49,944 bases of DNA from Gemmatimonadota bacterium (GTDB taxonomy: Bacteria; Latescibacterota; UBA2968; UBA8231): positions 1 to 49,944 of the forward strand of contig PATE01000141.1 of assembly GCA_002712305.1 (NCBI GenBank), given 5' to 3'. The notes under the pieces are model-generated. The model worked only from the letters and a program-made list of their open reading frames with translations, did no database searches and was not told the DNA's origin. Shown here piece after piece: positions 1-49,944 of this stretch. The first letter of the stretch is position 1. Every line of letters starts with the position of its first letter. Both the position numbers and the translations under genes were made by a program.

Positions 1-2366
1 ACGACAATCTGGCCGGATACGACCTCTTTCGAGCCTCCACATCCAACGGTGATTTCCAACGTTTGACCGGCAGTGAAGGGACTTCCTTCACTACGGGTCG
101 TATTACCTTCGTCGACTCGAATCTGGCGGGGGGTACTCTGCTGTTCTACAAGGTGCAGGCTGTCGGAAGCAACGGCCTGCGCAGCGAATTGTCCTCCTTC
201 GCCAGCGGCGAAGCGCAGGGCGACGAGTCGGCACCCGGACAGCCGCGAAACGTATCGGCCGTCGCTGACGAGGACGATTCGGGTCGGATTTCCGTGGGCT
301 GGAGTGCACCGGTCACCGACAGTGATGGTGGCGCCTTGACCGGCTTGGCAGGTTACGTCCTGCTTCGTGCAGAGGGGACCGATGGCGCCTTCCTGCTGGT
401 CGACAGTCTCAGCGCCGAAACCCGTGAGTTCGCCGACACGGGGCTGCGGGCACTCACCGACTACCGATATGCACTGTCCGCGTACGATGATTCGGGCAAC
501 GAGGGTCAGCAGGTGTTGTCGAATCTGACACGGACGTCGGGCCTGCCAACGCCAGCAGGATTGCAGGCTGTCGATGGGATCGAGCGGATCCTTCTGACCT
601 GGTCGTCCGTCGATGACGACAATCTGGCCGGATACGACCTCTTTCGAGCCTCCACATCCAACGGTGATTTCCAACGTTTGACCGGCAGTGAAGGGACTTC
701 CTTCACCACGGGACGTACCACGTTCATCGACAGTGGGCTCACGGCGGGAGATCTCTTCTTCTACAAAGTGCAGGCGATCGGCGACAACGGGTTGACGAGC
801 GGTCTATCCGGCTTTGCTGGAGGCCAGTCACTGGCAGACGAGTCCGCACCAGGTCGAGCCCTCAATGTTTCTGCGCTTGCCTCACAGACCGATCTTGATC
901 AGGTGACGGTCCGGTGGGCGGCACCGGCGACGGACGCCGACGGTTCGGATCTTTCAGGGATCGCTGGTTTCCGCATTCTGCGCGCTGAGGCAGGGGCATC
1001 CCTGGCGACGGTTTCCACGGTCAACGCGGATGACCGCCAGTTCGACGATTCCGGGTTGCGGTCACTCACCAGCTACACCTACGCGATCATCGTCTTCGAT
1101 GCGGCTGGCAACGAAGGACAGTTATCCGCGACGTCGACGACAACGACTATCGGCGTGAGCGCACCCAGCAGTCTGTCGGCACTAGAGGGGACCGAACGGA
1201 TCACACTGTCATGGGCTTCGGTAGATGAAGACGATCTGGTGGGCTACAACGTCTATCGCTCGACACAACCGGATGCCAACTTCGTGCAGCTGTCTGGAGA
1301 TGGAGGGACGGACTACACCACGGGTCGAACGTCATACGTCGACTCTACCATCGGCGCAGGTGTTCTGGCCTACTATCGCGTGTCCACGGTGACATCGGGC
1401 TTCGAATCCGAACGATCTGAATTCGTCAGCGCTATCGCGGAGGCCGATTCTATCGCTTCCCTGGACGGAGTCACCGCCAGTGGCGGAATCACGCGTATCA
1501 CCGTCTCCTGGACTTCTGCAGATGCGGATGACCTGGAAGGTTATAACGTCTATCGCGCGACCCAGTCTGATGGTACCTATTCACGACTCACCGGCATCGA
1601 GGGAACAGATCACACGACGGGTCAAAGCAGTTACGTCGACTCTGGGCTCGTGGGCGGACAGGTCTTCTTTTACCGCGTGTCCGTCGTAACCACAGCGGGG
1701 GAGAGTGGGGTCTCCGATTTTGCGGGTGCTACGGTTCAGTCCGATACCCGGCCACCGGCTGCGCCAACCTTCATCGAAGGTGAGGCTGACGCAGACGATC
1801 CCGAAGTGTTGACGCTGACCTGGACAGCGCCGACGACCGACTCCAATGGCGACGAGCTGACCGGCGTTGCATCCTACACGATCTATCGCTCTGATGCATC
1901 CGCCGGACCCTTTTCTAAGGTGGGCACATCTACGACGCCGCAGTTTCAGGACAGCGGGCTGGAGGCCAAGACCACCTACTACTACGAGATCGAGGCGCTT
2001 GATACAGAGGGGAATATCGGGCCACGCTCGTCGGTGACTGCTGCGGCGACCGGTGGTGTCGACGTTCCCAGCAACGTGCGTATCGTATCGACAACACCAT
2101 CGAGCGCAGGAGATCCTCCCGTTGTCACGATCTCCTGGGATGCGTCGTCGGGTGCTATCGTTCGATACGAAGTTCAGCGGACGCAGGTGGCCAATTCGAC
2201 CACCGACTCAGACTACACCGACATCACCCCCAATTCGCTGCAGACGTCACGCACGGACAACACTGTGACGCGCGGCCAGACCTACTACTACAGGGTCAGA
2301 GCCGTCGATATTGATTCACGCAACAGCGATTGGACAGATCCGTTGCAGATCGATGTGTCGAACTAG
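1..2366 (+). CDS. Fibronectin type III repeat protein (5' end outside window)
   Basis: C-terminal part of a large, probably exported protein; the frame is open from base 3, so the true start lies upstream. One partial and seven complete FN3 domains of about 95-105 residues follow each other, with boundaries near bases 230, 540, 845, 1155, 1450, 1745 and 2055. Each shows the FN3 pattern of an early Trp (LTW, VGW, VRW, LSW, VSW, ISW), a central Tyr followed by IYR/VYR/LFR, and a late aromatic strand such as FYKV or YYRV. Two subtypes occur: a shorter one with a D-D/E-DL-GY core and a longer one with an APxTDxxG insertion. No membrane segment, lipobox or sorting motif precedes the stop. FN3 arrays usually serve as stalks or binding modules; any catalytic or anchoring part would be upstream. 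The specific function is unknown. Confidence 0.85.
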   Translation, partial: DNLAGYDLFRASTSNGDFQRLTGSEGTSFTTGRITFVDSNLAGGTLLFYKVQAVGSNGLRSELSSFASGEAQGDESAPGQPRNVSAVADEDDSGRISVGWSAPVTDSDGGALTGLAGYVLLRAEGTDGAFLLVDSLSAETREFADTGLRALTDYRYALSAYDDSGNEGQQVLSNLTRTSGLPTPAGLQAVDGIERILLTWSSVDDDNLAGYDLFRASTSNGDFQRLTGSEGTSFTTGRTTFIDSGLTAGDLFFYKVQAIGDNGLTSGLSGFAGGQSLADESAPGRALNVSALASQTDLDQVTVRWAAPATDADGSDLSGIAGFRILRAEAGASLATVSTVNADDRQFDDSGLRSLTSYTYAIIVFDAAGNEGQLSATSTTTTIGVSAPSSLSALEGTERITLSWASVDEDDLVGYNVYRSTQPDANFVQLSGDGGTDYTTGRTSYVDSTIGAGVLAYYRVSTVTSGFESERSEFVSAIAEADSIASLDGVTASGGITRITVSWTSADADDLEGYNVYRATQSDGTYSRLTGIEGTDHTTGQSSYVDSGLVGGQVFFYRVSVVTTAGESGVSDFAGATVQSDTRPPAAPTFIEGEADADDPEVLTLTWTAPTTDSNGDELTGVASYTIYRSDASAGPFSKVGTSTTPQFQDSGLEAKTTYYYEIEALDTEGNIGPRSSVTAAATGGVDVPSNVRIVSTTPSSAGDPPVVTISWDASSGAIVRYEVQRTQVANSTTDSDYTDITPNSLQTSRTDNTVTRGQTYYYRVRAVDIDSRNSDWTDPLQIDVSN
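616..706 (+). repeat. Near-recent intragenic duplication inside the FN3 gene
   Basis: Bases 616-706 are identical to bases 1-91 over the whole 91 bases; the match then decays after a T/C difference. The offset is 615 bases (205 codons), equal to one pair of FN3 domains. The other FN3 repeats in the gene are clearly diverged at the DNA level. The copy probably extends to the left of the window. This fits a recent two-domain unit duplication or gene conversion. Confidence 0.9.
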
Positions 2367-2428
2367 CGACCGGAGAAGAAGTGAGCCGCGAGCGAGCGGC
2401 GCAGTACGCAAGGGGTAGCCAGAACGAG

Positions 2429-2459
2429 AAACGGGGCCCGCCGGCGGTGGGCCCCGTTT
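2429..2459. terminator. Strong bidirectional stem-loop terminator
   Basis: A perfect 11-bp stem (AAACGGGGCCC at 2429-2439, GGGCCCCGTTT at 2449-2459) with a 9-base loop, preceded by A residues and followed by T. It sits between the FN3 gene on the plus strand (stop 2366) and the small helical gene on the minus strand (stop 2474). It can therefore serve both convergent transcripts. Confidence 0.9.
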
Positions 2460-2473
2460 TCTATCGTGGCTTT

Positions 2474-2806
2474 CTATTGAGGTTCGACGCTCAGTTCGGC
2501 GTGCCATTTGAGCACGGCGTCCAGAATCTCCTCGAACTCCCGAGCTTCGTTCGCATCGAGTTCACCAAGACCTTCATACGCGGTGTTTGAGTTGCCAGCG
2601 AGGGAAGGATCTTCCTTCTGCTGGGTAAGAAAGGTCAACAGATCCCGCATATTCGTGGCGATCGTGTTGATCCCTGACTGCAGTCGTTGGCGTTCGGCCG
2701 CCGACAGACCGAGCTGATTGGCCTCGAGTTGGCCACGCAAAAGGGAATAGATCTCCAACATCCGGGCCATCTGGACGCGGATGCCGTCGAGTTTGGGTGC
2801 TGACAT
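2474..2806 (-). CDS. Small helical protein of unknown function
   Basis: 110 residues, almost entirely predicted alpha-helix. A leucine- and glutamine-rich first half (MSAPKLDG start) is followed by a middle NMRDLLTFLTQQ segment and an acidic end with EAREFEEILDAVLKW. No signal peptide, membrane segment or cysteine is visible. The ATG at 2806 is chosen because a GGAG ribosome site lies 7 bases upstream; an in-frame start 69 bases further upstream lacks one. The gene is transcribed away from tilS and ends next to the 2429-2459 terminator, so it looks monocistronic. The family is not recognised. The length and amphipathic helices would suit a small adaptor or secretion-chaperone-like protein, but nothing in the sequence proves this. 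Confidence 0.65.
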   Translation of the reverse strand: MSAPKLDGIRVQMARMLEIYSLLRGQLEANQLGLSAAERQRLQSGINTIATNMRDLLTFLTQQKEDPSLAGNSNTAYEGLGELDANEAREFEEILDAVLKWHAELSVEPQ

Positions 2807-2863
2807 CTGTTGTCTCCTGCCTAGATTCATCTCAAGCGAGCCAAGAATCACCCCTTCTTCGTC

Positions 2864-2880
2864 GAGGGGCATCACCCCTC
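2864..2880 (+). other. Stem-loop just upstream of tilS
   Basis: GAGGGG (2864-2869) and CCCCTC (2875-2880) form a 6-bp stem with the 5-base loop CATCA, ending 17 bases before the tilS ATG. tilS has no evident Shine-Dalgarno sequence. The hairpin may shape translation initiation, but no direct evidence exists. A 9-base direct repeat ATCACCCCT (2848-2856 and 2871-2879) overlaps it. Confidence 0.4.
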
Positions 2881-2897
2881 AAGCAATCGGTATTCCA

Positions 2898-4348
2898 ATG
2901 GGTCCGACTGCCATCGATCTGAATACCCACGTGGCTGAACAGCTGTCAGCCCTTCCTCTGCAAGAGGGAGGGCTCGTGGTGGCTGTGTCGGGCGGGCTCG
3001 ATTCATGTGTTCTACTCGACATCCTGATCAGGGTGACGGGGGGGTGGCAACTCCACGTGGCCCATTTGAACCATCAGTTGCGCAGTGATTCCGGTCAGGA
3101 CGCAGTCTTCGTTCGTCAACTGGCCATCGACGCACGGCTGCCGTGCACCATTGGCTTGGCCAACGTTGCCGACCATGCAGCACGACATGGAGAGTCGGTG
3201 GAGATGGCTGCCCGCACATGTCGGCGTGTCTTTCTTCGGCGTACAGCGAATCGAATCGGGGCGTCGTGGATTCTGCTGGCTCATCACGCCGATGATCAGG
3301 CCGAGACCGTTCTACTCCGACTCCTTCGCGGCACCAGTCCCACAGGTCTGGCGGCAATGGCGCCGGTCCGAGAGGGCTTGCTGCGGCCGCTGCTCGGCGT
3401 CACGAGGGCGGATCTGCGTCAATACGCACTGGACCATCAGTTGCGGTGGCGGGAAGATCCGACGAACCAGGACATCCGCATCCCCCGCAACCGTATTCGA
3501 CACCAGCTGATGCCCCGTCTGCAACAGTCGCACAATCCACAGATTGTTTCAGCCATCGGGCGCACAGCGGGTCTGCTCGCTGACGAGGACGCCTACCTGC
3601 AGCAGGTGACGGAACAAGCGATGAAACGGGTGGTTTCGGAACGCCGAGCCGGCCGCATCAAGCTTGAATGCTCCCGCCTGGCCGGTTATCATATAGCTGT
3701 TCAGCGACGCGTGTTACGTCAGATTCTACAAGAACTTGCGTCAACTCAAGGGCATTGGGGTGAAAGGGTCGGACTCGTCCTCGACCTGCTGTACGAGGGC
3801 GCCGGTCCTCTACGAGAACTGGGTGGTGGGCTTCGAGTACAGTGTACGGGCGAGCTGTTGATCATGCGTGTGTCCCGTGCTGAGCCGTTCGCCGTGCCAC
3901 TGAGTGTTCCCGGGCGCACGCCGGTACCCCGACAGTCGGCAGATGTCGAGTGTCGATGGTGCGAAGCCAACGAGTTCGATCGGCTGCGTCCGACGCTGGA
4001 TCTGACAGAAGCGGTGCTGGACATGGGGCAGTTTTCCGGTGAGTTGATCATGCGATCTCCCCGATCCGGAGATCGACTTCGCCCCCTAGGTATGGACGGG
4101 CGCAGCAAAAAGCTGAGCGACTGCTTCATCGATGCAGGTTGGCCGCGAATTCTTCGAGAAGACGCAGTTGTGGTGACCGAGCGTCAGCAGAGCGACAGAA
4201 TCGTCTGGGTCCCCGGGTTGGCCCGCAGTGAACACTACCGAGTCGATGTGGGCAGCGAGAAACTGATGCACCTGCAATTCACCGAACAGCCGATGGACTC
4301 AGGCCCGATGGATTCAGGCCCGATGGATTCAGGCGACGGCGAGAGATA

Positions 4349-4349
<1 letters not shown>
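2898..4349 (+). CDS. tilS: tRNA(Ile)-lysidine synthetase TilS
   Basis: Cytoplasmic N-type ATP pyrophosphatase that converts C34 of the CAU-anticodon tRNA(Ile) to lysidine, switching codon and amino-acid identity from Met to Ile; it is normally essential. The PP-loop SGGLDS is at residues 31-36, followed by the AHLNHQLR and LAHHADDQAET motifs that characterise the TilS core. The C-terminal TilS domain is present (SGDRLRPLGMDG, KKLSDCFIDA, IVWVPGLARSEHY). At 483 residues it is a full-length two-domain form. The ATG at 2898 avoids overlap with the divergent gene; the longer frame back to 2781 is unlikely. The stop overlaps the ftsH start by one base (TAATG), implying coupled translation. The extreme C-terminus carries an odd PMDSG tandem repeat. 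Confidence 0.93.
4290..4334 (+). repeat. 15-bp x3 tandem repeat at the 3' end of tilS
   Basis: Three consecutive 15-base units at 4290-4304, 4305-4319 and 4320-4334, of the form CCGATGGATTCAGGC; the first differs only by C for T. They encode three PMDSG pentapeptides just before the stop. The unit is in frame, so copy-number change only alters the length of the tail of TilS and its distance to the overlapping ftsH start. Confidence 0.95.
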
Positions 4350-6426
<2,077 letters not shown>

Positions 6427-6430
<4 letters not shown>

Positions 6431-7329
6431 ATTGGGCACTGCCGCGGGGGCGGCAACTTGACTTTGGCACACGGGTCCACATCATGGGGATCCTCAACAC
6501 GACGCCTGATTCGTTCTACGATGGTGGACGCCATGACGATCCTTCTCAGGCGGCAGAGCGTGCTGTGCAGATGGTGGAGGAGGGGGCTGACATCATCGAT
6601 GTCGGTGGAGAGTCATCGCGGCCACCTATGTACGGCGAAGCACATCAGGTTGATGCCACCGAAGAAATCCAGCGTGTCGTTCCGGCGATCAAGGCCATTC
6701 GGCGTGTGTCTGATGTTCCGATCTCTGTAGATACCACCAAGAGCCAGGTTGCTCGAGCCGCAAGGGAAGCAGGGGCGGATATCCTGAACGACATCAGCGC
6801 TCTCGACGAGTGGGGCACGAAGGATTTGGATCTACTGGCCGGCGGAGAGATTCCCGTCATTCTCATGCACAGGCGCGGCACACTTTCGACGATGCAGTCG
6901 AACACGCACTATGAAGACCTGCAGTCTGAAGTCACGAGTTTTCTACTCGAGCGCGTGGCCCGGGCACGCGACGCAGGGGTGGTCGATATCGCCACCGATC
7001 CGGGATTGGGATTCGGGAAGTCGGTGGATGGCAACTTTCTGCTTCTGCAGAATGCGGGACAGTTTTCTGTCGATGGCTGTCCGGTTCTGATCGGGGCCTC
7101 CCGCAAATCATTCCTGTGGAGACCCATGGGGCGTTCACCGCAGCAAGCCTTGGCGGCTAGTGTTGCCGCAGCCGTCATGGGGGCCTTCCATGGCGCGCGC
7201 ATCCTGCGTGTCCATGACGTGGCCGAGACGCTCGATGCGTTGCGGGTCCTGGAAGCGATGCCAGCGTCCGAGTCCTCCCTCAATGCGCTCGCTGGAGCCA
7301 GTAGTCTCAATTCCAGCCTGGTCACCTGA
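6427..7329 (+). CDS. folP: Dihydropteroate synthase FolP
   Basis: Cytoplasmic TIM-barrel enzyme joining p-aminobenzoate to hydroxymethyl-dihydropterin diphosphate in folate synthesis; it is the sulfonamide target. The family signature MGILNTTPDSF is at about residues 19-29, followed by DVGGESSRP (usually D-x-GGEST/SRP), SVDTTKSQVA, ILNDISAL, DPGLGFGKS and the C-terminal GASRKSFL. Length is 300 residues, slightly long because of a C-terminal Ala/Ser-rich extension. The GTG start at 6427 overlaps the ftsH stop as GTGA, giving translational coupling. The downstream cdaA TTG start follows within 12 bases. No regulatory site is visible between the genes, so expression should follow tilS-ftsH. Confidence 0.95.
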
Positions 7330-7340
7330 AGGGATCGGCT

Positions 7341-8156
7341 TTGCTCGAAGATATCGTCTTCCTCCGACTCTTCGATTTCGTTCCGGTGACGCCCGTTTCC
7401 GTCATCGACATCCTCGTCGTGGCCTTCGTTATCTATCGCCTGCTGAATCTGATTCGCGGCACCCGGGCCGCACAGATGCTCGTCGGGCTGTTTCTCCTCG
7501 TCACCGTGGCTCTGGCTGCACGTTGGCAGGACATGCAGGCACTGGCCTACCTGCTGGAGCAAGTACAGTCGATTCTTCTGATTCTGCTCGTCATCCTCTT
7601 TCAGCCCGAATTGCGTCGGATGCTCGTGGCGCTCGGGCAAAGTCCGTTGCTGAGTTGGTTCTACAAGACCGAGCCGAATCGTGTGATCGATCACGTCGTA
7701 CAGGGCGCCACGCAATTGGCCAACCGTGGATATGGTGCCCTGATCGTTCTGACGCGAGAAGCAGGGCTTGAAAGCATCATCGAAACAGGAGTTCCCCTGG
7801 AGGCGCGGGTTTCGGCAGATCTGCTCACGACAATCTTCACGCCGCGCTCACCGCTGCATGATCAGGCCGTGGTGATTCAGGGAGAAACCCTGGTGGCCGC
7901 CCGCTGTACCCTGCCCCTGGCAGAGGAGGTCGAAGACCAGCGCCTCGGCACTCGGCACCGCGCGGCTCTGGGATTGTCGCAGGAGACAGATGCTGTCACG
8001 ATCGTCGTCTCTGAGGAAACCCAGACGATCTCCATTACGGTAGGAGGTGGCTTCCTCCGGGGTCTGGACGAGCGCGAACTGAAGCAGCGGCTGGGCGAGT
8101 TGCTGTCTCCGCGCGATGCGTCCGTCGGCGGCACAAGCGCCCTGTCCGACGACTGA
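7341..8156 (+). CDS. cdaA: Diadenylate cyclase CdaA family protein with a DQA motif
   Basis: Membrane-bound diadenylate cyclase expected to make c-di-AMP from two ATP. Three N-terminal hydrophobic segments (about residues 18-36, 43-60 and 66-86) precede the DisA_N domain. The conserved GTRHRAA is at residues 203-209. The other catalytic signature, normally Asp-Gly-Ala in PLHDGAV, reads PLHDQAV here (D174-Q175-A176; codons GAT CAG GCC). The catalytic Asp is kept but the glycine is replaced by glutamine. The start is TTG with an AAGGGA ribosome site 6 bases upstream. cdaA following folP is a common order, but the usual partner cdaR/ybbR and glmM are absent; argR follows after 213 bases. Length is 271 residues, normal. 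Activity with the changed motif is uncertain. Confidence 0.88.
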   Translation: MLEDIVFLRLFDFVPVTPVSVIDILVVAFVIYRLLNLIRGTRAAQMLVGLFLLVTVALAARWQDMQALAYLLEQVQSILLILLVILFQPELRRMLVALGQSPLLSWFYKTEPNRVIDHVVQGATQLANRGYGALIVLTREAGLESIIETGVPLEARVSADLLTTIFTPRSPLHDQAVVIQGETLVAARCTLPLAEEVEDQRLGTRHRAALGLSQETDAVTIVVSEETQTISITVGGGFLRGLDERELKQRLGELLSPRDASVGGTSALSDD

Positions 8157-8250
8157 ACCAGTCCAAGCTATGAAGCCCATGGGATTGTTCGGGATCCGGC
8201 AGCCCCTCGGCGTGCCCTGATCGCGAGATCGGGGACAAGGCGATGAGGCG

Positions 8251-8279
8251 TTGACGATTCTCCACCCCAACTCTATATT
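8251..8279 (+). promoter_or_regulatory. Sigma70-type promoter of the arginine operon
   Basis: A -35 element TTGACG (8251-8256) and a -10 element TATATT (8274-8279) are separated by 17 bases, with 5/6 matches to each consensus hexamer. Transcription would start near 8286, inside the paired ARG boxes, about 85 bases before argR. Confidence 0.75.
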
Positions 8280-8315
8280 GACTTTTTATTCATACATATT
8301 GAATAGTTATTCTAT
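8277..8315 (+). promoter_or_regulatory. Two tandem ARG boxes (ArgR operator)
   Basis: Box 1 (8277-8294) has core TGACT-TTTT-ATTCA and box 2 (8298-8315) has core TGAAT-AGTT-ATTCT. These match the E. coli ARG box consensus (TGAAT, four A/T, ATTCA, with A/T flanks) with one mismatch in box 1 and two in box 2. The boxes are separated by exactly 3 bp, the spacing known for hexameric ArgR on E. coli operators. They overlap the -10 element and predicted start, so arginine-loaded ArgR should repress argR-argB-argD-argH and downstream genes. Confidence 0.85.
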
Positions 8316-8369
8316 CCCGGCATCGGCCACGGGGTCTCAAACCTGACCGATCCGGGTCGAGGTTGGACG

Positions 8370-8837
8370 ATGAACGCCAAGAGCCGGCGACATGCTGCGA
8401 TTCAGGAACTGATCACGCACGAGCAGATTGCCACCCATGACCACATGGCCCAGGCTCTGGCAGCAAAACAGATTCAGGTCAGCCAGTCGACCCTATCAAA
8501 GGATCTACGCGAACTCGGCGTCGTGAGAGCCCCCTGTGCCGACGGCGGGTTCCGCTACACGATGCCTGCCGACACGGACACAACCCAACGTGAACGTCAG
8601 ATCCTGGAACGAGAACTGCGAGACTACGTCACGGGTGTCGATCGAGCTGAGAACATGGTGGTGATCAAGACGATGTCGGGCCATGCGCAGGCCGTTTGTG
8701 AGGCGATCGATCGAATGGAATGGGAGGAAGTGATGGGAACGCTCGCCGGAGAGAACACGATTTTTGCCGTCGCACGAGGCGCCGCCCAGGCCAGGTCGGT
8801 TGAGGCACGGATCCGTGAACGGAGTTCGGCCCTGTGA
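8370..8837 (+). CDS. argR: Arginine repressor ArgR
   Basis: Arginine-responsive transcription factor, normally a hexamer. The N-terminal winged helix-turn-helix is visible (QVSQSTLSKDLRELGVV, about residues 36-52). The C-terminal oligomerisation/arginine-binding domain shows GHAQAVCEAID and GTLAGENTIFAVAR, the GT-AG-(D/E)-(D/N) motif that contacts arginine. Length is 155 residues, typical. A GAGG ribosome site precedes the ATG at 8370. It is the first gene of the arginine operon, directly behind the paired ARG boxes, so it should autoregulate. Its stop overlaps the argB GTG start by four bases. ArgR as first gene of the pathway operon keeps repressor and enzymes at a fixed ratio. Confidence 0.93.
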   Translation: MNAKSRRHAAIQELITHEQIATHDHMAQALAAKQIQVSQSTLSKDLRELGVVRAPCADGGFRYTMPADTDTTQRERQILERELRDYVTGVDRAENMVVIKTMSGHAQAVCEAIDRMEWEEVMGTLAGENTIFAVARGAAQARSVEARIRERSSAL

Positions 8838-9712
8838 GCCCCCTGCAGCCCTATATCGAAAAAGCGGCCACCCTCGTCGAGGCGCTGCCCTATATCCAGT
8901 CATTCCGTGGCAAGACCGTGGTGGTCAAGTACGGTGGCAGCACGATGAACGGCGTTGATGACGACACGGTTCTCAAGGATCTCGTCTTTATGGAGTCCGT
9001 CGGAATCAATCCAGTCATCGTCCACGGCGGGGGACCGGCCATCGATCGACAATTGGAGGCCCGGAAGATTCAAACGCAGCGCGTGAATGGACTCCGGATT
9101 ACCGACCACGACACGATGCAGGTCGTGGAGGAAACACTCTTCGGCGAAGTCAACGCAGGAATCGTAGAAGCCGTGCGCGACTTAGGGGGGCGTCCTGTGG
9201 CGGTTTCGGCGCGCGACGCTGGAATCCTGAGTGTGAAGAAGCACATGGCGGATACGCCTGATGGGCCGGTAGATATTGGATTCGTAGGAGAAGTCGAACA
9301 CGTGGATCCACAGCCCCTCACCGATCTGCTCGAAAGTGAGACGATTCCCGTCGTTGCGCCCATCGGGCGCGGGCCGGACGGTGAGGCGTACAATGTCAAC
9401 GCCGACACCGCCGCCGGGGAGATCGCCGCGGCCCTGCATGCTGAAAAACTCGTGTTTCTGACCGATGTGACCGGTATCATGAGACAGCAGGATGACGAAG
9501 GTAGCCTGCTGTCCACCGTTCATGTGCGGGACGTGGAGGAGTTGATCGATACAGGCGTTATCGGTGGGGGAATGATCCCAAAGACCCGGGCAGGTGTGCA
9601 CGCGGTTCGCGCCGGTGTCCACAAAGCCCATATCATCGATGGTCGGATCCCACATTCGGTCTTGCTTGAGTTCTTTACCGACGAAGGTGTCGGCACACAG
9701 ATTGTGCAATAG
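8834..9712 (+). CDS. argB: Acetylglutamate kinase ArgB
   Basis: Cytoplasmic amino-acid kinase that phosphorylates N-acetyl-L-glutamate, step two of arginine synthesis. Motifs seen are KYGGSTM (usually KYGGNAM) near residue 34, VHGGGP, NVNADTAAGEIAAAL and the ATP-site segment LTDVTGIM. About 25 residues (ending ALPYIQSF) precede the first strand. In known hexameric enzymes such an N-terminal kinked helix makes the kinase arginine-inhibitable, so feedback inhibition is likely here (inference from the family). The GTG start overlaps argR by four bases (GTGA). Length is 292 residues, as expected. argC and argJ or argA are not in the window, so the acetylated pathway is completed elsewhere. Confidence 0.95.
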   Translation: MSPLQPYIEKAATLVEALPYIQSFRGKTVVVKYGGSTMNGVDDDTVLKDLVFMESVGINPVIVHGGGPAIDRQLEARKIQTQRVNGLRITDHDTMQVVEETLFGEVNAGIVEAVRDLGGRPVAVSARDAGILSVKKHMADTPDGPVDIGFVGEVEHVDPQPLTDLLESETIPVVAPIGRGPDGEAYNVNADTAAGEIAAALHAEKLVFLTDVTGIMRQQDDEGSLLSTVHVRDVEELIDTGVIGGGMIPKTRAGVHAVRAGVHKAHIIDGRIPHSVLLEFFTDEGVGTQIVQ

Positions 9713-9776
9713 CAGTGCGTGGAGTAGAACGGGTTCCGGTCGGTGAAGCCACCGGACTTCCAAGGACAAGAATGGC

Positions 9777-10970
9777 ATGAAGACAGACAAAGTCATCGAA
9801 CTCGAAAACCAGTATATCCTGCAGACCTATGGTCGGCCCGGATTCGTGCTAGAGCGCGGCAACGGTGTGTATCTGTTCGATCTCGATGGCAATCGATACC
9901 TGGACTTCGTCAGCGGTCTGGCGGTCAACGCTTTCGGATACGGTGACTATGACGTGCTCAAGGCGATCGAGGTACAGGCGGGGCAATTGATGCATGTGTC
10001 CAATCTCTACCACACGCTCCCCTCGACGCGGTTGGCACGTACGCTGGTGGACAGTTCGTTCGCCGATCGGGTCTTCTTCTGCAACAGCGGCACTGAGTCT
10101 TGGGAAGCGGCGCTCAAGTTTGCTCGCAAGTGGGGGAACACTGTCGCTGGTGAAAAGAATCGTTTCATCTCCATGCACAATTCCTTTCACGGTCGCACGA
10201 TCGGCTCGATTTCCACCACGGGTCAGCCCAAGTATCACCAGGGTTTTGAGCCGCTTCTCCCGGGCGTAGACTTCGCCGACTTCAACGATCTGGCCTCGGT
10301 AGAGGCTCTCGTGACGCCCGAGACGTGTGCGATTCTCGTAGAGCCGATTCAGGCGGAGGGTGGTATCCACGTCGCCACAGACGAGTTTCTCCAGGGGCTT
10401 CGCGCCCTGTGTGACGAGAAGCAGATGCTGCTGGTTTTCGACGAAATCCAGGTGGGCATGGGGCGCACGGGATCACTGTGGGCCTATCAGCAATACGGCG
10501 TCGAGCCAGATATCATGACCCTCGCCAAGGCGTTGGGAGGTGGCCTGCCCATCGGCGCAACGTTGATGAAGCAGCACGTGGCCGATGCCATTCAACCGGG
10601 TGACCACGCAGCCACGTTTGGGGCAAATCCGGTGGTGGCCAACGTGGCACTGACGGTGATGGAGAAGCTCCAGGCAGACGGATTGATCGAGGAGATCAAA
10701 GCCAAAGGGGACCACCTGCGGGCACGGCTCGAGAAACTGCAGCAGCGCTGGCCCGAACAGATTTCAGAAATCAGGGGACGGGGTCTTCTCCAAGGCGCCG
10801 TTGTCACAGACCGTCCGCCGGCTGACTATCTGGCAGCCTTCCGCGAGCGCGATATCCTCGTGGCGCCCTGTGCCACCGATGTGGTTCGTTTCCTGCCCCC
10901 GCTGGTGATCGAAAAAGATCAGATCGACGAAGCGGTCGATGTGTTCGATGAGATCCTACGGCAGAGCTAG
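9777..10970 (+). CDS. argD: Acetylornithine aminotransferase ArgD
   Basis: PLP-dependent class III aminotransferase converting N-acetylglutamate semialdehyde to N-acetylornithine. Characteristic elements are the FCNSGTESWEAALKFAR phosphate-binding loop (Ser-Trp where Ala-Asn/Val is more common), FHGRTIGSIS, the FDEIQVGMGRTG aspartate motif and the PLP lysine at residue 251 in TLAKALGGGLP, plus TFGANPV and IRGRGLLQG. Length is 397 residues, normal. The ATG at 9777 follows AAGGA; 64 untranslated bases separate it from argB with no terminator visible. argH begins 9 bases downstream. The enzyme could also act on N-succinyl-diaminopimelate, as ArgD does in other bacteria. Confidence 0.95.
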   Translation: MKTDKVIELENQYILQTYGRPGFVLERGNGVYLFDLDGNRYLDFVSGLAVNAFGYGDYDVLKAIEVQAGQLMHVSNLYHTLPSTRLARTLVDSSFADRVFFCNSGTESWEAALKFARKWGNTVAGEKNRFISMHNSFHGRTIGSISTTGQPKYHQGFEPLLPGVDFADFNDLASVEALVTPETCAILVEPIQAEGGIHVATDEFLQGLRALCDEKQMLLVFDEIQVGMGRTGSLWAYQQYGVEPDIMTLAKALGGGLPIGATLMKQHVADAIQPGDHAATFGANPVVANVALTVMEKLQADGLIEEIKAKGDHLRARLEKLQQRWPEQISEIRGRGLLQGAVVTDRPPADYLAAFRERDILVAPCATDVVRFLPPLVIEKDQIDEAVDVFDEILRQS

Positions 10971-10978
10971 TTGGTAGC

Positions 10979-12379
10979 ATGTCCACGTCCGACAAGCCGT
11001 GGGGGGGGCGCTTTGGCACTTCCACGGCTCAACTCATGGAGCGCTTCAACGCGTCGATCGGTTTCGACTGCAGGTTGATGGAAGTGGACATCGCCGGAAG
11101 CTGCGCCTACGCCCGGACACTGACTCGAGCGGGATTGCTGACGGCAGACGAGTGTGCCCAGATCATCGATGGACTCGAGAAGGTCCGCGACGAGATGCGC
11201 GAGCCCTCCTACGAATTCGCCGATCACCTCGAGGACATCCACATGGCCGTCGAGACACGGCTGACAGAGTTGATTGGCCCAGTGGGTGGCAAACTCCACA
11301 CAGGGCGTAGTCGCAATGACCAGGTCAATCTCGACGAACGTCTCTATCTGAGAACGGCGATCGCTGCAACGGTGGGCCGGATTCGCCAACTTCAGCAGGT
11401 TCTGGTCGACTTCGCCGCTGATCACACCGAAACGATTCTGCCAGGGTACACGCATCTCCAGCAGGCGCAACCGATCCTGCTTGCCCACTATGCTCTGTCG
11501 CTGTTCTGGGCACTCGATCGGGATGCCCAGCGGCTGACGGATGCGGCCGATCGCGCTGACGTCTTGCCGTTGGGATCCGGAGCTCTGGCGGGCAGCGCCT
11601 TTCCCCTCGACAGAAGTTTCATGGCGCAGGAACTCGGCTTTTCCAGAGTGTCACCCAACAGTCTCGACGCAGTCAGCGACCGGGATTATTTCCTCGAGGC
11701 ATTGTCAGCTCTGTCTATCACCATCATTCATCTGAGTCGGTACTGTGAGGACATCATCCTCTGGTCTTCTGCCGAGTTCGGTTTCGTCGAACTCGATGAC
11801 GCCTACAGCACGGGCTCGAGCATGATGCCGCAGAAGAAGAACCCTGACTCCCTCGAATTGGTGCGGGGCAAGAGTGGGCGGATTGTCGGTGGTCTCGTGT
11901 CGCTGCTGATGACGATGAAGGGGCTGGGACTGACGTACGGGAAGGATCTGCAGGAGGACAAGGAACCCGTCTTCGATGCGTTCGACACGATCGATGACTG
12001 CCTGGATGTCTTCACCGCGGCCTGGGCCACAATGAAGGTGAATGTCGATCGCATGGAGTCCTCCATCGACGCCGGGGCACTGGCCACGGATCTGGCGGAC
12101 TATCTGGTGCGCAAGGGAGTGCCCTTTCGCGAATCTCACCACATCATCGGCCAGATCGTTCGGTCGATACTTGATGAGAAGCGACTCCTCACGGATCTGA
12201 CCGCCGAAGATCTGCACAATTTCGATCCACACTTCGAGGCGGACGCGGTCGAATGCCTCGATCTGCGACAAAGTCTGGCCGCCCGAAATCTACCAGGCGG
12301 CACCGGACCCGAAGCGATTCAAGACCAGTTGAAGGCCGCCCGCGTCGTACTCACGGATGCGGATATCTCACCCCACTGA
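10979..12379 (+). CDS. argH: Argininosuccinate lyase ArgH
   Basis: Cytoplasmic fumarase/aspartase-superfamily enzyme splitting argininosuccinate into arginine and fumarate. The superfamily signature GSSMMPQKKNPD is at residues 279-290. Also visible are the N-terminal KPWGGRF, EDIHMAVETRL, the substrate segment KLHTGRSRNDQVNLDERLY and GYTHLQQAQPI, including the catalytic-His region. Length is 466 residues, normal. It starts 9 bases after argD and is followed after 13 bases by an enolase-superfamily gene on the same strand without a terminator. argG and argF, which supply its substrate, are not in this window. Confidence 0.96.
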   Translation: MSTSDKPWGGRFGTSTAQLMERFNASIGFDCRLMEVDIAGSCAYARTLTRAGLLTADECAQIIDGLEKVRDEMREPSYEFADHLEDIHMAVETRLTELIGPVGGKLHTGRSRNDQVNLDERLYLRTAIAATVGRIRQLQQVLVDFAADHTETILPGYTHLQQAQPILLAHYALSLFWALDRDAQRLTDAADRADVLPLGSGALAGSAFPLDRSFMAQELGFSRVSPNSLDAVSDRDYFLEALSALSITIIHLSRYCEDIILWSSAEFGFVELDDAYSTGSSMMPQKKNPDSLELVRGKSGRIVGGLVSLLMTMKGLGLTYGKDLQEDKEPVFDAFDTIDDCLDVFTAAWATMKVNVDRMESSIDAGALATDLADYLVRKGVPFRESHHIIGQIVRSILDEKRLLTDLTAEDLHNFDPHFEADAVECLDLRQSLAARNLPGGTGPEAIQDQLKAARVVLTDADISPH

Positions 12380-12392
12380 AAAAAAGAAGCAC

Positions 12393-13862
12393 ATGTCCAT
12401 TCCGATTCGCGTTCATCGACTCCAATTCGGAGTTCGACAGGTTCCCATGCGCCTGCCCTTCCGATTCGGCGCCGTCACCCTGACCGCTGCAGCTCAAATC
12501 CATCTGTTCGCCGACATCGAGACGAGCACGGGGCGCCGTGCCCAGGGTGTGGCGGCCGACATGTTGGCACCCAAGTGGTTCGACAAGGATCCCAACAAGA
12601 GCTACGCCGACAACATGAACGACCTCATCGATTCGGCGAAGGCTGCTTCAGCGGCTGTCGAAGCTGTTGATGAGGCCCGTCCGGTTTTCGATCTGTGGAG
12701 AATCGGCTATGACGCCGCTCAGGCCTGGGGAGAAGGACGAGGGCTCAACGAACTGACAAGTGCCTATGGAAGCACTCTCGTTGAACGCGCCATCATCGAT
12801 GGATTGGGACGAGCCGAAGGCCTCACCTACTACCAGCTCCTTCGGGACAACCACCTGGACATCGATCTGGGCGTATTACACGCTGAGTTGAAGGGGGTGT
12901 CGCCGGGGGATCTGCTGCCCGCAGCTCCTCGTAAGCGGATGCAGATGCGCCATACGGTCGGCCTGCTCGACCCCCTTTGCATCGAAGAGGTCGAACCGAA
13001 CCAATTGCTCGATGACGGTCTGCCGCAGGGCCTCGATCAATACATTGCCCAACAGGATCTCAGATTCTTCAAGATCAAGGTCGGCGGCGATGTGGATGCC
13101 GATGTCGAACGCCTTGCCCAGATCGCAGAGGTCATCGCCCTTGTCGATGACGCCAAAGTCACTCTCGACGGCAACGAACAATACAGCGATCCAGACCTGT
13201 TGATGCAGTTGCTTGACAGACTGGAAACAGGCCCAGATGCTGTCCGGCAGCTCTATCAGAAGATCATCTATCTCGAACAGCCTCTGGACCGTGCCGTCTG
13301 CCTCGACGCTTCGCTCGCCCCCAAGATTCATCGGCTATCCGAGCGCATCCCCATGGTGATCGACGAAGCGGATGAAGCCCTCGACACCTTTCGGCTTTCC
13401 GTCGACCGGGGATATCGTGGCGTATCGTCTAAAGTCTGTAAGGGGATGATCAAGGCGCTGGCAAATCTTGGCCTCTGCAAGCACTTCTCAGCCGCCAAAC
13501 CCCATGACTACTTCGTGACAGGCGAGGATCTGACCAATGTTCCCCTCGTCGCTCTCCAGCAGGACCTGACCCATCTGGCGGCGATCGACATCGCCCATGT
13601 CGAACGGAATGGCCATCACTATGTGCGTGGCATCGATCATCTTCCTGAGGCCGAGCGGGTGGCGTGTCGAGGGGCCCATCGATCCCTCTACGATGATGTC
13701 GGCGAAGATCTTACGAGTCTTCGCGTGGTCGATGGCGCCATGGATCTGTCCTCTCTTCAGGTCCCCGGACTCGGGATCAGCGCCGACGTTGAGCTCGCAT
13801 CCATGATTCCACTCGATCGCTGGCAGCCTCAGGATCTGGAGCAGATCGGCACTGTCGCATGA
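12393..13862 (+). CDS. Enolase-superfamily enzyme, tandem paralogue 1
   Basis: 489-residue member of the enolase superfamily with muconate-lactonising-enzyme-type catalytic residues. The KxK motif is K227/K229 (FFKIKVGG). The three metal-ligand motifs are D259 (LDGNEQY), E295 (YLEQPL) and D324/E325 (VIDEAD), and the second-half lysine region is K347/K350 (SSKVCKG). This layout supports Mg-dependent proton abstraction alpha to a carboxylate (racemase, epimerase or dehydratase chemistry). At 489 residues it is longer than typical MLE or dipeptide epimerases (350-400). The extra length includes a PKWFDKDP stretch near the N-terminus and a C-terminal GHHYVRG block. The ATG at 12393 is preceded by AAGAAG, 13 bases behind argH; its stop overlaps the next paralogue as ATGA. 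The substrate is unknown. Position suggests an amino acid, N-acyl amino acid or dipeptide, which is inference. Confidence 0.85.
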   Translation: MSIPIRVHRLQFGVRQVPMRLPFRFGAVTLTAAAQIHLFADIETSTGRRAQGVAADMLAPKWFDKDPNKSYADNMNDLIDSAKAASAAVEAVDEARPVFDLWRIGYDAAQAWGEGRGLNELTSAYGSTLVERAIIDGLGRAEGLTYYQLLRDNHLDIDLGVLHAELKGVSPGDLLPAAPRKRMQMRHTVGLLDPLCIEEVEPNQLLDDGLPQGLDQYIAQQDLRFFKIKVGGDVDADVERLAQIAEVIALVDDAKVTLDGNEQYSDPDLLMQLLDRLETGPDAVRQLYQKIIYLEQPLDRAVCLDASLAPKIHRLSERIPMVIDEADEALDTFRLSVDRGYRGVSSKVCKGMIKALANLGLCKHFSAAKPHDYFVTGEDLTNVPLVALQQDLTHLAAIDIAHVERNGHHYVRGIDHLPEAERVACRGAHRSLYDDVGEDLTSLRVVDGAMDLSSLQVPGLGISADVELASMIPLDRWQPQDLEQIGTVA

Positions 13863-15295
13863 GTGTGACTCTGCGCGTCAGCGATATCGATTTCCGCATG
13901 CGCAACGTGCGCACGCGTATGCCATTCCGCTACGGCGTGGCCACGCTGACCTCCGTTCCCATCCTCCACATCACTCTGACGGGCGAGCTCGGCAACGGTA
14001 CTCAGGTGAGGGGGTACTCCGCCGACATCCTCCCTCCAAAGTGGTTCGACAAGGATCCCGCCAAGCAATACCAGGACAATGTGGAGGACCTGCTGTTTTC
14101 GGCAGAGAGTGCCGCTCGTGTCCTGACGCAGACGGCTCCAGCCAGCGTGTTCGAGCTCTGGCGAGAGACCTACGACGCCACACTGTCCGCAGGGGACGGG
14201 CGCGGCCTCAATCATCTGACCGCTGCCCATGGAAGTACGCTGATGGAAAGAGCCATGATCGACGCCGTGGGGCGCGGGATCGGCCTTCCCTATCACAGCA
14301 TGCTCAGATCTGCCGACAACCCATTGGGTATCGATCTGGGACAGATCCTGCCATCCTTAAAGGGGATGGCCATTGCCGACACGGTGCCATCCACTCCGTC
14401 GGCGTCGGTTGCCATCCGGCATACGGTGGGTCTGACCGATCCCATCGACGATGGCGATATCGCTGTCGAAGATTGGCTCAGCGACGGTCTGCCTCAATCG
14501 CTGCGAGCCTACATCGATGTACAGGGACTGACGCACTTTAAAGTGAAGATTCAGGGTGATGCCGAACTCGACCTGGAACGTCTGCGTCAGATCTCCCGCG
14601 TTGTGGAGGCGACGGATTGCCTGATCTCATTGGACGGCAACGAGCAGTACTCCGACCTGGAGCCCTTTGAGTCGCTCCTTTCCCGTCTCGCCGAAGACCT
14701 ACCTGCGTTCTATAAATCGATCTCCTACATCGAGCAGCCTCTGGAGCGGTCGGTGGCGCTCGAACCGCAGCAGGCAGAACGCATTCGCCGCATCAGTGAG
14801 ACAAAGCCGATGATCGTGGACGAATCCGACGGCGATCTGGAAACGTTCCTGCAGGCCATCGATGTGGGGTATCGTGGTGTCTCTACGAAAAATTGCAAAG
14901 GCCTGTTCAAGGCTCTGGCCAATGCCGCCCTGGCACAGACACGCAGCAGAGAGGGGACGGTCTTCCTGCTTACGGCAGAGGACCTGATGAATCTGCCTGT
15001 CGTGCCGCTACACCAGGATCTTACTCACCTGGCAGCACTGGGTCTGGACCATGCCGAGCGAAATGGTCACCACTATGTAAGAGGTCTCGATCACCTCACC
15101 GAATCCGAGCGGAGCGCCTGCCTGGGCGCACACAACAGCCTCTACAAAGAGGATGGGGCTTCGGCGTCTCTTGCCGTGCACGAAGGACGCATTGATCTGA
15201 ACTCTCTCACGATTCCGGGACTGGGTGTCGACTCAGACACCGTCGACACGTCCTCGATGATACCTCTGTCCGACTGGCATTTTGACTCACTGTGA
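13859..15295 (+). CDS. Enolase-superfamily enzyme, tandem paralogue 2
   Basis: 478-residue paralogue of the preceding gene, aligning along its whole length. Shared blocks are MPFRYG near the N-terminus, PPKWFDKDP, GRGLNHLTAAHGST, the KxK pair K228/K230 (FKVKIQG), SLDGNEQYSD, YIEQPLER, IVDESD, GYRGVSTKNCKG, AEDLMNLPVVPLHQDLTHLAALG and NGHHYVRGLDHL. All presumed catalytic and metal residues are conserved in both copies, so neither looks degenerate. The two proteins are clearly diverged, indicating an old duplication and perhaps different substrates or a heteromer. The start overlaps the upstream stop by four bases (ATGA), so 1:1 translation is plausible. An M20 metallohydrolase gene starts 13 bases downstream. 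No close characterised relative is recognised. Confidence 0.85.
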   Translation: MSVTLRVSDIDFRMRNVRTRMPFRYGVATLTSVPILHITLTGELGNGTQVRGYSADILPPKWFDKDPAKQYQDNVEDLLFSAESAARVLTQTAPASVFELWRETYDATLSAGDGRGLNHLTAAHGSTLMERAMIDAVGRGIGLPYHSMLRSADNPLGIDLGQILPSLKGMAIADTVPSTPSASVAIRHTVGLTDPIDDGDIAVEDWLSDGLPQSLRAYIDVQGLTHFKVKIQGDAELDLERLRQISRVVEATDCLISLDGNEQYSDLEPFESLLSRLAEDLPAFYKSISYIEQPLERSVALEPQQAERIRRISETKPMIVDESDGDLETFLQAIDVGYRGVSTKNCKGLFKALANAALAQTRSREGTVFLLTAEDLMNLPVVPLHQDLTHLAALGLDHAERNGHHYVRGLDHLTESERSACLGAHNSLYKEDGASASLAVHEGRIDLNSLTIPGLGVDSDTVDTSSMIPLSDWHFDSL

Positions 15296-15308
15296 CGGGA
15301 CACAGACG

Positions 15309-16646
15309 ATGACTGATCATCAACAGGCGGTGGAGCGTCTGCGCCGCATGATTCGCATCGACACGGTCAATCCTCCTGGCAACGAACTTCCCGTGGCACA
15401 GATGTTAGCCAAGGAGTTGTCAGATGAGGGACTCGACCATGTTGAGGTGATCGAGTCCGCGTCGCAGCGGGCGAGTCTGGCGGTCAGAGTGCCGGGCGAC
15501 GGGTCCGAGCGGCCCCTGCTGCTGATGTCACATCTGGATGTCGTGCCCGTAGAGTCGGCGCATTGGCGAGAGCCTCCTTTTGCCGGCAATCTCGTGGATG
15601 GGTTTGTCTATGGCCGAGGGGCCATCGACTCAAAACTGACGGCAGCTGTGCACATACAGGTCTTGTTGATGTTGCACAGAGCTGGTATACGGCTCAAACG
15701 AGATCTTGTGTTGGTCGCCGCAGCGGACGAAGAGTTCGGTGGACATCTCGGCATGGAGTATCTTGCGCGAGAGCGCCCAGATCTGTTCGACGCAGAATTC
15801 GGTCTCAATGAAGCCGGGGGATTCGCAGTACTCGTCGATGGCCAGCCGATCTACACGTGCCAGGCCGCCGAGAAGGGCGGTGCGGACTTCGACGTGATTG
15901 TCGACGGCACACCCGGTCACAGCTCGGTGCCCCACCAGGAAAATCCCATCGTGCACCTGGCATCGGCCCTCGGCGCGCTGGGCGGCAAACTTCCTCACTG
16001 CGTCACACCCGCTGTTGGAGCCTTCTTCGAACGAGCGGCAGCCGCCGTGCATCCTCAGGTGGGTGATCTGCTGCTGGCGCTGCTCGATCCATCGCGCTGT
16101 GATGACGCCCTTTCGAAGCTGCCTGTGGCAGAGCCAGTGCGCCTCATGTTTGACGCCATGCTGCGCAACACATGCGCCCCGACGCTGTTGGAGGCGGGCA
16201 TCAAGCGCAATGTCATCCCCTCACAGGCGACAGTGAAACTGAGTGGACGCCCGCTGCCCGGCGTGACGGCGGAGCAGATGCAGGCCGAGATCATGGCGCT
16301 GTTGAACTGCGACAATCCGTCGTCAACGGTGCGGCTTCACCTGGATCGTTTCCGTCCAGGGGTGGCCTTCGATCACGAGACGTCGCTGTTGCCAAGCCTC
16401 GAAGCTGCGCTTCAGCGACACGAACCAGGCGCCTGCCTGGCGCCCTTTATGCAGACGGGGGGTACGGATGCTCGTTTCCTGGCAGATCGCGATCTCGTGA
16501 TCTATGGATTCGTGCCGATGCGGCATGAAGAGGGTGTGCGCACGTTCTTCGAACTGTGTCATGGCCATGACGAGTGCGTCTCGGTGGCAAACGTCGGATT
16601 TGCCGTGGATGTCATCCACGACGCCGTGAAGGACCTGGGCGCGTGA
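15309..16646 (+). CDS. M20-family zinc metallohydrolase (peptidase/deacylase)
   Basis: Di-zinc M20 hydrolase of 445 residues, related to carboxypeptidase yscS/CPG2, ArgE, DapE and aminoacylase. Metal and catalytic motifs in order are SHLDVVP (H75, D77), YGRGAIDSK (bridging Asp), ADEEFGG (catalytic Glu pair), NEAGG and the C-terminal HGHDECVSV. The dimerisation domain insertion has TPGHSSVPHQENP. The ATG at 15309 has a GGGA ribosome site; a TTG 27 bases earlier overlaps the previous gene and is less likely. It ends the arginine/enolase operon. It could be an acetylornithine deacetylase replacing ArgE, but length and motifs look closer to general M20 carboxypeptidases or dipeptidases. The substrate is therefore left open. 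Confidence 0.85.
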   Translation: MTDHQQAVERLRRMIRIDTVNPPGNELPVAQMLAKELSDEGLDHVEVIESASQRASLAVRVPGDGSERPLLLMSHLDVVPVESAHWREPPFAGNLVDGFVYGRGAIDSKLTAAVHIQVLLMLHRAGIRLKRDLVLVAAADEEFGGHLGMEYLARERPDLFDAEFGLNEAGGFAVLVDGQPIYTCQAAEKGGADFDVIVDGTPGHSSVPHQENPIVHLASALGALGGKLPHCVTPAVGAFFERAAAAVHPQVGDLLLALLDPSRCDDALSKLPVAEPVRLMFDAMLRNTCAPTLLEAGIKRNVIPSQATVKLSGRPLPGVTAEQMQAEIMALLNCDNPSSTVRLHLDRFRPGVAFDHETSLLPSLEAALQRHEPGACLAPFMQTGGTDARFLADRDLVIYGFVPMRHEEGVRTFFELCHGHDECVSVANVGFAVDVIHDAVKDLGA

Positions 16647-16677
16647 CCACGCAAGACCTGAGCGCGTGACCACGCAA
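16632..16677 (+). repeat. 23-bp tandem duplication across the M20 stop codon
   Basis: Two adjacent 23-base units, 16632-16654 and 16655-16677, differ at one base (G/A). Each contains the codons for Asp-Leu-(Gly/Ser)-Ala and a TGA, so the duplication copied the end of the M20 gene including its stop (16644-16646). Each unit holds the short inverted repeat GCGTG-AC-CACGC. The rest of the intergenic stretch to ligA (16678-16742) shows nothing recognisable, and there is no canonical terminator here. Confidence 0.9.
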
Positions 16678-16742
16678 GGGCGTTGACCAGAGCTCAGGGG
16701 CGGGGCGGCGCTGATTCCTGCACGAGGCGGGGAACAGACCGG

Positions 16743-18773
<2,031 letters not shown>

Positions 18774-18893
18774 TCAGGTCCAAGGGTGTCATGATCATCA
18801 GGTGCACAGAGAGCGAATCTGTTCGGCCGCTGAAGGGATGTCAATCGGGATCGAGTGCCCCGTTCACCCGTGGCCGATCGTGTGTGGAGCGCC

Positions 18894-18899
18894 TATATT
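18894..18899 (+). promoter_or_regulatory. Candidate -10 element giving a leaderless ctaB/cyoE transcript
   Basis: TATATT lies only 9 bases before the ATG at 18909, with no good -35 hexamer and no Shine-Dalgarno sequence between. If used, transcription would begin within a few bases of the start codon. The 144 bases between ligA and this gene show no other promoter-like pair on the plus strand. Confidence 0.35.
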
Positions 18900-18908
18900 G
18901 TCTGCTCT

Positions 18909-19769
18909 ATGCCGAAGCTACATCCCTACATAGAGCTCACAAAACCACGGATCACCACTATGGTGGTGGTGATGGCGGCTCTCGGATTCTTCCTTGGTGC
19001 CCACGGTAATGTGTCACTCGTGCCGATGTTGTGGACCTTGCTGGGGACAGCCATGGTCTCTGCCGGGTCGGCGGCGCTCAATCACTATCTCGAACGAGAT
19101 GTGGATGCCTTGATGCACCGGACCAAGGCGCGTCCGCTACCGTCGGGAGAGTTGACCTCTGCCGCCACGCTCTCCTTTGGATTTGGTCTGATTCTCGTCG
19201 GTCAGATCCTTCTCGTTGTCCTGGTCAATCTGCTGACCGCGTGGCTGGCCCTGCTGACCGCTTTTCTCTATGTCGTCATCTACACGCCGATGAAGCGGAT
19301 GACGTGGCTCAACACCTCCCTCGGCGCGATTCCCGGCGCTCTTCCGCCCGTTGGTGGCTGGGTTGCTGCGTCCGGGGAAATCGAACTGGGTGCGTGGGCC
19401 TTGTTTGCGATTCTGTTTACATGGCAGCATCCCCACTTCTATTCGATCGCGTGGATCTTTCGTGACGACTACCGCCGCGCCGGATTCCGCATGCTTCCCT
19501 GCGTCGAGTCAGAGGGATATCCCAGAACGTGCCGACAGATCATCGGTTTTTCGGTACTGCTTCTGGCCGCGTCCATGCTGCCCGCGTTCCTGGGAATTTC
19601 GGGGACCGTCTACATCGTGGGGGCTACGGCGCTGGGGTTGGGGATGCTTGGAGCCAGTGTCTCACTGGTGACGCAACGAGATCACCTACAAGCGCGCCGC
19701 CTGCTGCGCACGTCGGTGATCTATCTGCCGCTTCTCTTCCTGCTAACGGTCATCGATCTGAGTCTGTAA
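18909..19769 (+). CDS. ctaB: Protohaem IX farnesyltransferase (haem O synthase)
   Basis: Integral membrane UbiA-family prenyltransferase attaching a farnesyl chain to haem B to make haem O for terminal oxidases. Diagnostic motifs are ELTKPRITTMV at the N-terminus, NHYLERDVDALMHRTKARPLP (allylic diphosphate/Mg site), YTPMKRMTWLNT, the GAIPGALPPVGGW segment, TWQHPHFYSIAWIF and DDYRRAGFRMLP. Eight or nine hydrophobic segments fit the family. The ATG at 18909 (286 residues) gives the standard length; the longer frame to 18855 has no ribosome site. Oxidase subunits and ctaA are not adjacent, so the gene stands alone here. A hairpin at 19774-19803 ends the transcript. Confidence 0.93.
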   Translation: MPKLHPYIELTKPRITTMVVVMAALGFFLGAHGNVSLVPMLWTLLGTAMVSAGSAALNHYLERDVDALMHRTKARPLPSGELTSAATLSFGFGLILVGQILLVVLVNLLTAWLALLTAFLYVVIYTPMKRMTWLNTSLGAIPGALPPVGGWVAASGEIELGAWALFAILFTWQHPHFYSIAWIFRDDYRRAGFRMLPCVESEGYPRTCRQIIGFSVLLLAASMLPAFLGISGTVYIVGATALGLGMLGASVSLVTQRDHLQARRLLRTSVIYLPLLFLLTVIDLSL

Positions 19770-19773
19770 GCCT

Positions 19774-19803
19774 TTGTAGGGGCCTGTCGGGCCGCCTCTA
19801 CAA
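19774..19803. terminator. Stem-loop between convergent ctaB and mobA-like genes
   Basis: TTGTAGGGGC (19774-19783) pairs with GCCTCTACAA (19794-19803) in a 10-bp stem with one G-T wobble; the loop holds a GGCC pair. It begins 5 bases after the ctaB stop and overlaps the stop codon of the minus-strand mobA-like gene (19798). It lacks a long T run, so terminator strength is uncertain. Confidence 0.55.
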
Positions 19804-20421
19804 GCTCTGGGCGAGGGTTTCGGCTCGTTCCAGATCCTGATCCGTATTGACATTCATCAACAAGCCGCCTTCGTCAAACCTCGCCCATTTCGAGCGGGGC
19901 ACGACGTGTACGTCGTCGAGGGCGAAGATGAAGTCGTGAGCCCTGAATCGCCCGGCCTCGACACAGTCCCGCAGAGGTGATTCACATCTACGATGGAAAA
20001 CGGAACACAGCGGATGCAGGTGGTCTCCATCGCCGGGCACCACGACCGTGGCCTGAGTGGCCTGGGACAGGAGCCAGGCAAGAAAGGATTCGGTGAGAAA
20101 GGGCAGATCGCAGGCCAGCAGAAGGATCCGATCACAGTCTGTGTGCGCCAGACTCGTGGTGAGGGCACCCAGAGGCCCCACATCGGGTTGGTCGTCGACC
20201 AGTTGAGGTAGCCCCGTCCGATTCAGAGCCGAGGCCAGCGCGGGCACGGGGTCGGCGGCGCGCCCGAGCCACATTGGATGTTTCAGAGGAGAAGCGGCGT
20301 CAATGACTCGCTGTAGAAGGGGGCGCCCATCAACGGTCAGACACCCCTTGGGGCGGCCATCGAACCGGCGGCTACGACCGCCTGCCAGGATGGCAATGCC
20401 CAACGACTGCTGATCGCTCAT
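19798..20421 (-). CDS. MobA-like nucleotidyltransferase
   Basis: 207-residue GT-A-fold nucleotidyltransferase of the MobA family, which normally transfers GMP from GTP to molybdenum cofactor. The nucleotide loop AILAGGRSRRF with the downstream lysine (RPKG) starts at residue 10. DDQPDVGPLGAL, ACDLPFLTE (metal-binding Asp) and the C-terminal NVNTDQDL are all typical of MobA. The start at 20421 is chosen because it begins at the family-typical position and lies 16 bases after larB; the longer frame to 20496 would overlap larB. Being directly behind larB on the same strand, it could serve molybdenum cofactor or act on another nucleotide cofactor. No other moa/moe genes are nearby. Specificity is unproven, so no gene symbol is given. 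Confidence 0.8.
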   Translation of the reverse strand: MSDQQSLGIAILAGGRSRRFDGRPKGCLTVDGRPLLQRVIDAASPLKHPMWLGRAADPVPALASALNRTGLPQLVDDQPDVGPLGALTTSLAHTDCDRILLLACDLPFLTESFLAWLLSQATQATVVVPGDGDHLHPLCSVFHRRCESPLRDCVEAGRFRAHDFIFALDDVHVVPRSKWARFDEGGLLMNVNTDQDLERAETLAQSL

Positions 20422-20437
20422 CGGTTGAGGCGAACCG

Positions 20438-21205
20438 CTAACTGCTGTTGTCGAGGCTGCGATTGTTGATGAGTGCCGCCGCGTAACCGGCGCCATAGCC
20501 GTTGTCGATGTTACATGTCAGCACGCCCGAGGCGCAGGAGTTGAGCATCGTCAGCAGGGCCGACAGCCCACCAAAGCTCGCCCCGTAGCCGACACTGGTT
20601 GGCACGGCGATCACGGGTGCGTCCACGAGCCCTCCCACAACAGAAGCAAGGGCTCCTTCCATCCCCGCCACCACGACGATCACTCGAGCCTCGGTCAGAC
20701 GTTCCCGATAGGCCAGGAGTCTGTGGATACCGGCAACCCCGACGTCGAAGATTCCCTCCGTCTTGGCACCCATCGTTGACGAGGTGACCACGGCCTCCTG
20801 TGCAACCGGCAGGTCAGATGTGCCGGCGCTCACGACGAGGACCAATCCACGCGGATCCGGTCGATTCTCGTCCGGCCAGATCACGACCGTCCGCGCCACC
20901 TCATCATGGTCGGCTGCAGGGAATCGGTCGACGAGGGAGGCGGCGGTGTCCTCTTCAACACGTGTTGCGAGCACGACCGACTCAGCAGCAGCCAGTCGCT
21001 GAGCGATGGCCACAACCTGTGCCGGTGTCTTGCCCTGGCAGAAGATGGTTTCGGGATACCCCGTCCTCAGGGCTCGGTGGTGATCCACTCGTGCAAAACC
21101 GAGGTCCTCAAAGGGCAGAGTACGCAGCTGCGCCAGCGCGTCCTGGGGAGCAACATTGCCGTCCGCGACGGCCTGCAGCATCTGTTCGAGTCGAGTTGTG
21201 TCCAT
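20438..21205 (-). CDS. larB: LarB, pyridinium-3,5-biscarboxylic acid mononucleotide synthase
   Basis: Cytoplasmic AIR-carboxylase-related enzyme that carboxylates nicotinic acid adenine dinucleotide and releases AMP, the first step to the nickel-pincer nucleotide (NPN) cofactor of lactate racemase LarA. The N-terminal signature is FARVDHHRALRTGYPET. The PurE-like domain has VVSAGTSDLPVAQEA, DVGVAGIHRLL, VVAGMEGALASVVGG, VPTSVGYGASFGG and the ending NSCASGVLTCNIDNGYGAG. Length is 255 residues, usual. The initiation site has only weak Shine-Dalgarno similarity. It forms a two-gene unit with the mobA-like gene. larC and larE are not in the window, but larA is at 44242, so the cofactor has at least one client. 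Confidence 0.9.
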   Translation of the reverse strand: MDTTRLEQMLQAVADGNVAPQDALAQLRTLPFEDLGFARVDHHRALRTGYPETIFCQGKTPAQVVAIAQRLAAAESVVLATRVEEDTAASLVDRFPAADHDEVARTVVIWPDENRPDPRGLVLVVSAGTSDLPVAQEAVVTSSTMGAKTEGIFDVGVAGIHRLLAYRERLTEARVIVVVAGMEGALASVVGGLVDAPVIAVPTSVGYGASFGGLSALLTMLNSCASGVLTCNIDNGYGAGYAAALINNRSLDNSS

Positions 21206-21508
21206 CAGTCTTCGATGTTCTCAGGAATCTGTGGCCCCTTTGCCTTTGTGAATCCCGGCATCAGGAATCTACAACCCTGGAATCTGGGGTATGGGGAATC
21301 CTTGCGCCATCCCACCGGCAACGGTTTCCACCGTCTCGTGATATCCAGGATACGTGTGAATCCACAAGTGGCACATAAACAATACGTTAGGATGTTCGTT
21401 TTGATTCGGCACAGGCGTTGCTTTTGTCAGCATCGTCCTCTCTGAGGAGACCGCCTTCTGCTTAAGTGAGTCACCGTTACTCGAAATCACCGAATGAGGT
21501 CTGCTACA
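21206..21508. other. Divergent intergenic region, larB to small membrane protein
   Basis: 303 bases without a convincing gene. TCAGGAATCT occurs exactly twice (21221-21230 and 21261-21270), and GGAATC recurs near 21280 and 21295. No paired -35/-10 elements or hairpin with a T run were found on either strand. A TACAAT hexamer at 21504-21509 overlaps the downstream start and is probably fortuitous. Confidence 0.5.
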
Positions 21509-21922
21509 ATGGGTGTGGAACACATCTTCCTGGCGTCTCTGCTGTTGGCCGTTCCCATCAGTGCTCGCTACATCACCGCATTTCAGATGCGGACCCTGCA
21601 GGATCGTCTCCGGCATCGAGAGCGGGAGATCGAGACCATGTTGGCCCACTTGCGGGGGATGCGGCAAGAGGAACTCATCACCCGACGGGCATCCCATCAG
21701 GTACACGATCAACGTCGCTGGGCAGATACGCGTCGGCAGATCATGGCGATGGAACTGGAACGCGTCCGACAGCCGGCGGCTCCGGTGGCGCCAGAGCCCG
21801 AAGACGTGCCGAGTTTCGAGCCGGAGATTCCACCCGAGTGGACGGCGGAAGGACTGCGTCCATCCGCCGGATCACCTGACGCGGCCTGGGTCTCAGCGGC
21901 AGCAGCGGAAGCCGAAGTTTGA
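21509..21922 (+). CDS. Small membrane-anchored coiled-coil protein, unknown function
   Basis: 137 residues. A short hydrophobic N-terminal segment (about residues 4-16, FLASLLLAVPISA) is followed by a basic, strongly helical heptad region to about residue 80 (MRTLQDRLRHRE, IETMLAHLRGMRQEE). The C-terminus is proline-, alanine- and glutamate-rich (PVAPEPEDVPSFEPEIPPE). The ATG at 21509 is preferred because TGAGG lies about 9 bases upstream; an ATG five codons earlier has none. Competing frames at 21466 and 21513 give Arg/Cys-rich nonsense. Its last 10 codons overlap the 3' end of the convergent lipoprotein gene. The family is not recognised. The layout resembles small inner-membrane scaffolding proteins, which is only an analogy. 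Confidence 0.6.
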   Translation: MGVEHIFLASLLLAVPISARYITAFQMRTLQDRLRHREREIETMLAHLRGMRQEELITRRASHQVHDQRRWADTRRQIMAMELERVRQPAAPVAPEPEDVPSFEPEIPPEWTAEGLRPSAGSPDAAWVSAAAAEAEV

Positions 21923-23161
21923 TTGGCCGTAGCCAAGCTCGGCATTTGGCAGACTCAGCAGACTATCGACCACGGCGGGATCGCTGATGTCGAGGTCGAT
22001 CGCTGGGGGCAGGGCCGCCATGGATGAGATCTCCTCACAGACTGTAAGAAACTGGACACTCGACAGCTGGAAGGCTCCTACCCGGTCACCGAACAGATTG
22101 ATGTCCATCAGCCACTCGAAGGCATTGCCCGTCAGATCGTAGACTCCGATCTCCGGGTGAGAGCAGTTGGGCATGCTCCCCGAGGGGGCAACCACTTCCG
22201 ACTGCGGATCATCCCCCGCCAGATCGGACCCCTCCGTGTTACAGAAACGCAGACCGAATCGCTCGGGCAACACCTGAGGATCGTCTGTCGACGAGTAGGG
22301 GAGTCCTTCGGGCCCGGCACACGCATCTTTCCATTCCGCTGACGAACACAGCCGCATTCCCTTCTCTTCGCACAACGCTAACGCTTCGAACCAGTTTGCC
22401 CCGATCAGGGGCGGTTCACCTCGCCGATTCGGATACTCGTACACATCCATCTCGAAACTCACCGTAGTGCCGTCTGCCAACTGTCGTTCGAGGGTCACCG
22501 TTCCCCCATCGGGTGGTTCCTCAGCTTCCATCACAACCTGGATTTGTTGCACAAGCGTATCGCTGCCGTCTGTGAGTGACAGAAGAACCTGGGCGGTGGT
22601 CGGCACGAGAGGGCTCAGTTGCACCTGCGACTGGCCGTCTGACTCGTTGAGGACAGAAAACCCGACGCGATCGCCCTCGAGAAACTCCCACTCGAAAGTC
22701 AGGGGATCGCCGTCTTCGTCGGTGGCTGAGGCACCCAACACGACCTGAGACTCTCGAAATGAAACGGTCGTATCAGCGACGACCGTCAACACAGGTCGTC
22801 GCTGAATGACCTCGATGAGGAAGTTCTCAACGAGGTCTTCCGTATCCGGCTGATGATCGGTGATGGTCACGGTGATGAGGAACGTCTCTGAATTCCCCTG
22901 GATCTTCTCCGGCGCTCGCCAATCGGTGATGTTGGACGCCGAATCGGTGAAGGTCCCGGCGCCGAAGGCCGACCACAGATAGCCCAGCGGGTCGTCGTCA
23001 TTGTCTGACGCAGACACCTGAAAACTGACACGACCACCGCGAGCTACACGCAGGGTATCGGCCGTGCTCACCTCCAAGCGGGGCGGTTCGTTGGGCAGCT
23101 CCTGATTGAAGAGACTGCAGCCGGCTGCAAGGGCGGCCAGCAACCACAACAAACGATTCAA
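21893..23161 (-). CDS. Lipoprotein with Ig/cadherin-like repeats and a formylglycine-enzyme fold
   Basis: 422-residue exported lipoprotein. The signal sequence ends in the lipobox LAAGC (Cys15). About residues 28-130 and 130-215 form two beta-sandwich repeats of the PKD/cadherin kind (VSASDNDDDPLGYLWS, GASATDEDGDPLTFEWEF). The C-terminal half is an FGE-sulfatase (SUMF1) domain with NWFEALALCEEKGMRLCSSAEW, YDLTGNAFEWLMD and the terminal GFRCCR. In this superfamily such domains either make formylglycine in sulfatases or bind ligands at the surface; most lipoprotein-borne ones are not shown to be enzymes. No sulfatase gene is nearby. The stop overlaps the convergent coiled-coil gene by 30 bases. 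It lies 115 bases downstream of parB, with no promoter evident. Confidence 0.85.
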   Translation of the reverse strand: MNRLLWLLAALAAGCSLFNQELPNEPPRLEVSTADTLRVARGGRVSFQVSASDNDDDPLGYLWSAFGAGTFTDSASNITDWRAPEKIQGNSETFLITVTITDHQPDTEDLVENFLIEVIQRRPVLTVVADTTVSFRESQVVLGASATDEDGDPLTFEWEFLEGDRVGFSVLNESDGQSQVQLSPLVPTTAQVLLSLTDGSDTLVQQIQVVMEAEEPPDGGTVTLERQLADGTTVSFEMDVYEYPNRRGEPPLIGANWFEALALCEEKGMRLCSSAEWKDACAGPEGLPYSSTDDPQVLPERFGLRFCNTEGSDLAGDDPQSEVVAPSGSMPNCSHPEIGVYDLTGNAFEWLMDINLFGDRVGAFQLSSVQFLTVCEEISSMAALPPAIDLDISDPAVVDSLLSLPNAELGYGQSNFGFRCCR

Positions 23162-23276
23162 AGTGGAAGTTCTCTTCGCTGGTGGTGGAGGCGGGTGAGG
23201 GCTGTGGCTACGTCAAGGTAGACGCTGTGTTTAGTGATTCGGATCCCCGGTCGCGAGCGAGTCGGGTCCTTGCAGA

Positions 23277-24149
23277 TCATTCGTCGAGAAGGATCTCGAG
23301 AATCCTCCCGAGGTCATCGTCGTCGTAGAACTCCAGTTCGATGCGGCCCTTCTTGCCACCGCGGTGGATACCCACAGCTGTGGCGAATCGATGACGCAGT
23401 TTTTCCTCGTAGGACTGCAGGACGGGGTCTGTGGTCGCAGCCGGGGTCTTGTCCTTTGAAGTGCTTTTTCGTCGGCGACCCTTGCCGTGGGCGCGGACCG
23501 ACTTCTCCAGTTGACGTACGGTCCAACTGTCCTTCATCGCCTGCGTTGCCAGGTCGAGGGCGGCACCCTCGTCGAGGCCAATCAGCGTTCGGGCATGGCC
23601 CATCTGCAGGGCACCGTCGCGCAGCAGCTGGCGAATCGACACGGGCAGTTTCAGCAGCCGCAGTGAATTGGCTACTGTCGAACGGTCTTTTCCGACACGG
23701 GCAGCAATATCGTCCTGACTCAGCATGCACGTCGACATCAGAGACCGATACGCTTCAGCTTCCTCGATGGGGCTCAGATCCTCACGCTGGAGATTCTCAA
23801 CCAGCGCCAGCTCCGTCAATTCCTGAGCGGACTCGATTTCGTGCACGATCGCCGGGATCGACTCGAGTCCGGCAAGGCGAGATGCCCGCAGTCGACGTTC
23901 ACCGGCGATCAGGTGATAACTGTCCGGCGCCGTCCGATTGACAACAATGGGTTGCAGCAGGCCTTTCTCGCGAATCGACCCGGCCAGTTCCTGCAGTCGA
24001 TCCTCATCGAATTCTGTGCGTGGTTGGTGCGGATTGGGCGCAATGTCGTCGACGATCAGATCGATGACCTGCTGCGAGGCCGCTTCGCCCTGAGGATGCT
24101 CGGCGATCAGCGCGTGAATGCCCTTGCCGAGCACTTGGCGTCTAGCCAT
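23277..24149 (-). CDS. parB: Chromosome partitioning protein ParB
   Basis: CTP-dependent DNA clamp that loads at parS and works with ParA in origin segregation. N-terminal ParB/Srx domain: NPHQPRTEFDEDRLQELA, GLLQPIVVN, then the CTP-binding C-motif GERRLRASR and ENLQREDLSPIEEAEAY. Then comes the helix-turn-helix (QDDIAARVGKDRSTVANSLRLL, MGHARTLIGL) and a C-terminal dimerisation domain ending in IELEFYDDDDLGRILEIL. Length is 290 residues, normal. The ATG at 24149 overlaps the parA stop by eight bases, so the pair is translated together. No convincing parS (TGTTTCACGTGAAACA-like) site is seen near the genes. Confidence 0.96.
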   Translation of the reverse strand: MARRQVLGKGIHALIAEHPQGEAASQQVIDLIVDDIAPNPHQPRTEFDEDRLQELAGSIREKGLLQPIVVNRTAPDSYHLIAGERRLRASRLAGLESIPAIVHEIESAQELTELALVENLQREDLSPIEEAEAYRSLMSTCMLSQDDIAARVGKDRSTVANSLRLLKLPVSIRQLLRDGALQMGHARTLIGLDEGAALDLATQAMKDSWTVRQLEKSVRAHGKGRRRKSTSKDKTPAATTDPVLQSYEEKLRHRFATAVGIHRGGKKGRIELEFYDDDDLGRILEILLDE

Positions 24150-24960
24150 GCTGGATGATCTCTCCGGCCAGGCTCATGTAGTTCTGCGCTCCTGGAGATA
24201 CGATGTCGTAGAGCACGATCGGCTGACCGTGACCTGGCGCTTCAGCGAGTCTCACATTTCGACTGATCGATGTCTTATACACCTTGCCGCCGAAGTAGGA
24301 GCGCACTTCGTCGGCGACCTGACGAGACAGATTCAGGCGCTGGTCGAACATGGTGAGCAGGACACCTGCAATCTGCAACTGCTTGTTCAGGTGTCGCTGA
24401 ATCAGACGGATCGTATTCAGAAGCTTTCCGAGGCCTTCGAGCGCGTAGTACTCACACTGAATCGGAATCAGCACCGAGTCGGCTGCCGTGAGCGAGTTCA
24501 ACGTCAGCAGACCAAGCGAAGGGGGACAATCGAGGATGACGTAGTCGTAGTCATCGGCGACCTGTGCCAGGCAGGTCTGCAACTTCTGCTCTCTGGCGAT
24601 CAGATTCACCATCTCTACCTCGGCCCCAGCGAGGTTGATGTGACTGGGGGCGAGGGACAAATGAGGGATCTGCGTCGTCTGGATCACATCTGCCAACTGA
24701 GCGTGGCCGAGCAGTGCGTGATAGACATTACCCTCTTCGACATCGGCAGCCTCGACACCACAACCACTGGTTGCGTTGGCTTGAGGGTCCATGTCGACGA
24801 GAAGGGTTCGCTTCTCAGCTACAGCAAGGCATGCGGCCAGGTTTACAGCGGTCGTGGTCTTGCCAACGCCACCCTTCTGGTTGGCGACGGCGATGATGGC
24901 ATGTTGAGACAGAGCAATCGTCGTCTCAGAAACAGTGGGGGCACCGATGGTCTCGGTCAT
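24142..24960 (-). CDS. parA: Chromosome partitioning ATPase ParA (Soj)
   Basis: Deviant-Walker P-loop ATPase that forms gradients on the nucleoid and pulls ParB-parS complexes. The deviant Walker A KGGVGKT is at about residues 29-35, followed by LLVDMDPQANATSG, Walker B VILDCPPSLGLLTLN, CEYYALEGLGKL, and the DNA-binding-region ISRNVRLAEAPGHGQPI. Length is 272 residues from the ATG at 24960; the frame continues to 25029 but the extension is not family-like. A GAGG sequence lies about 9 bases before the chosen start. The parA-parB order with an eight-base overlap is the usual chromosomal arrangement, although the typical gidA/gidB (mnmG/rsmG) neighbours of the origin region are absent. ppdK lies upstream with a hairpin between. 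Confidence 0.96.
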   Translation of the reverse strand: MTETIGAPTVSETTIALSQHAIIAVANQKGGVGKTTTAVNLAACLAVAEKRTLLVDMDPQANATSGCGVEAADVEEGNVYHALLGHAQLADVIQTTQIPHLSLAPSHINLAGAEVEMVNLIAREQKLQTCLAQVADDYDYVILDCPPSLGLLTLNSLTAADSVLIPIQCEYYALEGLGKLLNTIRLIQRHLNKQLQIAGVLLTMFDQRLNLSRQVADEVRSYFGGKVYKTSISRNVRLAEAPGHGQPIVLYDIVSPGAQNYMSLAGEIIQHG

Positions 24961-24998
24961 TCCACAGGCACCTCTCGGGAGGAGGGAGGGGGGAATGG

Positions 24999-25025
24999 CC
25001 CGTCGGGAAAACCGCTCCCGACGGG
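24999..25025 (-). terminator. Stem-loop after ppdK
   Basis: CCCGTCGGGA (24999-25008) and TCCCGACGGG (25016-25025) form a perfect 10-bp stem with a 7-base loop, starting about 10 bases past the ppdK stop on the minus strand. No T run follows in either direction, so it may be a weak terminator or an mRNA-stabilising hairpin in a ppdK-parA-parB transcript. The 75-base gap holds nothing else recognisable. Confidence 0.5.
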
Positions 25026-25035
25026 GCAACTCAGT

Positions 25036-27678
25036 TTACGATTTAAGTGACGCCTGTGCCGCCGCCAGACGTGCAATGGGCACACGGAAAGGCGAACAGG
25101 ACACGTAGTCAAATCCGACGCCATGGCAAAACTCGATGGAGGATGGATCGCCGCCATGTTCACCACAGATTCCAACCTTCAGGCCCTTACGTGTCTTGCG
25201 TCCACGTTCGGTGCCCATCTGAAGCAACTGACCGGTTCCTTCCTGGTCGAGGGCTTGGAAGGGGTCATCGGGAAGAATGCCCTGTTCCACATAGATCGGC
25301 AAGAATTTGCCCGCATCATCTCGACTGTAACCGAAGGTCAACTGCGTGAGGTCATTTGTGCCGAAACTGAAGAACTCAGCCTCCTGGGCGATCTGATCGG
25401 CAATCAGTGCCGCCCGGGGAATCTCGATCATTGTACCGACAAGATAGGAGACCTTCGTCTTCTTCTTCGCCTGCACTTCGGCGGCCACACGGTTGGTCAT
25501 CGCTTTCAGCATGCCAAGTTCGGCCACCGTGCCTACGAGTGGAATCATGATCTCGGGCAGAGCCTTGATCTTCTTCTTCTTCACGTTGATGGCGGCCTCG
25601 ATGATCGCTTCCACCTGCATTTCGTAAATCTCGGGGAAGGTGATCCCTAAGCGACAACCGCGATGCCCTAGCATGGGGTTGAACTCGTGCAGTGAGTCGA
25701 TCAGCTGTCTCACATTCTGCACGGAGATTCCCATCTTCTGGGCCATCTCCTTCTGCTGTGGCGCTTCGTGGGGAAGAAACTCGTGCAGCGGAGGATCGAG
25801 CAGCCGGATGGTGACAGGCAGCCCATTCATCGCTTTGAAGATGCCCTCGAAATCCCTGCGCTGCATGGGTTTCAGCTTTTTCAAGGCCTTGCGACGACCC
25901 GCCTCGTCCCCGGACAGGATCATCTCCCGCACCGCATCGATCCGATCACCCTCAAAGAACATGTGCTCAGTGCGACAGAGGCCGATGCCTTCGGCGCCGA
26001 ACTTGCGAGCAACATCGGAGTCGTGAGGGGAGTCGGCATTCGTGCGGACTTTCAGTCGGCGCTCTCGATCGGCCCACTTCATCAGCTCGGAGAACTCCTT
26101 GGTGAAGGAGGCCTCCTGTGTGGGCACCTGACCCAGCATCACCTCGCCACTGGACCCATCGATGGACACCCAGTCTCCACGCTTGATGGTCTTGCCGTTG
26201 GCTTTGAACAGATCCTTGCCATAGTCGATGGCAAGAGATCCACAGCCGGCGACACAGCACTTGCCCATTCCGCGAGCGACGACGGCTGCGTGGGACGTCA
26301 TTCCACCACGTGCCGTCAGGATGCCCTGCGCGGCGTGCATGCCCCCAATATCCTCGGGAGACGTCTCGATGCGAACGAGGATCACTCGTTCTCCCTTCGC
26401 CGCCTCCGCTTCAGCCTCTTCGGCATTGAACACGACCTTGCCACTGGCCGCCCCGGGTGAGGCCGGCAATCCGACACCGATCACGTCTCGCTTGGCCTTC
26501 GCGTCAAAGGAGGGATGCAGCAGCTGATCGAGGTCGGCGGGGCTCACCCTCAGCAGCGCTTCCTTTTGCGTAATCAGACGTTCGCGAGCCATGTCGACGG
26601 CGGTCTTGACCGCTGCCGCGGCGGTGCGCTTGCCGCTGCGTGTCTGCAACATCCACAGCTTGCCCTTCTGGATGGTGAATTCGAGATCCTGCATGTCCTT
26701 GTAGTGGCGCTCGAGATTCGCACACACTTTCTCGAACTCAGCGTACACCTTGGGCATCTTGCGCTTGAGTTTCGACACCGGTTCCGGGGTGCGAATTCCG
26801 GCCACCACGTCTTCGCCCTGTGCATTGATGAGGAACTCGCCATAGAGTTCGCGCTTGCCCGTGGAAGGATCACGTGTAAAGGCAACACCCGTGGCGCAGT
26901 CATCACCCATATTGCCATAGACCATGGACTGCACGTTGACGGCTGTACCCCATCCGTGAGGGATGCGCTCCAACTCACGGTAGCGGATCGCACGGGCACC
27001 CTGCCAAGACCCGAAAACGGCGCCTACGGCACCCCACAACTGCTCTTCGGGATCTTCCGGGAAAGGGCGTCTGAGGCGCTTGCGAATCACCGTCTTGAAC
27101 TGCTGACACAGATCCTTCAGATCCTCGGCTGGCAGGTCGCTGTCAATCTCGACGCCACGCTGGTGTTTCTTCTTCTCCAGCAGTGCCTCGAAGGGATCGA
27201 TTTCCTTGCCTTCAGGGCGGAGCCCCATTACGACATCCCCATACATCTGGATAAAGCGGCGATACACGTCATAGGCGAAGCGGGCGTCTCCGCTCAACGC
27301 GATCAGACCTTCAACGATCTGGTCATTGAGTCCCAGATTGAGGACCGTCTCCATCATGCCCGGCATCGACACACGGGCACCTGAGCGCACAGACAGCAAG
27401 AGAGGATTCTTGGGGTCGCCGAAAGTGGCCCCCATCTTCTTTTCTACGGAACGGATCGCCGCAAGAACCTGCGCACGCAACTGAGGCGGGTATTTCTCGC
27501 CGTGGTTGTAGTAATACGTGCAGACATCGGTCGAAATGGTGAACCCCGCTGGTACCGGAAGTCCAAGATTTGACATCTCTGCAAGATTCGCGCCTTTGCC
27601 TCCCAGGAGATTCCTCTGAGTCGCGTCGCCCTCGGTCTTTTGGGCGCCAAAGATGTAAACGTACTTCTGCTTGGCCAT
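25036..27678 (-). CDS. ppdK: Pyruvate, phosphate dikinase
   Basis: Converts pyruvate, ATP and phosphate to phosphoenolpyruvate, AMP and PPi (reversible), for gluconeogenesis or PPi-linked glycolysis in the cytoplasm. The N-terminal ATP-grasp domain has [44 protein letters not shown] and a region with [15 protein letters not shown]. The swivelling phosphohistidine domain has [19 protein letters not shown] near residue 463. The C-terminal TIM barrel has [46 protein letters not shown] and [10 protein letters not shown] with the catalytic Cys. The 880 residues match the bacterial enzyme. The ATG at 27678 begins [11 protein letters not shown], the family start; the 24-codon upstream frame extension is not conserved-looking. 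No PPDK regulatory protein gene is nearby. Confidence 0.97.
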
Positions 27679-28071
27679 TATAGTTGCTTCAGCCTCGAAG
27701 TGGAGTGATTTCCAACCATTGCCTCGCCACCGGATTTGGGAGGCCGGCACATCGGAACGTCGCCATTACTCAGCGCAATGGTCGCGATCACGACGGGTCG
27801 GTGAAAGGACAAAAAGTGGGATGTTGGCCGCAGCCAATCCGCTGAGGTTGGTGTGTGGTTGGCACTGCGGGGACGGCTGGGGAATATACCCCCTCCCCAG
27901 AGGGCCAGCAAGACCACGACCGGTCAACCTCAGGACTGAAATGTCAGTCTCACGCGTCTTGCGATCCCGCTGGGAACTGCATAAGAAGACCCTTCGGTGC
28001 TGGGAAACTGCGCGCGATGCCTTCCTTTTCTATATTTGCGCAGCCAATCGACCGACACGGAGGGATTAAAC
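27679..28071. other. Divergent ppdK / TonB-receptor intergenic region with inverted repeats
   Basis: 393 bases without a credible gene. Several perfect inverted repeats occur: TTGGC-CGCA-GCCAA (27824-27837); CTGGGGA and TCCCCAG with a 10-base spacer (27877-27900), overlapping GGGG-AATATA-CCCC (27879-27892); the palindrome GACCGGTC (27918-27925); and GACTGA-AATG-TCAGTC (27934-27949). They could be operators or folded RNA. A TATATTTG at 28031-28038, about 35 bases before the receptor ATG, resembles a -10/-7 element, but no convincing -35 partner is seen. No known riboswitch consensus was recognised. Confidence 0.55.
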
Positions 28072-30987
28072 ATGTATCGAATGCTCAAGGCCCTTTTCTT
28101 CGCCGTCATCGTGTGTTCCGGCTCAGCCTTTGCCGGGGACCTGACGGGCACTATCACCGACGCTGATGGCAACGCGCTTCCCGGGGCCAACATCACGGTC
28201 CTGATTCCTGGGGCCGACCCGGCCGGCAGTGTTGCCGACATCGACGGCAGCTACTCCGTCGTCGGCCTGCCCGACGGTCAATATCGAATCCGCGTGACTC
28301 ACATTGGCTACCGCGTGGCCACGTTTAAGAATGTCAGGATCGAGGGGGCCAAGACACGCTTCGACGCCAGTCTTTCTCTGTCCGTGATCGACCTGGAGCA
28401 GAGCATGGTCACCGCCTCACGCTCGCAAGAGAAGGTCCTCGATGCACCGGCATCCGTGTCCGTGCTTGAAGGCGATGAAATCGAGGCTCGCGCTGTGCTG
28501 TCGGTCTCCGAATACATCCGCGATCAGCCGGCTGTCGACTTTGCCAAGACGGGTCTGGTACAGAGCAACGTCGTGGTTCGCGGATTCAACAACATCTTCT
28601 CTGGCGCCATGCTCGTGCTGACGGACAATCGCATTGCCAATGTGCCCTCGCTCCGTCTGAACGCATACAACTTCATTCCGGCATCCGGTGCCGATATCGA
28701 GCGTATCGAGGTCGTTCTGGGCCCAGGTGCTGCATTGTATGGCCCGAACAGTGCCAACGGCGTCATGCACCTGATCACTCGCTCGCCGTTCACCTCAGGG
28801 GGGACCAACGTTCAACTCGGCATCGGAGAACGTTCGCTACGCAAGGGGCTCATCCGACACGCTGCGACACTCACACCGCAGTTGGCGCTCAAGGTATCGG
28901 CCCAATACTACACAGGGCAGGATTGGGAATACGACGATCCTGCCGAAAGAGCCGCTCGTGCGGCGAATCCGGAACTCGTAGAGCGCGATTTCGACATTAA
29001 ACGACAGAGTGTGGAAGCCCGCCTCGACTATCGGCCGATGGACGACCTGACGGCCGTCCTGTCCTACGGCTACAACTCCAGCGATCACATCGAGATGACG
29101 GGCATTGGTGCGGGTCGTGCCGATGGATGGACCTATAACTACGTGCAGACCCGCCTGCTGTATCGCGATTGGTTCGCCCAGTACTACCACAATTGGAGCG
29201 ACGCAGGAAAGACATTCCTCTATCAGTCCGGTCAGCCGATCATCGACAAGTCGACCCTCGACGTCTTTCAGCTACAGCACTCGGCATTCCTCGGGACTCG
29301 TCAGAAGTTCACCTATGGACTCGACGCACTCTTCACAAGACCCGACACAGAGGGCACGATTACGGGTAACAACGAGGACGATGACGGCATCGACGAGTAC
29401 GGCGCCTATCTCCAGAGTGAGACCGAGCTCACACCGGATCTCGACCTGGTTCTCGCCTTGCGCTACGACGATCACAATCGCCTCGAAGATGGGGAGATCT
29501 CGCCACGCGCCGCGTTGCTGTACAAACCGACGGAGACCCAGACCTTTCGCCTCACGTACAACAGGGCTTTCTCAACACCGACGACGAACAACCTCTATCT
29601 GGACCTCGTCCAGGCTGCTGACCCCTTTGGTCTGGGAGCCTTCCAGTCGAGTCTCGGTTTCTCACCAGCTGTCGCCGTCAGGGCCCAGGGGACCTACCGC
29701 GACGGCTTTGATGAGGGATTCACCTTTCGGCGCAGTGCTGACGGATCACCGATGTACCGTTCGTCCTTTGCTCCGGCCCTGCAAGGACAGCTGGCCGCAC
29801 TTGGGCTGACACCCGGGGCGCCTGGCTATTCACTCGACGCTGATAGCTACATTGCCCTCGATGATCCGATTGCGACGAATGTGCAATGGAACATCGGTGC
29901 CGCAGCAACGCTGCAACAGTTCGGCCCCGCCCTGGAACTGTTGGCACCAGGCCTGATCGCTCAGCAACTGATCGCACAGGGGGCCGATGCCGCCACGGCT
30001 CAGGCTCAGGGTGAGGCTGCTGCTGCCGTCGTCGTGGCGTCTCTGCCTTCGCTGATTCCGGCGCAATTGCCGAATCTGCGAAACACGTTGGCTGAACTGA
30101 ATCTGGCAACGTCAGGATTCGATCCGATCGCCGATGCCATCGATGTTCCCCGCGCCAGTTCGACGATTACTCAGACGATCGAGGTGGGATACAAGGGGAT
30201 CGTAGGCGACAACGTCGTCGTCTCCGCCGACCTGTATCGGTCTGAAATCGAGAACTTCGGTGGACCTCTGCAGATAGAGACCCCGAGTGTCTTCCTTGAT
30301 CCTGTAGCTCTGTCGGCCGCCCTGGGCCCTGCTTTCCAGGACGTGTTGGATGATCCTGCCAATGCTCAGGTTGCGTCCGTACTCGGTGCATTGGACCAGA
30401 CCTCCATCGACGGCGTGGTCACGGGCAACAACAACGGTACGGCTGCGGATGAGCTGACATCGATCTTTGCGGGCGGTGCCGCACGGATTCCCTATGGGAC
30501 GGTGTCCCCCGAGCAGGCCTATGACCCAACGGCGGTGCTATTGACCTATCGTAACTTCGGGGACGTGACGCTGTACGGCGTTGATCTTGCCCTTGGCTAC
30601 TATCCGACGGACCAGTTGACCGTCACGGGAAGTTATTCCTTCGTCAGTGACGACTTCTGGCCGAATCTGGCAAATGTAGACGACGTGGCTCTGAATGCAC
30701 CGAAGCACAAGTTCAAGGTCGGTTCAGCCTACGACATGCACAGTCTGGGTTTGCGGGTGGGGGCAAATGTCCGACACAACGGGAGTTTTCCCATGAAATC
30801 GGGTGTATACGTAGGGGATGTTGACGCCTATACGTTGCTCGATCTGCAGGCGAAATACGCACTCCCCTACGAAGGACTGAGTCTACTCGTGAATGTGGAT
30901 AACGCACTCGACAATGCCTACCGCGCGTTTGTCGGAGCACCGGAGGTGGGTCGCCTGGTGTACGCGCAGTTGGGACTGGACTTCTGA
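28072..30987 (+). CDS. TonB-dependent outer-membrane receptor with carboxypeptidase-regulatory-like domain
   Basis: 971-residue outer-membrane transporter driven by TonB-ExbBD. A signal peptide (MYRMLKALFFAVIVCSGSAFA) is followed by a CarboxypepD_reg-like beta-sandwich (about residues 24-105, LTGTITDADGNALPGANITV and GYRVATFKNV). The plug domain spans about 110-240 (ASVSVLEGDEIEAR, VVVRGFNN, IERIEVVLGPGAALYGPNSANGVMHLIT), then a long beta-barrel ends in an aromatic residue (QLGLDF). An Ala/Gln-rich insertion near residues 620-690 probably forms an extracellular loop. The ATG at 28072 has an excellent GGAGG site 8 bases upstream. No partner lipoprotein of the SusD kind follows; a terminator comes instead. 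The ligand cannot be read from the sequence. Confidence 0.93.
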   Translation: MYRMLKALFFAVIVCSGSAFAGDLTGTITDADGNALPGANITVLIPGADPAGSVADIDGSYSVVGLPDGQYRIRVTHIGYRVATFKNVRIEGAKTRFDASLSLSVIDLEQSMVTASRSQEKVLDAPASVSVLEGDEIEARAVLSVSEYIRDQPAVDFAKTGLVQSNVVVRGFNNIFSGAMLVLTDNRIANVPSLRLNAYNFIPASGADIERIEVVLGPGAALYGPNSANGVMHLITRSPFTSGGTNVQLGIGERSLRKGLIRHAATLTPQLALKVSAQYYTGQDWEYDDPAERAARAANPELVERDFDIKRQSVEARLDYRPMDDLTAVLSYGYNSSDHIEMTGIGAGRADGWTYNYVQTRLLYRDWFAQYYHNWSDAGKTFLYQSGQPIIDKSTLDVFQLQHSAFLGTRQKFTYGLDALFTRPDTEGTITGNNEDDDGIDEYGAYLQSETELTPDLDLVLALRYDDHNRLEDGEISPRAALLYKPTETQTFRLTYNRAFSTPTTNNLYLDLVQAADPFGLGAFQSSLGFSPAVAVRAQGTYRDGFDEGFTFRRSADGSPMYRSSFAPALQGQLAALGLTPGAPGYSLDADSYIALDDPIATNVQWNIGAAATLQQFGPALELLAPGLIAQQLIAQGADAATAQAQGEAAAAVVVASLPSLIPAQLPNLRNTLAELNLATSGFDPIADAIDVPRASSTITQTIEVGYKGIVGDNVVVSADLYRSEIENFGGPLQIETPSVFLDPVALSAALGPAFQDVLDDPANAQVASVLGALDQTSIDGVVTGNNNGTAADELTSIFAGGAARIPYGTVSPEQAYDPTAVLLTYRNFGDVTLYGVDLALGYYPTDQLTVTGSYSFVSDDFWPNLANVDDVALNAPKHKFKVGSAYDMHSLGLRVGANVRHNGSFPMKSGVYVGDVDAYTLLDLQAKYALPYEGLSLLVNVDNALDNAYRAFVGAPEVGRLVYAQLGLDF

Positions 30988-31012
30988 AGTCGGGGAAACT
31001 GCTCCCGACTTC
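30986..31012 (+). terminator. Stem-loop at the TonB-receptor stop codon
   Basis: GAAGTCGGG (30986-30994) pairs with CCCGACTTC (31004-31012), a perfect 9-bp stem that includes part of the TGA stop. It is followed 66 bases later by a much stronger terminator. It has no T run and may protect the mRNA 3' end. Confidence 0.5.
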
Positions 31013-31077
31013 TAGGGAGTTTCGCTGCTTGAAACGTCCATGTCGTCGCCGAAGCGTTCGTGATATAGGCCTACAAG

Positions 31078-31116
31078 AAGAGGGGGGAGAGCGTGATAGC
31101 TCTCCCCCCTCTTTCG
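31078..31116. terminator. Strong bidirectional terminator, TonB receptor / ilvN
   Basis: AAGAGGGGGGAGAGC (31078-31092) and GCTCTCCCCCCTCTT (31099-31113) make a perfect 15-bp stem with the 6-base loop GTGATA, followed by T. It is placed between the convergent receptor gene and ilvN (stop 31137) and should serve both. Confidence 0.92.
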
Positions 31117-31136
31117 TAGTTGCAGTTCGTTGTTCG

Positions 31137-31721
31137 CTATGTCTGTTCGGTTCCTCGGGCCATGACGACTTTGCCGGTCCGGACCATTTCCCGCAGGTCG
31201 AATTTCCCGAGAAGTTTTTCAAGGGCGTCCATCTTTTCAGAGGTGCCCGTTACCTCCACTGTGATCGTCTCGTCGGAGATGTCGACGGTCTTGGCGCGGA
31301 ACACTTCCGCGATCTGCAGCAGCTCGGTCCGCTGCGAGACCGTACACACGACCTTGAACAGCGCCAGTTCACGGATGACGGCTTCATCGTCGGTGTGGTC
31401 ACGGGCGTGAATCACATCGACGAGTTTGTCGAGTTGAAGAATGATCTGATGCAGGACGTCGCCGGGCCCCGAGCAGGTGATCGTCATCCGTGACGTGCCG
31501 GGGATGGCATGGGCAGAGGACACGACGAGAGATTCGATGTTGTACCCACGACGGGCGAAGGTCTGACTGATTCGCATCAGCACACCAGGCTGGTCGTTGA
31601 CAAGCAGTCCAATCGTTGTGCGACGGATGGTCTGACCATCATCGGCATAGCGCTCGTACGCGCGTGCCGCGTCGCGTCGCGCGTGCCCGTTGCTACGATG
31701 TTCGATCGTTGATTGAGTCAT
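31137..31721 (-). CDS. ilvN: Acetolactate synthase small (regulatory) subunit
   Basis: Regulatory subunit that activates IlvB and confers valine feedback inhibition in branched-chain amino acid synthesis. An N-terminal ACT domain (TTIGLLVNDQPGVLMRISQTFARRGYNIESL, read in two blocks) and the C-terminal ALS_ss_C domain (ELALFKV, IAEVFRAKTVDISDETITVEVTG) are both present. The 194 residues start at an ATG (31721) with GGAAG just upstream. About 30 residues of polar sequence precede the ACT domain, longer than in most homologues. The frame could extend to 31838 but would overlap ilvB and lacks a ribosome site. It lies 55 bases behind ilvB on the same strand; ilvC is not adjacent. Confidence 0.94.
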   Translation of the reverse strand: MTQSTIEHRSNGHARRDAARAYERYADDGQTIRRTTIGLLVNDQPGVLMRISQTFARRGYNIESLVVSSAHAIPGTSRMTITCSGPGDVLHQIILQLDKLVDVIHARDHTDDEAVIRELALFKVVCTVSQRTELLQIAEVFRAKTVDISDETITVEVTGTSEKMDALEKLLGKFDLREMVRTGKVVMARGTEQT

Positions 31722-31776
31722 CTGTCTTCCTAAGGACTTGCTGCTTAAGGACGATAGCGGTCGAAGCGTCGAGTGA

Positions 31777-33477
31777 TCAGGTGCTGCCTGTTGGCTTGGC
31801 CAACTTGCGGCGCGGCGGCTCGATGAGCATCTCCTCAAGGGAAGCTCCAGCCGGAATCATGGGGAAGACGTTGTCTTCCTTTTCGCAATGGCAGTGGACG
31901 ACGACAGGGCCATCATGCTCGAGCGTCCGGGTCAGGATCTTGTCAATATCTGCCGTGCGCTTGATATGGAATCCTTTGATGCCATAGGCCTCTGCGAGTT
32001 TGACGAAATCGGGGTTTCCTTCGAGGTCGACGCCCGAGAGGCGGTTGTCGAAGAAGAGATTCTGCCACTGCCTCACCATCCCCAGATACTTGTTGTCGAG
32101 GATAAGGACCTTCACGGGCAGTTTGTGAATGGCCGCTGTGGCAAGTTCGGACAGGGTCATCTGAAAACCACCGTCACCGACCACTGCAATCACCGTCTCA
32201 CCAGGGCGACCGAATTGCGCGCCGACGGCAGCGGGGAACCCGTATCCCATCGTTCCTGCACCGCCGGAGGACAACCATTGGCGATGGTGAGCTGTGCGAT
32301 AGAATTGGGCTGCCCACATCTGATGTTGGCCCACATCGGTGGTCACCACGGCCTCACCCTTGGTTAGCTCGTAGATCCTGTCGAGGACGGCCTGCATCTT
32401 CAGGCCCCCTCGTTTTCCGTATTTCAAGGGGAACTTCTCTTTCCACTCGTTGATCTCAGCCAGCCAGGGCTCGGTATCGAGGCGATGAACGACCGGAAGC
32501 AGTTCCTCCAGCACCTGCTTCGCATCTCCCTGCAGGAACACGTCAGGCATCACGACCTTGCCGAACTCCGCCGGGTCGATATCGATATGGATCTTCTTGG
32601 CATCGGGGCAGAAGGCCTCCAGCTTTCCCGTGATGCGATCGTCCCATCGGCCGCCGACGGACATGATCAGATCACAGCCGATCACGGCCTTGTTCGCATA
32701 GGCCGTCCCGTGCATTCCGAGCATGCCGACTGACAACTCGTGCTGTTCCGGAAAACTCCCCTTGCCCAGAAGGGTGTTGGTCACGGGCATCTGCACTTTT
32801 TCGGCAAACTCACGGGCAATGTCGTGGGCACCGGACGCTACGGCACCCCCCCCCATGTAGAGGAGGGGACGATGGCTGGCGTTGATCAACTCTGCCGCCT
32901 CGCGCAACGTCTCTGGATCGGCCTTTGACTGCACCGCATATCCCGGCAAATACACACGTTCGGGAAAATCTCCGTGACACTCGGCAGAGGTCACATCCTT
33001 AGGTAGGTCGACCAGTACCGGGCCCTTCCGTCCTGTGTTGGCGATGTGGAATGCCTCCATCATCACACGAGGGATGTCCTCGGCGTCCTTCACCAGGTAG
33101 GAGTGTTTGACCACGGGCATACTTATGCCGAAGACATCGGCTTCCTGGAAGGCATCCTTGCCGAGCATGGGTGAGATGGTCTGACCCGTGAGCACGACGA
33201 GGGGCACAGAGTCCATCTGGGCGGTCAGCAGCCCCGTGATGGTATTGGTTGCGCCCGGTCCCGAGGTGACCAGGACGCAACCGACTTTGCCCGTTGCGCG
33301 TGCATAGCCATCGGCCATGTGAGTGGCGCCCTGCTCATGGCGTGTGAGGATAAAACGCAGTTGATCTGAGTCGACGAGGGCATCGAAGATCGGCATCGCC
33401 GCCCCACCGGGGTGGCCGAAGATGAACTCGACATCCTGTCGCTCAAGCGCCTGGATGACTGCATCAGCGCCGCGCAT
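31777..33477 (-). CDS. ilvB: Acetolactate synthase large (catalytic) subunit
   Basis: Thiamine-diphosphate enzyme condensing two pyruvates, or pyruvate with 2-oxobutyrate, at the first common step of valine, leucine and isoleucine synthesis. The N-terminal [15 protein letters not shown] and [18 protein letters not shown] carry the catalytic Glu. [14 protein letters not shown] and the central FAD/NAD-like domain follow. The TPP-binding segment is [15 protein letters not shown] with [11 protein letters not shown]. The ATG at 33477 (566 residues) has AGGAG 8 bases upstream; the GTG 11 codons earlier does not. It forms an operon with ilvN. The upstream 324-base gap contains no Leu/Val/Ile-rich leader peptide, so attenuation is not indicated. 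Confidence 0.95.
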
Positions 33478-33801
33478 CTGGATGACTCCTGCTTGTTTGA
33501 CGTGGATCACCGAGGGACCAAGGCCATCTAGTGTTGAGCCCTCTTTGGTGTGGGACTACGCCGATATCTTTACAACTTACCTATGATATCGTCTTCACGC
33601 AAGAATTGCTTGATCCGGATGTGTCGATTTGTGCAAAAAAACAACGCAAAAAATCGAGCAGACAGAATATGCGTGCCGACTTAAGGTCCAAAGGTGTTCG
33701 AAGGATCGGCGGCGGCGCGGGGCGGTGTCGATTTGCAAGAAAATGGCCAGAGAGCAGGGGCTCCGGTCCTTGCAGGCCATGCTGACCGAGGAGCCGTCCC
33801 G
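33478..33801. other. Intergenic region upstream of ilvB
   Basis: 324 bases between ilvB and the second M19 gene, with A/T-rich stretches unusual for this window (poly-A runs around 33635-33652 on the plus strand). GTGTCGATTTG occurs exactly twice, at 33621-33631 and 33725-33735, each followed by a CAA/AAAA stretch. No credible ORF, leader peptide or consensus promoter pair was found on the minus strand. Confidence 0.5.
33759..33795 (-). terminator. Stem-loop after the M19 dipeptidase operon
   Basis: GGCTCC+GGTC (33759-33768) pairs with GACC+GGAGCC (33784-33795), a 10-bp stem interrupted by a 2-base bulge. It starts 7 bases past the M19 stop on the minus strand. An ATTTTCTT stretch follows on that strand about a dozen bases later, so it is a plausible but imperfect terminator. 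Confidence 0.4.
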
Positions 33802-34896
33802 TCAGGTACGATCCTGCCAGCAGGTCCTCAGGAGCCGAAGCCAGTTGCCACTCAAAATCCCGTCAATGTCCATCTCGTCGAAGCCACGGTCGGCCAACAG
33901 AGGAAGTAGCTGGGGCAGATCGGCGATCGTATTCAGATCTCTCGGGGACTGTTCAGTGCCAAAGCCGCCGTCGAGATCGGTGCCGATCCCGCAGTGGCGA
34001 CTGGTGCCCGTCAACTGAGCGATGTGGTCGATGTGGTCGACGACGGTCTCCAGCGTCGCCTTGGTCTGCTGATCCCCGGGCCGCAGGTCTCTGCGCCAGC
34101 CCGGATCGAGCATCCAGGCATCGAAGGCCGATCCAATGACGCCGTCTCGTTCGGCGATGGACTGGATCATGTCGTCCGTCAACTGGCGCTGGCCGGGTGT
34201 CAGAGCCCGGCAGTTGTGGTGGCTGGCACAGATGGGACCGTCGTAACACGAGAGCAATTCCCAGTGTGCTTCGTCGGTCAGATGGGTGACATCGACCACG
34301 ATCCCGGCAGCCTCCAGGGCTTTGAGCAGGGGTTTGGCGGGAGGCAGGAGTCCTCCCTCCGTCGCGGTTCCATGCGAATAGGAGCTTGTTCCGTAGTGTG
34401 AGAGGCTCACCATTCTGAGACCCAAAGCGTGCCACTCCAAGACCTGATCAGGGCTTAGAATGGGGTCGGCACTCTCCATGGAGAGAACAATCCCAACCGG
34501 TCCGGCTGCATCGCCGGTTTCTGCATCACGCCAGCGGCTTTCAACGGTGTCGAGTTGATGGCGGGTGTGAATGATCTCTACCTCACCAAGGCGTTCAAGG
34601 GCCTGGTAGTACGCTAGATGGCCGCGGCCCACGCCATGGGTTTGGGCCTGTGTATACATCCCCGTGCGTGTCGCCCGGTCCGTCGGGTCGAGTCGTGACA
34701 TGACGGTGGCGCAGACGATACCGATGTGCCCGCGTCTCAGTTCGGGAAGCGAGACGGTGCAGGAGCCGAAGTTGTCCAGCACATCTAAGGGATCATGCGT
34801 TCGAATCGTAGTCGCGGGGAGGGTGAGATCGCGGTTGATCTGGAGGGCACTGAAACCGAGATCCAGATGGCTGTCAAGGATGAGCCGGCCGCTCAT
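33802..34896 (-). CDS. M19 (membrane/renal-type) dipeptidase, tandem copy 2
   Basis: 364-residue zinc dipeptidase of the amidohydrolase superfamily. M19 metal ligands are all visible: the HxD motif in DSHLDLG at the N-terminus, the bridging Glu in SMESADP, His in VDVTHL, His in ASHHNCRAL, and the Asp in GIGTDLDGGFG. M19 enzymes cleave dipeptides, including those with C-terminal D-residues; some act on other small amides. No signal peptide is evident, so a cytoplasmic location is likely. The ATG overlaps the stop of the upstream paralogue by four bases (ATGA). It is the last gene of the operon. Specificity relative to its paralogue is unknown. Confidence 0.9.
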   Translation of the reverse strand: MSGRLILDSHLDLGFSALQINRDLTLPATTIRTHDPLDVLDNFGSCTVSLPELRRGHIGIVCATVMSRLDPTDRATRTGMYTQAQTHGVGRGHLAYYQALERLGEVEIIHTRHQLDTVESRWRDAETGDAAGPVGIVLSMESADPILSPDQVLEWHALGLRMVSLSHYGTSSYSHGTATEGGLLPPAKPLLKALEAAGIVVDVTHLTDEAHWELLSCYDGPICASHHNCRALTPGQRQLTDDMIQSIAERDGVIGSAFDAWMLDPGWRRDLRPGDQQTKATLETVVDHIDHIAQLTGTSRHCGIGTDLDGGFGTEQSPRDLNTIADLPQLLPLLADRGFDEMDIDGILSGNWLRLLRTCWQDRT

Positions 34897-36059
34897 GATG
34901 TCGAATCCTCTGGTAGAATCCTGGCGAGGAATCGGAGCATGTTGCCATGGGCGATCGCGTCACGTTCAGCGCTCGAATAGCCCCGCGCTTCGAGCATTCC
35001 TACGAAGCGCTGCAGGTCGGCGATCGTATCGTAGTCGGTGGGTGCCCACTCTCGTCCGAATCCACCGTCGAGGTCGGTCCCCAAACTCACGTGGTCCGCA
35101 TTCCCTGTCAGTTGGCAGATGTGATCGATGTGATCGATGACGGCCGCCATGGGACGCTGAGCGACGGATCCGGAAAAGCTTCCGGGGTTATCGAAATCCC
35201 ATGTGGGGTTCAGCATCGGCTCGGCGAAGACCATGCCGATGACACCCCCTCGATCTGCGATCGCCTGAATCATGTCATCGGAGAGATGACGCTGGCCGGG
35301 CACAAGGGCGCGGCAGTTGCAGTGGCTGGCGTGCACGGGGCCGTCCCAAGCGTCGAGCAACTGCCAGAAGGCGACATCCGCGGCATGGGTGAGGTCCAGC
35401 GCGATACCGGCCGAGCTCAACGCCTCCAGCAATGGATAGGCAGGTGGATACAGGCCCCCTTTGGTACCGGTTCCGTGCCCCCACGAGTTGATGCCGAAGT
35501 GGGTGAGGCTTACCGATCGTAGACCTGCCGCGTACCAGGACTCTACATCTTCGGGCCCCATGATCGGATCGGCGCTCTCCATGCTGAGCACGAGGCCAAC
35601 CGGTGTGTCGTGACTGGGTCTCCGCCACAGATCCACCATCGCCTGTAAATCGGCGGCCGTGCGGATGAAGGACAACTCTCCTTCCCGCTCAAGTGCGTTG
35701 TAATAGTGGAGATGGGACTGACCCATGGCGTGTGCTGCCGCCTGGGTGCGCATTCCGTCGGCCAGGGCGCTGTTCGGCACCTGCACGCGAGACATGATCG
35801 TAGACAGAACGATGCCGACACCACCGGCTCGCATTTCGGGCAATGAGACGGTCGGGGTCCCCCGACCGGCGGTTGATCTTGGCAGCTTGCGCAGAGAATC
35901 GGGATGGGGACCACCCTTCCCGGCACCGGCCAGCGGATCTTCGCGTTCTCGCAAGGTGAAGACGGATTGCGTGAGGTCGCGGCGGTGGAACAGTGCGTTG
36001 TAGGCGAGGTCCAGGTGGCCGTCGACGATCAACGTCGGCGGGTCAGCAGTCGTGGGCAT
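34893..36059 (-). CDS. M19 (membrane/renal-type) dipeptidase, tandem copy 1
   Basis: 388-residue paralogue of the following gene with a complete M19 zinc site: VDGHLDLAY, LSMESADPI, LDLTHAAD, HASHCNCRALVPGQRHLSDDMI and SLGTDLDGGFG. It has an insertion of about 25 residues after the first strand (GAGKGGPHPDSLRKLPR) missing from copy 2, which may cover the active site. The ATG at 36059 is used; a TTG 27 bases upstream (36086) is also possible, and neither has a strong ribosome site. The upstream DNA has an imperfect repeat AATCGGCCTG-GTC around 36067-36100. It lies 56 bases behind the outer-membrane protein gene on the same strand, suggesting that uptake or envelope processing and dipeptide cleavage belong together (inference). 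Confidence 0.9.
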   Translation of the reverse strand: MPTTADPPTLIVDGHLDLAYNALFHRRDLTQSVFTLREREDPLAGAGKGGPHPDSLRKLPRSTAGRGTPTVSLPEMRAGGVGIVLSTIMSRVQVPNSALADGMRTQAAAHAMGQSHLHYYNALEREGELSFIRTAADLQAMVDLWRRPSHDTPVGLVLSMESADPIMGPEDVESWYAAGLRSVSLTHFGINSWGHGTGTKGGLYPPAYPLLEALSSAGIALDLTHAADVAFWQLLDAWDGPVHASHCNCRALVPGQRHLSDDMIQAIADRGGVIGMVFAEPMLNPTWDFDNPGSFSGSVAQRPMAAVIDHIDHICQLTGNADHVSLGTDLDGGFGREWAPTDYDTIADLQRFVGMLEARGYSSAERDAIAHGNMLRFLARILPEDSTS

Positions 36060-36115
36060 GTGATCGAATCGGCCTGTGTCAGTCAATCGGCCTGCGTCTC
36101 ATTGCGGGCCAGTGC

Positions 36116-37798
36116 CTAGAAGTTGAAGACTGTCTCGATCGCCATGATGCGGCGGCGTTTCAACTTGCCGTCCGCGCCACGCTCAAACAGGAATCGAGTG
36201 TCCCAGACGACGGCGACACCACTGGCCATCTCCGCGCCGACCTCGTAGCCGTAGAACGTGTCTTCCGTCGACTCGAAGAAATCATCCTTCGACCCCGGGG
36301 CGCCATCGGAATCCAATCGTGCGCCGATGTGGTTCTTCTGGTAGTAGGCCGACGCGTGACTGAGTCGTGGAATCGCCTCCAGGAGGGCGGGGGAGACTCG
36401 GCCTCTGGCGTGCAACTGTCTTAGGGGGTCATCACTGCCGACCAGATACTGGTAGTCGGCCGATGCCTCAACCAATCCGAGAACGTCGGCTGTCAAGCGA
36501 CCAAAGACGCCAGAGAGGCTCTCTCCGCGCTGCAGCTGCGCATCCTTCGGCGTGGCCAGACCGCTGGCGACATCCAATCGCGCACGATCGAGTTCATACA
36601 GATTGTCGAAATAGCCCGCTTCGAAATCATCCTGCAAGTAGCGGTATTCGATGCGTCCATCGAAGGGTCCCATCGTCGCCCAGAGGCCGGGCGCCATGAT
36701 CCCGAAGCCTTCAGCCTTTCGATTGCCCGGTGCCACCCCCTGGGAATCGGCGGCAGCCGTGTCGAGGGCGTCATCGTCATCGATTATCATCGCCAACTGA
36801 CCATAGACGATGAGTCGCATGGATTCGTCTTCCATCAACCGGTAACCGATGTCGAGGCCAGCGATGCCAAAGGGATCGCGCCCCACACTCTGTCTGTTGA
36901 AGGGAGTGCGGCGGGCCACGTCTTCGTCGACTTCGAAACCACCTTCCGCCTGTGTGGACAGACCGCGCAGGCCGGCGATCACGTCTGGGGGGAGACCACT
37001 TCCCTCATCGATATCGATGAGGCCATCGTTGTCGTCATCTCCGTCCAGATCGTCGGCTACACCATCGCCGTCGTTGTCCAGGGCAAGATCACCATCCTCT
37101 GGAAAGGCGTCGACGCCATCTGGATACCCATCATCATCGCCATCGCGCAGCCCCGCGTACTGATCGATATCGACGACATAGGTGATGCCGATTTCCAGTT
37201 TCGATCTGGGGCGTGTATAGGCACGCAGGCCGATCAAGGCACCACCTTCCTGCAGGTCCTGCACGTTGTTGATCATGCCTTCCAAGCCGACTTCAGAACC
37301 GCCCACACTCGCCATCTGAAAATGAATACCCGTCTTCTTCACACCCGGATAGTCGAGGGTGTTTCGATACTGATCGAGGACCAGTCCGTAACCAAGGGTT
37401 ACTCGATCCAGGGCACCGACCCGCACAAACAGGTCATCACCCGGCTTCCCATATCGCACGTAGTAGAGCTTGCGGAGGAAGGTATCGATCGTCTCGGTCG
37501 TCGTGCCGAAGGACCAACCTCGACTGCTGAAATCGCCGGATTCGTCGATGAACAGTTCCACGTCAAAGGCGAGTCCCAGTTTGCCGAGGGGGATCTCCGG
37601 GCGCATGCTGAGCCGATACACCTGTGTATCACCCACGGTGACACTCCCCATCGTCGCCCCATAACTCGGCCCGGTCTTGTGGCGATCATCGTCGCCGAAA
37701 CGGGCACCACCCAAGTCATCCGAATCCTGTGCGCTGGCGCCAGTGGCCCACAATACGAGGAAGGCGAATAGGATACCGCGGCGTGATTCCATCATCAT
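36116..37798 (-). CDS. Outer-membrane beta-barrel protein with calcium-binding-type Asp-rich repeats
   Basis: 560 residues with a signal peptide (ILFAFLVLWATGASAQ), many alternating amphipathic strands and a C-terminal phenylalanine (ETVFNF), the hallmark of Omp85-assembled barrels. Near residues 218-265 sits a run of thrombospondin type 3-like motifs (DGDDDGYPDGVDAFP, DNDGDGVADDLDGD, DDNDGLIDIDEGSG), which in known proteins bind Ca2+. This block probably forms a long surface or periplasmic loop inside the barrel sequence. The start ATG (first of three consecutive ATGs) overlaps the stop of the small acidic ORF by four bases. Two M19 dipeptidases follow. The family is not recognised by name. 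A porin-like or structural role in the envelope is inferred from architecture only. Confidence 0.8.
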   Translation of the reverse strand: MMMESRRGILFAFLVLWATGASAQDSDDLGGARFGDDDRHKTGPSYGATMGSVTVGDTQVYRLSMRPEIPLGKLGLAFDVELFIDESGDFSSRGWSFGTTTETIDTFLRKLYYVRYGKPGDDLFVRVGALDRVTLGYGLVLDQYRNTLDYPGVKKTGIHFQMASVGGSEVGLEGMINNVQDLQEGGALIGLRAYTRPRSKLEIGITYVVDIDQYAGLRDGDDDGYPDGVDAFPEDGDLALDNDGDGVADDLDGDDDNDGLIDIDEGSGLPPDVIAGLRGLSTQAEGGFEVDEDVARRTPFNRQSVGRDPFGIAGLDIGYRLMEDESMRLIVYGQLAMIIDDDDALDTAAADSQGVAPGNRKAEGFGIMAPGLWATMGPFDGRIEYRYLQDDFEAGYFDNLYELDRARLDVASGLATPKDAQLQRGESLSGVFGRLTADVLGLVEASADYQYLVGSDDPLRQLHARGRVSPALLEAIPRLSHASAYYQKNHIGARLDSDGAPGSKDDFFESTEDTFYGYEVGAEMASGVAVVWDTRFLFERGADGKLKRRRIMAIETVFNF

Positions 37799-37974
37799 CC
37801 CATGCGTGGCGTGTTACGCAGTCCGTCCATGAAGATCTTCTGCTCTTCGCCCTCCTCGGCCAGCAGGGACTCCAAGCCACCGAGCAGATCCTCGCCGCCT
37901 TCTTCCTCAGCAGGAGAATCCCCTGTTTCTGTCTCCGGTTCTGTCGTGATCTCCTCGGGCTCTTCGTCTCGCAT
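37795..37974 (-). CDS. Small acidic protein (59 residues), translationally coupled to the outer-membrane protein
   Basis: An uninterrupted 60-codon frame whose TGA overlaps the ATG of the outer-membrane protein gene as ATGA. That arrangement is seen at most real junctions in this window (argR/argB, enolase pair, M19 pair, larA/lipoprotein). The product is extremely acidic: a Glu/Thr-rich N-terminus (MRDEEPEEITTEPETE), a short amphipathic helix (EDLLGGLESLLAEEGEEQ) and a basic tail (MDGLRNTPRMG). There is no signal peptide. It is too small for assignment; it could be a leader ORF for coupling or a regulator or chaperone of the barrel protein. Acidic composition alone can arise by chance, hence moderate confidence. 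Confidence 0.55.
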   Translation of the reverse strand: MRDEEPEEITTEPETETGDSPAEEEGGEDLLGGLESLLAEEGEEQKIFMDGLRNTPRMG

Positions 37975-38295
37975 AGGTACTCGGCTATCAGTGCAGCGGG
38001 AAGGCTGTGAGTAAGTCGCCGGGGATGCGATGGCGGTCGAGGGGAAGCGACCGTCGATCGCCCCGGGGAATGGAGCCCGGAGACGAACATGTGTCTTCTA
38101 CTAAATGAAAGCATTGCAGCCCATACCTCAAGTGCCGATGCCAAAGCTCACCAAGATGTGGAGCCAATCCAGAGCCAACGGCCGGATGGTTTCCTCGCAA
38201 ACCGCACTGTCGAGAGCCATTGGGTAGACGGCCTAAGTTTATTATCTTCAACCCCTTGGTTGACCAAACGGCATGCCGACGACAGAGAGAGATCG
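37975..38295. other. Divergent intergenic region, small acidic ORF / acyl-CoA synthetase
   Basis: 321 bases with no credible gene. A bulged hairpin lies around 38028-38061 (CGGTCG / CGACCG at 38034-38039 and 38048-38053, extended by GCGAT / ATCGC). It would fall in the 5' untranslated part of the minus-strand transcript. TTTATTATC near 38238 is the only AT-rich promoter-like patch and is readable on either strand. An operator-like palindrome is listed separately. Confidence 0.5.
38256..38267. promoter_or_regulatory. TTGGT-TG-ACCAA palindrome before the acyl-CoA synthetase gene
   Basis: A perfect 5-bp inverted repeat with a 2-base centre, 28 bases before the acyl-CoA synthetase ATG. The core TGGT-NN-ACCA resembles operators of GntR/FadR-type regulators known from other bacteria. 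It follows the AT-rich patch at about 38238-38246. No regulator gene is adjacent, so assignment is tentative. Confidence 0.35.
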
Positions 38296-40125
38296 ATGGA
38301 AAACCTGCGCGACCTGATCGAGCGCAGCTTCAGGACATTCCCTGACCGTATTGCGATGCGCACCCTCGGAGAGGGAGAGAAGGCGAATCAGTATGAACCC
38401 ACCACATACGTCGAACTGAAAGCGAAGCGAGACGCTCTGGCTTCTGGGTTGGACAGGCTCGGACTCCGTCGGGGGCACCGAATCGGCATCCTCACCGACG
38501 GTGGATCCGAACCCGTCATCCTGTTTCTCGCCGCGGATCTTCTCGGACTCACGGCGGTGCCGTTGTGTCACAAGACATCGACGGAGATTCTAGTACACAG
38601 CATTTCCCGAGCTGGACTCGAGATGCTTGTCGTGGATGAGCGAGGTCTGGCTCAGTTCACCGCGATTCGCACGGCCTTTCATCAGCCCCCACGGATACTG
38701 CTGACGCCTGGTACCGATGGCGAAGGGATCGCCTGGGATGAGGCGCAAGCAGACGGCGACCCGCCCATTGTGGAGCTGCACTCAGAGGACGAGTCAAAGA
38801 TCCTGTTTACGTCGGGTTCGTCCGGATTGCCGAAAGGCGTGGTTCAAACCCACCAGAACATCGTGGCGAATGTGCACAGCGTATGGGATGCGATCTGCGT
38901 AGCAGAGGACTTCCGCTTCTTCAAGTCCGCCCCCGACTACCACTCCATGGGAATCCTCAACATCTATTACCCTCTCGCAAAAGGTTGGACCCTAGACCTT
39001 GCACGCTCTCCGGATCGAGTGTTGAGCGACATCCGACATTCAGCCCCACAGGGCTTCCTCACCGTACCCCTCGTGCTCGACAAGGTGTATGGGAATGTGC
39101 GCAAGGAAATCGACGCAGGGGGACTCAAGGGCAAGCTCGTCGAACGCGCCGTTAGGGCCCGGCAGCGGCGCGCGCGTGGCCAGGGGGGGATCACCGACGC
39201 TTTGATCGATCTCACCATCGGCGCCAAGGTTGTGGGGGCCATCAAGGAACAACTGTCACGCAGAGTCGGTGATCAGCTTGAGGTGCTGGTCGTGGGTTCG
39301 GCGAAAGCAGATCCAGAAGCACTGGATTTCTTTCAGGACGTGCTCGGCATCGCCACGTTCGAAGGGTACGGGACCACCGAATGTGCGCCGCTGATCGCGG
39401 CTAATCATCTCGGAGGTCGCAAGGCTGGCACCGTGGGGCGCGCTCTGTTCGAAATCAAACTGATGTCGCAGGAAGGACACATGGTTGCTCACGTGGATCC
39501 CGCAGTCGATTTGTTCGAAGGTCGCTCAGGAGAAAGTGGCGAGCTGTGGGTGAGCGGGCCCAACGTGATGAGGGAGTATCTCAACGACCCCGAACAGACC
39601 TCACGCGTTCTGGTCGAGGACGAAGAGGGGGGCAAGGTGTGGTATCGTACGGGCGATCTGTTCACGATCGATGAGGAAGGGTTCCTCACTTTTGGCGGGC
39701 GCGTGGGCAGACAATTCAAACTTGGCAACGGCGAATTCGTCAATCCCGAATTGCTGGAACGGGTCTACTCCCGTGCACCACTGGCCGAGCACGTGATCGT
39801 GACGGGGAAGCAGGCGTGGAGTCATCCTCTCATCATGGCGACACTCGACACGGAAGAGGCGGCAAAACAATCAGATCTCGCCGACCTGCCGACGGAGGAA
39901 ACCGAACTTCGTCAGTTCGCACCTCTCGCACAGCGGTTGCGCGAGCAGCTGCAGACCGAAGCGGACCTGGCCGGACTTCCGGGCCACGAGCGTCCCGTTC
40001 GGGTTCTGGTACTACCCGAAGCCTTGTCGGAAGAGACCGGAACCTTGACACGGGGCCTGCGCAAAGTGGTGCCGAAACAGGTCGTGTCGCGATTCGAAGA
40101 GCTGGTGGAAGCCGCCATGGCGTGA
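38296..40125 (+). CDS. AMP-forming long-chain acyl-CoA synthetase-like enzyme
   Basis: 609-residue ANL-superfamily adenylate-forming enzyme expected to activate a carboxylic acid, probably a fatty acid, to acyl-AMP and acyl-CoA. Core motifs are ILFTSGSSGLPKGVVQTH (A3, phosphate loop), FEGYGTTECAPL (A5) and WYRTGDL with GFLTFGGRVGRQFKLGNGEFV (A7/A8). The insertion and ending resemble long-chain ligases of the FAA1/FadD15 type. The ATG at 38296 follows AGAGAGA, 7-8 bases away; the frame back to 38089 has no initiation signal. It stands alone, convergent with the unknown gene at 40144 with only 18 bases between. Specificity for chain length cannot be read. A related possibility is an acyl-ACP ligase. 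Confidence 0.88.
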   Translation: MENLRDLIERSFRTFPDRIAMRTLGEGEKANQYEPTTYVELKAKRDALASGLDRLGLRRGHRIGILTDGGSEPVILFLAADLLGLTAVPLCHKTSTEILVHSISRAGLEMLVVDERGLAQFTAIRTAFHQPPRILLTPGTDGEGIAWDEAQADGDPPIVELHSEDESKILFTSGSSGLPKGVVQTHQNIVANVHSVWDAICVAEDFRFFKSAPDYHSMGILNIYYPLAKGWTLDLARSPDRVLSDIRHSAPQGFLTVPLVLDKVYGNVRKEIDAGGLKGKLVERAVRARQRRARGQGGITDALIDLTIGAKVVGAIKEQLSRRVGDQLEVLVVGSAKADPEALDFFQDVLGIATFEGYGTTECAPLIAANHLGGRKAGTVGRALFEIKLMSQEGHMVAHVDPAVDLFEGRSGESGELWVSGPNVMREYLNDPEQTSRVLVEDEEGGKVWYRTGDLFTIDEEGFLTFGGRVGRQFKLGNGEFVNPELLERVYSRAPLAEHVIVTGKQAWSHPLIMATLDTEEAAKQSDLADLPTEETELRQFAPLAQRLREQLQTEADLAGLPGHERPVRVLVLPEALSEETGTLTRGLRKVVPKQVVSRFEELVEAAMA

Positions 40126-40143
40126 CGGTTGTCTGGTCCTTCG

Positions 40144-41256
40144 TCAGTCCATCAGACGCTGGTGGAGATTTAGCAGAACAAGACGATTGTCCGCCCCCAG
40201 GTAGTTGAGGGGTTCGGGAGCCACGCGCGAGAAACTCTTGAGGAACCGTAGATAGTAGTCGGCTTCTGAAGCGGGGGGCTCCCCGTTCGACCAATCCCAG
40301 GTCGCCGGTTGCAGGTCGTTCACCGCGATATACGGAGAAATCGCATCCTCCCCGTGTTGTCGCCGCAGATTGTTGGCAACCGAGGCGGCCTTTTCGAAGA
40401 CCTGCGGCGCGGTGACGGCCGATCCCACCGACATCACGACACCCGCAGCGCCCAGCTCGTAGACGCTCTGACACAATACGCGGAAGTCGATGCCGGCCGC
40501 TCGGCCAAACACGGCTCCATCGGCCTGCGGATGGACGTACACAATGTCGTAACCGATGCCAGGATGTACGGTCAACGGAATCCGCAGGGCATCCGCAGTG
40601 GCTGTCAGCGAGATCTGGGCCATCGAGTGATCGATGGGGATCCATCCTTCGTCCCACTGACCCGCGATCATGCAACGCAGCAGATCCGTCACCGCTCCGG
40701 CGTGTTCATCACCCTCTGGAGCCTGCAGCCATGCCCGCAGTTGTTGCTGTAGCGCTTCGCGTTCTGGCACCCGGAGCCCGCCTTCTCGGACAAGTCGGCC
40801 TATCGATTCACCGTAACCCATGCCGTGCGTGGCGCCGACGGCGATCGCCATCAACGTGTAGCGCCCCGTCTCATCCCAGGCCCCAAAGGTTCCATCCGCG
40901 ACATTGCCCCTGACGTCCTCTTCGGAACGGCCATGGAAGGCATACTCCCAGTCATGGATGACCCCCGCTCCATTGGTCGCCAGATGGGTGATCCATCCTC
41001 CACGCAACAGATCCGCCACCACAGGGCCTAGTCCATTCTTGATCAGGTGGGCGCCATAACACAGAAGGACACTCGCCCCACAGGCGCGGGCGCGCCTGAT
41101 TCGATCGGCCAACTGATCCAGCTGAGCAACCAGGCCCCCCGCATCTGGTGTCGGATCGTGCGGGTCGGTTCGGATCTCTTCGAAGCGGTGTTTGCTGTGA
41201 CGCTCCGCCAGGGGACGGACTCGAACCGTCTCGGATTCTGCCTGTCTATGACTCAC
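40144..41256 (-). CDS. Conserved-looking protein of unknown function in a kinase/phosphatase operon
   Basis: About 370 residues, soluble, no signal peptide. Striking motif-like blocks are LLCYGAHLIKNGLGPVVADL, THLATNGAGVIHDWEYAFHG, SEEDVRGNVADGTFGAWDET, HPGIGYDIVYVHPQ and GAAGVVMSVGSAVTAPQVFEKA. The alternation of hydrophobic strands with Gly-rich turns suggests a Rossmann-like alpha/beta enzyme. The block order vaguely recalls NAD-dependent deoxyhypusine-synthase-like proteins, but the KHH active-site motif of that family is absent. A GTG start at 41256 is placed 9 bases after a perfect AGGAGG; the ATG six bases upstream would have only 3 bases of spacing. It overlaps the PfkB gene by 11 bases, so it acts with the kinase and the HAD phosphatase, probably on a sugar or sugar-like substrate. 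Function unknown. Confidence 0.75.
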   Translation of the reverse strand: MSHRQAESETVRVRPLAERHSKHRFEEIRTDPHDPTPDAGGLVAQLDQLADRIRRARACGASVLLCYGAHLIKNGLGPVVADLLRGGWITHLATNGAGVIHDWEYAFHGRSEEDVRGNVADGTFGAWDETGRYTLMAIAVGATHGMGYGESIGRLVREGGLRVPEREALQQQLRAWLQAPEGDEHAGAVTDLLRCMIAGQWDEGWIPIDHSMAQISLTATADALRIPLTVHPGIGYDIVYVHPQADGAVFGRAAGIDFRVLCQSVYELGAAGVVMSVGSAVTAPQVFEKAASVANNLRRQHGEDAISPYIAVNDLQPATWDWSNGEPPASEADYYLRFLKSFSRVAPEPLNYLGADNRLVLLNLHQRLMD

Positions 41257-42385
41257 GAGCATCCACCTCCTGATATCGCTGCAAGACCTGCCTCCTCGTT
41301 GCGGTTCCCGTCGTGCCGATCTGCTGTACCGTAATGGACGCCACCAGATTTGCGGTCAGTGCAGCTTCGGTCGCCGTACCACCGGCCGCCAGAACGATGG
41401 CCAGGGCAGAGGTCGCCGAGTCTCCCGCGCCCACCGGATCTGTTGGTCCGGACACGGAAAAGGCGGCCACGTGCTTCAACCCGGACCCGTCATCGACGAC
41501 CATTCCCCGAGTGGAGAGTGTGCAGAAGCAAGGCCGCAGGCGTCGACCACGCAGCCGCTTCAGCAGATCGCCTGCTGCGGCGACCGACCTGCCCGAGCTC
41601 GTGGAAAGGGCGGCTTGGGCCTCCCCCAAATTCGGCTTGATCGAGACCTGCCGGAATTGACCGATTCGTTTACGCGAGTCAGCCACAAAAGGCTTGTCCG
41701 GGTGTCGTTTCGCCAACTCTTCGATCGACCGGCGTACACGCGTGGTGATCACACCACAGTTTGGCTCGCTCACCTGATCGACCACGACGATGGCATCAGC
41801 AGCCGAAAGGCAGCGATGGGCGGCGTCGATCAAACACGTCTGCAAGCGAGCCGGGGTGGGACGTCGATTCTTGATATCCAGCCGCTCCAGTTCCTCGGTG
41901 ACCTGCCACGCACGCGTCTTCGCAGTTTCCACCAGGCACGGCTTTCCATATGTGGGAGTGACGCGTCCCTCGTCGACGATCAGATGGGACGTATCCGCTC
42001 CCAACCTGGTAAGGGCTCGTCTGAGTTCAAAGCCTTCTCCGTCATTGCCTATGTAGCCGATCGTATCGATCTGATGGCAGCCCAGCGCAGCCAGATTGGC
42101 CACCACCGTACCGGCGGCTCCAGCCTGACGACGTGTTCGCACCACCTGATACGCCGTCTTGCCAGTCTCAACCGAGGGTTCGTTCAGATGCGGGTCGCAG
42201 TCGAAGTAGGCGTCTAGGAAGAAATCACCCACCACGGCAATCCGCAGCTTCGATGCACGGCTCAGCAGATGCCTCAGTCTACGCCGAGGAAAAACCTGGC
42301 TCAGTCGTTGCCCAGGCCCAGGTGTGCGAGCAAGGCGTGAACCTCCTGCCAGTCCGGTGTCAGAACGTGAGCTCCTACCTGCCAT
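41246..42385 (-). CDS. PfkB-family sugar kinase, RfaE/HldE-like
   Basis: Ribokinase-fold kinase of about 380 residues. The first conserved block is RIAVVGDFFLDAYFDCDP near residue 48. EPSVETGKTAYQVV, the substrate-binding AGAAGTVVANLAALG and the anion-hole/catalytic GPTDPVGAGDSATSALA follow. The C-terminus with IGTTGTATRRQVLQRY is like the kinase half of heptose kinase RfaE/HldE. No nucleotidyltransferase half is attached. The start is uncertain: two ATGs (42403 and 42385) both have AGGA spaced 6-7 bases, but both place 85-103 bases inside the HAD gene, and the conserved domain begins only near 42250. No ATG, GTG or TTG lies between. The substrate may be a heptose or another phosphorylated sugar. 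Confidence 0.85.
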   Translation of the reverse strand: MAGRSSRSDTGLAGGSRLARTPGPGQRLSQVFPRRRLRHLLSRASKLRIAVVGDFFLDAYFDCDPHLNEPSVETGKTAYQVVRTRRQAGAAGTVVANLAALGCHQIDTIGYIGNDGEGFELRRALTRLGADTSHLIVDEGRVTPTYGKPCLVETAKTRAWQVTEELERLDIKNRRPTPARLQTCLIDAAHRCLSAADAIVVVDQVSEPNCGVITTRVRRSIEELAKRHPDKPFVADSRKRIGQFRQVSIKPNLGEAQAALSTSSGRSVAAAGDLLKRLRGRRLRPCFCTLSTRGMVVDDGSGLKHVAAFSVSGPTDPVGAGDSATSALAIVLAAGGTATEAALTANLVASITVQQIGTTGTATRRQVLQRYQEVDARES

Positions 42386-43209
42386 AGTCGTTCCTGCTTC
42401 CATGGGTCCATCCTGGCCTCATCGATTCGGCCATCCTCGTGATTCGGCTCGTTCTCGTCCACACTCGATTCGTCGCTTGCAATCGCAATCGCCCAACCGC
42501 CGACTCGAAGTGTTTCTTCGATTTCCACATACCCGTCTCCGAAGCCGACCAGCGTTGCGCCGGCCATCCCGTGATCCTTCAGGATACGTTCGATGACCAT
42601 TCGTTTAGAGAACTTCCTGTAGTCTGCCAGGGCGCCATAGATACGGGCAGATTCGCCATCGGTGAAGAAGTCGTCGATGCCCAGCAACTCCGCTTCCTGC
42701 CTGACGAAAGCGACGTCGGTGCCACTCGCGAGATAGCAGGTGATTTCCCGTTCGCGCAACCGCTCGAGCAGTTCGAGCGTCCCAGGCACCAGATAGGCGT
42801 CGGGACTGCCACCGCTGGCCAGCGATTGCCGCCGATACTCGATGAATGCGTGGAGCCTGCGGAGGTATTCCTCCTTGTAGTGCTCAGCTGGAAGGGGAGT
42901 GCCCCCTCGTGAGGTGACCTGATCGGCCAGTTCGAGACACTGGTAGATCGTCTGCCGCCCAGTGAGTCGTGTGATGAAATCGACACACTGCTGATGTCGG
43001 GTGGACGCAGATTCGTCGGCCTGTGTTGCGGCCAGAACCTCGTCGAAGTAGTCGGTCATGATCTGCTGCCAACCAACGCGCAGCAGCGAAAGGGTGCCAT
43101 CAAAGTCGAAGACGGCATGCCGGATTTCACCGGGAGGGACCCGCGTCATGTCCACTCGGCGAATCATTCGCCGACCGAGGGGGGCACTCTGATTCAGAGA
43201 TGCTGTCAC
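42301..43209 (-). CDS. HAD-superfamily phosphatase
   Basis: 302-residue haloacid-dehalogenase-fold hydrolase. Motif I FDFDGTLSLLR is near residue 35, motif II LASGTD near residue 163, a conserved Lys region at FSKRMVIERIL, and motif IV GFGDGYVEIEET. A helical cap of about 110 residues sits between motifs I and II (C1 cap), fitting phosphoglycolate- or sugar-phosphate-type phosphatases. The C-terminal 50 residues after motif IV are acidic and polar (SSVDENEPNHEDGRIDEARM). A GTG start at 43209 is used; internal ATGs at 43167 and 43149 are alternatives. It is first in a three-gene minus-strand operon with the PfkB kinase and the unknown protein, and divergent from galU. The substrate is likely a phosphosugar from the same pathway. 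Confidence 0.85.
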   Translation of the reverse strand: MTASLNQSAPLGRRMIRRVDMTRVPPGEIRHAVFDFDGTLSLLRVGWQQIMTDYFDEVLAATQADESASTRHQQCVDFITRLTGRQTIYQCLELADQVTSRGGTPLPAEHYKEEYLRRLHAFIEYRRQSLASGGSPDAYLVPGTLELLERLREREITCYLASGTDVAFVRQEAELLGIDDFFTDGESARIYGALADYRKFSKRMVIERILKDHGMAGATLVGFGDGYVEIEETLRVGGWAIAIASDESSVDENEPNHEDGRIDEARMDPWKQERLWQVGAHVLTPDWQEVHALLAHLGLGND

Positions 43210-43257
43210 AGGCTGATTTCCTCGGGCTGAAGGTGAGTTGGCAGGACATTCACGGCC

Positions 43258-43283
43258 TTGACCAGTCTGGGTAATACTATAAT
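43258..43283 (+). promoter_or_regulatory. Candidate promoter for galU-larA
   Basis: A perfect TATAAT -10 (43278-43283), part of TACTATAATTTT, has TTGACC (43258-43263) upstream. The 14-base spacer is shorter than the usual 16-18, so the -35 may not be used as such. The leader to the galU ATG would be about 50 bases and lacks a Shine-Dalgarno sequence. Confidence 0.5.
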
Positions 43284-43339
43284 TTTCCGTAAGTTACGAC
43301 ATTTTCACGTATTTCAAGAATCGGTTCAGGCAACCAAAA

Positions 43340-44239
43340 ATGGCGATCACCAAAGCCGTGCTCCCTGTGGCAGGAATGGGGACACGTCTTCTCCCCGCGA
43401 CCAAGTCACAACCGAAGGAAATGCTGCCGGTTGGGTACAAACCCGTGGTGCAGTACGTCGTGGAGGAGATGATCGACGAAGGGGTCTGCAAGTTTCTCTT
43501 CGTCACGGGTCGCAAGAAACGATCGATCGAGGACCACTTTGATGACGATCCCGAACTCGAGGCACGTCTCGGGGCCGAGTCGTCGATCGGCGAGGTCGAT
43601 TACGAGGCCGCCGGGGTTGATTTCTACTTCGTCCGTCAGCGCCGTCCTCTGGGAAACGCCGACGCCGTCCGTCTGGCGCGAGAGTTCGTCGGTGATGAAT
43701 CCTTCGTCGTTGGTTTTGGCGATACGATCATCCGTTCCTCTGGAAACAAGGGCGTCGTGGGACGACTCATCGACAGCCATGAGGCCTCTGGCGCGGCGGC
43801 TACGATCGCAGTCTGGGACGTCCCCTTGCAGGAAACGCGCAAATACGGTGTCGTCAGGCCCGCTGACGGAGACGAAGTCGCAGCGGGTGCTGATTTCGCC
43901 ATCGATGACATTGTGGAGAAACCCGATCCGGAAGAGGCGCCAAGCACGTTGGCCGTAGCAGCCAGATACGCTTTCACACCTAAGGTTTTCGAGGCCATTA
44001 AAGCGACCGAACCTGGCGTCAAAGGCGAACTGTGGCTGACGGATGCGATTCGCGTGTTGTTGAGTTGGGGCGAACAGGTTCGCTGCATTCGACTCGGCGC
44101 CGATGAGGAGCGTTACGACATCGGCACACCCCTGACCTACTACAGAGCATTCGCCGACTACGCTCTCGCCGACGCCGAGCACGGGGAGGCCTTCGCAGCC
44201 TATCTGCGCGGTGTGTTGCCCGCCGGTGAGGGACGATAA
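43340..44239 (+). CDS. galU: UTP--glucose-1-phosphate uridylyltransferase
   Basis: Makes UDP-glucose from UTP and glucose 1-phosphate for envelope polysaccharides and galactose metabolism. Nucleotide-binding block PVAGMGTRLLPATKSQPKEM is at residues 9-28. Then come KPVVQYVVEEM, FVTGRKKRSIEDHFD, RQRRPLGNADAV, GFGDTII (family usually DD), KYGVV, DIVEKPDPEEAPS and GELWLTDAI. The 299-residue length matches GalU. No ribosome site precedes the ATG. The stop is 2 bases before the larA ATG, so galU and larA are cotranscribed. The divergent HAD/PfkB operon may share the intergenic control region. A specificity for another NTP or sugar phosphate cannot be excluded, but GalU is the best fit. Confidence 0.92.
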   Translation: MAITKAVLPVAGMGTRLLPATKSQPKEMLPVGYKPVVQYVVEEMIDEGVCKFLFVTGRKKRSIEDHFDDDPELEARLGAESSIGEVDYEAAGVDFYFVRQRRPLGNADAVRLAREFVGDESFVVGFGDTIIRSSGNKGVVGRLIDSHEASGAAATIAVWDVPLQETRKYGVVRPADGDEVAAGADFAIDDIVEKPDPEEAPSTLAVAARYAFTPKVFEAIKATEPGVKGELWLTDAIRVLLSWGEQVRCIRLGADEERYDIGTPLTYYRAFADYALADAEHGEAFAAYLRGVLPAGEGR

Positions 44240-44241
44240 CC

Positions 44242-45516
44242 ATGCCACGACTGCGGTTCGACTATGGGCACGATGGACTCGAAACCGATCTGCCCACTGG
44301 CACTCAGGTCCTGTCCATGGAGGAAACGGCGGGCCTGGCCGACATCGAGATCAAGCTGGCGGACGCGATCAAGCGCCCCATCGGTGGACGACCGTTGGCT
44401 GATCTGGCCAAGGGTTGCGAGACAGCGTGTGTCGTGATCGCAGACATCACACGACCTGTTCCGAATGCTCTCATCTTGCCACCGATCTTGTCGACGATCG
44501 AGGAGGCCGGTGTGCCTCGCGACGGAATCACGATTCTGATCGGCACAGGACTGCATCGCCCCAACGAGGGTGAGGAACTGATTCAGCTGGTGGGTGCACA
44601 GATCGCCGACAAGTACCACGTCGTCAACCACCTGGCCCGTGAGCGTGATACCCTCGTGCATCTGGGAGAGACCAGTGGTGGAGCACCGATCTGGATCGAT
44701 CGCATATACACCGAGGCAGATCTGAAGATCGCGACCTCCCTCATTGAACCCCACTTGATGGCGGGGTTTTCTGGGGGGCGCAAGGCGATCTGTCCCGGGA
44801 TCATGGGCGTAGACACCATGCGCGTCCTCCACGGCCCGCAACTTCTGTCACATCCACTGGCGTCTGAGGGCAACATCGAAGGAAACCCGTTTCATCGGCA
44901 GGCCCTGGAAGTTGCTCAAAAAGCCGGCGTCGACTTCACACTGAATGTGGCGATGAATGATCGCCGACAAGTGACGGGAATCTTCGCTGGCGATCTGGAG
45001 AAGGCCCATGCGGAAGGTTGCCGATTTGTCGAGGGCAGTGCGGGGGCCTGGGTCGACGAACCGGCTCCGATCGTGGTTACCTCGAGTGCAGGTTTTCCGT
45101 TGGATCTAACGTTCTACCAAGCGGTGAAGGGGCTCACCGCGGTGCTGCCGATCGTTGAGGAAAGGGGCACGATACTACTCGTAGCCCGCTGCTCGGAGGG
45201 TCTCGGCGGTCCAGAGTTTGTCGAGTTGCTCGAGCAGACGTCGGGGATGGATGATTTCGAAGCCAAACTGGCCGATCCAGACTTCTTCGTCATCGACCAG
45301 TGGCAACTGCAGGAGCTGTGCAAAGTCCTTCGAAAGGCGCGGGTCTGCCTCGTTTCGGAAGGCGTGGAGGCTTCTGACTCACGAGCTACTCGGTTTGTAG
45401 ACGTCGTGCCCAACCTCTCTGAGGGCCTGCAGCAAGCTTACGATCGCCACGGTGAGACGGCGTCCGTGATCGCCGTTCCACGTGGACCCTATGTGCTGAC
45501 CCGATGCCGCCCATGA
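44242..45516 (+). CDS. larA: LarA-family nickel-pincer-dependent 2-hydroxyacid racemase/epimerase
   Basis: 424-residue LarA homologue (DUF2088). The residues established in Lactobacillus plantarum LarA are present at near-constant offset: D68 and R71 (ADITRP; Lp D72, R75), H105 (GTGLHRP; Lp H108), H171 (IEPHLMAGFSGG; Lp H174), the cofactor-anchoring K181 (SGGRKAICPG; Lp K184) and H197 (VLHGP; Lp H200). It should therefore carry the nickel-pincer nucleotide and move a hydride at a 2-hydroxyacid carbon. LarA homologues act on substrates besides lactate, so specificity is open. GAGGGA precedes the ATG, which lies 2 bases behind galU. The stop overlaps the next lipoprotein gene by four bases. LarB for its cofactor is encoded at 20438-21205. 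Confidence 0.92.
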   Translation: MPRLRFDYGHDGLETDLPTGTQVLSMEETAGLADIEIKLADAIKRPIGGRPLADLAKGCETACVVIADITRPVPNALILPPILSTIEEAGVPRDGITILIGTGLHRPNEGEELIQLVGAQIADKYHVVNHLARERDTLVHLGETSGGAPIWIDRIYTEADLKIATSLIEPHLMAGFSGGRKAICPGIMGVDTMRVLHGPQLLSHPLASEGNIEGNPFHRQALEVAQKAGVDFTLNVAMNDRRQVTGIFAGDLEKAHAEGCRFVEGSAGAWVDEPAPIVVTSSAGFPLDLTFYQAVKGLTAVLPIVEERGTILLVARCSEGLGGPEFVELLEQTSGMDDFEAKLADPDFFVIDQWQLQELCKVLRKARVCLVSEGVEASDSRATRFVDVVPNLSEGLQQAYDRHGETASVIAVPRGPYVLTRCRP

Positions 45517-46568
45517 ACTTTCGCTCTCAGTTCAAGTATCTGTTCATGTGGATGAGTCTGAGCGTTCTGGGGGCTTGCACATCAGGACTTGAACCGACCC
45601 TGCAGACACTGGTCATGTCCTCGGACGCCGACAGCCTTGCAGCCGGGTCGAGATCCGTTGCGCGCCCAGCGTGGGCGACGGAAGGCCGGGGGGACACGGC
45701 GGCTCTGTCTCAGGTCGTGCTTCTTCTGCCCATGAAGGATGAGACAACCTACCTCAAGAGATCCGTATGGCCCGTGCAGACGGGCATTCCGGCCGTGTTG
45801 GGGGACAGTCTGGCAACCAATCCCTTCTATCGAGTTTTACCCGTCGATTCGGCCGCCGTATTCCTCACAGAGGATGAGCGACTGGGGAACATGGGAGCGG
45901 ATCGTGCCATAGCCATCGGGCGTTTTCTCGGGGCAGACTGGGTGCTGTTCGGGAAGATCAAGGGGCTGACGATGGATCGCCTGACGGCGACGGTCCCCCT
46001 CGGTGGCCATCGACGCTACTCGGGCGTCGCCCGCGTACATCTGTTTCTCTACAACGTCGTCGACGGTCGTCGCGGGCCGGATATCGTGGTCGAAGAGGAA
46101 ATCAACAGCAAGCGAACGGGAATCACCAATCCCGCCTCACACGTTCACCTGGATAGACAGTTCCGGTATATCGATCAGATCCCCTGGGCTACGGAGGACT
46201 TCACGACGAGCCTCGTAGGCCAGGCACTGGCGGCCTGTGCTGCCCGCTTCGTCGAACAGGTGGCGGAGATCGTAAAACCCCCGCCGACTCCCGGCGTTTC
46301 GGAGCCAAAGATCATAGATATCGATGGGGATTCCGCGTATATTAACATCGGCCTCGTAGACGGGATTCAGAACGGCGACAAGTTTGGTGTTTGGGACAAA
46401 GGACGAGAATTGCGCGACCCAGAGACCGGGCAGTCTCTCGGCCATGCCTTGCCGCGACGCGTTGGTGTGGTACAGGTCGAGCAGGTGCTCAGCGACAATC
46501 TGACCCTCGCACGGATTCTCGACGGGCAGGCATCCATCCTCCAAGGCTATTCAATCCGCCCTGAATAG
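45513..46568 (+). CDS. CsgG/FlgT-like lipoprotein
   Basis: 351-residue lipoprotein. The signal sequence (MNFRSQFKYLFMWMSLSVLG) ends in the lipobox LGAC. The middle has RAIAIGRFLGADWVLFGKIKG, the mark of CsgG/LpoB-type alpha-beta domains that sense or build envelope structures, then a variable strand region. The last 90 residues (SAYINIGLVDGIQNGDKFGVW, GVVQVEQVLSDNLTLARIL) match the C-terminal beta domain of FlgT-like proteins. The ATG at 45513 overlaps the larA stop (ATGA); an ATG three codons earlier is possible. It belongs to the galU-larA transcript. An envelope role is likely. A functional tie to LarA is not obvious and may be only transcriptional. Confidence 0.8.
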   Translation: MNFRSQFKYLFMWMSLSVLGACTSGLEPTLQTLVMSSDADSLAAGSRSVARPAWATEGRGDTAALSQVVLLLPMKDETTYLKRSVWPVQTGIPAVLGDSLATNPFYRVLPVDSAAVFLTEDERLGNMGADRAIAIGRFLGADWVLFGKIKGLTMDRLTATVPLGGHRRYSGVARVHLFLYNVVDGRRGPDIVVEEEINSKRTGITNPASHVHLDRQFRYIDQIPWATEDFTTSLVGQALAACAARFVEQVAEIVKPPPTPGVSEPKIIDIDGDSAYINIGLVDGIQNGDKFGVWDKGRELRDPETGQSLGHALPRRVGVVQVEQVLSDNLTLARILDGQASILQGYSIRPE

Positions 46569-46584
46569 ATCGACGAAACAAACC

Positions 46585-47073
46585 GTGCACAGCAAACGAT
46601 TCACCTCTCTCCGTCAGTATTCCCTGGCAGGTCTCTGTGTCCTGCTCGCCGGATTCCTCTCCCAGGACTTGAGCCCCGCAGCAGCTTCCTCGGGCCAAGT
46701 GCGCGTACTGTATCTTCTCCATCCAGATATGCCCGCTCAGGTGGCAAGATTGCAGCAGCTGCGCGACAGGGCCTCCGTCGACGAGAGTGTCGACGTCGTG
46801 GGCATCAGCCGTATTTCTCCCGTGCCTGAGACTGTGCGAGCACTGCCTGCCGATGTTTTCGTCCGAGACGTTCGTGTCGACGTGTCGACGCGTCGATGGG
46901 TGGCTGCCCGACTGCAGAATGCGGGGGACGCTCTGCGCGTCGAAGGTCCGGACGCAGTTTTCACCAGCGACCGGAAATCGATCGATGTAACAATGGCCCA
47001 TGCCGGTCTCGCCTTGTTGGCGACTGACATCGATTTCAGTACGTGGGGTAAGGTCAAGGACCTGTTCCGGTAG
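46585..47073 (+). CDS. Secreted protein of unknown function
   Basis: 162 residues with a clear signal peptide (SLAGLCVLLAGFL, cleavage near SPAAA-SS). The mature part is an alternating strand-helix protein with VRVLYLLHPDMPAQVARLQQL, DVVGISR, VRDVRVDVSTRRW and a closing THxAHAGLALL-like helix (TMAHAGLALLATDID). It may be thioredoxin-like or periplasmic-binding-like in fold, but no CxxC or other active site is visible. A GTG start at 46585 follows the lipoprotein stop by 16 bases; no strong ribosome site is seen. It probably closes the galU-larA-lipoprotein transcript. Family not recognised. Confidence 0.6.
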   Translation: MHSKRFTSLRQYSLAGLCVLLAGFLSQDLSPAAASSGQVRVLYLLHPDMPAQVARLQQLRDRASVDESVDVVGISRISPVPETVRALPADVFVRDVRVDVSTRRWVAARLQNAGDALRVEGPDAVFTSDRKSIDVTMAHAGLALLATDIDFSTWGKVKDLFR

Positions 47074-47130
47074 ATACGACGTGTGCTTCACAACGGCCAT
47101 GGGTGGAATCCCAAGCCGGAGCCACCTATC

Positions 47131-47185
47131 GTCATCACATCGCCACGTTATCACATCGCCATTGCATGTTATCACATCGCCATTG
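47131..47185 (+). repeat. Three iterated ATCACATCGCCA direct repeats
   Basis: The 18-base GTTATCACATCGCCATTG occurs twice exactly (47147-47164 and 47168-47185), 21 bases apart. A third partial copy, GTCATCACATCGCCACG, is at 47131-47147. The 12-base core is at 47134, 47150 and 47171. The copies lie 80-130 bases before the TolB-like gene, in the 190-base gap (47074-47263), which otherwise shows only a GGAGG ribosome site. A 21-base period puts two copies on the same helix face, which suits a transcription-factor site. Confidence 0.85.
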
Positions 47186-47263
47186 AAGGGCTCAACCGGG
47201 ACGCGTGAGACACAACAGAGGCACGGACGGGCCCGTCCAGTGCAAGAAAAATGGAGGTAGTCT

Positions 47264-48484
47264 GTGAAGGTGCTCATCCGATGGGGCTTGTGTGCCATCG
47301 GCCTCGCCGCGTCCGCCTGCGGTGTAAATGAGGTCAAGGTTGAAGTTCGCGGTGGCGATGGGCGACTCGTGCGCCTCGAGGCAGAGCGCTTGCAGCCCCT
47401 GTTCAATCGGCTCGTAGAGGCGGGAACCTTTACATTCACGGAACTCAATAGTGGTTCCTATGACGTGACTGTCTCGGCAGCCGGTTATGTCGAGACCAAG
47501 ACCGTGGAGGTAGGCTCTCCTTCGATCTCGGGCGTGCAGACCTTTGAACTGAGTTTCGACATCCCAGCGGGGAGCAATCCCGAATTCAAACCCACAGGCA
47601 CCATTCTCTACGCCTCGACGCCCACCCGCGTCCGCGACTGGGACCTATTCACCGTCCCGGCAGCCGGAGGCGAGATCACACAACTGACCGATACGCGTGA
47701 CTTTGAGCAAAACCCGCAGTGGTCGCCAGATGGTCAACGGATTCTCTACACGATCGGCGATGTGATGTCGAATATCGACGTGGCCGTGATGAACGCGGAC
47801 GGTTCGAACTCGACAAGGCTGACCCAGCATCCCGAGTCTGACAAAGAGGCCTGTTGGTCACCGGACGGTACCCGCATCGCCTTCGTGAGTCAGCGGGACG
47901 GTGACATCGCAATCTGGACAATGGGCGCCGATGGCGCCGAACCCCGGAAACTCGTCCAGGGACGTCATCCCGCCTGGTCACCTGACGGTCGGATGATCTC
48001 TTTCACCTCAGGCCAGTTCGAGGGGAACGACGAGATCTACGTCATCAACACCGACGGCAGTGACATGCGCCGTCTGACACAGGACAAGCGGTTTGATTGG
48101 TTCCCCTCGTGGTCCCCAGACGGTCGCTGGCTCGCCTTCAACTCCGAGCGATTCGGCGGTCAGGAACTGATGATTGCGAATCCGACAAGCGGCGACCAGA
48201 TCCGCATCACCGTTGCTGAACTGACCTTCGAGCAGGATCCGACCTGGTCACCCGATGGGGCGGGGCTTGCCTACCAGGGCAAGATGAAGATCGACGACAA
48301 CGGCGAACTGATGGTAGACGAAATCTCGGTGGGGAAGAAGCGACCGTCTGGTACGTTCGACATCTTCGTCGTCCCCAGCACCGGTTTCGACTGGGACGAC
48401 GCGCCCAGCAAGCCAATCCTCCCGGTGAATCTGACCAACACCGACGATCGGGACGAGATTTCACCCAGCTGGCGAGCGTTCTGA
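47264..48484 (+). CDS. TolB-like WD40/PD40 beta-propeller lipoprotein
   Basis: 406 residues. An N-terminal export signal ends in LAASACG (lipobox-like, with Ala rather than Leu at -3). Then comes a small CarboxypepD_reg/PEGA-like beta domain (about residues 25-95, SGSYDVTVSAAGYVE). Six TolB-type propeller blades follow, each with a WSPDG motif (QNPQWSPDGQ, ACWSPDGT, PAWSPDGR, PSWSPDGR, PTWSPDGA, and a closing PSWRAF). The blades also have IYVINTDGSDMRRLT-type strands. Such proteins sit in the periplasm or at the cell surface and bind proteins. GGAGG is 8 bases before the GTG start. No tolA/pal genes are adjacent, so this is a TolB-like protein rather than the Tol-Pal component. The iterons upstream are its likely control region. 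Confidence 0.88.
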   Translation: MKVLIRWGLCAIGLAASACGVNEVKVEVRGGDGRLVRLEAERLQPLFNRLVEAGTFTFTELNSGSYDVTVSAAGYVETKTVEVGSPSISGVQTFELSFDIPAGSNPEFKPTGTILYASTPTRVRDWDLFTVPAAGGEITQLTDTRDFEQNPQWSPDGQRILYTIGDVMSNIDVAVMNADGSNSTRLTQHPESDKEACWSPDGTRIAFVSQRDGDIAIWTMGADGAEPRKLVQGRHPAWSPDGRMISFTSGQFEGNDEIYVINTDGSDMRRLTQDKRFDWFPSWSPDGRWLAFNSERFGGQELMIANPTSGDQIRITVAELTFEQDPTWSPDGAGLAYQGKMKIDDNGELMVDEISVGKKRPSGTFDIFVVPSTGFDWDDAPSKPILPVNLTNTDDRDEISPSWRAF

Positions 48485-48517
48485 GCTCGTCCCTCTTCGA
48501 GAATCCGTAGGTCGCCG

Positions 48518-49944
48518 GTGGACCGCGTCCTGGTCGCAATTCTGCTGGCCGGCCTGGGGCTGCGGCTCGTCGAGATCGGTGCGCCTCTGATCGACCAGCA
48601 GGCGTGGCGGCAGACGGATACGGCGGCCATTGCCCGCAACTATCTGGAGGAAGGCCTCGACCGGCCGTTCCACCCCCGCGTCGACTGGCGGGGCGACACC
48701 CTCGGCTATGTCGAGATGAACTTCCCCCTGTTCCCCTATAGCGTCGCTGTGCTCTATGCCGCCGCCGGCGGCGTTCACGACTGGCTGGGGCGACTACTGG
48801 CCGCCCTCCTGTCGACCGCCTCGGCCGGCATCCTCTATCTGCTCTGTCGACGGACCTTTGGCGATGTCGGTGTCGCTCGCGTCGCCGCCGCCCTGTATCT
48901 CGTGGTGCCCGTCAGCTGGTTCTTCGGACGTGCCTTCATGCCAGAGGCGCTGATGATGCTTCTGAGCCTGGCCACCCTCTACACTTTCGAGCGCTGGCTG
49001 AGGTCATGCCGCTGGGCGGATTTCGCGACGGCCGTAACCTGCGCGGCGGCCTGCTTTCTGGTGAAGATTCCGACGTTGTACCTCGGCTTTCCCCTCGTCG
49101 CCATGGCTTGGCAGGCCCGGGGCCCGTCCTTCCTTCGAGACCCGCGGATGTGGCTCTACCTCATCGCCGTGCTGGCTCCAGCCGCGGCCTGGTATGCCCA
49201 TGCGGCCAACCTGTTTCACGAGACCGGGCTGACCTTCGGCATCTGGAATCGTTACGGCTACGACAAGTGGGACTCCTCCCTGTTGCTCACCGGGGAGTTC
49301 TACGCCGTGATGGCTGTGCGCTTCGCGCACAACATTCTCACGCCCGTCGTGGCCCTGCTCACGGTGGCCGGAATCATGCTCACAGTGCGACGTGTCCGCG
49401 AAGAGGGCGGTGGCGGCCTGTACCTGCTGATCTGGGGTGCCGGCCTCGGCCTCTATCTGGTTCTCGTGCCGGAAGGCAACCACAAGCTCCACTACTACCA
49501 GCTGCCCTTTGTGCCGGTCTGTGCCATGTTGGCGGCTCTGGGGCTGATCACCTGGATCCGTCGTTGCGGGACCCCTTGGGGCCCGAGGCTCGTCATCGCC
49601 ACCTGTGCCGCCACGGTGGCTTACAGCGCCTGGGTGGCACACGACTATTACCGGCCGGGCAACAACGTCTACCACTACCATCGCAGCGCATGGGAGGCCG
49701 GCAGTCTCTTCGACTCCCGGGCCGACGCCGATGCCGTCGTCGTCACCGGAGAGATCGACGACAACGCTGGCGCAAAGTACCGGTCGCAGAACCCGACGCT
49801 CCTCTACTACGCGAATCGGAAAGGGTGGCAGATCACGCCGGACCAGTTCCAGGACGAGACGCTGTCGGCCCTTCAGCGGCGTGGCGCGGACCTGTTCTTT
49901 GCCGCCGTCGGCTTCGTCCGCCCCCACTCCGAGTTCTGGGAGGC
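48518..49944 (+). CDS. GT-C integral membrane glycosyltransferase (3' end outside window)
   Basis: An open frame of at least 475 codons runs off the right edge. The start is a GTG at 48518, 33 bases after the TolB-like gene. The first transmembrane helix is LVAILLAGLGLRLVEIG, followed by the loop DQQAWRQTDTAAIARNYLEEG, the polar first-loop motif with acidic/Arg residues that marks GT39/GT83-type (PMT/ArnT-like) enzymes. Eight or nine further hydrophobic helices follow (YLLCRR, VAAALYLVVPVSWFFGRAFMP, WLYLIAVLAPAAAWY, LYLLIWGAGLGLYLVLVP, LPFVPVCAMLAALGLI). The C-terminal part begins a soluble domain. Such enzymes transfer a sugar from a polyprenyl-phosphate donor to protein or lipid in the periplasm. 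The acceptor is unknown. Confidence 0.85.
   Translation, partial: MDRVLVAILLAGLGLRLVEIGAPLIDQQAWRQTDTAAIARNYLEEGLDRPFHPRVDWRGDTLGYVEMNFPLFPYSVAVLYAAAGGVHDWLGRLLAALLSTASAGILYLLCRRTFGDVGVARVAAALYLVVPVSWFFGRAFMPEALMMLLSLATLYTFERWLRSCRWADFATAVTCAAACFLVKIPTLYLGFPLVAMAWQARGPSFLRDPRMWLYLIAVLAPAAAWYAHAANLFHETGLTFGIWNRYGYDKWDSSLLLTGEFYAVMAVRFAHNILTPVVALLTVAGIMLTVRRVREEGGGGLYLLIWGAGLGLYLVLVPEGNHKLHYYQLPFVPVCAMLAALGLITWIRRCGTPWGPRLVIATCAATVAYSAWVAHDYYRPGNNVYHYHRSAWEAGSLFDSRADADAVVVTGEIDDNAGAKYRSQNPTLLYYANRKGWQITPDQFQDETLSALQRRGADLFFAAVGFVRPHSEFWE

Follow-up and report, generated by a model that had tools for sequence, protein, structure and literature searches.

Most likely recruitment of widespread enolase-superfamily paralogues into a predicted ArgR-regulated operon in Latescibacterota

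Why does an arginine operon end in two long enolase-superfamily genes and a metallohydrolase gene, and which reaction might these genes serve? The question is raised by a single contig belonging to a 4.77-Mb genome; the records of its closest relatives assign them to Latescibacterota, with the label Gemmatimonadetes on some. The whole stretch of DNA analysed (49,944 nucleotides) is called the window here, and the features of interest within it are the following:

8251..8279, + strand: promoter-like site TTGACG-17-TATATT upstream of argR (consensus match only)
8277..8294, + strand: ARG box-like operator 1, ATTGACTTTTTATTCATA, overlapping the -10 element (14 of 16 consensus positions)
8298..8315, + strand: ARG box-like operator 2, ATTGAATAGTTATTCTAT (12 of 16 consensus positions)
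8370..8837, + strand: argR, arginine repressor (TIGR01529, 142 bits, above cut-off)
8834..9712, + strand: argB, acetylglutamate kinase (TIGR00761, 235 bits, above cut-off)
9777..10970, + strand: argD, acetylornithine transaminase (TIGR00707, 482 bits, above cut-off)
10979..12379, + strand: argH, argininosuccinate lyase (TIGR00838, 585 bits, above cut-off)
12393..13862, + strand: E1, long enolase-superfamily protein with an MLE-type two-lysine active site (489 aa)
13859..15295, + strand: E2, tandem paralogue of E1 (478 aa, 4-base overlap with E1)
15309..16646, + strand: M20-A metallohydrolase, active-site residues intact (445 aa; PF01546, 87 bits)
16743..18764, - strand: ligA, convergent, closing the cluster here and in relatives

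The genes from argH to M20 lie on the same strand and are separated by 13, -4, and 13 bases (argH/E1, E1/E2, and E2/M20, respectively). Between positions 8000 and 17200, only two promoter-like sites were detected, both at 8251-8307 upstream of argR, and TTGACG-17-TATATT, one of just these two in 9.2 kb, is at the right place. No plus-strand terminator-like site was found in the same interval; there are four minus-strand sites of this kind, a number that does not exceed the chance level. An earlier note, made from the sequence of this DNA, had proposed that argH, E1, E2, and M20 follow one another at this spacing as one operon, and had named a separate promoter or terminator after argH as evidence to the contrary; the layout is as described, and the scan found neither an internal promoter nor an internal terminator after argH.

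The same note had placed the added genes under the control of ArgR. Classical ArgR operators are 18-bp boxes with a 3-bp spacer. Two ARG box-like palindromes, 21 bp apart centre to centre, are present at the sole promoter-like region, and the first of them is the only site in the 50-kb window with three or fewer mismatches (chance expectation 0.2). A box pair with the same 21-bp spacing occurs in three relatives (G001, G009, and G015; loci L068, L070, and L086), while G012 has a single strong ARG box. The locus thus resembles known ArgR-regulated arg operons in its argR, argB, argD, and argH genes and its two 18-bp boxes with a 3-bp spacer, but differs from them in having three extra non-arginine genes at the 3' end. 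Control by ArgR gains evidence from these tandem sites at the promoter and their conservation in relatives, and so does the placement of E1, E2, and M20 under this predicted control.

In order to see how stable this arrangement is, we considered family f1, which comprises 25 genomes including that of the window. In 19 of the 25, the gene immediately after argH belongs to the enolase superfamily, meaning that the neighbourhood, the loss of which in relatives would have spoken against the earlier note, is conserved. E1-E2 follow argH in G000, G001, G005-G007, G009, G012, G013, G016, and G018-G024 (contigs of G005, G019, and G022 are partial), a third enolase-type subfamily with 22-27% identity (E0) takes this place in G002 and G003, and the order after argH in G015 is E0-E1'-E2-M20. 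The cluster is interrupted in the five genomes of genus g4, where, on contigs that are long enough, an H+-pyrophosphatase gene lies between argH and E0 (L062:6532-9048, L079, L209, L210, and L212), E2 is located further on or on another contig, and E1 is absent. In G010, argH is cut by the contig end. Ten f1 genomes have M20-A as the final gene ahead of ligA, and eight that keep E1-E2 lack it (G006, G016, G018, and G020-G024). Two assemblies that consist of a single contig, G018 and G024, likewise have E1-E2 at the end of the operon; therefore, a binning artefact and a chimeric MAG could be ruled out. As the full order is seen in G015 and subsets of it elsewhere, the simplest history is an ancestral order argRBDH-E0-E1-E2-M20 followed by losses, which we regard as likely. 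At the f2-f4 loci examined, no member of these enolase-type subfamilies follows argH. As a separate observation, E0, a long MLE-type subfamily found in the arg operon in f1, is flanked by hisC and hisB in the histidine operon of family f3 at 13 of 13 loci examined (L059:6342-11577, L060, L061, L064, and L188-L196; hisB is cut off in one).

E1 and E2 share 49% identity and were the only members of their family recovered from the genome by a whole-protein search. E2 matches MR_MLE_C at 40 bits, above the cut-off; E1 has no Pfam match alone, yet it aligns throughout. Both contain K228-x-K230, D259, E292, D321, and K344-x-x-K347 (E2 numbering), and hence the MLE-type set of a K-x-K motif on strand 2, Asp/Glu/Asp ligands on strands 3-5, and a lysine on strand 6, with K228, K230, D259, E292, D321, and K344 kept in the wider family as well. 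Strand 6 reads K-x-C-K and strand 7 E-D-L, with no histidine on the latter, and the mandelate-racemase-type dyad (His on strand 7, Asp on strand 6) is absent from both proteins. Two-lysine alpha-proton transfer is established in the MLE subgroup, and given that the two-lysine site is kept and the strand-7 histidine is lacking, we expect this chemistry for E1 and E2. The claim that both proteins keep a full active site agrees with their sequences, in which the two-lysine metal site appears intact.

The AlphaFold model of E2 (pLDDT 91.5, pTM 0.93, no residue below 50) consists of one capping domain and a (beta/alpha) barrel. This single continuous fold rules out an extra domain as the cause of the unusual length of E1 and E2, which, going by the model, comes from insertions. 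Enolase-superfamily structures topped both fold searches with E2 (best Z score 29, residues 3-473 aligned), but muconate lactonising enzymes, dipeptide epimerases, N-acylamino acid racemases, and mandelate-racemase-type proteins were tied, all top Z scores falling within about 2 units. Because structures from across the superfamily tie, the fold match says nothing about the substrate.

A scan with one genome per species returned more than 590 encoded relatives of the E1/E2 family, of which 80 were kept, belonging to Planctomycetota, Verrucomicrobiota, Chloroflexota (many of them Caldilineaceae), Hydrogenedentota, Poribacteria, Armatimonadota, Alphaproteobacteria, and others. E1 and E2 form sister clades inside this wider family in the tree. 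A viral link was rejected, as viral contigs contained no relatives. Two of the loci come from MAGs titled Klebsiella pneumoniae (L108) and Akkermansia muciniphila (L155), although their E genes group with Verrucomicrobiota, and the Klebsiella pneumoniae title is probably wrong. Conservation was scored on 95 catalytically intact, non-redundant rows, 70 of them from outside f1; R20, W62, K65, D194, D209, K228, K230, D259, N261, E262, E292, R297, D321, D324, K344, C346, K347, E374, D375, and D387 are invariant or almost so. The stretches R187-P195 and E400-Y406 are nearly invariant too, partly through selection bias, since they served as search patterns. Such a near-invariant active site suggests one reaction for the whole family.

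At the loci examined outside Latescibacterota, no arg genes lie beside family members and no M20 match was found among their neighbours, M20 partners being seen only in Latescibacterota. We compared 80 co-directional operon neighbours outside the phylum with 91 control genes from the same loci: AP_endonuc_2 (xylose-isomerase-like) accounted for 10 of 80 neighbours against at most 1 of 91 controls (Fisher p = 0.002, uncorrected), and Meth_synt_2 for 6 of 80 against at most 1 of 91 (Fisher p = 0.04, uncorrected). Neighbours in Alphaproteobacteria include a Tct transporter, a ketose-epimerase-like protein, an NAD-dependent epimerase/dehydratase, and a DHDPS-type protein; a reading of these clusters as uronate dehydrogenase, cycloisomerase, and KdgD was discarded, as the neighbours do not match such models. 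The neighbourhoods thus lean towards a sugar-acid-like substrate, which is suggestive and not proof: the enrichment is not large, and sugar enzymes abound in these phyla. No description of the family in Latescibacterota was found in the open-access literature, and no name or function for the cross-phylum family was found here.

The reading that we prefer, tentatively and with a rough probability of 0.4, is that recruited paralogues perform the usual carboxylate chemistry of their family, probably on a sugar-acid-like compound, under ArgR. A tandem duplication of one member of the cross-phylum family with its MLE-type site would have given rise to E1 and E2, and in the ancestor of f1 these, together with E0 and an M20 amidohydrolase, would have joined the 3' end of argRBDH. 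Having joined an ArgR-controlled operon, they would, as we propose, be made when arginine is scarce. Both enzymes would remove the alpha-proton from a carboxylate bound to Mg and share the reaction of the other family members, which most likely racemises, epimerises, or cycloisomerises a polyhydroxylated (sugar-acid-like) compound; where M20 is kept, its role would be to split an amide bond within this pathway (e.g., in an N-acyl-2-amino sugar acid). Such a scheme would need no arginine-dedicated step, and since these enzymes are also found in many phyla at a distance from arginine genes, they probably do not serve arginine specifically. Sugar-acid dehydratases and cycloisomerases of the mandelate-racemase subgroup share the fold, the metal site, and comparable sugar-type neighbourhoods outside the phylum with E1 and E2, but the latter lack the strand-7 histidine and have a lysine on strand 6. 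The missing His-Asp dyad of the known sugar-acid dehydratases stands against the preferred reading, and the substrates of known two-lysine members are mostly muconates, succinylbenzoate, and amino-acid derivatives. The outcome that the earlier note had named as fatal to an amino-acid role, i.e., sugar-acid dehydratases unrelated to amino acids, is therefore only half approached: the evidence leans to a sugar acid, short of proof, and the signature of a dehydratase is absent. Conversely, the stable family-wide place beside argH and the conserved predicted ArgR operator could reflect a real link to arginine.

Next to this recruitment, we consider it possible, if rather doubtful, that the genes are positional accidents, captured after argH and kept as read-through passengers that have no functional link to the operon. 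Each genome holds at least 29-52 MR_MLE_C matches among the matches listed, and most of these genomes carry about 50 or more such genes, which makes accidental capture likelier. A comparable expansion of enolase-superfamily paralogues was reported for SAR202 Chloroflexota (4-75 per genome in group I; PMC6946804), likewise amounting to dozens per genome, but nearly all of those belong to the mandelate-racemase family, and the part of that paper drawn on here does not describe placement in amino-acid operons. An accident would also fit the occurrence of E0 in the arg operon here and in the his operon of another family, the independent losses of M20, E0, or E1, and the one E1 copy devoid of catalytic residues. 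It accounts less well for the short gene spacing, which is kept in more than 12 genomes of several genera, for operons that have accumulated as many as three enolase-type genes along with M20, and for the few losses of the whole block.

The substrate favoured by the earlier note, an N-acylated amino acid or a dipeptide, leads to another alternative, in which E1 and E2 epimerise such compounds (e.g., derivatives of D-Arg or D-Orn), M20 hydrolyses the L-product, and the whole serves arginine salvage in times of scarcity, similar to the N-succinylamino acid racemase/desuccinylase route. Besides the two-lysine site and the ARG-box operator, the properties of M20 are consistent with it. M20 is a member of Peptidase_M20 (best NCBIfam model PRK07906, 310 bits, below its cut-off of 382) with H75, D107, E141, E142, E168, and H418 invariant in 45 relatives, and aminoacylase-1 is among its relatives. 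The M20 proteins of the class form two old paralogous clades, and E1/E2 are paired with clade A in f1, whereas a different E clade is paired with clade B in f3/f4; such pairs seem to have originated on two occasions, a point in favour of a functional E-M20 link within Latescibacterota. A direct arginine link via this f3/f4 E clade was ruled out, as no arg genes are near it. The f3/f4 pair is often found beside a DgaE-like PLP ammonia-lyase homologue or 2-hydroxyacid dehydrogenases, in several cases with a creatininase-type protein, and M20 clade A is near another DgaE-like gene in f4 and G035. In f3/f4, the M20-A orthologue was observed to adjoin a DgaE-like gene and not an enolase-type gene (L169:8180-11010, L170, L171, and L172). 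With 5-25 DgaE-like genes per genome, some adjacency by chance is expected. A DgaE-like neighbour would suit a 2-amino sugar acid, in line with the preferred reading, and a 2-acylamino-2-deoxy-aldonate, which is an N-acyl amino acid and a sugar acid at once, would reconcile these contexts.

We consider this amino-acid alternative unlikely. The best PDB profile match is the dipeptide epimerase 3rit, at 25 bits over 80 residues, and the N-succinyl-Arg/Lys racemase 2p88 is one of many tied folds; but the ties extend across the whole superfamily and no amino-acid racemase/epimerase model exceeds 21 bits against cut-offs of 131-500. Models of menC reach at most 21 bits for E1 and E2 (cut-offs 131-259), a DgcA match was seen for E0 relatives only (20-21 bits, cut-off 400), and the curated dipeptide epimerase model NF041118 gives 18.5 bits for E1 (cut-off 500). 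Dipeptide epimerases of the L-Ala-D/L-Glu type (3rit, 1jpm) share the fold, KxK, D/E/D, and the strand-6 lysine. An Asp-x-Asp motif on their strand 8 binds the ammonium group of the dipeptide; strand 8 here reads E400-R-N402 (ERNGHHY), at a position that may be equivalent. N-succinylamino acid/N-acylamino acid racemase, reportedly described together with a desuccinylase by Sakai and colleagues in 2006, has an MLE-type fold, a two-lysine site, and an M20-type hydrolase in its cluster, but it is about 370 aa long compared to about 480 here, at 16-20% identity, and the present locus has a paralogue pair, no adjoining acyltransferase gene, no family-model match, and an M20 partner that is not conserved across the family. 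Eight genomes with E1-E2 lack M20, neither it nor arg genes were seen next to the family at the loci examined beyond the phylum, and a variable side chain would seem hard to accommodate in the invariant polar active site. Overall, the operon membership, intact sites, predicted ArgR control, and conservation put forward by the earlier note hold up, while its N-acyl or dipeptide substrate is disfavoured by the low model scores, the near-invariant site in phyla where arg genes are not beside it, the lean of the neighbours to sugar metabolism, and the confinement of M20 partners to Latescibacterota among the loci examined.

A more far-reaching version, an ArgR-regulated arginine side branch composed of E0-E1-E2-M20 with E1-E2 as a heteromer and E0 in a like role in the his operon of a sister family, strikes us as improbable. 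That E1 and E2 form one heteromeric enzyme, leaving E1 free to drift towards a non-catalytic partner, is in itself quite improbable. The tandem pair is close or overlapping in most genomes, and in G015 the E1 copy (L086:8777-10246), which sits between two intact enolase-type genes, has lost K228, K230, K344, K347, E374, and N402 and keeps its full 489-aa frame; judged by these residues it is possibly a pseudoenzyme, and the losses may reflect either a structural role or decay. However, the other genomes examined have a catalytically intact E1, E2 occurs without E1 in genus g4, and to our knowledge the known superfamily enzymes are homo-oligomers. Finally, that M20 is the acetylornithine deacetylase (ArgE) completing the linear arginine pathway, as its family membership and place in the arg operon might imply, is very improbable and was dismissed, given that TIGR01892 scores 79 bits against a cut-off of 298, that argJ, which recycles the acetyl group and makes an ArgE unnecessary, is above its cut-off in this genome and in 42 of 46 genomes examined, and that M20 is absent from several relatives keeping the operon.

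The most likely event behind this locus is thus the recruitment of widespread enolase-superfamily paralogues into an ArgR-regulated operon. Members of this superfamily are usually studied as catabolic enzymes, and the arginine/histidine side branch, if true, would add an enolase-superfamily activity connected with amino-acid biosynthesis that has not been described before. The ARG-box operator and the presence of E0 in arg and his operons offer unusual handles on the physiology of these proteins, and, as more than 590 loci in many phyla encode the family and its active site hardly varies, one assay could annotate all of them.
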